A stretch of DNA of 42,102 nucleotides from Janibacter limosus NBRC 16128 (lineage in GTDB: Bacteria; Actinomycetota; Actinomycetes; Actinomycetales; Dermatophilaceae): contig NZ_BCSS01000029.1 of the NCBI RefSeq assembly GCF_001570985.1, positions 1 to 42,102 of the forward strand. Reading direction: 5' to 3'. Position numbers and translations under genes: made by a program. This document shows positions 1 through 42,102 of the stretch, piece after piece. The notes under the pieces were generated by a model, which saw only the letters and a program-made list of their open reading frames with translations, had not been told where the DNA came from and made no database searches. Position 1 is the stretch's first letter; the number at the start of each line of letters is the position of its first letter.

Positions 1-1
1 C

Positions 2-547
2 CTGGCCGCGTGTGGCGAGGACCAGCCCGTCGAGCCGACCTCTTCCACGACCGTCTCACCCCTACCGGGCGACTCCTCCACCACCAGCGCATCTAACTCG
101 AGTTCTTCGTCCAGCAGTTCCACCAGCGACGGTGTGGCCCCCCTGCCTGAGGCTGCGACCAAGCAGACGAAGGAGGGAGCCATCGCGTTCAACGAGTTCT
201 ACCAACTGCAGATGGGTGAGGCACTCAAGACAGCCAACTCAGCAACTCTCCGGTCCTACGCCAAAGACTGCGCCGTTTGTGACGGACTAGCTGACGTAGT
301 CGACGACTTCAAGAAGCGGCGAGTGCACGCGAGCAAAAATCCTTACTCGGTCTCGGGCTCGACTGCTCGGGCACGTGACGACGGTGGGTATCGCGTGGAG
401 ATGAAGGTTGAGAACTCCGCGTACCGCGAGGTTGGAGCCGACGGCGCCAAGGGCCCAAATATCGATCCCATCTCCCTGACAATTGTGAGCGACACGCAAT
501 GGCACGACGGTAGCTGGCAGATCCGAGATTTGGTCCGAGTCAAATGA
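2..547 (+). CDS. DUF6318-like lipoprotein, 5' end missing
   Basis: The reading frame is open from base 2, so the true start lies before the window. The first visible residues are LAACGEDQP, a lipobox whose Cys would be lipidated and anchor the protein on the outer face of the membrane. A Ser/Thr-rich linker of about 40 residues follows, then a globular domain of about 135 residues beginning AATKQTKEGAIAFNEFYQ and containing a CxxC pair (DCAVC). This layout (lipobox, low-complexity linker, small domain with a Cys pair near a predicted helix) fits the actinobacterial DUF6318 family, whose function is unknown to me. The stop overlaps the next gene's ATG by 4 bases (ATGA), so the two are probably co-translated. 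Base composition is visibly less GC-rich than the following operon. The family assignment is from memory of its pattern and is moderate; the lipoprotein call is strong. Confidence 0.7.
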   Translation: MAACGEDQPVEPTSSTTVSPLPGDSSTTSASNSSSSSSSSTSDGVAPLPEAATKQTKEGAIAFNEFYQLQMGEALKTANSATLRSYAKDCAVCDGLADVVDDFKKRRVHASKNPYSVSGSTARARDDGGYRVEMKVENSAYREVGADGAKGPNIDPISLTIVSDTQWHDGSWQIRDLVRVK

Positions 548-1542
548 ACGGCCAAGTGTTTGTCAGTGCCTTGATTTTCAGCCTGACCGCAGCGGTCACC
601 CTGTCGGCGCCCCTCGCGCAAGCAGAGCCTACGGATCCTCCACCAACAACCGGACCTTCCGCAGATGCGGACAATCACTCAGCCTCGGTTTACGGCGAAA
701 AGTTCAAAGACACCTCCGGCACTCAGGACTATCAGCAGCCTCCTTCCGGCCAGAAGGCACCCAGCGACCCGCCGCGAGGTGGGAAGGCTCCCGGCGTGAC
801 CAAGGTGAGCAACCCGCCCAAGGACGTCGAGGTCGAGGTCAGGACCGAAGCCTGCACCGACATGACCCTCGACCAGTGCCGTCAGGGCCGCACCGCCTGC
901 CTGACCAGCGCGGGAGGACCCGCCGGGTTCAGGCCGCCGACCCTGACCTGGCTCAAGATCGGCGATGGCTCGTGGACCTACAACGGCCTCACCTGCGGCC
1001 CGCCCACCTCCATCGAGCTGCCCGGCAGCGGTGGCACCGTGTCCGTCGCTGTCCAGGCCCCACCGGTCCCCACTCTCGGCCAGATCCAGACCGCCTTCAA
1101 AGAGCTCCCCTTCAGCAAGCCGAGCGTCACCGTCCAACCCGTGGGCATGAAGACCCTCAAAAACCTCAAGACCTTCTACGCCGCCCACTGGCCAAACAAC
1201 ACCGGCCTACAACCGGGCGAGACCAGCAAGCCCGTCAAGTTGCTGTCTTGGACGGTTGAGTTCAAGGTCGATGCCCAGGACTACCGCTACGACTTCGGCG
1301 ACGGCACCCACTCCAACTGGACCACCAGCTCGGGAGGCACCTACCCCGACGGCGACATCACCCACACCTACACCGACACCGGCACCGTGGACATCAAGGT
1401 CGACGCCCGCCTCACCGGCCAATACCGCGTCAACGGCGGCGACTGGCAGGACATCGCCACCACCGCCGACCTCCAGGACGAACCCACCGGCACCCTCACC
1501 ATCGTCGGCACCAAAACCCGCCTGACCACCGACGAGGGCTGA
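544..1542 (+). CDS. Secreted PKD-domain protein
   Basis: This is a 332-residue exported protein. An N-terminal hydrophobic stretch ending SAPLAQA followed by EPTDPPP looks like a cleavable signal peptide, and residues up to about 90 are Pro/Ser/Gly-rich. A Cys-containing segment lies at about 95-155 (EACTDMTLDQC, RTACLT, LTCGPP), probably disulphide-bonded outside the cell. A PKD-type beta-sandwich follows at about 230-300, seen from YRYDFGDGTHSNW and the later ITHTYTDTGTVDIKVDA, which match the DFGDG and HTY-x-G-x-Y/V core of PKD domains. There is no sortase motif or C-terminal membrane helix, so the protein is either released or held by its lipoprotein partner. The ATG overlaps the stop of the upstream lipoprotein gene (ATGA) with only a weak ribosome site, which favours translational coupling. 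Binding target unknown. Confidence 0.8.
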   Translation: MNGQVFVSALIFSLTAAVTLSAPLAQAEPTDPPPTTGPSADADNHSASVYGEKFKDTSGTQDYQQPPSGQKAPSDPPRGGKAPGVTKVSNPPKDVEVEVRTEACTDMTLDQCRQGRTACLTSAGGPAGFRPPTLTWLKIGDGSWTYNGLTCGPPTSIELPGSGGTVSVAVQAPPVPTLGQIQTAFKELPFSKPSVTVQPVGMKTLKNLKTFYAAHWPNNTGLQPGETSKPVKLLSWTVEFKVDAQDYRYDFGDGTHSNWTTSSGGTYPDGDITHTYTDTGTVDIKVDARLTGQYRVNGGDWQDIATTADLQDEPTGTLTIVGTKTRLTTDEG

Positions 1543-1555
1543 TTCACACCACGAG

Positions 1556-2509
1556 TCACGACCGGAGGCGCGGACCCACCTCACGATCAAGGGCACGGTC
1601 CACGGCATCGGCGACCGCGTTCAGGCCCTCACCGGTGAGGATGACGTCATAGTGGTTGGCGTCCGTCTCGTGGGTCATCAGGCCTGTAGGCAGACCAAGG
1701 GCGGCCAACCGCCCATCGTCGTACAGCCCCTGCGGCTCGTCCTGCAGACCGCGCCGGGCCCACACGAGCTCCACGCTGCTCCCCTGCTCGACCGCGCGGC
1801 CCGCCGCGGCATGGGCATCCGGGTCGGCGAGGACATCGGCCCCGTCAGCCCGCACGGCATCGAGGATGCACGAGCTCATGTACCGCCCGTCCCCCTCGGG
1901 GGAAGGGATGAGGTCGTGGTCGAGATAGCGCTGCACGATGCCGGCAACCGGGCCCTGCAGCAGCGGACCGACAGCCGGGTGCTTCGCCCAGAAGACGAGG
2001 TGGTCCCCTTCGTCGTCGAAGCGCATCGACAACCGGTCCATCGCCGGGCCGATGACCGCTTGCAGTGCGGCGTCGACATCCAGGTCCGGTGGTGGAGGAA
2101 AGGCAAGCCCTCCGTCGACGAGCACCACCGAGGGGAAGAGGTCCGGCCTCTCCGCCGCTGTCAGGGCGACGACGAAGCCACCCATCGAGTGGCCCACGAG
2201 GATCGGGTGGGTCCCGAAGACGCCGGCGACGGTGGCCAGGTCCACGGCGTGCGCAGCCAGTCCGTACGGCGCCGGTGCCTCGCGGCTGGCCGCCCGACCA
2301 CGCAGGTCGGGCGCCAGCACGCGCACAGCCCCCGGCCCGTGCCGACGGTGCATCTCCTCGGCCAGACCTGCCCAGGACAGGCCGTTGGCAGTGATGCCGT
2401 GGACGGCCAGCACGACGGGAGCGTCCGGGGCGGCCGCTCCCACCGTGAGGTCGTGGATGGCCAGGCTGCCCACCGGCAGCTCGATGACAAAGGTGGCTTC
2501 CGCGGTCAT
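1556..2509 (-). CDS. Alpha/beta hydrolase, last gene of the ABC importer operon
   Basis: This is a 317-residue alpha/beta-hydrolase-fold enzyme. The oxyanion-hole motif HGITANG is at about 37-43, the nucleophile elbow GHSMGG at 106-111 (Ser108) and the C-terminal catalytic His probably in ANHYDVI (His286). A cap segment rich in helices lies at about 135-240. There is no signal peptide, so it acts in the cytoplasm. The ATG overlaps the livM stop by 4 bases (ATGA), which fixes the start and ties its expression to the importer. The substrate cannot be read from sequence; the coupling suggests, by inference only, that it cleaves an ester or amide brought in by the transporter. An esterase, lactonase or C-C hydrolase would all fit the motifs. 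The gene ends facing the PKD gene with a 13-base gap. Confidence 0.85.
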   Translation of the reverse strand: MTAEATFVIELPVGSLAIHDLTVGAAAPDAPVVLAVHGITANGLSWAGLAEEMHRRHGPGAVRVLAPDLRGRAASREAPAPYGLAAHAVDLATVAGVFGTHPILVGHSMGGFVVALTAAERPDLFPSVVLVDGGLAFPPPPDLDVDAALQAVIGPAMDRLSMRFDDEGDHLVFWAKHPAVGPLLQGPVAGIVQRYLDHDLIPSPEGDGRYMSSCILDAVRADGADVLADPDAHAAAGRAVEQGSSVELVWARRGLQDEPQGLYDDGRLAALGLPTGLMTHETDANHYDVILTGEGLNAVADAVDRALDREVGPRLRS

Positions 2510-3540
2510 GCCCGCTCCCTGCCCAGCAGACGTGCACCGAGCCCGGTCAGACCCTGCGGTGCGAAGTAGACCACCACGATGAAAAGGACGCCGAGGATGA
2601 GCAGCGGTTGGCCAAGGAGTCGCTGGACGATGTCCGGCATGGAACCCAGCGCCGACGAGCTGCTGAGATCCACCAGCCGCGCGTCCAGGTAGTGGTAGAC
2701 GAACCCGCCGACGACCGCACCCCACAGCCGACCAGCGCCACCGAGCACGACCATCACGAGCAACGCGAGGGTGAACTCCGTCGTCGTCAGGTGCGGGCTC
2801 GAGCCACCTAGGACGATGGCGTGGACGATGCCACCGAGGCTGCCGATGAGCGCCCCAACGACGATGGCGAGCAACTTGACCTTGTAGACGTCATATCCGA
2901 GCACCGCAGCACGGGCTTCGTTCTCCCGGACGGCAGCCATGGCGTGACCGGCCCGCGAGCGCACCAGCAGCGCCACGAGCACCCAGGCGATGACGACGAA
3001 GCCCAGTGCCAACCAGTACCGGTACGGCGCGTTCTGCACGCCGACGAGCATCTGCGGGATCGCGGAGCGGTCCAGGACCAGCCCCTCCTCGCCACCCGTC
3101 AGGTCGCCCGGGTTGCGCAGGACGATGATCGAGGCCGCCTGGGCGAAGGCCAGGGTCACCATCGCGAAGGCGATGCCTCCGACCCGTAGCGCGATCCCGC
3201 CGACGACGATCGCCAGGACGAGGGTGATGGCCAGGGCCACGACGATCGCCAGTGGCAGTGGCAGGTCCCACGCGGACAGCGAAATCGTCAGCAGGTAGCT
3301 GCCGGCCGCGACGAAGAGTGCGTGCCCGAAGCTCAGCAGGCCGGTGCGCCCGAAGATCACGTCATAGCTGAGAGCGAAGCCGGCGAAGATGAAGCAGGTC
3401 GCCAGCAGCGTCAACGAGCCGGGACTGTTGACCCGCCCGGGCAGGATGCCCGGGAGCGTCACCGTCACGTACGGGAGCATCGCGAGGATGACCACGATGA
3501 CCAGGCCCGGCAGGACCTTGAGCAGGGATGCGGGTCTCAT
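2506..3540 (-). CDS. livM: Branched-chain amino-acid-type ABC permease, LivM
   Basis: This 344-residue inner-membrane permease has about eight to ten hydrophobic segments. It carries the LivM-family pattern GFALSYDVIFGRTGLLSFGHALF at about 54-76, and a cytoplasmic loop near 195-225 with SRAGHAMAAVRENEARAAVLGYDV, the EAA-like site that docks on the ATPases. With LivH it would form the translocation pore of a HAAT-class importer. Its start overlaps the livH stop (ATGA) and its stop overlaps the hydrolase start (ATGA). The family takes up Leu/Ile/Val, but also urea, short-chain amides and aromatic acids, so the solute is not settled by homology. Confidence 0.93.
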   Translation of the reverse strand: MRPASLLKVLPGLVIVVILAMLPYVTVTLPGILPGRVNSPGSLTLLATCFIFAGFALSYDVIFGRTGLLSFGHALFVAAGSYLLTISLSAWDLPLPLAIVVALAITLVLAIVVGGIALRVGGIAFAMVTLAFAQAASIIVLRNPGDLTGGEEGLVLDRSAIPQMLVGVQNAPYRYWLALGFVVIAWVLVALLVRSRAGHAMAAVRENEARAAVLGYDVYKVKLLAIVVGALIGSLGGIVHAIVLGGSSPHLTTTEFTLALLVMVVLGGAGRLWGAVVGGFVYHYLDARLVDLSSSSALGSMPDIVQRLLGQPLLILGVLFIVVVYFAPQGLTGLGARLLGRERA

Positions 3541-4421
3541 GCGTGACCACCCTTCATGGATGTGGGCCGGATGAGCAGGACGACGGCCAGGAGGAGGACG
3601 ACGGACAGGTCACCCACACCGCTGGCGGCGTAGTAGTTCGCCATCTGCTGCACGAGGCCGACGGCGACGGCTGCCACGGCCGTGCCGGGGAGCGAGCCCA
3701 TGCCGCCGATGACCACGACGATGAAGGCGTAGATGAGCAGTGACCCGCCCTGCGCCGGCGAGACCGACCCGGCGTACTGGGAGTAGAGGACACCGGCGAG
3801 CGCGGCGGCAGCGCCTCCCATCGCGAAGACGACGGTGAAGGTGCCCTGCACATTGATGCCGAGCGCCTCGACCATGGTGCGGTTCTCCACACCGGCCCGG
3901 ATGATCAGGCCCAGCCGCGTGTACCGCAGCAGGGCCATCAGCCCACCGAAGACGAGCAGCGCGACGATGACGAAGAGCAACCGGTCGTTGGGCAGGTGGG
4001 CGCCGGCGACGTCCGTCGTCGACGCCATCCAGGTCGGCTTCTCGACGGGCTTGGGGTCCGCGGTCCACACCGCCTGGGCGACTGCGACGGCCGCGAGCGA
4101 GAGACCGACGGTGACGAGCACCTGCTGGATGTGGTGCTTGTACAGCGGCCGGATCAGGCAGACCTCGACGATCGCGCCGATGAGTGCGCCGACAGCCAGG
4201 GCGACGACGACCGCGAGGACGAGCCGGACGCCGACGGACATGCCCTGCGGCAGTCGCTGCATCGTCTCCCAGCCGGCGTAGGCACCGAGCATCATGAAGG
4301 CGCTGTGGGCGAAGTTCAGCACGCCCATCAGGCCGTAGATGAGGCTCAGGCCGCTGGCGGCCAGGAAGTAGAGCGCACCGAGTCCCAAGCCGGTGACGAG
4401 GAGGAGGATGAGCTCGCTCAT
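3537..4421 (-). CDS. livH: Branched-chain amino-acid-type ABC permease, LivH
   Basis: This 294-residue permease has the LivH signature SLIYGLMGVLNFAHSAFMMLGAY near residues 26-48 and the coupling loop LRYTRLGLIIRAGVENRTMVEALGINV near 165-191. Eight or so membrane helices are apparent. It pairs with LivM and sits between livF and livM, overlapping both by 4 bases (ATGA at each end). Length is normal for the family. The N-terminus MSELILLLVTGLGLGALY is the usual start of this family, with no sign of a longer protein. Confidence 0.93.
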   Translation of the reverse strand: MSELILLLVTGLGLGALYFLAASGLSLIYGLMGVLNFAHSAFMMLGAYAGWETMQRLPQGMSVGVRLVLAVVVALAVGALIGAIVEVCLIRPLYKHHIQQVLVTVGLSLAAVAVAQAVWTADPKPVEKPTWMASTTDVAGAHLPNDRLLFVIVALLVFGGLMALLRYTRLGLIIRAGVENRTMVEALGINVQGTFTVVFAMGGAAAALAGVLYSQYAGSVSPAQGGSLLIYAFIVVVIGGMGSLPGTAVAAVAVGLVQQMANYYAASGVGDLSVVLLLAVVLLIRPTSMKGGHA

Positions 4422-5176
4422 GCCGCACCGTCCCGTCGCATCGCGACGCCGAGGAGCTCACGAGTCAGCTCCGGGTCCGCGATCAGGTCGGCGGCAGAGC
4501 CGGCGTGAACGACCTTGCCGGCATCCAGGACGATGACGGTGTCGGCGATGCGGCGCACGAGCGGCAGGTTCTGCTCGACGAGCAGGATCGGGGTCGCCTC
4601 GGCGACCTCCCCGAGGACATCGGCCACCTCCGTGACGAGCTTGGGCGCCAGGCCCTTGGTCGGCTCGTCGATGAGGAGCAGTCGGTTGTCCCGCAGCAGG
4701 ACCCGCGCGAGCGAGACCATCTGCTGCTGACCGCCCGAGAGCGTCCCGGCCCGCTGCGCCCGCCGTGTCACGAGGTCCGGGAAGAGCTCCTGGACGATGG
4801 GCGCGTCGGTGCCTGTCGCCGGGTCCACCAGGCGCAGGTTTTCCTCGACGGTCAGCCCACCGAAGACCTCGCGGTCCTCGGGGACATATCCGATCCCGTC
4901 CCGCACGATGCGGGTCGTGGTCCGGGTCTGGATCTCTTGGCCGTCGAGCGCGATGCGTCCGGTGCGAGGGGCCAGGCCGAGGAGCGCCTTGAGCGTCGTC
5001 GTCTTGCCGACGCCGTTGCGCCCCAGCAGTGCGGTGACGCCGGTGGCGGGTACCTCGAAGGAGACCCCTTGGAGGATGTGCGAGCCGCCGTAGCGCACGT
5101 GCAGGTCCTCGACCTGGAGCACGGGCGCGGGGCTGCGCGTGGTCTCCACCGGCTGTGCGGTGGTCTCGTCGTTCAC
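4418..5176 (-). CDS. livF: ABC importer ATPase, LivF
   Basis: This 252-residue ATP-binding subunit has Walker A GRNGVGKT at about 53-60, the ABC signature LSGGQQQM near 146-153 and Walker B LLLIDEPTKGLAP near 166-178, followed by the switch His region (LLVEQN). The sequence VRYGGSHILQGVSFEV at the N-terminus and the short form without the long LivG insert identify it as LivF. The start is a GTG that overlaps the livG stop (GTGA); about 20 residues precede the conserved core, slightly longer than usual. It is cytoplasmic and hydrolyses ATP to drive import with LivG, LivH and LivM. Confidence 0.93.
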   Translation of the reverse strand: MNDETTAQPVETTRSPAPVLQVEDLHVRYGGSHILQGVSFEVPATGVTALLGRNGVGKTTTLKALLGLAPRTGRIALDGQEIQTRTTTRIVRDGIGYVPEDREVFGGLTVEENLRLVDPATGTDAPIVQELFPDLVTRRAQRAGTLSGGQQQMVSLARVLLRDNRLLLIDEPTKGLAPKLVTEVADVLGEVAEATPILLVEQNLPLVRRIADTVIVLDAGKVVHAGSAADLIADPELTRELLGVAMRRDGAA

Positions 5177-5907
5177 AGCGCTTCTCCCAGATAGGCCTGT
5201 TGCACGCGTTCGTCAGAGGTGACCTCGGTCGGGCTGCCGATCGCCAGCAGCTGACCGTGGTGGAGGACGGCGACCCGGTCGGCCAGGCCGAGGACCACGT
5301 GCATGTGGTGCTCGACCATGGCGACGGACACCCCTTCGTCCCGGACCTCACCGATGATCTCGGTGAGCCCGTCGACGTCCTCGGCCGAGACGCCGGCCAT
5401 CGGCTCGTCCAGCAGGAGGACCGTGGGGTCGGATGCGAGCGACATCGCCAGCTCCAGCTTGCGCCGGTCGCCGTGCGACAGGTCGCGCGCGAGGGTCTCC
5501 CCCTTGCCCGGCATCCGCACCCGCTCCAGGAGCGGGTCGATGCTCTGGCTCCCGGTGGAGCTCGCGGGGCGGAAGGGCGAGAAGGGGGCCGAGCCGGTGG
5601 CCTGGATGGCCAGCCGGACGTTTTCCCTCGCCGTGAGCCCGTCGAAGAGGGCTGAGGTCTGGAAGGACCGGGCCAGTCCGCGGTGGGCACGGCGGGTCGA
5701 GCTCATCCTCGTCACGTCCGCCTCCCCCAGGGTGACCCGGCCGGTGGTCGGCCGGGTCACCCCCGAGAGGATGTTGACGAGGGAGGACTTGCCCGCCCCG
5801 TTGGGACCGATGATGCCGAGCAGCTCACCGGCCCCGACCTCGAGCGAGATGTCCTCGAGGATCCGTGCACCACCGATGCGCCACCCGATCCCGGTGGCGG
5901 CGATCAC
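5173..5907 (-). CDS. livG: ABC importer ATPase, LivG
   Basis: This 244-residue ATPase has Walker A GPNGAGKS at about 34-41, a LivG-type insert (RRAHRGLARSFQTSALFDGLTARENV), signature LSHGDRRKLELAMSL near 145 and Walker B VLLLDEPMAGVSAEDV. The signature reads SHGDR rather than the usual SYGQQR, which is tolerated in this family. I chose the GTG at 5907 because it overlaps the stop of the binding-protein gene by 4 bases (GTGA) and puts IAATGIGWRIGGARIL at the N-terminus, as in homologues. A longer open frame upstream merely runs through the binding-protein gene. Confidence 0.9.
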   Translation of the reverse strand: MIAATGIGWRIGGARILEDISLEVGAGELLGIIGPNGAGKSSLVNILSGVTRPTTGRVTLGEADVTRMSSTRRAHRGLARSFQTSALFDGLTARENVRLAIQATGSAPFSPFRPASSTGSQSIDPLLERVRMPGKGETLARDLSHGDRRKLELAMSLASDPTVLLLDEPMAGVSAEDVDGLTEIIGEVRDEGVSVAMVEHHMHVVLGLADRVAVLHHGQLLAIGSPTEVTSDERVQQAYLGEAL

Positions 5908-7106
5908 TTGGACTCGGCGACGGGCGGGGCCACGTCGGCGGCGTCGATGGTCTTGCCCAGGACCGGCACGTAGTTCTTGCCATCCTTCTCCAGCGAGACG
6001 GTGAACATCGGCTGGAGCATGGCGTGGTCCTCGGGGCGGATCTCCATGTCGCCCTTGGGGCCCTCGAAGGTCCACCCCTCGAGCGCATCGACCATCTTGT
6101 CCGGGTCGTTGCCACCCTCCTTGACGGCCTGGACGACCATCTGCGCGGCGACGAAGCCGTCATTGCTGAAGAGGTCGACCTCCTGGCCCTCCTCCTTCAG
6201 CCCGTCCTCGAGCGCCGTGTAGGCGTCGTTGTCCGCGGCGCCGGCGAAGAAGTGCGACAGGAAGTCGATCTTGGTGCTGGCCTCACCAAAGAGGTTGTGG
6301 GTCGCCTTGATGTCCAGGCCGGTGACGACCGTGGTCTCATCGAAGACGCCCTGCTGCGACAGCGTGCTCCACATCGAGGTGGCGTTGTCCCCCGCCCACG
6401 CGACGTAGAGCAGGTCGGGCTTGGCCGTCTTGATCTTGGTGGCGAAGGGGGTGAAATCCTTGGCGCCGGCCGGAGCCTCGACCGCGGTGACCGTGGCGCC
6501 CTGGTCGCCGAGCGTCTTTTCGACACCGGCGATGTTGGCCTTGCCGAAGGCGCTGTCCTGCGCCAGGACGGTGATCTTCTTGCCCTTGACGTCGCCGACC
6601 ATCGTGCCCGCGGTCGAGACGTCCTGGTAGGTCTGGCGGCCCGAGCGGAAGGTGTAGTCGTTGGCACCGGTGATGCCGTCGACAGCGGCCGGACCGGAGA
6701 TGAAGAGGATCTTGTTGTCCTGCGCGAGCGGGGCGACCTGCAGGGCCACACCCGAGGCGGTGGAGCCGGCGATGATCTTGGTGTCCTGACCGATGAGGCC
6801 GGTCGCGGCGGAGACGGCCTTGGCCGGGTCGCCGGCGTCGTCCTTCTCCGTGATCTCGATCGTGCGGCCGTCGACCTCTCCGGTGCCGTCGGTCGCGTAG
6901 TCGAGACCGATGTCGAAGCCGGCGCGGTACTGGGCACCGTACGAGGCCAGCTGGCCAGACTTGCTGTAGACGAGACCGACCTTGATGGGGCCATCACCGT
7001 CGGCGCCCGCGTCGCCGGAGTCGCCGGCCCCTCCCGGTGTGCCGCACGCGGCGACGGTTGCAGTGACAGCGATGCTCGCCAGGGCGAGCTTCCACGAGTT
7101 GGACAT
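5904..7106 (-). CDS. Solute-binding lipoprotein of the Liv-type ABC importer
   Basis: This 400-residue extracytoplasmic receptor is the first gene of the operon. It has a short signal peptide with lipobox VAAC (Cys about 20) and a Gly/Asp-rich linker. The Leu-binding-type fold begins at IKVGLVYSKSGQLASYG. The GSTASGVALQVAPLAQ region near 125-140 is the usual ligand-contact loop, and DSAFGKANIAG lies in the second lobe. The ATG is preceded by GGTGGAGGA at a spacing of about 7, a good ribosome site. Lipid anchoring on the membrane is normal for Gram-positive binding proteins. The ligand is not predictable here: an amino acid, amide or small carboxylate are all possible. Confidence 0.92.
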   Translation of the reverse strand: MSNSWKLALASIAVTATVAACGTPGGAGDSGDAGADGDGPIKVGLVYSKSGQLASYGAQYRAGFDIGLDYATDGTGEVDGRTIEITEKDDAGDPAKAVSAATGLIGQDTKIIAGSTASGVALQVAPLAQDNKILFISGPAAVDGITGANDYTFRSGRQTYQDVSTAGTMVGDVKGKKITVLAQDSAFGKANIAGVEKTLGDQGATVTAVEAPAGAKDFTPFATKIKTAKPDLLYVAWAGDNATSMWSTLSQQGVFDETTVVTGLDIKATHNLFGEASTKIDFLSHFFAGAADNDAYTALEDGLKEEGQEVDLFSNDGFVAAQMVVQAVKEGGNDPDKMVDALEGWTFEGPKGDMEIRPEDHAMLQPMFTVSLEKDGKNYVPVLGKTIDAADVAPPVAESK

Positions 7107-7283
7107 GAGAGTTCCTCCACCTGCGGTGAGCGCTCGCGCCTTTGCTGCAACGAGAACCGTTGACGCTCAACCGATGGGCAGAGTCAATCCGTGCGGGGCC
7201 CCCGCGGGTGTGGCTCGACGAAACACATTCGTCTCGTCCTCATGTCCTGCGACGACACCGGACGAAGGGAGGAGAGGTGCACC
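7107..7283 (-). promoter_or_regulatory. Leader and presumed promoter region of the ABC importer operon
   Basis: These 177 bases lie between the end of dxs and the binding-protein gene and must hold the operon's promoter if it is not read through from dxs. I see a short inverted repeat (GTTGA, 3-base spacer, TCAAC) near 7159 and a 6-bp stem GACGAA/TTCGTC with a 5-base loop near 7220, but no convincing pair of -35 and -10 boxes. No strong terminator for dxs is visible here, so read-through remains possible. Confidence 0.35.
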
Positions 7284-9146
7284 TCAGAGGTGGGTGCGCA
7301 ACCGCTCCACGATCGGGTCCGGCGTCAGACCCACCGTCTCGAGCACCTGTGCCCGAGAGGCGTGGTCGATGAACTCCTTGGGCAGACCGAAGCGGTGCAC
7401 GGGCACGGACAGACCGGCCTCGTCGAGGGCACGAGCGACCTCGGCGCCCACACCGCCGGCAACATTGTTGTCCTCGATGACGGCGACCCGCCCGGCTCGG
7501 CGGGCGAGGTCGACGAGCGCGGTGGGCACGGGGAGCACCCACCGGGGGTCGACGACCAGGGTCGAGTGCCCCTCGGCTGCCAGCTTTTCGGCGACGGTCG
7601 TCCCGGTCCCGGCCATGGAGCCGATGGCGACGACGAGGACCTCGGGGTCGACACCCGGATCCCCGGCGAGGACGTCGAGACCGCCGATGGTGGACGTGGC
7701 CTCGATCGGGTCACCGACGCTCCCCTTGGGGAAGCGGATGACGGTCGGCGCGTCGTCCACGTCGACCGCCTCACGCAGCGCGCGACGGATCTGCTGCCCG
7801 TCGCGAGGTGCGGCCAGCCGCAGTCCGGGGACCAGGGAGACCAGGGACATGTCCCACATGCCGTGGTGGCTGGCGCCATCGGGCCCGGTGACGCCGGAGC
7901 GGTCGAGGACGAAGGTCACCCCCGCCTTGTGCATCGCGCAATCCATGAGCAGCTGGTCGAAGGCGCGGTTCAGGAAGGTCGCATAGATCGCGACGACGGG
8001 GTGCAGGCCGGTGAAGGCCAGACCGGCGGCCATCGTGGTCGCGTGCTGCTCGGCGATGCCGACGTCGAAGATCCGGTCGGGGTGCGCGTCGGCGAAGGGC
8101 TTCAGGCCGACCGGCATCATCATCGCCGCCGTGATCGCGACGATGTCGGGCCGCTGCGCCCCCAGCTGAAGCATCTCGTCACCGAACTCGTCGGTCCACG
8201 AGCGCCCGGAGATCTCCAGGGGCAGACCGGTCTCCGGGTTGATCTTGCCGACGGCGTGGAACTGGTCGGCCACGTCATTGCAGGCGTGCTCGTAGCCGCG
8301 CCCCTTCTGCGTGATGACGTGCACGAGCACGGGACCACCGAAGGCCTTGGCCCGACGCAGCGACTGCTCGACGCTGGCCTCGTCGTGGCCGTCGACCGGG
8401 CCGAGGTACTTGATGCCCAAGTCCTCGAACAGCCCCTGCGGCGCCCAGAAGTCCTTGGCGCCCTTCTTCATCGAGTGGAAGGCCTGGTAGGCCGCCCGCC
8501 CGACGAAGGGCGTGCGGTTGAGCTTGTCCTTGCCCCAGTCGAGGACCTGCTCGTACTGGCGGTTGGTGCGCAGCATCGCGAGGTGGTCGGCCAGACCGCC
8601 GATCGTCGGGGCGTAGGAGCGCTCGTTGTCGTTGACGACGATGACCATCGGCAGGTCCTTGTCGGCGGCGATGTTGTTGAGCGCCTCCCAGGCCATCCCG
8701 CCGGTCAGGGCCCCGTCACCGATCACGGCGACGGCATGGCGCTCCTCGCCGCGCAGTCGGTAGCCGGTCGCGATGCCCTCCGCCCACGACAGGGAGGTCG
8801 AGGCGTGGCTGTTCTCGCTCACGTCGTGCGGGGACTCGGCGCGGCTCGGGTAGCCGGACAGTCCCCCACGGGTGCGCAGGCCGCTGAAGTCCTGACGTCC
8901 GGTGAGCAGCTTGTGCACATAGGACTGGTGGCCGGTGTCGAAGACGACGGTGTCGCTCGGCGAGTCGAAGACCCGGTGGATCGCGATGGTCAGCTCGACG
9001 ACCCCGAGGTTGGGTCCGAGGTGCCCCCCGCTGCGCGAGACCTCCGCGACGAGGAAGGCTCGGATCTCCTGCGCCAGGGTCTCGAGCTGCTCCGCGGGGA
9101 GGCGCCTGAGATCGGCGGGAGAGGTGATCGTCTCGAGGACTGCCAC
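7284..9146 (-). CDS. dxs: 1-deoxy-D-xylulose-5-phosphate synthase
   Basis: This 620-residue cytoplasmic enzyme condenses pyruvate with glyceraldehyde 3-phosphate, the first step of the MEP isoprenoid pathway, using thiamine diphosphate. Visible motifs are [13 protein letters not shown] (about 40-52), [24 protein letters not shown] (about 108-120), the ThDP/Mg site [16 protein letters not shown] (143-158) and the transketolase-type catalytic Glu in [11 protein letters not shown] (Glu366). The C-terminal transketolase domain is complete. The start is a GTG at 9146, which gives [17 protein letters not shown] as in homologues and has GGAAGG 9 bases upstream; a longer frame upstream has no coding character. 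In M. tuberculosis dxs1 sits in the same block. The plus-strand long open frames over this gene are antisense artefacts of high GC. Confidence 0.97.
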
Positions 9147-9237
9147 GCTGGCGTTCCTTCCGGGGGTCGGGGACCGCACGAGTCTACGTCCGACGGACTG
9201 GGAAGTAACTGTGACCCCGCCCGCCGTCTCTGACCGG

Positions 9238-9681
9238 TCACAACCGCTCGACGAAGATGCTCCCGTCCAGCGCCTCACGGATGAGCACGATGCCGCGCTG
9301 AGCGGCCCGCAGCCGCAGCCCCTCGTGCTCGAGGCACACGAGCAGCGCGTCGAGGGTCCCGTCCGGCAGGGACTCCGACAGGTCGACCCGCACCGTGCGG
9401 TAGGCCTGCCGCATCGCCTCGACCTGCGCCGCGACATGGCGCTCGGTCAACCAGGCCAGCGCTGCCGGGTGACGGCGCAGCACGGCGTGACCGCGGTAGT
9501 CGGGCGGGCACAGGTCGAGCAGCCACGAGACCGCCGCCGGCTGCCAGCCGCGCACGCCGGGCGGTGGGACCAGGTCCGGCCAGCCGGGGGGACCCCCCTT
9601 CGCCCCAGCCGCTGCGGTCCGCGCACCCGGCGACCCGGGCAGCGCCGGCCGCACCGGCGGACCCGCAGCATGATCGAACAT
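9238..9681 (-). CDS. Conserved actinobacterial protein of unknown function, probably SOS-controlled
   Basis: This 147-residue protein has no domain I can name. The first 35 residues are Pro/Gly/Ala-rich; the rest is helical and charged, with [20 protein letters not shown] followed by [34 protein letters not shown], a pattern I recall from unnamed actinobacterial proteins. No signal peptide or membrane helix. The start at 9681 was chosen because a TACACT -10 box lies 7 bases upstream, predicting a leaderless mRNA that begins at the ATG, and because a perfect LexA operator spans this ATG. An in-frame ATG at 9711 lacks a ribosome site. The gene lies between acnA and dxs, separated from acnA by a strong terminator, so it has its own promoter. 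Damage-inducible expression is a well-supported inference; the biochemical role is unknown. Confidence 0.75.
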
Positions 9682-9689
9682 GTGTTCGA
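9674..9689. promoter_or_regulatory. LexA operator (SOS box) on a start codon
   Basis: The sequence TCGAACATGTGTTCGA contains CGAAC-ATGT-GTTCG, a perfect match to the Gram-positive/actinobacterial LexA consensus CGAACRNRYGTTCG. On the minus strand the ATG of the small gene (9681-9679) lies inside it. LexA bound here would cover the predicted transcription start. Confidence 0.85.
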
Positions 9690-9717
9690 GTGTACGACGA
9701 TCCGGCGACATGACGAA
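9689..9717 (-). promoter_or_regulatory. Core promoter of the LexA-box gene
   Basis: On the minus strand a -10 TACACT (9694-9689, fitting the actinobacterial TANNNT form) is preceded at exactly 17 bases by TTCGTC (9717-9712), a weak -35. The +1 base, 7 bases past the -10, is the A of the ATG at 9681, so the transcript should be leaderless. Confidence 0.55.
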
Positions 9718-9751
9718 GGGCGCCGTCCTGAGGAGCTTGCGCAGCAAGCGT

Positions 9752-9795
9752 CACGGAGGGGAGGTCCTCGCCGCGGCGAGGACCTCCCCTCCGTG
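9752..9795 (-). terminator. Terminator of acnA, 44-bp perfect palindrome
   Basis: The whole interval is a perfect 44-bp palindrome (20-bp stem with a CGCG loop), GC-rich, starting 12 bases after the acnA stop. There is no U-tract, which is common for actinobacterial terminators. It also isolates the LexA-box gene from acnA read-through. Confidence 0.85.
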
Positions 9796-9807
9796 GGGTG
9801 TCAGGTG

Positions 9808-12609
<2,802 letters not shown>

Positions 12610-12629
12610 AGTCGACTCCTCTGTCGTAG

Positions 12630-12649
12630 TTATCTTGACGTCAAGATAA
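12630..12649. promoter_or_regulatory. 20-bp perfect palindromic operator upstream of acnA
   Basis: TTATCTTGACGTCAAGATAA is an exact palindrome ending 20 bases before the acnA start. On the minus strand it contains TATCTT (a TANNNT -10) and TTGACG, so it overlaps the core promoter. Its size and AT-rich ends fit a winged-helix dimer of the MarR type. In Streptomyces the MarR-family protein TamR, which senses aconitate and citrate, controls aconitase; a TamR-like repressor is the best guess. No MarR gene lies in this window. Confidence 0.7.
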
Positions 12650-12721
12650 AACTATCACAGGACCGTGGACATCGGTCCGCCGGCCCGCTGACTCCCACTC
12701 TTCCCCAAAACCGCGCCGTCG

Positions 12722-14059
12722 TCACGGGGTGAGGGGCTCCCCCTTCGGCTCGAAGGTCGCCACGCACTCGACGTGGTGGGTCATGGGGAAGGCGTCGAAG
12801 GCACGCAGGCCGGTCATCGCGAACCCGAGACCGGCCAGGTAGGCGGTGTCCCGGGCCAGCGCTGCCGGGTCGCAGGCGACGTACACGAGACGACGAGGAC
12901 GAAGGGAGGTCAGCGCCGCCACGACCTCGCGGCCGGCCCCGGTGCGGGGCGGGTCGATGACGACGACGTCGGCGCTGGGCGGCAGCAGGTCCGAGCGTGC
13001 CGAGCGACCACGGGTGCGGCCCCGGCCGTTGCGACCCCCCTTGGACCCCTTGGGGCCCTTGCGCGGGATGCCGAAGAGGTCGTCGACCCGACCGGGGACG
13101 ACGAGCGCCTGCGGCGTCGCCGCGAGGTTGTCCCGCAGGTGGTCCACCGCCCGGCGATCGGACTCGATGGCGACGAGCTGCCCGTCCGGCCCGGCCGCTT
13201 CGGCGAGCGGGACGGAAAAGAGGCCGACGCCGCAGTACAGGTCGAGCACGCGCTCGCCGCCCTGCACATCGGCAGCGGTGAGGACTGCTTCGACAAAGGC
13301 CCGGGGTGCGTCCTTGTGGACCTGCCAGAAGCCTCGGGCGTCCACACCCATGGTCCGCTCCCCCGCGGGAGTCGCGACGCGCTCGGTGACGGTGATGGGC
13401 GGGGTCGGCGCGTCCGCCGGGACCTCGACGACGACCGTGTCGTCCTCGCCCGACGGGACGACGACGTCGAGGGCCGAGATGCCCGCGAGCGCCCCCTTGA
13501 CCCCTGCGGTCTCGGCCAGCGTCTCGGTGAGTGCCTCGTCGATGTCGGGGACGGCGATGGGACAACCGGTCAGCGGGACGATGTCGTGGCTGCGGTGGCG
13601 GCGCAGCCCGATCCGACCGTCGGCGACGGCGAACTCCACCCGGGTGCGGTACCGCAGCCCGTCGGCGTCCTCGAGAGGCTCCACGACGACGTCACGCTCC
13701 AGCCCGGCCAGTCGCTGCAGCTGCTCGGCGACGACGCGCGCCTTGAGGTCTCGCTGGTGACCCGTGGCCACGTGCTGGAAGTCGCAGCCGCCGCACCCAC
13801 CGGGGCCGGCGACCGGGCAGCGCGAGGCCACGCGGTGCTCCGAGGCATCGGTGACGGCGATCGCGTCCGCGCGCAGGAAACGGTCGCCGGGACCCCCTTC
13901 GGTGATCCTGGCCCGCACCCGCTCCCCCGGCAGCGTGTGCCGGACGAAGAGGACTCGCCCCTCGTAGCGGGCCACGCAGTGGCCACCGTGCGCGACCGGT
14001 CCCACCTCGACGTCGATCTCGTCGCCAATGGTCAGGTCATCTGCTGCTGGTCCGCTCAT
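12722..14059 (-). CDS. TRAM-domain SAM-dependent RNA methyltransferase (RlmD/TrmA family)
   Basis: This 445-residue enzyme of the RlmC/RlmD/TrmA family methylates a uridine at C5 in rRNA or tRNA; which one cannot be told from sequence. The TRAM RNA-binding domain covers residues 8-68. The [4Fe-4S] ligands are Cys81, Cys89, Cys92 (GGCGGC) and Cys166. The SAM-binding motif LDLYCGVGLFS is at 273-282, DPPRTG at 369-374 and the nucleophile is Cys396 in YVACDPAALARD. Residues 332-356 are a Gly/Arg/Lys-rich insert that may add RNA contacts. The ATG overlaps the permease stop by 4 bases (ATGA). The orthologous position in M. tuberculosis is Rv2689c. Confidence 0.92.
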   Translation of the reverse strand: MSGPAADDLTIGDEIDVEVGPVAHGGHCVARYEGRVLFVRHTLPGERVRARITEGGPGDRFLRADAIAVTDASEHRVASRCPVAGPGGCGGCDFQHVATGHQRDLKARVVAEQLQRLAGLERDVVVEPLEDADGLRYRTRVEFAVADGRIGLRRHRSHDIVPLTGCPIAVPDIDEALTETLAETAGVKGALAGISALDVVVPSGEDDTVVVEVPADAPTPPITVTERVATPAGERTMGVDARGFWQVHKDAPRAFVEAVLTAADVQGGERVLDLYCGVGLFSVPLAEAAGPDGQLVAIESDRRAVDHLRDNLAATPQALVVPGRVDDLFGIPRKGPKGSKGGRNGRGRTRGRSARSDLLPPSADVVVIDPPRTGAGREVVAALTSLRPRRLVYVACDPAALARDTAYLAGLGFAMTGLRAFDAFPMTHHVECVATFEPKGEPLTP

Positions 14060-16062
14060 GCTCCACCTCGTCGTACGTCGCCCGCCACGGGGCCGTCCAT
14101 GCGTTCCTCGGCACCGGCCGAGCTCGCGAGCTGCCAGGGCACCGAGGACACCATGACACCCGGCGTGAAGAGCAGTCGACTGCGCAGGCGCAGCGCCGAC
14201 TGGTTGTGCAGGGCCTGTTCCCACCAGTGACCGAGCACGTACTGCGGGATGTAGACCACGACCAGGTCGCGCGGGTTGCCCGAGCGGATCGACTTGACGT
14301 AGTCGACCACCGGTCGGGTGATCTCCCGATAGGGCGAGTCGAGGGCCTTCAACGCCACCGGGATGCCGCGGCGGTCCCACTCGTCCTGCAGCGCCTTGGT
14401 CTCCTCCGGGTCGACGTCGACCGTGACGGCCTCGAGCCGTGAGGGCCGGGTCGCCGAGGCATAGGCCAGCGCTCGCAGTGCGGGACGGTGGATGGTGCTG
14501 ACGAGGACGATCGCGTGCACGCGCGAAGGGAGGAGCTGGTGCTTGGTGTCCCCCTCTGGCACCGCGAGCTCCTCGCTGACGTGCCGGTAGTGGCGGCTGA
14601 TCGATCCCATGAGCAGGAAGAGGACGGCCATGGCCGCCATCGCGAAGCCCGCTCCGTGGGTGAACTTGGTGAGGACGACGACGACGAGGACCGTGCCGGA
14701 CATGACGGCCCCGACGGCGTTGATGGCGCGGCGGCGCATCATCGCTCGCTGCTCGGACCGGTCCCCCTCGAGGGCCAGGTGGCGGTTCCAGTGCCGCACC
14801 ATGCCGATCTGGCTCAGCGTGAAGGAGACGAAGACACCGACGATGTAGAGCTGGATCAGCCGGGTGACGCTGGCATCGAAGATGATGACGAGCAGCCCCG
14901 CCGCACCGGCGAGCAGGATGATGCCGTTGGAGAAGGCGAGCCGGTCACCACGGGTGTGCAGCTGACGCGGCAGGTACCCGTCGCGCGCCAGGATCGACCC
15001 GAGCACGGGGAAACCGTTGAAGGCGGTGTTGGCGGCGAGCACGAGGATCAGCCCGGTGACGACCGACACGATGACGACACCGGCGGGGAAGCCGTCGAAG
15101 ACGGCCGTCGCGACCTGGGCCATGACCGTGTGCTGCACGTAGCCGTCCCCGACAGGCACCCCGTCTCGCAGGAGCTGCTGTGCAGGGTTGTCGGCGATCT
15201 TGACACCCGTCCACGTGGCCAGCGCGATCATCGACATCAGCATCGTCACCGAGACGGTGCCCATGAGCAGCAGCGTCGTCGCGGCATTCTTGCTCTTGGG
15301 CTTGCGGAAGGCGGGCACACCATTGCTGATCGCCTCGACACCGGTGAGCGCCGCCGCACCCGAGCTGAAGGCGCGCAGCAGGAGGAAGGCCATCGCCAGG
15401 GTGCCCAGCTGCTCCATCCCCGGCTCGGGAGCCAACGTGAAACTCGCGCTCTCGGCCGAAGGGAGGGTCCCGGTCGTGCGTCGGACGATGCCCACGAGCG
15501 CCATGGCCAGCACGGAGAACATGAAGAGATAGGTGGGGATGGCGAAGGCCTTGCCGGACTCGCGCACCCCGCGCAGGTTCATCGCCGTGAGCGCGGTGAT
15601 GAGCACGATGGCGGCCAGGACCTCGTGGCCGCGCAGCCAGGAAAAGGCGGCCGCCGCATTTTGCACACCCGAGGAGATCGACACGGCGACGGTCAGGACG
15701 TAGTCGACGAGCAGCGCGCTCGCGACCGTCAAGCCCGCCCTGGGACCGAGGTTGGTGCTGGCGATCTCGTAGTCGCCGCCGCCTGAGGGGTAGGCGTGCA
15801 CGTTCTGCCGATAGCTGGCGACGACGACCACCATCACCGCGACGACTGCCAGGGCGACCGGCCACGAGTGCGTCATCGCCAGGGCCCCACCCGCCAGACC
15901 CAGGGTCAGGAGGATCTCGTCCGGCGCGTAGGCCACGGAGCTGAGCGCATCGCTGGCAAAGACGGGAAGGGCGAGCCGCTTGGGAAGGAGGGTCTCGCCG
16001 AGATCATCACTGCGCATGGCGCGACCAACGAGGACGCGCTTGAGGAAACGTCCTGAAGACAC
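14056..16062 (-). CDS. KimA-like APC-superfamily permease, probable potassium importer
   Basis: This is a 668-residue membrane protein with about 12 hydrophobic helices up to residue 450 and a C-terminal cytosolic domain of about 200 residues resembling the USP-like tail of Bacillus KimA. The N-terminus FLKRVLVGRAMRSDDLGE then LALPVFASDALSSVAY closely follows KimA (YdaO). Asp38 and Tyr45 have the same 7-residue spacing as two reported K+-site residues of KimA, to my recollection. YPSGGGDYEIASTNLGPRAGL is also shared. I chose GTG at 16062: a TACACT -10 box ends 6 bases upstream, predicting a leaderless mRNA; GTG at 16065 is the alternative. It is divergent from two RCK proteins. Potassium is an inference; annotations often say amino-acid permease. 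It matches Rv2690c by position. Confidence 0.8.
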   Translation of the reverse strand: MSSGRFLKRVLVGRAMRSDDLGETLLPKRLALPVFASDALSSVAYAPDEILLTLGLAGGALAMTHSWPVALAVVAVMVVVVASYRQNVHAYPSGGGDYEIASTNLGPRAGLTVASALLVDYVLTVAVSISSGVQNAAAAFSWLRGHEVLAAIVLITALTAMNLRGVRESGKAFAIPTYLFMFSVLAMALVGIVRRTTGTLPSAESASFTLAPEPGMEQLGTLAMAFLLLRAFSSGAAALTGVEAISNGVPAFRKPKSKNAATTLLLMGTVSVTMLMSMIALATWTGVKIADNPAQQLLRDGVPVGDGYVQHTVMAQVATAVFDGFPAGVVIVSVVTGLILVLAANTAFNGFPVLGSILARDGYLPRQLHTRGDRLAFSNGIILLAGAAGLLVIIFDASVTRLIQLYIVGVFVSFTLSQIGMVRHWNRHLALEGDRSEQRAMMRRRAINAVGAVMSGTVLVVVVLTKFTHGAGFAMAAMAVLFLLMGSISRHYRHVSEELAVPEGDTKHQLLPSRVHAIVLVSTIHRPALRALAYASATRPSRLEAVTVDVDPEETKALQDEWDRRGIPVALKALDSPYREITRPVVDYVKSIRSGNPRDLVVVYIPQYVLGHWWEQALHNQSALRLRSRLLFTPGVMVSSVPWQLASSAGAEERMDGPVAGDVRRGGA

Positions 16063-16104
16063 CACGTGAGTGTAGGCCTGCTTCAGGAGGGGTACCGTCA
16101 ACTC
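16063..16104. promoter_or_regulatory. Compact divergent promoter region, permease and ceoB
   Basis: Two opposed TANNNT boxes are packed in 42 bases: TACACT on the minus strand (16074-16069), 6 bases before the permease GTG, and TACCGT on the plus strand (16093-16098), 6 bases before the ceoB GTG. Both predict leaderless transcripts. I see no good -35 boxes. An AGGAGG at 16085-16090 is too far (14 bases) from the ceoB start to be an ideal ribosome site, but cannot be excluded. Confidence 0.45.
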
Positions 16105-16770
16105 GTGCACTTCGTCATCATGGGATGTGGCCGCGTCGGCGCCTCGCTCGCTCGTTCGCTCGAACGCATCGGCCACGACGTCGCGGTGGTCGATCAGGAC
16201 CCTGCGGCCTTCCGCCGACTCGGCAGCGAGTTCAACGGCCGCCGCATCGCCGGCGTCGGCTTCGACCGCGACACCCTCGAGCAGGCCGGCATCCGCGAGG
16301 CATATGCCTTCGCCGCCGTCTCCAGCGGCGACAACTCCAACATCCTCGCGGCGCGGGTCGCGCGCGAGACCTTCGGTGTCGAGCACGTCGTGGCCCGCAT
16401 CTACGACCCCGACCGCGCGCAGGTCTACCAGCGTCTGGGCATCCCCACCGTCGCGACGGTCCGCTGGACCGCTGACCAGGTGCTGCGCCGGATGCTCCCC
16501 CAGGGGCAGGCGACGGAGATGACCGATGCGTCGGGCCGTCTCGTCGTCGCGGAGATCCAGATCTCGTCCGCGTGGGTCGGGCGTCGCCTGACCTCCATCG
16601 AGGAGGCAACGGGAGCTCGCGTCGCCTACATCACCCGACTCGGTGAGGGCATCTTGCCCGGTCCCGACACGGTCTACCAGGAGGATGACCTGGTGCACCT
16701 GGTCATCCGACGGGAGCACGTCCACGACGTCGAGCGCATCCTCGACGGCCCACCACCGCAGGAGGACTGA
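16105..16770 (+). CDS. ceoB: RCK-domain potassium regulator, TrkA/CeoB type
   Basis: This 221-residue cytoplasmic protein has an NAD(H)-binding RCK_N Rossmann fold starting MHFVIMGCGRVGASLARSLE (GxGRxG at 7-12), an acidic residue ending beta-2 (VVDQD), and an RCK_C domain from about residue 140 (EIQISSAWVGRRLTSIEEATGARVAYITR). Such proteins gate K+ uptake in response to nucleotides. The start is GTG at 16105, giving the normal N-terminus. The next gene, a second single-RCK protein, begins 3 bases after the stop, so the pair probably forms one heteromeric ring, as CeoB and CeoC of mycobacteria are thought to do. No TrkH/KtrB channel gene lies in the window; the divergent KimA-like permease is the obvious candidate partner. 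Confidence 0.9.
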   Translation: MHFVIMGCGRVGASLARSLERIGHDVAVVDQDPAAFRRLGSEFNGRRIAGVGFDRDTLEQAGIREAYAFAAVSSGDNSNILAARVARETFGVEHVVARIYDPDRAQVYQRLGIPTVATVRWTADQVLRRMLPQGQATEMTDASGRLVVAEIQISSAWVGRRLTSIEEATGARVAYITRLGEGILPGPDTVYQEDDLVHLVIRREHVHDVERILDGPPPQED

Positions 16771-16773
16771 GCC

Positions 16774-17466
16774 ATGCGCGTCGCCATCGTCGGAGCCGGG
16801 TCGGTCGGCCGGTCCATCGCCCAGGAGCTCCTGCAGAGCGAGCACTCCGTCCTGCTCATCGACAAGGACGCCAACGAGGTGCGGGTCGCCAAGCTCGCCG
16901 AGGCCAACTGGCTCTCGGGTGATGCCTGCGAGCTCTCCACGCTCCAGGAGGCCGAGATCCACTCGTGCGATGTCGTCGTCTGCGCCACCGGTGACGACAA
17001 GGCCAACCTCGTCGTGTCACTGCTGGCGAAGACCGAGTTCGGCGTCCCCCGCACGGTGGCCCGCGTCAACAACCCCAAGAACGAGTGGATGTTCGACGAG
17101 TCCTGGGGTGTGGATGTCGCCGTCTCGACACCGCGCCTGATGACCGCGCTCGTCGAGGAAGCGGTGAGCGTCGGTGACCTCGTGCGCATCTTCGACTTCC
17201 AGCAGGGCAATGCGTCGATGACCGAGATCACCCTGCCCGCGGACAACCCCAATGTGGGCCGGCGGGTCGGCGACATCACCTTCCCCGTCGACACCCTGCT
17301 CGTCGGCATCATCCGCGACGGTCGACCCATCGGGCCCACCGCCGACGACTCCCTCGAGGCGCACGACGAGCTCCTGCTGCTCACCACGGCAGAGGCGGAG
17401 CCGGAGCTCGAGGCGATGATGCGGCCGGGCGCCAAGGCTCGCCGCCGCCCTGTCCCGCCGATCTGA
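16774..17466 (+). CDS. ceoC: RCK-domain potassium regulator, TrkA/CeoC type
   Basis: This 230-residue partner of the preceding gene has RCK_N with GAGSVGRSIAQELL (7-20) and VLLIDKDANEV at the end of beta-2, and an RCK_C domain from about 140 (ITLPADNPNVGRRVGDITFPVDTLLVGIIRDGR). The tail GAKARRRPVPPI is basic. A GGAGG lies 8 bases before the ATG and the intergenic gap is 3 bases. The stop codon is part of a small stem-loop (17463-17479) that may terminate transcription. Position and orientation match Rv2692 in M. tuberculosis. Confidence 0.9.
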   Translation: MRVAIVGAGSVGRSIAQELLQSEHSVLLIDKDANEVRVAKLAEANWLSGDACELSTLQEAEIHSCDVVVCATGDDKANLVVSLLAKTEFGVPRTVARVNNPKNEWMFDESWGVDVAVSTPRLMTALVEEAVSVGDLVRIFDFQQGNASMTEITLPADNPNVGRRVGDITFPVDTLLVGIIRDGRPIGPTADDSLEAHDELLLLTTAEAEPELEAMMRPGAKARRRPVPPI

Positions 17467-17479
17467 CCGCGACGGTCAG
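17463..17479 (+). terminator. Short stem-loop over the ceoC stop
   Basis: CTGACCG-CGA-CGGTCAG is a perfect 7-bp stem with a 3-base loop, containing the ceoC TGA. It lacks a U-tract. As the only hairpin between the convergent ceoC and DUF3159 genes it is a plausible weak terminator. Confidence 0.45.
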
Positions 17480-17530
17480 TGCGAGACGTGGGGGTCAGTC
17501 CGAGACGCGGGCGTCAGTGCGACGAGACGT
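17474..17530. repeat. Three tandem 19-bp units at a convergent gene junction
   Basis: Units GGTCAGTGCGAGACGTGGG (17474-17492), GGTCAGTCCGAGACGCGGG (17493-17511) and a diverged third (17512-17530) lie head to tail. Each carries TCA, that is a TGA stop on the minus strand, and the third unit forms the last codons and stop of the DUF3159 gene. It looks like duplication of the gene's tail. Confidence 0.75.
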
Positions 17531-18221
17531 CGACCGGCTGGACGAGCTCGTCGTCCGGGTCGATCGGGGTGTTGCCCTTGAGGAGCATCGCCCCCATGAC
17601 GGCCACCGCCCCGGCCCAGAGCGGCCATCCGAGGACGACCTTGGAGATGGTCAGCCCGGCCACATTGTCCGTCAGGTACAGCGGACCCATGATGGCGACA
17701 CGGATCGCGTAGACGGCCACCAGCACGAGGGTGAGACGACTGCACACCTTGACGGCAGCGGCGTTGCGGCGCCAGCGGAAGGCATCTCCGGCGGCGACGG
17801 CAGCCTGGTCGGCGAAGCCGACCATGATCCCGACGAGCGGCCAGCGCAGCAGGACCGACAGGAGCGACCCGACCAAGTACGCGCAGGACGTGAGGATGCC
17901 GGGGAGGAAGGCATCCTCGGCATCACCGGAGCGCAGCGCGAAGAAGGCTGCCAGCCCCGTCGCGATGATCGACCCCAGGACGAACTGCAGGGTCTGGCGT
18001 TGTACGAGACGCACCAGTGCGAGCACGACGGTCAGTGCCGCAGCGGCTCCCAGCGAGAGGTTGCGGTCCGTGGTGATCGACCAGACGATGACGAAGACGA
18101 GCATCGGCATGGCCGCCTCGAGCGACCCCCGCAGGCCCCCCAGCGCCTCGCCCAAGCGGTGCCGGATGAGGGCCTCGACCGTCGGGTGAACCGGCGCGGC
18201 GATGGCTTCGGGCTCACCCAT
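17514..18221 (-). CDS. DUF3159 integral membrane protein
   Basis: This 235-residue polytopic protein has about six hydrophobic segments (about 38-50, 57-72, 80-96, 108-135, 165-180, 195-215). The family hallmarks are an N-terminal amphipathic LRGSLEAAMPMLVFVIVW and the central LRWPLVGIMVGFADQAAVAAGDAFRWRRN. The biochemical function is unknown; it is widespread in Actinobacteria and in M. tuberculosis (Rv2693c) also follows ceoC. The ATG at 18221 overlaps the OB-fold gene by 8 bases. A longer frame upstream is the OB-fold gene read out of phase. Constant linkage to the RCK proteins suggests, without proof, a role in ion homeostasis. Confidence 0.85.
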   Translation of the reverse strand: MGEPEAIAAPVHPTVEALIRHRLGEALGGLRGSLEAAMPMLVFVIVWSITTDRNLSLGAAAALTVVLALVRLVQRQTLQFVLGSIIATGLAAFFALRSGDAEDAFLPGILTSCAYLVGSLLSVLLRWPLVGIMVGFADQAAVAAGDAFRWRRNAAAVKVCSRLTLVLVAVYAIRVAIMGPLYLTDNVAGLTISKVVLGWPLWAGAVAVMGAMLLKGNTPIDPDDELVQPVDVSSH

Positions 18222-18579
18222 GGTGCGGGAGCAGCTCGTACGCGGGGTTGAAGATCGTGGCCGACCCCCGGGGGCGGCACAGCATGCCGGTCGCCTTGAT
18301 GTAGGCGCCCGGCTCGATCCCATGGATGCTGCGTCGTCCCAGCCAGACCAGCTGCACAGCGGTCGATCCGTCGAAGATCTCGGCGACGAGTGCGGGGACG
18401 GTGGCCCGCGGTCGCAGGGTGACCGCGGTGATGGTCCCCGCGATCGTCACCGACTGGCGGTCGGTCTCATCGGTGATCGGCGCGCACCCGTGGGCCGTCG
18501 CTGCCTCACGCAGCTCACCCGCTGCGAGGTCGTCGTCGGAGCGACCGAGGTCGACGAGCCGGCGCAGCAGGGTGGACAT
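18214..18579 (-). CDS. OB-fold nucleic-acid-binding-domain protein
   Basis: This 121-residue protein has a short helical N-terminus ([18 protein letters not shown]) followed by an OB-fold at about 42-110: VTIAGTITAVTLRPR, LVAEIFDGSTAVQLVWLGRR and IEPGAYIKATGML are the strand pattern of the RecG/aspartyl-tRNA-synthetase-like OB class. It matches Rv2694c by position. The start codon shares one base with the DUF3710 stop (TGATG) and the 3' end overlaps DUF3159, so it is coupled to both. Ligand unknown; single-stranded nucleic acid is the family expectation. Confidence 0.88.
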   Translation of the reverse strand: MSTLLRRLVDLGRSDDDLAAGELREAATAHGCAPITDETDRQSVTIAGTITAVTLRPRATVPALVAEIFDGSTAVQLVWLGRRSIHGIEPGAYIKATGMLCRPRGSATIFNPAYELLPHHG

Positions 18580-19310
18580 CAGCGGACCTCGGTGATCTCG
18601 GGTCCACGCTCGAAGGGCTTGAGGTCATCGGTCTGCTCGTCGACGTCCTCGTCGGCCGCGGTCTGCTCCTGCGGCGCCTCGGGCATCTGGAGTGGCAGCA
18701 TCTCGCGCGGCGCGCGGGGGTCCTCGCCACGCGCGACCACCACCGTGCTCAGGATCTCGTCGAAACGTGCTCGCACATCGTCGTCGACGGCGGCCGATCC
18801 GGAGTAGACCGCCCTCACGAACCATCGCGGGCCCTCGGCACCGGCAAAGATCGCCGGCGCGAAGACCGTGCGGCCCTGCGGGCCCGGCTGGGCCAGTCGG
18901 GTCCGCAGCTCGGTGCCGAAGGGTCCCTTGGCCTGCTCGACGGTGCCGCCGTTGCCGGTGATCATCTCGGCGATCTCGTCGCGGATGTCGCCCCAGATGC
19001 CTGCGGAGCGAGGAGCCGCGAAGGCCTGCAGCTGCACGGCTGCGTCCTCATCGGCGATCTGGACCGCCGTGACGGCGTTGGTCTTCTGGTCGACCTCGAG
19101 GCGCAGCTCGGTGCCCGGTGAGGGCCGGAGGAGGATCGATCCGAGGTTGACCAGGGAGTCGGTGTCGGAGACCTCGGAGAGGTCGCGCGGGCCACGGGTC
19201 CGGGTGGTGTCCTCGGTCGTCGACGGCGCGTCAGCGCTCTCGGCCGTGGTCGTCGTGTCGGGCTCGGTCGCCTCGTCAGCTGCGTTCTTCTTCTTGCGCC
19301 CGAACATCAT
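18579..19310 (-). CDS. DUF3710 protein
   Basis: This 243-residue soluble protein starts MMFGRKKKN, followed by an acidic Thr/Ser/Asp-rich stretch to about 45. The DUF3710 core lies at about 50-210, with [39 protein letters not shown] and [12 protein letters not shown]. The C-terminal 40 residues are acidic and probably disordered. Two adjacent ATGs are possible starts: 19310 gives an ATGA overlap with the dut stop, 19307 gives the shorter MFGRKKK form. Function unknown; it always lies beside dut in actinobacteria that I recall, so a role near nucleotide or DNA metabolism is conceivable. Confidence 0.85.
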
Positions 19311-19789
19311 TCACGTCCTGTCGTCGACTGTGGGCCGAAGCCCCCGCTGGATCCGTATCCAGTCTCACCCCGCTGGCTGGGTGGAAGCGAATCGACAGGG
19401 AGGAACTCCCCTTCGCTCACCTCCTGGAGCACGAGCTGGGCGATCCGGTCCCCCACCTGCACCGTGAAGGACTCGGCCGGGTCGAGGTTGACGAGGTTGA
19501 CGAGGATCTCACCCCGGTACCCCGAGTCGATCGTCCCGGGCGCGTTGACGATCGAGATGCCGTGACGGGCCGCGAGGCCCGAGCGCGGGTGGACGAGTCC
19601 GACCCAGCCATGAGGCAGCGCGAGCGCCACGCCCGTGGGCACGAGGGCCCGCTCACCCGGCGCGAGGGTCAGCTCGGCGACCGACGTGAGGTCTGCGCCC
19701 GCATCGCCGTGCTTGGCATATGCGGGCAGCACCGCGTCCCGGTGCAGGAGCTGCACCGGGAGCGTGATCTGACGTGGTCCGTCAGCCAC
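19307..19789 (-). CDS. dut: dUTP diphosphatase
   Basis: This 160-residue trimeric dUTPase converts dUTP to dUMP and pyrophosphate, preventing uracil misincorporation and supplying dUMP for dTMP. All five motifs are present: I AGADL (30-34), II HPRSGLA (67-73), [13 protein letters not shown] with catalytic Asp88 (85-94), [10 protein letters not shown] (113-120) and [12 protein letters not shown] (140-150). The start [15 protein letters not shown] is near the usual N-terminus. It lies 3 bases downstream of the DUF4193 gene and overlaps DUF3710 by 4 bases (ATGA). Thymidine kinase, another dTMP source, lies about 4 kb away. Confidence 0.97.
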
Positions 19790-19792
19790 GGG

Positions 19793-20092
19793 TCACGCAG
19801 CGCACTCGGTGCAGACCGGGCCGTTCTTGCCGTCGCTGGCCAACTGGCTGCGGTGGTGGACAAGGAAGCAGCTCGTGCAGGTGAATTCGTCTGCCTGGCG
19901 TGGAACGACCCGCACCGACATCTCCTCACCGGAGAGGTCAGCGCCGGGCAGCTCGAAGCCTTCGGCCATCTCAGTCTCATCGACGTCGACGTTGGAGGAG
20001 GTCGCGTCGCCGCGACGGGACTTGAGCTCCTCGATGGAGTCCTCGGACAGATCGTCGTCAGTCTTGCGAGGAGCGTCGTAATCGGTCGCCAT
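19793..20092 (-). CDS. DUF4193 small zinc-ribbon protein
   Basis: This 99-residue acidic protein begins MATDYDAPRKTDDDLSEDSIEELKSRR, the conserved opening of DUF4193. It ends in a zinc ribbon with Cys72, Cys75, Cys94 and Cys97 (TCTSC ... VCTEC). Nothing suggests export. The family is nearly universal in Actinobacteria (Rv2699c) and of unknown function; a zinc ribbon with an acidic tail suggests binding to RNA polymerase, the ribosome or another protein, which is inference. AGGAGAG just before the ATG is a close ribosome site. It is the first gene of the DUF4193-dut-DUF3710-OB-DUF3159 run. Confidence 0.9.
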   Translation of the reverse strand: MATDYDAPRKTDDDLSEDSIEELKSRRGDATSSNVDVDETEMAEGFELPGADLSGEEMSVRVVPRQADEFTCTSCFLVHHRSQLASDGKNGPVCTECAA

Positions 20093-20165
20093 CTCTCCTG
20101 TTTCCTTGGGGGCTAGAGGGGCTTGAAAAGCTCTGTTGCCGTCGTCAACGCAGCAGGTGCTGGTT

Positions 20166-20211
20166 TTGTGCCCGGCGCGCCGGATTGTGCCCCATCCGGC
20201 GACGTTGTGCC
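20166..20211. repeat. Three TTGTGCC iterons upstream of the DUF4193 gene
   Basis: The heptamer TTGTGCC occurs at 20166-20172, 20185-20191 and 20205-20211, at 19- and 20-base steps, close to two helical turns. They lie 74-119 bases before the DUF4193 start. Regular phasing suggests protein-binding sites. Confidence 0.5.
20178..20201 (-). terminator. Stem-loop after suhB
   Basis: CGCCGGAT (20178-20185) pairs perfectly with ATCCGGCG (20194-20201) around an 8-base loop, 24 bases beyond the suhB stop. There is no U-tract. It could terminate suhB or form part of the DUF4193 leader. Confidence 0.5.
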
Positions 20212-20224
20212 ACCCCGTTCCTGA

Positions 20225-21085
20225 TCAGCGAACGTTCTCGGGTCCGACCTGCTCCACGGCACCCTCCAGGACGGCCCCCAGGGCGGCGTGGAGACCCGGT
20301 GCCGCGGCGAGGGTCATCTCGGCTCGCGGAGCGTGCCCATACAGGTCGGAGACCAGCGCGCCGGCCTCGGTGGCCACGAGCCACCCGGCGGCGATGTCCC
20401 ACGGGTTGAGACCTCGCTCGTAGTACACGTCGAGGCTGCCCTCGGCCACCCGGCACAGGTCGAGCGCCGCGCTCCCGAGCCGACGGATGTCGCGCACCTG
20501 TGGCAGCACGTGGGTCAGCACGGCCGCCTGCCACGCCCTCCGGTCGGCGTCGTAGCCGAAGCCGGTACCGCAGAGGGCCTGGCCGAGCGAGGTCTCGGCG
20601 ACCCGGAGCCGTCGTGGCTCCTCGTCGCCGACCGCGCGCCAGGATCCACCCTCGAGCCAGGCGGTGTACCGCTCCCCCGTCACCGGGTTGACGACCGCAC
20701 CGGCCACGGGCTGCCAGGTACCGTCGGTGGTCGGGTCACCCACGACCGCCGCGACGGACACCGCGTAGGCCGGGATCTCGTAGAGGTAGTTGACGGTGCC
20801 GTCGATCGGGTCGACGACCCAGGTGATGCCCGACTCCCCTGCCCGACCGCCGCGTTCCTCGCCGGCGAACCCGTCCTGCGGGCGCAGCCCACCCAGCCGT
20901 GCGAGCAGGTGGTCCTGGCTGCGCTGGTCCATGACCGTCACGACATCAGTCGCCGAGCTCTTGGTCTCGGCGACGCCGAGGCCGTCCGGCCGCTCGTCCA
21001 TGATCAGCTCGCCGGCTTCGATCGCGACCGTCAGGGCGATCCGGGCCAGCTCGGCGGGGTCGGTCCCCGGGGGCACCGTGTGCAT
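20225..21085 (-). CDS. suhB: Inositol monophosphatase family protein, SuhB-like
   Basis: This 286-residue Mg2+-dependent phosphatase would hydrolyse inositol 1-phosphate or a related sugar phosphate, supplying inositol for phosphatidylinositol lipids or mycothiol. The metal-site motifs are present: GEER (Glu76/Glu77), WVVDPIDGTVNY (Asp92, Asp95) and NPWDIAAGWLVATEAGA near 228-244. The length is normal. It starts one base after the ferrochelatase stop (TGACATG), so the two are coupled. suhB is at the equivalent place in M. tuberculosis (Rv2701c). Exact substrate is not settled, as this family also includes fructose-1,6-bisphosphatases and histidinol-phosphatases. Confidence 0.9.
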   Translation of the reverse strand: MHTVPPGTDPAELARIALTVAIEAGELIMDERPDGLGVAETKSSATDVVTVMDQRSQDHLLARLGGLRPQDGFAGEERGGRAGESGITWVVDPIDGTVNYLYEIPAYAVSVAAVVGDPTTDGTWQPVAGAVVNPVTGERYTAWLEGGSWRAVGDEEPRRLRVAETSLGQALCGTGFGYDADRRAWQAAVLTHVLPQVRDIRRLGSAALDLCRVAEGSLDVYYERGLNPWDIAAGWLVATEAGALVSDLYGHAPRAEMTLAAAPGLHAALGAVLEGAVEQVGPENVR

Positions 21086-21086
21086 G

Positions 21087-22196
21087 TCAGTCCGATCCGC
21101 AGAGCGCAGGGTGCGCCTCGCGCAGGTTGGGGCAGCATCCCGCCGGGCAGACCGCCGGGTGAGAGTCGAGGTCGCGCCAGGTCGCGCGCACCGGCTGCTC
21201 GCCGCGCTCCTGCGCGGCGCGCTCGAGGATGAGGTCGACGAGCCCCGCGACGAAGGCGCGGTCGCCGCCAGGCGTCGGGACGCGCGTCATGGCCAGGCCG
21301 ATCTCGGCTGCCGTGGTGGCGGCCTCGATGTCCAGGTCGTAGACGACCTCCATGTGGTCGGAGACGAAGCCGATCGGCACCACGACCACGTGCTCGATGC
21401 CCTCCTGCACCAGCTCGCGCATCCGATCGTTGACATCGGGCTCCAGCCACGGGGTCCGAGGAGAGCCCGACCGGGAGCAGAAGGCCAGCCCGGCCGGCAG
21501 GTCGGCGCCCAGCACGGTGTCGACCTCTGCCGTGATCGCCGCCGCCAGCTCGGCCTGGTCCGCGGAGTAGGCACGCCCCTCGCCGTCACCCGGTCCGGAG
21601 GTCTCGTCCATCGCGTCGGGGATGGAGTGGGTGACGTAGAGCAGCGCGACCGCGTCGGGACCGACCGCCTCCACGGCTGCTCGGGCCGCGGCAAGCGTGT
21701 CCCGAGCCAGTGTGGCGGCGAACCCGGGGTGCTCGCCGAAGGGCCGCACCTTGTCCAGGACGAGCCCAGCCCTCCCTTCGGCCGCCTCGGCCAACCCCTC
21801 CCGGTACTGGCGGCAGGAGGAATAGCTGCGCCAGGCGCTCGTCGGCACGACGAGGACCCGTCGGGCGCCGTCCGCGGTGAGCTCGTCGAGGGCCTCTGGG
21901 ACGAAGGGGGCGGAGTTGCGGTTGCCCAGCGCCACCGGGAGCACGCACTCGCGAGCCGTCAGCTCGGCCACGAGGTCCGCGACGAGGCGTCGGTTGAGGG
22001 CGGGCAGGGGGCTGACCCCGCCCACGAGGTCGTAGTGGGCACCGACCTCGACGAGTCGCTCGTCCGGGACGCCGCGACCGGCGGTGACCCGCCGCAGGAA
22101 GGGCAGCACCTCGTCGGGACCTTCGGGACCGCCGAAGGACTGGACCAGCACGGCGTCATACGGTCGAAGGGGGTGCTCAGCAGCGTCATCGGACAT
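21087..22196 (-). CDS. hemH: Ferrochelatase (coproporphyrin III type)
   Basis: This 369-residue enzyme inserts Fe2+ into the porphyrin ring at the end of haem synthesis; in Actinobacteria the substrate is coproporphyrin III (enzyme also called CpfC). Seen here: YDAVLVQSFGGPEGPDEVLPFL at the N-terminus, the catalytic His190 in YVTHSIP and Glu252 in LEPDVNDRM. The [2Fe-2S] ligands typical of actinobacterial enzymes are Cys128 (SSCRQYREG) and a C-terminal cluster CPAGCCPN (Cys350, 354, 355) plus Cys366. The ATG at 22196 gives MSDDAAEHPLRPYDAVL; a TACCGT box lies close upstream. It is divergent from sepH and followed directly by suhB. Confidence 0.95.
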   Translation of the reverse strand: MSDDAAEHPLRPYDAVLVQSFGGPEGPDEVLPFLRRVTAGRGVPDERLVEVGAHYDLVGGVSPLPALNRRLVADLVAELTARECVLPVALGNRNSAPFVPEALDELTADGARRVLVVPTSAWRSYSSCRQYREGLAEAAEGRAGLVLDKVRPFGEHPGFAATLARDTLAAARAAVEAVGPDAVALLYVTHSIPDAMDETSGPGDGEGRAYSADQAELAAAITAEVDTVLGADLPAGLAFCSRSGSPRTPWLEPDVNDRMRELVQEGIEHVVVVPIGFVSDHMEVVYDLDIEAATTAAEIGLAMTRVPTPGGDRAFVAGLVDLILERAAQERGEQPVRATWRDLDSHPAVCPAGCCPNLREAHPALCGSD

Positions 22197-22290
22197 GAAC
22201 ACACGGTATCGCCGCGGCGTGTACGTCCCCGGATCGGACCGAGCAGGTGGCAGAGTCGCCCACGAGGACGATGGACGAGAGGGATCTTTG

Positions 22291-23583
22291 ATGCGCGACC
22301 TGCGACTCATCGGGGTGCACGACGACGGCGAGCACCTCGTCGTCACCGACGACGCTGGCGAGGAGTACCGCCTGCGGATCGACGAGCCACTGCGCGCCGC
22401 AGCGCGGCGCGACCGCCCGCGGCTGGGCCAGCTGCAGATCGCCATCGACAACGATGTGCGGCCGCGCGAGGTGCAGGCGATGATCCGAGCCGGCGCCAGC
22501 GCCGACGAGGTCGCTGCCCGCACCGGGTGGGATCTGGACAAGATCGCTCGCTTCGAGGGCCCGGTCCTCGCCGAGCGCGAGCACATCGCGACCCGCGCCC
22601 AGGGCGTGCGCCTGCGCGGCACCAACCAGGCGGGTTCACCTGAGACCCTCGCTCAGCGCGCCGCGACCCGATTCGCCGGCCGTGGCGTCGAGCCCTCGTC
22701 GGTCCTCTGGGACGCCTCCCGCAACACCGAGGGCCAGTGGACCGTGTCTGCGGCCTTCGCTGCTGGCGGTCGAGAGCGGACCGCGACCTGGTGGTTCGAC
22801 GTCGCGGGCATGAGCGTCGTCGCCAAGAACGACGAGGCCAAGTGGCTCTCCGAGGCCGACACCCCCGCCGGGCCCGTCCCGACGGCCGTGCACCGCCCCA
22901 CCGCAGTCTTCGACGTGGAGGTCGAGGAGACCAAGGTCGAGCGGGCCAGCCGGGCCAACACCGACGACCTCATCAACTCCATGCGTGAGCACTCCGGTGC
23001 CAAGAGCCGTCGTCGCGGCGGCCGTCGCAAGAGCCGCGCCGCTGAGCCGACGCCCACCGTGACCGAGGACGCGCTGCCGATCGACGAGCTGCCGCCCCCC
23101 GCCAGCGGGACGCACCCGCAGGACGACAAGGCCCGGGGCACGACGGTCCAGGACGACAAGCCCAAGGATGAGCCGGCGCGCGCCGGCGCACAGGCCCCCA
23201 AGGCGGCTGCTGCACCCGTCACTCCCGCTGCAGAGGCGCCCTCACCCACGGCATCCGCTCAGGACTCCCCTGCTGAGGACCCGTCCGCCGTGACCACTGA
23301 CCATGTCGAGGTCTCGGCCGCCGCACCGGCTGCCGAGATGAAGGCCGAGCACGAGCCCGACGCCCAGCCCGTGGACACGGCGGAGGACACCGCGGAGTCG
23401 GACGAGCTCCTGGAGGACGAGACGACTGGGCCCGGACAGGACGAGTCGACCGGGTCCGAGCCCGAGCAGTCTGAGCCGGAGCAGTCCGACAAGGACTCCA
23501 CCGGTAAGGGCCGGGGTGGCCGCAAGGGTCGCGCCAAGGTCCCCAGCTGGGATGATGTGATGTTCGGGACGACCCGGGACTGA
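22291..23583 (+). CDS. sepH: Septation protein SepH
   Basis: This 430-residue cell-division protein is of the SepH (DUF3071) family, which in Streptomyces and mycobacteria binds FtsZ and promotes assembly of the Z-ring. The conserved N-terminal domain is at 1-about 180, opening MRDLRLIGVHDDGEHLVVTD and containing a helix-turn-helix-like segment (IRAGASADEVAARTGWDLDKIARFEGPVLAERE). The remaining half is long, disordered and rich in Ala, Pro, Asp and Glu, and ends in a conserved tail, KVPSWDDVMFGTTRD, matching the usual SepH C-terminus. The ATG at 22291 has GAGAGGG 7 bases upstream. It is divergent from hemH; its stop is 6 bases from that of tdk, and both stops lie in a CTGACC/GGTCAG inverted repeat. 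Confidence 0.93.
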   Translation: MRDLRLIGVHDDGEHLVVTDDAGEEYRLRIDEPLRAAARRDRPRLGQLQIAIDNDVRPREVQAMIRAGASADEVAARTGWDLDKIARFEGPVLAEREHIATRAQGVRLRGTNQAGSPETLAQRAATRFAGRGVEPSSVLWDASRNTEGQWTVSAAFAAGGRERTATWWFDVAGMSVVAKNDEAKWLSEADTPAGPVPTAVHRPTAVFDVEVEETKVERASRANTDDLINSMREHSGAKSRRRGGRRKSRAAEPTPTVTEDALPIDELPPPASGTHPQDDKARGTTVQDDKPKDEPARAGAQAPKAAAAPVTPAAEAPSPTASAQDSPAEDPSAVTTDHVEVSAAAPAAEMKAEHEPDAQPVDTAEDTAESDELLEDETTGPGQDESTGSEPEQSEPEQSDKDSTGKGRGGRKGRAKVPSWDDVMFGTTRD

Positions 23584-23589
23584 CCTGGG

Positions 23590-24267
23590 TCAGCCGGGCG
23601 GCACCGGGCAGGCGTCGAGGTCGAAGGGCAGGACATCGGCCGACAGCGCAGCAGCCTGGGCGGCTCGGGAGTTCATCCGGCGCATGTGGTGGCGGCGACA
23701 GAGCACCTCGTACTCGACCTCGGCCTCATGGGTCGCGTCGGCGGTGTCGCCGACGACGACCTGCTCGCCCTCGACGACCATGATGCCGTCGACCACGCGC
23801 GCGTTGTGCGTGGCGCGGCGTCCGCACCAGCACAGTGCGGAGACCTGCAGGACCTGGGTGCGGTCGGCGAGCTCGATGAGCCTGCGGCTGCCGGGGAAGA
23901 GCTCGGTGCGGAAGTCGCTCGTGATGCCGAAGGCGAAGACCTCGATGTCCAGCTCGTCGACGATGCGGGCCAGCTGCTCGATCTGCTCGGGCGAGTAGAA
24001 CTGCGACTCGTCGCAGATCAGGTAGTCCACCCGGCCGCCCGCCGTCAGCTGGGCGACGACCGTCTCCCAGAGGTCGAGATCCTGCCCGACCTCGACAGCC
24101 GGAGTCTCCAGGCCCAGGCGCGAGGAGAGCACGGCCTCGCCGGACCGGTCGAGACGGGTGAAGATGATGCCCACCTGGCCGCGGGCCCGATGGTTGTGGT
24201 CCATCTGCAGGGCGAGGGTGGACTTGCCGCAGTCCATCGTCCCGGCGAAAAAGCTCAGCTCCGCCAT
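23590..24267 (-). CDS. tdk: Thymidine kinase, type II
   Basis: This 225-residue salvage enzyme phosphorylates thymidine to dTMP. The P-loop GTMDCGKST is at 9-17, with Cys in place of the common Ser in G-x-M-x-S/C-GKS/T. The catalytic Glu87 is in CDESQF. The lasso/zinc region has CWC (Cys146, Cys148) and Cys190 with HH193-194, giving a plausible zinc site. Length is typical plus a short C-terminal tail. It begins one base after the stop of the upstream phosphodiesterase gene (TGACATG) and is the last gene of a four-gene minus-strand run. The reading frame is complete. Confidence 0.95.
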   Translation of the reverse strand: MAELSFFAGTMDCGKSTLALQMDHNHRARGQVGIIFTRLDRSGEAVLSSRLGLETPAVEVGQDLDLWETVVAQLTAGGRVDYLICDESQFYSPEQIEQLARIVDELDIEVFAFGITSDFRTELFPGSRRLIELADRTQVLQVSALCWCGRRATHNARVVDGIMVVEGEQVVVGDTADATHEAEVEYEVLCRRHHMRRMNSRAAQAAALSADVLPFDLDACPVPPG

Positions 24268-24268
24268 G

Positions 24269-25429
24269 TCACTGCTCCCGAGCGGCCAGGGTCAGCCACG
24301 GAATCGCCACCTCGTCGGCCGTGATCGAGCCGTGTACCCCGATGAGCGCCCGCAGCTCGGGCCGGTGACGACGCGAGTCCTGGACGGCGATCGGTCCGGT
24401 CATCGCGGCGATGACCTCACCGATCCGCGGTCGCACGGTGTCGCTGACCGTCCCGAACCACCCCGACTCGATGGCTTCGTCGCGGGTGACGACCAGCGCG
24501 TCCTCCCCCAGTCGGCCTCGCCAGGTCGCCAGGACGTCGTCGAGCGCACCGGTCTGCACGTGCAGCTGGACACAGCGTGGTTCGCCGGAGACATGACGCA
24601 GCCCGGCATCGAGCTCAGCGTCCTCGGCGATGTCCGGCCGGGCGTCGAGCGGGACATCGACCATCCCGTGGTCGGCCGTAATGTGCAGGGAGGTGTCGGC
24701 CGGCAGCAGGTTGGCCAGCCTCGCCAGCTGCGCGTCGACCTCCTCCAGCTCGGCGACCCACTCGTGGGAGTCGCACCCGTGGACGTGACCGATCTTGTCG
24801 ACCTCTCCCCAGTAGAGGTACACGAGCGATCGTGGCTGTGCCCGGACCGCGCTCACGGTCGCGTCGACGCGCGCGGCCAAGCTCTTGGCAGCGATGAAGC
24901 GGCCGCCGCGTAGGGCCGCCTCCGTCAGGCCGGACCCGTCGAAGAAGCCGGGGCCGATCCGGGTGACCGCCACCCCTGCGGCCTGGACCGCCTCGAAGAC
25001 GGTGGGTGCGGGCTGCCAACGGTGCGGCGCCGGACCGTCTTCCCAGGACAGCTCGTTGAAGACGGCGTCCGTGTCGGGGTCATAGGCCTCGTAGCCGACG
25101 AGCCCGTGCGCGCCGGCCAGGGAGCCCGTGCCGAAGCTGCCCATCGAGGTCGCCGTCGTCGACGGGAACCCGCAGTCGATCGTCACCGCGGCATCGGGGT
25201 CCTGCAGCAGGCGACGCAGGAAGGGAGCGTGCCCGCCGCGACGAGTCAGCAGCTGGGCTCCCAGTCCGTCCACGAGGACGACGACGGTGCGTCGGGCAGG
25301 AGCCAGGGGCCGGTCCCCGCTGCGTGCCAGACCGGGGACCTCGAGGCTCGTCGCGACGGCCGGGAGCAGGCGGTCGAGTCGTGGGGTCGCCGGCAGGAGG
25401 GTCGCGGGTTGGTTGCCGTAGTGCGCCAT
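24269..25429 (-). CDS. Alkaline-phosphatase-superfamily nucleotide pyrophosphatase/phosphodiesterase
   Basis: This 386-residue enzyme is of the type I phosphodiesterase (NPP) group. Metal and nucleophile sites are visible: VVVLVDGLG (Asp54), the Thr nucleophile in CGFPSTTATSMGSFGTG (about 86-102), GEVDKIGH and ITADHGM. There is no signal peptide (MAHYGNQPATLLPATPRL), so it is probably cytoplasmic, unlike many superfamily members. Substrate unknown: a phosphodiester, a nucleotide sugar or a phosphonate are possible. It sits between the DUF5998 gene (8-base gap) and tdk (1-base gap), a linkage I recall from other Micrococcales. Confidence 0.88.
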   Translation of the reverse strand: MAHYGNQPATLLPATPRLDRLLPAVATSLEVPGLARSGDRPLAPARRTVVVLVDGLGAQLLTRRGGHAPFLRRLLQDPDAAVTIDCGFPSTTATSMGSFGTGSLAGAHGLVGYEAYDPDTDAVFNELSWEDGPAPHRWQPAPTVFEAVQAAGVAVTRIGPGFFDGSGLTEAALRGGRFIAAKSLAARVDATVSAVRAQPRSLVYLYWGEVDKIGHVHGCDSHEWVAELEEVDAQLARLANLLPADTSLHITADHGMVDVPLDARPDIAEDAELDAGLRHVSGEPRCVQLHVQTGALDDVLATWRGRLGEDALVVTRDEAIESGWFGTVSDTVRPRIGEVIAAMTGPIAVQDSRRHRPELRALIGVHGSITADEVAIPWLTLAAREQ

Positions 25430-25437
25430 GGAGCGGG

Positions 25438-26034
25438 TCAGTGCCCGATGCTCGCGGAGAGGTCCCGGGCGAACTCGATGGCCCGGTCGAGCGCCGTGCG
25501 TCCCTCTGCCTCGGCGCTGATGCGCAGGGCGATGTCGTCACTGGTGACGGTGCCCTCGTAGCCGTGGTCGCCGCCGTCGCACTCGGGGTCACTGCACTGG
25601 GCCGGCAGCAGGTCGACCCGGCTGACCGCTCCCCAGCCGACCGTGAGGGTCAGCTCGCGCCCGAGCGAACCCGGCACATAGGACGACGGGTCGCCGACGA
25701 CATGGGTGAGCATGACGCCGCGCACATTGGACAGCGGGATGCACTCGGTCGTGGCCGTCGCGATCTCCTGCGCACCGGAGAAGTGGTCGGGGTAGTCATC
25801 GGCATGGGCGACCACCAGACGTGTGGTCGTGCGGGCGAAGACGGTGATGTGCCGGCGGACGGTGTCCTGGTCGAAGGTCGTCTCCTGGTGGACCAGGTGC
25901 CCGTGCACGTCCTCGGTGCCGACCGCCGCCTTGATCACGTCGGCGACGAGGGCCGGGTAGTAACCGGCCCGCTCGATGTCAGCGGTGAGGGCCGGCGGCA
26001 GGGTGATCGCCGTGAGGTCAGCAGGTGCGGGCAT
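25438..26034 (-). CDS. DUF5998 protein
   Basis: This 198-residue soluble protein has no enzymatic motif. It starts MPAPADLTAITLPPALTADIERAGYYPALVADVIKAAV and is mostly beta-rich, with a Cys/Asp/Glu loop PAQCSDPECDGGDHGYEG at about 155-172 that might bind a metal. The pattern fits the actinobacterial DUF5998 family, whose function is unknown. It is encoded 20 bases after the GNAT/synthetase gene. The ATG at 26034 was chosen because residues further upstream overlap that gene in another frame. Confidence 0.8.
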   Translation of the reverse strand: MPAPADLTAITLPPALTADIERAGYYPALVADVIKAAVGTEDVHGHLVHQETTFDQDTVRRHITVFARTTTRLVVAHADDYPDHFSGAQEIATATTECIPLSNVRGVMLTHVVGDPSSYVPGSLGRELTLTVGWGAVSRVDLLPAQCSDPECDGGDHGYEGTVTSDDIALRISAEAEGRTALDRAIEFARDLSASIGH

Positions 26035-26054
26035 CCCGCCATTGTGCCCCAGCC

Positions 26055-28736
26055 TCAGGTCAGGCTCCGCGCGTCGGTGTCGATGCGCCGGGTCGCCGGC
26101 GAGATCATGACCTCGGCCCCGATGACCGTCACGCCGCTCCCGTGGGCGATCACCGGGTTGAGCTCCACCGACGACAGCTCGAGGAAGTCGTCGGACATGA
26201 TCGACAAGCGGCCGAGGACGTCCTCGAGTGCGGCACGATCCACCGGTACCGCACCGTCGTACCCCATGAGCAGCGGCGACAGCTTGATCCCCTCGACGAT
26301 CTCGCGCACGTCGACGTCGGTGAGCGGCGGGATCCGGTAGGCGATGTCGTCGAGCAGCTTGGTCGGCGCGCCGGCGATGCTGAAGGAGACCACGGGACCA
26401 AAGAGCGGGTCCTCGATCGTGGACAGCACGGTGGAGACTCCGGGTCCGGCCATCCGCTGGACGACGAAGTAGTTGGCGTCCATCGGGGCCAGTCTCCGGT
26501 CGAGGGCTTCGAAGGCTGCCCGCACGGACTGCGCGTCGTGCAGGTCCACGCGGATGCCCTCGAGCATCGCCTGGCCCCGCACGAGCGGCGAGAGGGACTT
26601 GACGACCACGGGGTACCCGACGGCTTCCGCTGCCGCCACCGCCTCGTCGGCCGTGGCCGCCTCGTAGCGCGGCCAGACATCGATCCCATAGGCCCCGAGC
26701 AGCTCGCTCGCCTCGTCGCTGGTGAGGGCGCGCCCTTCCGGGTCCTCCTCGAGCACCCGGTCGAGCAGCGCGCGGGCCGCCCACCGGTCGATCCCGTCGC
26801 GTACCACGGTCTCGCCCTTGTCCTTGTCACGCCACTGCCCGTAGTCCGTCGCGGCGGCGAGCGCCCGGATGGCCTCCTCGGGCATGGCGTAGAGCGGCAC
26901 GGCCTGCCGGGGAGCATCGTCGGGGAAGTCGCCGGTCTCGTGGAGGAAGGCGGCGTCACCACCGTCGTCGACACCCCGCAGACCCAGCAGCGTCGCGACG
27001 CAAGGCTTGTCCGACCGTGAGGCCGCATGCCGCAGGGCCTCGACGACCTCTTGGTCGAGCGCCCCGACAGGAGGGATGAAGCAGACGATAACCGAGTCGA
27101 CCTGGTCGTCGGCGAAAGCGGCGTCCACCGCCGCCTGGAACTCGACGGCCGTGGCCTCTGTGGGTACGGCGACCGGGCCGTGGACGACCTCGAGCCCGCG
27201 CTCGTTGGCGTTGTCGGCGCACAACGCCGCGAGCTGGCTGGAGTTGCCGACGATGGCGACCCGGCGCCCCGCGGGGAGTGGCTGGTGTACGAGCAGCTGG
27301 GCGACGTCGAACATCTGGTGGACGTTTTCGCAGTGGATGACCCCGGCCTGCTCGAGCATGGCGTTGAAGGCATGCGGCTTGACCTTGGGCTTGCGCACCT
27401 TGTGGCCGGGGGGCGCCCCGTAGCTCGCCGAGGCGGGCTTGACGACGATGACCGGCTTGTTGGAGGCGAGGTGGCGCGCCACCCGGGAGAACTTGCGCGG
27501 GTTGCCCATGGACTCGAGATAGAGCCCGACCGCGCGCGTGCGCTCGTCCTCCACCCAGTACTGCATGAGGTCATTGCCGGACACGTCGACCCGGTTGCCC
27601 GCGGAGGCGAAGACCGAGATGCCGAGGTTTCGGCGGGCGGCGGAGTCGAGGTTGGCGATCGCCAGGGCACCGCTCTGGGAAAAGAGCCCGAGGAAGCCGG
27701 GCTTGGGGATGATCGAGGTCAAGGTCGCGTTGAGGGCGACCGCCGGATCGGTGTTGATCAGCCCGAAGGAGTTGGGTCCCAGGACCCGCATCCCGTGGTC
27801 GCGCGCGAGGCGCAAGACCTCCTGCTGCCGTCGGGCTCCCTCGTCGTCCACCTCGGCGAACCCGGAGGAGACGATGAGCAGGGTCCGCACCCCGGCCGCC
27901 GCGCACTCGACGACGACCCCGGTGACGCGGTCTGCAGGCACCGCGATGACGGCCAGGTCCACACCTCCGTCGATCTCGCCGATCGAGGCCACCGCCTGCA
28001 GCCCCAGGATCTCGTCTGCGTCGGGGTTGACCGCGTGCACCCTCCCGGTGAAACCGCCCTCGACGATCTGCTTGAGCATCTGGTGGCCGATGGCGCGCTC
28101 GCGTCGGCTGGCGCCGATCACCGCGACCGAGCCCGGGTGCAACATCGCCCGCACGCTCTGCGACTCCGCACGGTGCTCCCGCGCGAAGCGGACCGAGAGC
28201 GACTCCGCGGTCGGCTCGATGGCGAAGTGCAGTGTCACGACGCCGTCTTCGATCCGACGGCTCACCTGGTAGCCCGCGTCGGAGAAGACCGAGAGCATCT
28301 TGCGGTTGTGGGGCAGGACCTCGGCCTCGAACTCCTTGAGGTCGCCCGAATGGGCGATCGCCGCGAGGTGCTCGAGGAGGACGGAGCCGATCCCCTTGCC
28401 GTGGTAGTGGTCAGAGATGTTGAAGGCGACCTCGGCGCTGTGGTCGCTCACCCGGTCGTAGCGGCCGATCCCGATGATGTCGTCGCCGATCATGGCCACG
28501 AGAGCCATCCGGTCGTGGTAGTCGACCTCGGTGAAGCGCTTGATGTCGCGATCGCTGAGGGTGCGCATGGGAGCGAAGAAGCGCAGATAGATCGACTCGT
28601 CGGACTGACCGGCGTGGAATTTGCGGATCCCGTCGGCATCCGAGGGCTTGATCGGCCTCAGCCTGCAGACCGACCCGTCCCGAAGGACGACATCAGCCTC
28701 AGCCAGCACCGGGTAGCCCGTGGGGAGCTCCGTCAT
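26055..28736 (-). CDS. GNAT acetyltransferase fused to a degenerate acyl-CoA synthetase (Pat-like)
   Basis: This 893-residue protein has an N-terminal GNAT domain at about 15-175 (acetyl-CoA loop YHGKGIGS, 111-118), a CoA-binding Rossmann domain from 202 (GSVAVIGASRRERAIGHQM), succinyl-CoA-ligase-like domains at about 320-660 and an ATP-grasp domain at about 665-893. Related Pat proteins acetylate lysines, for instance on acetyl-CoA synthetase. The synthetase half looks inactive: where active NDP-forming synthetases have SHTGxLAG this protein has PPGHKVRKPK around His445, and the ATP-grasp HKxDxGG motif is VRGQAMLEG (719-727). It therefore probably senses a ligand rather than making acetyl-CoA. 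The domain order is the Streptomyces PatA order as I recall it, with GNAT first. GAGG precedes the ATG. Confidence 0.88.
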   Translation of the reverse strand: MTELPTGYPVLAEADVVLRDGSVCRLRPIKPSDADGIRKFHAGQSDESIYLRFFAPMRTLSDRDIKRFTEVDYHDRMALVAMIGDDIIGIGRYDRVSDHSAEVAFNISDHYHGKGIGSVLLEHLAAIAHSGDLKEFEAEVLPHNRKMLSVFSDAGYQVSRRIEDGVVTLHFAIEPTAESLSVRFAREHRAESQSVRAMLHPGSVAVIGASRRERAIGHQMLKQIVEGGFTGRVHAVNPDADEILGLQAVASIGEIDGGVDLAVIAVPADRVTGVVVECAAAGVRTLLIVSSGFAEVDDEGARRQQEVLRLARDHGMRVLGPNSFGLINTDPAVALNATLTSIIPKPGFLGLFSQSGALAIANLDSAARRNLGISVFASAGNRVDVSGNDLMQYWVEDERTRAVGLYLESMGNPRKFSRVARHLASNKPVIVVKPASASYGAPPGHKVRKPKVKPHAFNAMLEQAGVIHCENVHQMFDVAQLLVHQPLPAGRRVAIVGNSSQLAALCADNANERGLEVVHGPVAVPTEATAVEFQAAVDAAFADDQVDSVIVCFIPPVGALDQEVVEALRHAASRSDKPCVATLLGLRGVDDGGDAAFLHETGDFPDDAPRQAVPLYAMPEEAIRALAAATDYGQWRDKDKGETVVRDGIDRWAARALLDRVLEEDPEGRALTSDEASELLGAYGIDVWPRYEAATADEAVAAAEAVGYPVVVKSLSPLVRGQAMLEGIRVDLHDAQSVRAAFEALDRRLAPMDANYFVVQRMAGPGVSTVLSTIEDPLFGPVVSFSIAGAPTKLLDDIAYRIPPLTDVDVREIVEGIKLSPLLMGYDGAVPVDRAALEDVLGRLSIMSDDFLELSSVELNPVIAHGSGVTVIGAEVMISPATRRIDTDARSLT

Positions 28737-28781
28737 GTCCTCAATCCTGCCACGGCCGGCTGGTCAGCACGTCGGTGACGC

Positions 28782-28804
28782 CACGTGTGTCGGTACCGCA
28801 CGTG
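28782..28804. promoter_or_regulatory. Paired CACGTG palindromes in the parC divergent promoter region
   Basis: CACGTG (28782-28787), CGGTACCG (28791-28798) and CACGTG (28799-28804) lie within 23 bases in the 132-base gap between the GNAT/synthetase gene and parC. The cluster of palindromes suggests an operator, but no regulator is identifiable. Confidence 0.3.
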
Positions 28805-28868
28805 ACGGGGCGCAGGGGTGAGGATGGGTGGGCTCGAGCACCGTTCCCACGAGGAGTCACCAGCCAGC

Positions 28869-31307
28869 ATGGCCCGCCGCACCGCAGCAGCTTCTCCCCC
28901 GCCCGACGCCCCGGAGCGGATCGTCGACATCGACGTCGCGGACGAGATGCGCAACGCCTTCCTCGAGTACAGCTACTCGGTGATCCACGCGCGCGCCCTG
29001 CCCGACGCCCGCGACGGACTCAAGCCGGTCCACCGCCGGATCCTGTACTCGATGAGCGAGATGGGGCTGCGCCCTGAGCGCGGCCACGTCAAGTCCTCCC
29101 GCGTCGTCGGCGAGGTCATGGGCAAGTACCACCCGCACGGCGACACGGCAATCTACGACGCCCTCGTGCGTCTGGCCCAGCCCTTCTCGATGCGACTGCC
29201 GCTCGTCGACGGTCACGGCAACTTCGGCTCGCTCGACGACGGTCCGGCCGCGAGCCGCTACACCGAGGCGCGGATGGCCCCGGCCGCGCTGCTCATGGTG
29301 ACCGGGCTCGACGAGGACACCGTCCCCTTCGTCCCCAACTACGACGACCAGCTCCTCCAGCCGGAGGTCCTCCCTTCGGCCTATCCCAACCTCCTGGTCA
29401 ACGGCACGACCGGTATCGCCGTCGGCATGGCGACCAACATGCCGCCGCACAACCTCGTCGAGGTCATCGGCGCTGCCCGTCACCTGCTGACCCACCCGGA
29501 CGCCAGCCTGGACGACCTGATGAAGTTCGTGCCCGGCCCCGACCTGCCCGGTGGCGGGCGGATCGTCGGTCTCGACGGGATCCGCGATGCCTATCTCACC
29601 GGTCGCGGCAGCTTCCGCACCCGCGCGACCACGCGGATCGACAAGGTCTCCCCGCGCCGTCAGGGGATCATCGTCACCGAGCTGCCCTACCTCGTCGGCC
29701 CCGAGAAGGTCATCGAAAAGATCAAGGACGCCGTGCAGTCCAAGAAGCTGCAGGGCATCGCCGACGTCAAGGACCTCACGGACCGCGAGTCCGGCATGCA
29801 GCTGGTCATCGAGATCAAGAACGGCTTCAACCCCGAGGCGGTCCTCGACAAGCTGTACAAGCTCACCCCGATGGAGGACTCCTTCTCCATCAACAACGTG
29901 GCGCTCGTCGAGGGCCAGCCGCGCACGATGGGGCTCAAGGAGCTGCTCACGGTCTACGTCGACTTCCGACGTGACGTCGTGCGGCGGCGCACCGAGTACC
30001 GCCTGGCCAAGCGTCGTGAGCGCCTGCACCTGGTCGAGGGACTGCTCATCGCGATCGTCGACATCGACGAGGTCATCCAGGTCATCCGCACCAGCGATGA
30101 CGCCAACATCGCGCGCGAGCGCCTGCGAGAGGTCTTCGACCTGTCCGAGCCGCAGGCGACCTACATCCTCGACCTGCAGCTGCGCCGCCTGACCAAGTTC
30201 TCCCGGATCGAGCTCGAGAAGGAGCAGAGTGATCTGCTCGAGCAGATCACTGCGCTCGAGGAGATCCTCGGCGACGACAAGGTCCTCACCCGACTCATCT
30301 CCACGGAGCTGGCCGATGTCGCCAAGCGGCACGGCGACCCGCGACGCACGGTGCTGCTGGAGTCTGCGGGCCAGGCAGCCGCAGCGAGCACGCCGCTCGA
30401 GGTCGCCGACGACCCGTGCTGGGTGCTGCTGTCGAGCACCGGGCTGCTGGCTCGTACCAGCGACGCAGAACCGCTGAGCACCGATGGCGGCCGGGCCAAG
30501 CACGACGCCATCGTGGCCGCGGTGCGCACCACCGCTCGGGGTGAGGTCGCGGTCGTGACCTCCGCCGGTCGGATGGTGCGTCTGGGAGCCCTCGAGCTGC
30601 CCGGCCTGCCGCCGTCCAACGGCGCGCCCAATCTCTCCGGTGGGGCGCCGCTCGCGGCCTATGTCGACCTGCCGGGCGGTGAGACGCCGCTGACCCTGAT
30701 GAGCCTGTCGACTGACTCCCCCGGCCTGGCTCTCGGCACCGCCCACGGCGTCGTCAAGCGCGTGAGCACCGACTACCCCAAGGGCAGCTCCTGGGAGGCC
30801 ATCTCCCTCAAGGACGGTGACCGCGTCGTGGGAGCCGTCGAGCTGTCCACGGGCGAGGAGGAACTGGTCTTCGTCACCGACCACGCCAGCCTGCTGCACT
30901 TCTCCGCCGGTGACGTGCGGCCGCAGGGCCGCTCAGGTGGTGGCATCGCGGGGATCCGACTGACGGACGGGGCGCAGGTGATCTTCTTCGGCGCCGCCAA
31001 CCTCAACTTCGACAACATCGTCGTGACCGTGTCGGGTTCCTCCGACGCGCTGCCCGGGACCGACACCGGCGCATGGAAGGTCACCTCCTTCGACGAGTAC
31101 CCGAGCAAGGGCCGCGCGACCGCTGGCATGCGCGCCCACCGCTTCCTCAAGGGCGAGGACGGACTGCTCCTGGCCTGGGTCGGCCGGGCCAATGCCCGGG
31201 CCTCCCAGCCCAACGGCGTCCCGGTCAACCTGCCCGAGGCCGACGGTCGTCGCGACGGCTCCGGCACGCCCGCCGCCGCTGTCATCGGCGGTATCGGCTC
31301 GCTCTGA
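28869..31307 (+). CDS. parC: DNA topoisomerase IV subunit A
   Basis: This 812-residue type IIA topoisomerase subunit cleaves and rejoins DNA with ParE to decatenate chromosomes. The active-site Tyr131 is in [10 protein letters not shown]. The quinolone region is [12 protein letters not shown], with Thr93 where E. coli GyrA has Ser83 and Asp97 retained. The C-terminal beta-pinwheel has [10 protein letters not shown] where GyrA has the QRRGGKG box. That degenerate box, plus the nearby second GyrB-like gene, favours ParC over GyrA. I chose ATG 28869 ([23 protein letters not shown]); GAGGAG lies 12 bases upstream, a long spacing, and GTG 28818 is a less likely alternative. A 25-bp hairpin terminator follows. 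Confidence 0.93.
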
Positions 31308-31313
31308 CAGTCC

Positions 31314-31367
31314 GCATGACGAAGGGGGTGGAGCCGGCAAACGCCGGCTCCACCCCCTTCGTCATGC
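31314..31367. terminator. Bidirectional terminator, 25-bp perfect stem
   Basis: Arms 31314-31338 and 31343-31367 are exact reverse complements around an AAAC loop. It sits 6 bases after the parC stop and 4 bases from the end of the convergent permease gene, so it can serve both strands. There is no U-tract. Confidence 0.92.
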
Positions 31368-31371
31368 CCGG

Positions 31372-32817
31372 TCAGTTGTGGTCAATGTGCTCCGGGTCGC
31401 GCATGTACGTCTTCTTGGCGTAGAGCGCCCGGTTGAGGAACCAGGTGATCGCCCACAAGACGATGCCCAGGACGAGCAGGCCGCCACCGATGACGTACTG
31501 CTGCTGCTGGTCCTCGCTGCGGGCCCACGGCCCGACGAGGAAGGCGCAGCACAGTGCCGCGATGATCGGCAGGATGGTCGGCGCCCTGAAGTGCTGACGA
31601 TCCACGTGGTCACGACGCAGCACGAGGACCGCGACGTTGACGACAGTGAAGACCGCGAGCAGCAGCAGCGCCGTGGTGCCGCCCAGGAGCGACACCACCT
31701 CCGACTCGCCGTCGAGGACGACATAGGTGATCAGTCCGAAGGAGATGAGCGTCGTGAAGATGATCGCGACCCACGGCGTCTGCCGGGTCTTGTGCACGGC
31801 TCCCAGACCGGGGGGCAGGACCTCCTGACGGGACATGCCGTAGACGAGACGCGAGGCCATGAGCATGTTGATCAGGGCCGAGTTGGCGACGGCGAACATC
31901 CCGATGAAGGGGAAGATCTTGTCAAAGGGCAACCCGGGCGCACCCGCGGCGACGACCTGCGTCAGCGCAGACGGTTTGTCCGGATCGATCAGGCTGCCCA
32001 CCGGGACGAGCGCGACCGCGGTGATGGACACGAGGATGTAGATGACACCCGTGATACCCAGACCGGTCAGCATGACCTTGGGGAAGATCTTCGACGGCTC
32101 CTTGGTCTCCTCGGCCATGTTGACCGAGTCCTCGAAGCCGACCATCGCGAAGAAGGCCAACGAGGTCGCCATCGTGATCGCGAAGAAGGTGCCCTTGCCG
32201 CTCGGGCTGTCGAAGATGATGACGCGAGAGAAGTCCGCCCGGCCCTGGGTGACGGCGAAGAGGCCGATGAAGATGATCATCAGCAGGCCCGAGAGCTCGA
32301 CCAGGGTGAGCACGACATTGGCCTTGACGCTCTCGCCCACGCCGCGGAAGTTGATCGCGGCGATGACCGCCATGAAGGCCAGGGCGACGAAGAGCAGCTG
32401 CGTCGAGCCGTCCGCCCACTCCAGCTGGAGACCATCGCGCAGGAATTCGGCGAAGGCACTCGAGGCCGTCGACGCCGACGTGATGCCCGAGCACATGACG
32501 ATGAAGGCGGTGATGAAGGTGATGAAGTGCACGCCGAAGGCCTTGTGCACGAAGGTCGCTGCGCCACCCGCCTTGGGGTACTTCGTGACCAGCTCCAGGT
32601 AGGAGAAGGCCGTCATCGTGGCCACGATGAAGGCGACGAGGAAGGGAGCCCACGCCGCACCGCCGACCTCGGCCGCGACCTTGCCGGTCAGTGCGTAGAC
32701 ACCGGTGCCGAGGATGTCGCCGACGATGAAGAGGAGCAGGAGCTTGGGCCCCAGGACCCTCTTGAGCTCGGTCGAGTCCTCACCCGTGGTGTGGTCCGAG
32801 GTGGCGACATCGGACAT
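31372..32817 (-). CDS. APC-family amino-acid permease
   Basis: This 481-residue inner-membrane transporter has about 12 helices. Near the N-terminus is LLLLFIVGDILGTGVYALTGKVAAEVGG, the unwound first helix with the G-x-G pattern of APC transporters. The cytoplasmic loop GFEDSVNMAEETKEPSKIFPKVML at about 225-250 is characteristic of amino-acid/polyamine members, and the cationic amino-acid transporter branch seems closest. A strong ribosome site AGGAGG lies 5 bases before the ATG at 32817. It has no operon partner, sitting between parE and parC, which suggests insertion into an ancestral topoisomerase locus. Substrate unknown. Confidence 0.9.
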   Translation of the reverse strand: MSDVATSDHTTGEDSTELKRVLGPKLLLLFIVGDILGTGVYALTGKVAAEVGGAAWAPFLVAFIVATMTAFSYLELVTKYPKAGGAATFVHKAFGVHFITFITAFIVMCSGITSASTASSAFAEFLRDGLQLEWADGSTQLLFVALAFMAVIAAINFRGVGESVKANVVLTLVELSGLLMIIFIGLFAVTQGRADFSRVIIFDSPSGKGTFFAITMATSLAFFAMVGFEDSVNMAEETKEPSKIFPKVMLTGLGITGVIYILVSITAVALVPVGSLIDPDKPSALTQVVAAGAPGLPFDKIFPFIGMFAVANSALINMLMASRLVYGMSRQEVLPPGLGAVHKTRQTPWVAIIFTTLISFGLITYVVLDGESEVVSLLGGTTALLLLAVFTVVNVAVLVLRRDHVDRQHFRAPTILPIIAALCCAFLVGPWARSEDQQQQYVIGGGLLVLGIVLWAITWFLNRALYAKKTYMRDPEHIDHN

Positions 32818-32949
32818 GAGTCCTCCTGAGTCTGCGGCGCGCCCGGCGCGCACCGATCCACATACCGTGACCCACGCCACCGTCGCGCGCAACTGCATCG
32901 GCTGCGACGCGCCGACGGCTGCGCGAATTGTGACGGCGGGTGGGGCCGA

Positions 32950-35088
32950 TCAGGCGTCGATCCGCTCCCGATCGAGCTGGTCGGCCGAGGAGACGATGAA
33001 CTCGCGACGAGGGTCGACGTCCTTGCCCATGAGCAGCTCGAAGATCTCCTCGGCAGCCTCGAGATCCGCGGTGGTGACGCGACGCAGCATGCGGTGGCGG
33101 GGGTCCATCGTCGTCTCGGCCAGCTGGTCGGCGTCCATCTCGCCCAGACCCTTGTAGCGCTGGATCGGCTGCTTGATGTTCTTGCCGCGCGAGCTCAGCG
33201 AGGACAACTTCTTGCGCATCTCTGCCTCGGAGTAGGTGTAGATCAACTCGTTCTTCTTCGACCCGGGGTTGATGACCTCGATCCGGTGCAGCGGCGGGAC
33301 CGCCGCGTAGACCTTGCCGGCCTCGACGAGTGGGCGCATGTAGCGGAAGAAGAGCGTGAGCAGCAGGGTGCGGATGTGGGCGCCGTCGACATCGGCGTCG
33401 GTCATGATGATGATCTTGCCGTAGCGGGCGACATCGACGTCGAAGCTGCGCCCGGAGCCCGCACCGATGACCTGGATGATCGAGGCGCACTCAGCATTTT
33501 TGAGCATGTCGCCGACTGCGGCCTTTTGCACGTTGAGGATCTTGCCGCGGATCGGCAGCAGCGCCTGGAACTCGCTGTTGCGGGCCTCCTTGGCCGTGCC
33601 CATGGCCGAGTCGCCCTCCACGATGAAGAGCTCGGTCTTGTCCACGTCGGTGCTGCGGCAGTCGCGCAGCTTCGGCGGGAGCGAGGACGTCTCCAGGGCG
33701 TTCTTGCGGCGCTGGGTCTCCTTGTGCAGCCGCGCGGAGATGCGCGACTTCATCTCGGCCACGACCTTCTCCAGCAGCTGGGCAGCCATCTGCTTGTCGC
33801 CGCGCTTGGTCGAGGTGAGCAGCGAGGTCAGCTCCGTCTCCACGACCTTGCTGACGATGGCGCGCACGGCGTTGGTGCCGAGCACCTCCTTGGTCTGCCC
33901 CTCGAACTGCGGCTCGGCCAGCCGGACGGTGACGACGGCGGTCATGCCGGCGAGGACATCGTCCTTGTCGACCTTGTCGTTGCCGATCTTGAGCTTGCGG
34001 GCGTTGGACTCCAGCTGCTTGCGGAAGACCTTGAGCAGGGCCTGCTCGAAGCCTGCGACGTGGGTGCCGCCCTTGGGTGTGGCGATGATGTTGACGAAGG
34101 CGGACAGCTTGGTGTCATAGCCGGTCCCCCACCGCAGCGCGATGTCCACCCCGCACTCACGCTCGACGTCGGTCGGGGTCATGTGGCCCTTGGCATCGAG
34201 AACGGGGACGGTCTCGGTGAAGGTCCCGGTGCCCTCGAGACGCCACACGTCCGTGACGGGCGCATCCGGAGCGAGGAACTCGACGAACTCGCTGATCCCA
34301 CCGTCATGGTGGAAGACCTCCTCGATCGCCTCGTCCTCACGCTCGTCGCGCACGACGAGGGTCAGGCCGGGCACCAGGAAGGAGGTCTGCCGGGCGCGGG
34401 CAGCCAAGGCCTCACGGTCGACCCCAGCGCCCTTCAGGAAGATCTGCGGGTCGGCCCAGTAGCGCACCCGCGTGCCGGTCACACCGCGCTTGGTCTTGCC
34501 GATGACTGCCAACTCGCTGCCCTTGTCATAGGGGCTGAAGTCGTTGTCAGGAGAGATCTCCCCCTTCGCCCCCGCGACATCGGAAAAGGTGCCGGGTTCG
34601 CCGCGACGGAAGCTCATCGCGTAGGTCTTGCCCGCGCGGTCGACCTCGACGTCCAAGCGGGAGGAGAGCGCATTGACCACGGAGGCACCCACGCCGTGGA
34701 GTCCACCGGAGGCCGTGTAGGAGCCGCCGCCGAACTTCCCCCCGGCGTGGAGCTTGGTGTAGACGACCTCGACGCCGGTCAGGCCCGTGCGCGGCTCGAT
34801 GTCGACGGGGATCCCGCGGCCGTTGTCGCGCACCTCGACGGAGTCGTCCGCGTGCAGCACGATCTCGATCCGGTCACCGTGGCCGCCGAGGGCCTCGTCG
34901 ACCGCGTTGTCGATGATCTCCCACATGCAGTGCATGAGTCCGCGCTGGTCGGTGGAGCCGATGTACATGCCTGGGCGCTTGCGGACGGCCTCGAGCCCCT
35001 CGAGAACCTGCAGATGGTGCGCGGTGTAGTCCTGCGCCGTCTTGCTGCTCGCGGTCTTCTTGGCGGTGGTGGTGGCTGCCGGAGGCAC
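32950..35088 (-). CDS. parE: DNA topoisomerase IV subunit B
   Basis: This 712-residue ATPase subunit has the GHKL domain with EIIDNAVDEALGG (57-69, catalytic Glu57 and Mg ligand Asn61), DNGRGIPVD (88-96) and the ATP lid GGLHGVGASVVNALS (128-142). The transducer domain follows, then TOPRIM with LFIVEGDSAMG and TDADVDGAHIRTLLL, and a C-terminus RYKGLGEMDADQLAETTMDP. I chose GTG at 35088, giving PPAATTTAKK before QDYTAHHLQVLEGLEAVRKRPGMYIG; the ribosome site is weak. A TAGCCT -10-like box lies about 40 bases upstream. It partners with parC, 1.6 kb away in the opposite orientation. Confidence 0.94.
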   Translation of the reverse strand: MPPAATTTAKKTASSKTAQDYTAHHLQVLEGLEAVRKRPGMYIGSTDQRGLMHCMWEIIDNAVDEALGGHGDRIEIVLHADDSVEVRDNGRGIPVDIEPRTGLTGVEVVYTKLHAGGKFGGGSYTASGGLHGVGASVVNALSSRLDVEVDRAGKTYAMSFRRGEPGTFSDVAGAKGEISPDNDFSPYDKGSELAVIGKTKRGVTGTRVRYWADPQIFLKGAGVDREALAARARQTSFLVPGLTLVVRDEREDEAIEEVFHHDGGISEFVEFLAPDAPVTDVWRLEGTGTFTETVPVLDAKGHMTPTDVERECGVDIALRWGTGYDTKLSAFVNIIATPKGGTHVAGFEQALLKVFRKQLESNARKLKIGNDKVDKDDVLAGMTAVVTVRLAEPQFEGQTKEVLGTNAVRAIVSKVVETELTSLLTSTKRGDKQMAAQLLEKVVAEMKSRISARLHKETQRRKNALETSSLPPKLRDCRSTDVDKTELFIVEGDSAMGTAKEARNSEFQALLPIRGKILNVQKAAVGDMLKNAECASIIQVIGAGSGRSFDVDVARYGKIIIMTDADVDGAHIRTLLLTLFFRYMRPLVEAGKVYAAVPPLHRIEVINPGSKKNELIYTYSEAEMRKKLSSLSSRGKNIKQPIQRYKGLGEMDADQLAETTMDPRHRMLRRVTTADLEAAEEIFELLMGKDVDPRREFIVSSADQLDRERIDA

Positions 35089-35304
35089 GAAGGGGGCCTG
35101 CCTTGTCGGTCGTCGGGTGGGACCACTGCAGGCTAGTCCGCAGGCCGGACAGCGCTGGGGAGGTGCCCGCTCGTGGTGTCGCGGACCGCGCCGGGGATGT
35201 GCCATCGGTCACGCCACGCGGAAAGGATGCTCCCCGGGAAGCCTTTCGCATGTTTGACTGTTGTCTCGGACGTCCACGGAAATCAGCATGAAATGAGGCA
35301 ACAC
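35089..35304. promoter_or_regulatory. Divergent region between parE and the DUF7455 gene
   Basis: These 216 bases must hold the promoters of both genes. On the plus strand TTGACT occurs near 35252, but no good -10 follows at 17 bases. On the minus strand TAGCCT near 35131 is a possible parE -10. I see no RNA gene or riboswitch. Confidence 0.35.
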
Positions 35305-35529
35305 GTGAACGCGACCCTGGTAAGCCCCATGACCGCAGCCGACCGCTGCGACCGCTGCGGAGCCAAGGCCTACGTGCGTGCCCGCCTCCACGCGGGCGGC
35401 GAGCTGCTCTTCTGCGCCCACCACGGGCGAGAGCACATCCCGGCACTGAAGGATCTGGCAGAGATCGACGACGACACGAGTCGTCTCGACGAGAGCACGA
35501 CGCCGTCGGCGCCGGTCGAAGAGCGCTGA
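35305..35529 (+). CDS. Small DUF7455-type zinc protein
   Basis: This 74-residue protein has Cys15, Cys18 (RCDRCG), Cys37 and His39/His40 (FCAHHGREH), a probable zinc site. The core TAADRCDRCGAKAYVRARLHAGGELLFCAHHGREH matches the actinobacterial family I know as DUF7455, encoded near sigA or a GyrB/ParE gene. I chose GTG at 35305 because GAGG lies about 6 bases upstream and the product MNATLVSPMTAADRCD has the usual length; ATG 35293 is possible. Function unknown; the conserved linkage to topoisomerase or sigma-factor genes suggests a transcription-related role, which is inference. Confidence 0.82.
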   Translation: MNATLVSPMTAADRCDRCGAKAYVRARLHAGGELLFCAHHGREHIPALKDLAEIDDDTSRLDESTTPSAPVEER

Positions 35530-35542
35530 GCGGCACCAGCGC

Positions 35543-36058
35543 GTGCTGACCCTGGCCGCAGAGGCCAGCCCTGACCCCACCACGGCAGTGCTGTGGCTCG
35601 CCGTCGCGATCTACGTCGTCGGTGTGCTCGGCATCATCATCCCGGTCCTTCCGGGGTTGCTGCTGTGCGTCGCCGCAGTGCTGCTGTGGGCGGCAGAGAC
35701 CGGCGGGACGATCGCCTGGGTGACCCTCGGGATCGTCGTGGTGATCTACGCGATCTGCCTGACGCTGCAGTTCCTGCTGCCCGGGCGACGGATGAAGCGC
35801 GAGGGCGTCGGTGGCCTGACGCTCGCGCTGGGTGTCGTCGGCGCCGTCATCGGCTTCTTCGTCATCCCGGTGGTCGGTCTGCCGATCGGTTTCGTCCTGG
35901 GTGTCTTCGCCGCGGAGTACGTCCGTTTCCACGAGATCGACCGGGCCTGGCAGGCCACGAAGTCAGCGCTGCGTGGGGTGCTGCACAGCATGGGGATCGA
36001 GCTCGGGGCCTCGCTGCTCATCGCGATCACCTGGACCGCGGGCATCCTCCTGCACTGA
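35543..36058 (+). CDS. DUF456 membrane protein
   Basis: This 171-residue protein has four to five hydrophobic segments. It contains GVLGIIIPVLPGLLLCVAAVLLWA (about 27-50) and GAVIGFFVIPVVGLPIGFVLGVFAAEY (about 99-125), the Gly/Pro-rich paired helices of DUF456. The family's function is unknown. The start is a GTG 13 bases after the DUF7455 stop, so the two may be one operon. It ends 25 bases from the convergent DUF3040 gene. Confidence 0.85.
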   Translation: MLTLAAEASPDPTTAVLWLAVAIYVVGVLGIIIPVLPGLLLCVAAVLLWAAETGGTIAWVTLGIVVVIYAICLTLQFLLPGRRMKREGVGGLTLALGVVGAVIGFFVIPVVGLPIGFVLGVFAAEYVRFHEIDRAWQATKSALRGVLHSMGIELGASLLIAITWTAGILLH

Positions 36059-36083
36059 GCACTTTCGCCCCCTGCCCTTCTCT

Positions 36084-36527
36084 CTACCAGCCCTGCCCGT
36101 GCTTGCGCCGCTCTTCCCAGCGTTGTTCCATACGCTCCATGAAGGTGCCGTGCTGGGCGGGCTTGCCCGCCTTGCCGGCTCCCTTGGCCCGGGTCCGCTT
36201 GCGTCCCGTGCGCGGACTGCGGACCGAGCCGTCATCACCCACGAGCCCGAGTCCCTTGCCCTGCCTGCTCCCGCTGGGGGTGAGCGCGAGGGCAACCGAC
36301 GCGACGATGAGGACGAAACCGGCGACGCCGACCCACAGGTTGGTGTTGATGCCCAGCAGGACCACACCGAGCCCGGAGATCGCGCCGATGATGCCGATGA
36401 TCAGCCGCCGACGGTCCGAGTGCTCGGACTTGGCGCCGTTCATCTGCGAGGCAAAGCGAGGGTCCTCGGCCCGGATGGCCTCTTCCATCTCCTCGAGCAT
36501 CTGCCGCTCGCGCTCTGTCAGCGCCAC
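36084..36527 (-). CDS. DUF3040 small membrane protein
   Basis: This 147-residue protein opens with MALTERERQMLEEMEEAIRAEDPRFASQM, the conserved DUF3040 N-terminus. It has two membrane helices at about 41-60 and 64-83, then a basic tail (SPRTGRKRTRAKGAGKAGK). The GTG start has GGGAGG 5 bases upstream. In other actinobacteria it lies near dinB and mraZ/ftsL, so a link with the division and cell-wall cluster is possible. Function unknown. Confidence 0.88.
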   Translation of the reverse strand: MALTERERQMLEEMEEAIRAEDPRFASQMNGAKSEHSDRRRLIIGIIGAISGLGVVLLGINTNLWVGVAGFVLIVASVALALTPSGSRQGKGLGLVGDDGSVRSPRTGRKRTRAKGAGKAGKPAQHGTFMERMEQRWEERRKHGQGW

Positions 36528-36604
36528 GGTGACCTCCCTACCAGCCAGATCTCATGCGGGGTGAGCCCGCGGGTCCCCACGTCGGTTGCACCGCCGTGGT
36601 CCCC

Positions 36605-37873
36605 TCAGTCTAGGTCGCGACCGCGGCCTGCGGTAGGTGGGCTCGCCTTGCGACTCCGGTCGGCGAGCAGGCTCGCCGGTCGGACGCTGCCTGCACCGAA
36701 GCGCGCGCTTGCTCGGTCGATGGCCCGATCGGCCTCGCGCCAGCCGTGCTCGGGCTCGTCGAGAGCCACCTGGACGGGCGTCGAGGAGGCCTCGGACAGT
36801 TGCTCGACCCGCACCCCGACCAGTCGGACGCGGGCGCGTTGCAGGCCCAGTGCGTCGTAGAGCTCTCGGGCCATCGCCGCGATGTCCCGGGAGACGTCGG
36901 TGGCATCGCGCAGGGAGCGGGAGCGGCTGATCGTGGAGAAGTCGGCGAAGCGCACCTTGATGCTCACGGTGCGGCCGACGAGCCCGGCGGCCCGTAGGCG
37001 GGAGGCGGTCTTGTCGCTCAGCCCCAGCAGGGTGCGGTGGACGATGTCGGGGTCGTCGACGTCATGGTCGAACGTGCGCTCGTTGCCGATGCTGCGCTCG
37101 CGTCGGACCGGCTGGACCGCTCGGGGGTCCCGTCCCCAGGCCAGGTCGTGCAGGTGGTTGCCGGTGGCCTCACCGAGCCCTCGTACCAACGTGGCGCGGG
37201 GGGTGTGGGCGATGTCGGCGACCGTCTTGAGCCCCAGCCGGGCGAGTGCCTCCTCGGTCTTGTCCCCCACTCCCCACAGCGCACCGACGGGCAGCTGCTG
37301 GACAAAGGTGACGACCTCATCGGCGGGGATGACGAGCAGCCCGTCGGGCTTGGCCAGGCCGGAGGCCAGCTTGGCGACGAACTTGCTGCTCGCGACGCCC
37401 ACGGAGCAGGTGATGCCTTGCTCGTCGGCGACGGTGTCGCGGATGCGCTGGGCGATCGTCGCCGGTGAGCCCATGAGCCGCACGGCGCCGGCGATGTCGA
37501 GGAAGGCCTCGTCACTGCTCAGTGGCTCCACGTAGGGGGTGATGTCGGCGAAGGTCGCCATGATCGCCGCAGAGATGCGCGAGTAGAGCTCGTGCTCCGG
37601 CGGCAGGATCGTCGCCTGCGGGCACAGCCGTCGGGCGCGCCCCATCGGCATGGCCGAGGAGACGCCGAAGGCCCTCGCCTCGTAGGTCGCCGACAGGACG
37701 ACTCCGCGGTTGCCGCCGCCGACGATGACCGGGGTCCCGACGAGCTCGGGGTGGGCGATGAGGGACGCCGAGGCGAAGAAGGCATCCATGTCGACGTGCA
37801 GGATCGTGCACCCGGTGTCGTCCGGGGGCCCCTGACCAGCCCGCGGCGGGGGCCGGTACTGACGCCGGCTCAT
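36605..37873 (-). CDS. dinB: DNA polymerase IV
   Basis: This 422-residue Y-family translesion polymerase has the palm metal residues Asp28 in HVDMDAFFAS and Asp121/Glu122 in SSDEAFLD, with aromatic Phe33 at the position of the DinB steric gate. The helix-hairpin-helix thumb (LWGVGDKTEEALARLGLKTV) and the little-finger domain (SIKVRFADFSTISRS) are complete. The tail lacks a canonical QLxLF beta-clamp motif that I can recognise. It starts 6 bases after the methyltransferase stop, so they share a transcript. No LexA box is visible ahead of it within this window. Confidence 0.94.
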   Translation of the reverse strand: MSRRQYRPPPRAGQGPPDDTGCTILHVDMDAFFASASLIAHPELVGTPVIVGGGNRGVVLSATYEARAFGVSSAMPMGRARRLCPQATILPPEHELYSRISAAIMATFADITPYVEPLSSDEAFLDIAGAVRLMGSPATIAQRIRDTVADEQGITCSVGVASSKFVAKLASGLAKPDGLLVIPADEVVTFVQQLPVGALWGVGDKTEEALARLGLKTVADIAHTPRATLVRGLGEATGNHLHDLAWGRDPRAVQPVRRERSIGNERTFDHDVDDPDIVHRTLLGLSDKTASRLRAAGLVGRTVSIKVRFADFSTISRSRSLRDATDVSRDIAAMARELYDALGLQRARVRLVGVRVEQLSEASSTPVQVALDEPEHGWREADRAIDRASARFGAGSVRPASLLADRSRKASPPTAGRGRDLD

Positions 37874-37879
37874 CGTCGC

Positions 37880-38659
37880 TCAGTCGCGACGGGCGATGAG
37901 GTGGACGGCGCCACCCAGCGCAGACAGTCCGATGCGACCGGCGTCGGCGGAGGCCAGCTCCTCGAGCTCCAGGAGCGCCTGGCGGTCGGCCTCGGTGTCG
38001 ACGAAGGTGCTGGGCACGACATCGCTGAAGATCCGCACCCCTCGGGTCTCGAGGGTGGTGAAGCCGGCGCGCGTGAGCATCTCGGCGAGCGCCGCCCGGT
38101 CGAAGCGTCGCGGCACCGGGTCCTCCTCGCCCCACCGGCCGTCAGGAGCGGTGAGCGCTGTGCGGGCCTGGTCGAAACGCCCGGCGAGGGCTCGGCCGAT
38201 GACCGCGGCCACCCGCTGCGCGGTGACGAGGGACAGGTGCCCGCCGGGGGCGAGGACCTCGGCGATGCGGGCGAGGGTGGCCTCGGGGTCCTCGACGTAC
38301 TCGAGGGTGCCGTGGCAGCACAGCAGATCGATGCTGCCGGGCGCGGCGATGCCGGCGAGGGTGTCTGCGTCGCCCTGGACGGCGCTGATCCGGTCTGCTG
38401 CGTCGGACTCGGCGACCCGTCGGCTCATCGAGGCGAGCGCGTCGGGGCTCGGGTCGACGACCGTGACGGTGTGGCCCTGCTCGGCGAGGGCGACGGCCAA
38501 GCCGCCGGTGCCACCGCCGAGGTCGAGGACGCGCAGTGGTCGGGAGAGCTCGCTCTGGCGGGACTCGCTGAGCTCACGCACCTGCGACCAGATCGCGGCG
38601 GTCCGGACATTGCCCTCGACACCGCTGCTTCCACGGCGCCACGCTCGCTCATCAGTCAT
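37880..38659 (-). CDS. Class I SAM-dependent methyltransferase
   Basis: This 259-residue enzyme has the SAM-binding motif I RVLDLGGGTGGLAVALAEQGH (about 43-63), motif II VTVVDPSPDAL and the LLCCHGTLEYVEDPEATLARIAEVLAPGG stretch characteristic of CmoA/UbiE-like small-molecule or tRNA methyltransferases. The substrate is unknown. The ATG at 38659 lies 7 bases after a TAGGGT -10 box, which predicts a leaderless mRNA, although GGAG also lies 2 bases before the ATG. It is followed directly by dinB and preceded by the hairpin-rich gap after dnaE2. Its repeated presence beside dinB in this group would suggest a shared operon rather than a shared function. Confidence 0.88.
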   Translation of the reverse strand: MTDERAWRRGSSGVEGNVRTAAIWSQVRELSESRQSELSRPLRVLDLGGGTGGLAVALAEQGHTVTVVDPSPDALASMSRRVAESDAADRISAVQGDADTLAGIAAPGSIDLLCCHGTLEYVEDPEATLARIAEVLAPGGHLSLVTAQRVAAVIGRALAGRFDQARTALTAPDGRWGEEDPVPRRFDRAALAEMLTRAGFTTLETRGVRIFSDVVPSTFVDTEADRQALLELEELASADAGRIGLSALGGAVHLIARRD

Positions 38660-38666
38660 GGCTCCA

Positions 38667-38672
38667 ACCCTA
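38667..38672 (-). promoter_or_regulatory. -10 box of the methyltransferase-dinB operon
   Basis: TAGGGT on the minus strand fits TANNNT and is followed 7 bases later by the ATG at 38659. No convincing -35 is seen. Confidence 0.4.
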
Positions 38673-38705
38673 GTCGCCGCCGGTGACACCCCCTCCGCGC
38701 GTCGG

Positions 38706-38735
38706 GCGTTCGCCCCCTTTGAAGGGGGCGAACGC
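38706..38735 (-). terminator. Hairpin A, 14-bp perfect stem
   Basis: GCGTTCGCCCCCTT (38706-38719) and its exact complement (38722-38735) form a stem around a 2-base centre (4-base loop in practice). It resembles hairpin B at the dnaE2 stop and belongs to the same repeat unit. Confidence 0.75.
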
Positions 38736-38752
38736 TCAGCGGCCAGAGCTGC
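38709..38752 (-). repeat. Hairpin repeat, copy A
   Basis: A 44-base unit: the GGGGGCG/CGCCCCC hairpin plus CTCAGCGGCCAGAGCTGC. It matches copy B at 38872-38914 with only a few changes (CTCAGTGGCCGGAGCTGC). Confidence 0.8.
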
Positions 38753-38762
38753 GGCATCCCGG

Positions 38763-38786
38763 TTGGTCCCCACCAGCGGGGACCAA
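38763..38786. repeat. Hairpin C between dnaE2 and the methyltransferase gene
   Basis: TTGGTCCCC (38763-38771) and GGGGACCAA (38778-38786) form a perfect 9-bp stem with a 6-base loop (ACCAGC). Confidence 0.75.
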
Positions 38787-38800
38787 GAGATCCAGACACA

Positions 38801-38837
38801 AGGGGTCGAAGAACCTCGGTCTGACCGCTCGACCCCT
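38801..38837. repeat. Nested hairpin D between dnaE2 and the methyltransferase gene
   Basis: AGGGGTCGA (38801-38809) pairs with TCGACCCCT (38829-38837). Inside, CGGTCTGACCG (38817-38827) forms a second small stem. Confidence 0.7.
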
Positions 38838-38867
38838 GCCACCTCGAACCGACGACCGGCGCGAAGG

Positions 38868-38899
38868 GAGATTCGCCCCCTCTGAAGGGGGCGAATCTC
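38868..38899 (-). terminator. Hairpin B, terminator overlapping the dnaE2 stop
   Basis: GAGATTCGCCCCCT (38868-38881) and its exact complement (38886-38899) form a 14-bp stem with a CTGA loop. It includes two bases of the dnaE2 stop codon (38898-38900), so it lies where a terminator is expected. Confidence 0.8.
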
Positions 38900-38914
38900 A
38901 GTGGCCGGAGCTGC
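38872..38914 (-). repeat. Hairpin repeat, copy B, forming the end of dnaE2
   Basis: This is the second copy of the unit at 38709-38752. On the minus strand it encodes the last residues SSGH and the TGA of dnaE2; copy A would encode SSGR and a TGA. Confidence 0.8.
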
Positions 38915-41900
38915 CGGGCGAGGAGTGCCACAGCTTGCGTGGGGGCTCGACACCCGTGCCTGCAGGGCGGGTGTCGGCCCACGGTGACTGACGGAAGCCC
39001 GACGCGTGGACGAGCACCCGGTGCCCCTCGGGCTGCTGATGCGCGGCGTCGCGAGCCCGGGCGAGATCGTCGGCCTCGTCGAGCGCGGCGTGCACGGCCT
39101 CGATCCCGCCGCGCTCCCAGGCCTCCCACAGCGTCGACAGCTCCCACGCACCGGAGGCGAGCATCGAGATCCCGCGCGGCCCGGCCCGGCGGGTCGTACC
39201 GCGCACGAGCAGCAGCCAGGAGTGGAAGATCGTCGCCGCGTAGGGCCCCTGCACGTCCTCGAAGAAAGTCGCGTCGACCGGGCCGGTCGAGTCATCGACG
39301 GTGAGGAAGACGACCCGACGTCCGGAGCGGATCGGTGGCGTCTGGGTCGCGACCTTGACCCCGGCGGCGAGGATCTGCGCGCCATTGCGGACGGAGAGCA
39401 GGTCGGCGCTGCGGGTCACGCCAAGCGCCTGGAGCATCGGCGCGTAGAAGTCCATGACATGCCTGGACGCGTCGAGGCCGAGAATCTCCAGCTCGGCACT
39501 CACCTGGTCGGGGACGGTCATCTCGGGCAGCCCGACGCCTTCACCGAGCTCTGGGGAGTCACCGAGGTCGAGGGTCAGCTGGCTGGCGACCGCGGTGACG
39601 GTGCTCGTGCGCACCTGCTGCGCCCCCGGCTGGCCGGCGGCCCATGTCGGGGCATCGGCCCGCCGCGTCCGCCCTCGGGAGCGCCCCGATGTGGCGCGTG
39701 ACCAGCGGTCGAGCTCGGCGACGTGCAGCAGCAGGTCACGGCGGGTCAGCCGGCCACGGTTGCCGAGCCCCGGACCACCACGCCCTGCCCCGGTGCCGTG
39801 TACGGAGTCGAAGGCCCCGACGAGGATCAACCGCTCGACGACCGGCCGGCTCACCGCAGCCCGCTGCCAGAAGTCGGCGAGTGAGTCGTAGGGCGCCCCG
39901 GCGACGACGCGAGCGATCTCACTGTCGCTCATGCCCTTGACATCGGCGAGCGAGAGGCGGATCCCCCAACCGGACCCGTCGGGCAGGTCCGGGTCGTCCG
40001 GGGGCTGCCCGGCCACGGGCGCGCGCTCGATGCGGTACTCCCCCGTGCTCGCGTTGACGTCGACGCCGAGGACCGTGACACCTAGCGAGCGGGCCTCCTC
40101 GAGGAGCAGCCGCTTGGGGTACATGCCGGGGTCGTGGGTGAGGACGCCGGCGAGGAAGGCTGCCGGGTGGTGGGTCTTGAGCCACGCGGACTGGTAGGTC
40201 GGCATGGCGAAGGCCGCGGCGTGCGCCTTGCAGAAGCCGAAGGAGGCGAAGGCCGCGAGCACCGTCCAGATCCGGTCGATGTCGGCCTGCGGGTAGCCGC
40301 GGGCGGCCGCAGCGGGACGCCACCAGGCCTCGATGCGCGCCTGCCCGTCGGGGCTGCCCATGGTGCGCCGCACCTCGTCGGCCTGTGCCAGGGTCGCGCC
40401 GCTCGTCTCGGAGATGATCCGCAGCATCTGCTCGTGGAAGACGACGACGCCCTCGGTCTCGGCGAGCGCCGGGACGAGCCGGTCGTGGAGCAACTGCGGC
40501 CGCGACCATCCGTGCCGGGCCTCGAGGAAGGGTCGGATCATGTCCGACTTCACCGGGCCGGGACGAAAGAGCGAGATGTCGATGATCAGGTCGTCGAAGA
40601 CGGTGGGCGCGAGCTTGCCGATGAGCTCGCGCTGCCCGGGGCTCTCGATCTGGAAGCACCCGAGAGTGCGGGTCGTCCGGATCATCGCGAAGGTCGCCGG
40701 GTCGTCGAGCGGCACATCGGCCCGGTCGTCGAGATCGATCCGCCCCCCGTCGACCCGCTCGACCTCGCCGACTGCGTGCGCCATGGCCGACTGCATCCGG
40801 ATGCCGAGGATGTCGAGCTTGAGCAGACCGAGCGCCTCGACATCGTCCTTGTCGAACTGGCTCATCGGGAAGCCCAGCCAGCTCGACTCGACCGGGGTGC
40901 GGTCGAGCAGCCCGCCGTCGGACAGGACCACCCCGCAGGGGTGCAGGGCGATGTGCCGAGGGAGTCCGTCGAGACGCTCGACCAGGTCGAAGAGCACCCC
41001 GAGCCGTGGTCCGTCGAGGCTGCGGGTGCGCAGCTCGGGCAGCTCGGCCATCGCCGAGCGCACGTCCTTGGCGCGGATGTGCGGGAAGGCCTTGGCGATC
41101 TCGTCGACCTCCGAAGGGGGGACCCCCAGCGCCGCTCCGACGTCACGGATCGCGTGCCGCGCCTTGTAGGTGTCCATCATCGACACGCACGTCACCCGGT
41201 CGCGGCCGAAACGCTCCAGGACCAGCTCGTACATCTCGGTCCGGCGCGCGGACTCCACGTCGATGTCGATGTCGGGCAGCTCGGCCCGCAGCGGCGAGCA
41301 GAAGCGCTCCATGAGCAGGTCGTGCCGGATCGGGTCGATGGCGCTGATGCCGAGCAGGTGGTTGACGAGGCTGCCCGCCCCGGAGCCGCGGGCGGCGACG
41401 CGCACCCCGGCGTCGGTGATGAGGTCGACGACCTCCGCGACGGTCAGGAAGTAGGTCGGGTAGCCCAGCGCCTCGACGACGTCGAGCTCATCGGCCAGCC
41501 GCTCCTCGACCCGGCGCAGCGCGGCCGGCAGTGCGTCGGGGTAGCGCGCGCCGATCGCTGCCCGGCACCGCTGCGCGAGCACTGCCTGCGGGTCCTCGTC
41601 GGGCCGCAGCCCCAGCACGTGCGCCTCCGGGAGGTGCACCCGGCCGATGCCCAGGTCCTTGCGGTCGTCCAGCGCACATCCCATCGCCGTGCGCACGGTG
41701 TCCTCGAGCAGTGCGCGAGCCCGCTGGGTCGGGCTCGCGCAGGACCATCCGCCGGCGCCTCCCCCGAGGGCAGTCGTCACGCGGTGGGCACTCGCGGCCA
41801 TCGTCGCGTCGTCAGCGAGGTGCCCGGCCGTCGTCACCCGGTCCAGGTGCCGGGCGTCGAGGGCGACGAGTCGCCGGGTCGCGTCGAGGACATCGGCGGT

Positions 41901-42102
41901 GCTCGCGTCCTCCGGCCGCAGGTGGCGCACGGCCGCGGTGAGCACGGCCGGGACACCGCAGGAGTCGGCCAGGCCGAGGAGGTGCGCGGCGTGGCCGGTC
42001 GAGGCGGGTGTGCCCGGCGGGCCCCCGTGGTCGACGACCTCGATCGCGAGCGCGCCGGCGGGCAGCACCTGCTGCCACGCCTGCAGCCGCTGACGGGCGA
42101 GG
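38898..42102 (-). CDS. dnaE2: Error-prone DNA polymerase III alpha subunit DnaE2, 5' end missing
   Basis: The frame is open to the window edge; 1067 residues are visible, starting LARQRLQAWQQVLPAG inside the N-terminal PHP domain, and perhaps 100-170 residues are missing. Catalytic aspartates of the C-family palm are present in PDIDIDVESARR and in KLDILGIRMQSAM. RGSGAGSLVNHLLGI, GLPRHIALHPCGVVLSDGG and FGFCKAHAAAFAMPTYQSAWLKTHHP are typical of DnaE2. An OB-fold follows near the C-terminus (VVFLTVDDSTGPVDATFF), and the tail HQQPEGHRVLVHASGFRQSPW is typical of DnaE2. The protein performs mutagenic translesion synthesis with ImuB-type partners. dinB lies two genes downstream. Its promoter and any LexA box lie outside the window. 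Confidence 0.93.
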   Translation of the reverse strand, partial: LARQRLQAWQQVLPAGALAIEVVDHGGPPGTPASTGHAAHLLGLADSCGVPAVLTAAVRHLRPEDASTADVLDATRRLVALDARHLDRVTTAGHLADDATMAASAHRVTTALGGGAGGWSCASPTQRARALLEDTVRTAMGCALDDRKDLGIGRVHLPEAHVLGLRPDEDPQAVLAQRCRAAIGARYPDALPAALRRVEERLADELDVVEALGYPTYFLTVAEVVDLITDAGVRVAARGSGAGSLVNHLLGISAIDPIRHDLLMERFCSPLRAELPDIDIDVESARRTEMYELVLERFGRDRVTCVSMMDTYKARHAIRDVGAALGVPPSEVDEIAKAFPHIRAKDVRSAMAELPELRTRSLDGPRLGVLFDLVERLDGLPRHIALHPCGVVLSDGGLLDRTPVESSWLGFPMSQFDKDDVEALGLLKLDILGIRMQSAMAHAVGEVERVDGGRIDLDDRADVPLDDPATFAMIRTTRTLGCFQIESPGQRELIGKLAPTVFDDLIIDISLFRPGPVKSDMIRPFLEARHGWSRPQLLHDRLVPALAETEGVVVFHEQMLRIISETSGATLAQADEVRRTMGSPDGQARIEAWWRPAAAARGYPQADIDRIWTVLAAFASFGFCKAHAAAFAMPTYQSAWLKTHHPAAFLAGVLTHDPGMYPKRLLLEEARSLGVTVLGVDVNASTGEYRIERAPVAGQPPDDPDLPDGSGWGIRLSLADVKGMSDSEIARVVAGAPYDSLADFWQRAAVSRPVVERLILVGAFDSVHGTGAGRGGPGLGNRGRLTRRDLLLHVAELDRWSRATSGRSRGRTRRADAPTWAAGQPGAQQVRTSTVTAVASQLTLDLGDSPELGEGVGLPEMTVPDQVSAELEILGLDASRHVMDFYAPMLQALGVTRSADLLSVRNGAQILAAGVKVATQTPPIRSGRRVVFLTVDDSTGPVDATFFEDVQGPYAATIFHSWLLLVRGTTRRAGPRGISMLASGAWELSTLWEAWERGGIEAVHAALDEADDLARARDAAHQQPEGHRVLVHASGFRQSPWADTRPAGTGVEPPRKLWHSSPGSSGH

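Follow-up and report, generated by a model that had tools for sequence, protein, structure and literature searches.

The small gene at 9238..9681 (minus strand) of the window, by which we mean the whole 42,102-nucleotide stretch of Janibacter limosus NBRC 16128 DNA analyzed here, is best read as a DNA-damage-response gene without a name, probably held off by LexA sitting on its transcription start. The gene carries a perfect LexA-type operator that abuts the -10 element and has the start codon at its centre, and the operator is conserved before many orthologues. We consider it very likely that this gene is under LexA control.

Promoter and operator of the window gene

The operator, TCGAACACATGTTCGA, lies at 9674-9689 on the minus strand and is a perfect 16-bp TCGAAC-N4-GTTCGA, flanks included, with CGAACATGTGTTCG at 9675-9688 as its core; the pattern by which it was originally recognized has a chance expectation of 0.01 occurrences in the window. 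The box was predicted to cover the ATG, and it does: the start codon (9679..9681, minus strand) stands at the operator centre, and the operator spans both this codon and the predicted +1, which would fall within about 2 bases of the A of the ATG. The -10 element TACACT (9694-9689, minus strand) overlaps the operator by a single T, the last base of the one and the first of the other, and is followed, after 7 bases, by the ATG at 9681-9679. A weak -35-like TTCGTC (9712..9717, minus strand) was found 17 bases upstream of TACACT, likewise as described, and is not conserved in orthologues. The -10 is thus spaced so as to place the +1 at the start codon, with equal spacing before uvrA and uvrB. Additionally, ATGTCGCCG (9703..9711, minus strand), 8 nt before the -10, agrees with 6 of the 9 positions of TTGTCRGTG and is an uncertain, partial candidate for the -26 element of PafBC, a second damage regulator. 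The open reading frame encodes 147 amino acids, with a helical domain from about residue 30.

In the mechanism that we propose, the window gene would be a member of the Janibacter LexA (SOS) regulon. RNA polymerase would use the promoter whose TACACT abuts the operator, with the +1 at or within about 2 bases of the ATG (9683-9681), so that the mRNA would be leaderless. With a LexA dimer bound at 9674-9689, the first codon, the +1 and the margin of the -10 would be covered and, in the simplest case, RNA polymerase would be excluded. Upon DNA damage, activated RecA would bring about self-cleavage of LexA, the site would be freed, and the small helical protein would be made.

A search of the whole Janibacter genome (3.38 Mb, 101 contigs) returned 6 perfect CGAACN4GTTCG sites versus 2 for the reversed control pattern. 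Apart from the site at the window gene, the five others adjoin recA, lexA, a DUF222 gene, a gene for a 2OG-Fe(II) oxygenase and a long ORF that matches nothing in Pfam; lexA and recA are therefore both present, and the Pfam matches to LexA and RecA lie next to perfect boxes of this type. At C36:8226-11239, lexA and a divergent LysM-protein gene have in common four clustered LexA boxes, full or partial, and the gene beyond this pair is one that we take to be nrdR-like. Upstream of recA on contig C16, about 70 nt separate a LexA box (62284-62297) from a strict PafBC motif (62193-62215), a layout like that of the two-promoter recA of mycobacteria. The oxygenase gene (C4:17992-21005) is of AlkB type, is divergent from recO and has its perfect LexA box upstream (1500-1515 of the locus); alkB is listed as a LexA target in Streptomyces venezuelae too, in the accessible part of that study (PMC9380542).

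The S. venezuelae LexA regulon, as described in the same accessible passages, rests on a 16-bp box, tCGAAC-N4-GNNCGa, and has many targets of function not known (PMC9380542); the window box is of the same kind. Among these targets is pvnz_37140, a gene for a hypothetical protein that shares its operon with a gene for DNA polymerase IV and whose box is given as beginning at -14 relative to the predicted start codon (PMC9380542); a 16-bp box at this place would reach into the start codon. An SOS box overlapping a start codon is thus not unheard of. The window gene family was not seen in the available part of the S. venezuelae target table, and operators placed on start codons are not taken up in the available passages (PMC9380542). 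A leaderless SOS gene like the one proposed here is lexA of Mycobacterium tuberculosis, where the translation start is also the transcription start; it is, however, a different gene, and in the passages available the operator is not placed on its start codon (PMC2897130). No paper recognizable as describing this gene family was found among the abstracts and passages of the open-access literature that were searched.

LexA boxes and PafBC motifs before orthologues

Upstream of orthologues, 154 distinct regions were compared, and 68 of them have a LexA box that deviates at no more than one position; of 1677 control windows 0 had such a box, and 46 had one with two mismatches. The 154 regions represent 197 loci after merging, which are related and not independent, and which came from 30 of the 59 matching order-level genomes plus one more and, of 159 family-level genomes, from the loci listed plus 60 picked by genus; the control windows were 360 nt long and were taken from the 80 named loci only, so that class-level genomes are not represented in them. 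In 63 of the 68 box-bearing regions a TANNNT overlaps the box by one base, the T that ends the former and begins the latter, and 56 have an in-frame start codon at the box centre (ATG in 30, GTG in 26). A chance palindrome without function would hardly recur in 68 regions and no control window, in a fixed register with the -10; we rejected it on the control windows and give it next to no weight. Ten of 16 Janibacter genomes contain the 21-base promoter-operator pattern TANNNTCGAACNNATGTTCGA, each a single time and at this gene; the other 6 lack it. Taken together, these comparisons support the prediction of a LexA operator on the +1 and start codon of an mRNA that is probably leaderless, and show an operator that is conserved upstream of orthologues, though not universally.

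Farther out in the class Actinomycetes, 28 of 82 homologues are preceded by a LexA box with no more than one mismatch, often at another position (the box stands before a TATGCT -10 at L279, L283 and L290, for example); these 82 loci were used out of 156 matching genomes, and 3 of them are also in the first set. Neither a LexA nor a PafBC motif was found, at the thresholds used, in 39 of the 154 regions and 49 of the 82 class-level regions. Six distant homologues from relatives with large genomes, probably Streptomyces, and 27-31% identical, had no LexA box near the gene and PafBC scores of at most 5/9, and dxs was not seen in their 3.3-kb loci. Phage records yielded no homologue at E up to 0.01, and plasmid records gave 5 matches, distant homologues from Nonomuraea and Embleya among them. 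When 460 nt were scanned for four of the plasmid homologues, the best LexA-like sites had 2, 1, 2 and 2 mismatches, a level (two or fewer) reached in 46 of the 1677 control windows of 360 nt; three of these four Nonomuraea/Embleya plasmid sites fit tCGAAC-N4-GNNCGa with at most one mismatch.

Nineteen of the 154 regions, from Ornithinimicrobium and Serinicoccus, carry the variant TCGTAC-N4-GTTCG, with an ATG directly after it in nearly all listed cases; the variant encloses TACACT or a similar -10, here also seven bases before the ATG. This variant is probably a LexA box, a reading supported by the TCGTAC-type SOS box at S. venezuelae dnaE2-1, which was confirmed by SPR according to the accessible text (PMC9380542). 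Sites of the form CGWACN4GTWCG numbered 9, 6, 12 and 5 in four variant-type genomes versus 1, 10, 2 and 3 for the reversed control, one genome thus speaking against enrichment, and neither lexA nor recA was among the 16 loci with variant-type sites in Ornithinimicrobium-type genomes. At another locus of one such genome (G596 C1:893830-893843), CATACT runs into TCGAACACATGTACGA, a box centred on an ATG, and the layout of a start codon on an operator may therefore recur there at a second gene.

The RecA-independent damage response has the consensus tTGTCRgtg - 8 nt - TannnT, as given in the part of the report available (PMC5656591), and orthologues without a LexA-type box often show YTGTCGGTG, eight bases, a -10 and then the start codon a few bases on. 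At a score of at least 7/9, a PafBC-type promoter was present in 24 of the 67 regions without a LexA-type box (about 2 expected), and 11 of the 67 scored 8/9 (about 0.3 expected), although binomial tails for these counts overstate the evidence because related loci are not independent. The motif matches at 9/9 in Kineosphaera limosa and Piscicoccus intestinalis. In 20 of the 24 regions it lies at -70 to -35 from the core; the four outside this range are L024, L028, L101 and L105, the last from Ornithinimicrobium, with a variant box missed by the search expression. Absence of the box from orthologues had been named as a point that would speak against the prediction, and here the outcome was mixed: 68 of the 154 regions keep the box, and 24 of the 67 without any LexA-type box bear a PafBC-type damage promoter instead.

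Within the Janibacter genome itself, the strict PafBC motif had 22 matches versus 2 for its reversed control, and an adjacent pair of WYL-domain proteins like pafB-pafC is encoded. The Pfam scan of open reading frames covered 7 of 20 strict-motif loci, naming the genes behind seven motifs as uvrA, uvrB, an AlkZ-like glycosylase gene, dnaB, ssb and two genes for DUF222/HNH proteins, with another motif before recA; most of the other 13 loci are without a recognized damage gene and some may be chance. In five of these genes (uvrA, uvrB, the glycosylase gene and the two DUF222/HNH genes) the start codon follows 6 or 7 nt after the -10, a spacing from which leaderless damage genes seem common in Janibacter. 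The promoters of uvrA, uvrB and the glycosylase gene have the architecture of the PafBC-type orthologues of the window gene, whereas the window gene itself joins a perfect LexA box to only a partial PafBC element. At the two DUF222/HNH genes (C20:35199-35221 and C34:10550-10572, minus strand), where the start codon lies 6 nt after the -10 of a strict motif, the spacer and -10 form a LexA-like half site (gTCGAACA-TATGAT or TACGAT, then CGA); these two are possible combined PafBC/LexA promoters.

Both regulators could also act at the window gene, with PafBC, activated by single-stranded DNA, activating from the degenerate -26 element and LexA repressing at the +1, on one common -10. TGTC does stand at the exact PafBC register in 11 of the 63 LexA-box regions, window included, as against at most 1 of 63 at each of 16 other registers, and the WYL pair, the 22 strict motifs (some before uvrA, uvrB, dnaB, ssb and recA) and the 24 PafBC-type orthologue regions are in keeping with such a scheme. 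None of the 63 LexA-box regions, however, scores 7/9 at that register (the window has 6/9), 2 of 68 score it anywhere in the region searched, and the two motifs together occur in 0 of the 82 class-level regions; furthermore, the TGTC may be a single inherited remnant, because at least 9 of the 11 cases are from Janibacter or close kin. We judge dual control rather unlikely on this balance and retain LexA as the regulator of the window gene. Mycobacterial recA P1/P2 is a comparable case of one damage gene linked to PafBC and LexA, as far as the available passages describe it (PMC5656591, PMC11804915), but there two separate promoters are involved, while the window gene family has alternative elements, by lineage, at one leaderless promoter.

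Start codon and neighboring genes

That the overlap with the start codon is itself the conserved element was rejected: in 12 of the 68 regions the box centre is out of frame or holds no start codon (Pedococcus bigeumensis and Dermacoccus abyssi are examples), and class-level boxes often lie elsewhere. L018 is counted among the 56 in-frame regions, but reading from its box codon meets a stop immediately. On the sequences compared, the overlap of the LexA box with the start codon is a lineage-specific trait, and damage control is wider. Translation from the box codon gives M or V and then F or Y, followed in many species by a PP(L/V)R...PGxPG-type motif ahead of the conserved domain; the conservation of this N-terminal motif favors real translation from the box codon.

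A start at the box codon is nevertheless only probable, because 32 of the 56 in-frame cases, window included, have a further in-frame ATG or GTG upstream before any stop. In the window and several Janibacter this is an ATG 30 nt upstream, at 9711, and were it the true start, the mRNA would be leadered and the LexA box would be an intragenic operator, of a kind known in Streptomyces according to the passages available (PMC9380542). We hold this to be improbable, given that in 24 of the 56 cases reading upstream from the box codon reaches a stop, or the end of the sequence covered, without passing an ATG or GTG, that J. indicus, J. anophelis and J. hoylei have no ATG at the place equivalent to 9711, and that a start at 9711 would put the -10 abutting the box (63 of 68 regions) inside the gene. 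The start at the box codon, and with it the leaderless promoter, remains our preferred reading. The operator might alternatively serve mainly damage-induced read-through into dxs, the small ORF being secondary. This gene (7284..9146, minus strand, with its start as chosen) is the next one, 91 nt downstream on the same strand, and may receive read-through: the scan listed no terminator in the 91-nt gap, a weak test in that it needs a T-run and missed the hairpin before the window gene, and the gap folds no better than shuffles. Moreover, dxs lies downstream on the same strand in 67 of the 80 named loci, and in 42 of these it begins within 250 nt. Against such a role for the operator, the other 25 gaps measure 271 to 4625 nt, box-bearing Phycicoccus and Knoellia loci among them, and the small protein is itself conserved, so that we think it very improbable that dxs is the main target.

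The same evidence of synteny and of a gap without a listed terminator bears on the original prediction that a strong terminator parts the gene from acnA and that the LexA control is private to it. A hairpin with a 20-bp stem (9752..9795, minus strand; -48.3 kcal/mol, z -8.5) does lie between acnA and the window gene and is a probable acnA terminator, but it has no T-run, and it was missed by the terminator scan because the scan needs one. Private control was not supported at the dxs side; LexA control need not be confined to the window gene. Overall, the original interpretation is supported for the LexA operator, the probable leaderless mRNA and the undescribed damage-response gene, and is not supported for private control.

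The protein family and its place in the damage response

A single-sequence search found the protein in 59 of 198 genomes sampled at the order level, in 159 of 186 at the family level and in 11 of 296 at the phylum level, and a profile search found it in 156 of 393 genomes of the class Actinomycetes (64 of 123 genera). The 147-residue product had been described as without a named domain, which agrees with the lack of any Pfam or NCBIfam match at E up to 1. When 57 family members were compared with Pfam, NCBIfam, PHROGs and PADLOC, scattered weak matches to unrelated models were all that was found and were taken as noise, the best being at E 0.0031 (an NCBIfam MFS transporter model, 6 members) and E 0.0037 (PADLOC IetS, 3 members). 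Known SOS cell-division inhibitors and RecA modulators include SulA, DivS, ChiZ, DinI and RecX; profile scans gave no Pfam match to families of these types at E up to 0.1 among the 57 members, and the one member that matched the NCBIfam RecX model (E 0.027) was taken as noise. Among PDB sequences the best match, a SAM-domain protein at E 0.023, was likewise taken as noise, and no structural neighbor stood out among PDB and viral folds.

The AlphaFold2 model, built with 57 sequences, has a mean pLDDT of 83.1, with block means of at least 90 over residues 31 to 140 and mostly low values over residues 1-27, and predicts a helix over residues 46-56, followed by long ones over 72-101 and 109-138. 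Residues invariant in an alignment of the window protein with 56 rows from named loci include W53, D56, C58, R63, R69, H82, R98, E120 and R123; the alignment took 56 of the 80 named loci, omitting near-duplicates and some long or interrupted 5' ends (L079, L101, L116 and L123 among them), and the rows of L117, L118 and L121 were shortened at the 5' end. As modeled, the protein is a confidently predicted helical one without a family or fold match. The presence of motifs for two different damage regulators before this gene, one or the other depending on the lineage, makes a DNA-damage-response effector the best reading of the family; that the protein works through a bound partner in repair, replication or division rather than as an enzyme is a guess that could go either way.

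The LexA boxes before orthologues and the class-level homologues support the proposal that this may be an undescribed actinobacterial DNA-damage-response gene. A broader reading, which we put forward tentatively and at clearly less than even confidence, is that the family is an undescribed, Actinomycetes-wide damage-response family whose leaderless promoter has been passed between LexA, a repressor on the +1 and start codon, and PafBC, which would activate from -26; Janibacter would be among the lineages that have kept elements of both on a single -10. The analysis adds to the probable DNA-damage response of Actinomycetes a conserved family that has no known domain and is present in 156 of 393 class genomes, and a repair, replication or checkpoint function that has so far gone unnoticed would become testable in easily grown bacteria. 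Furthermore, the orthologous promoters would form a natural series in which one gene changes both its damage regulator and the position of its operator, opening the turnover of the LexA and PafBC regulons to direct study.
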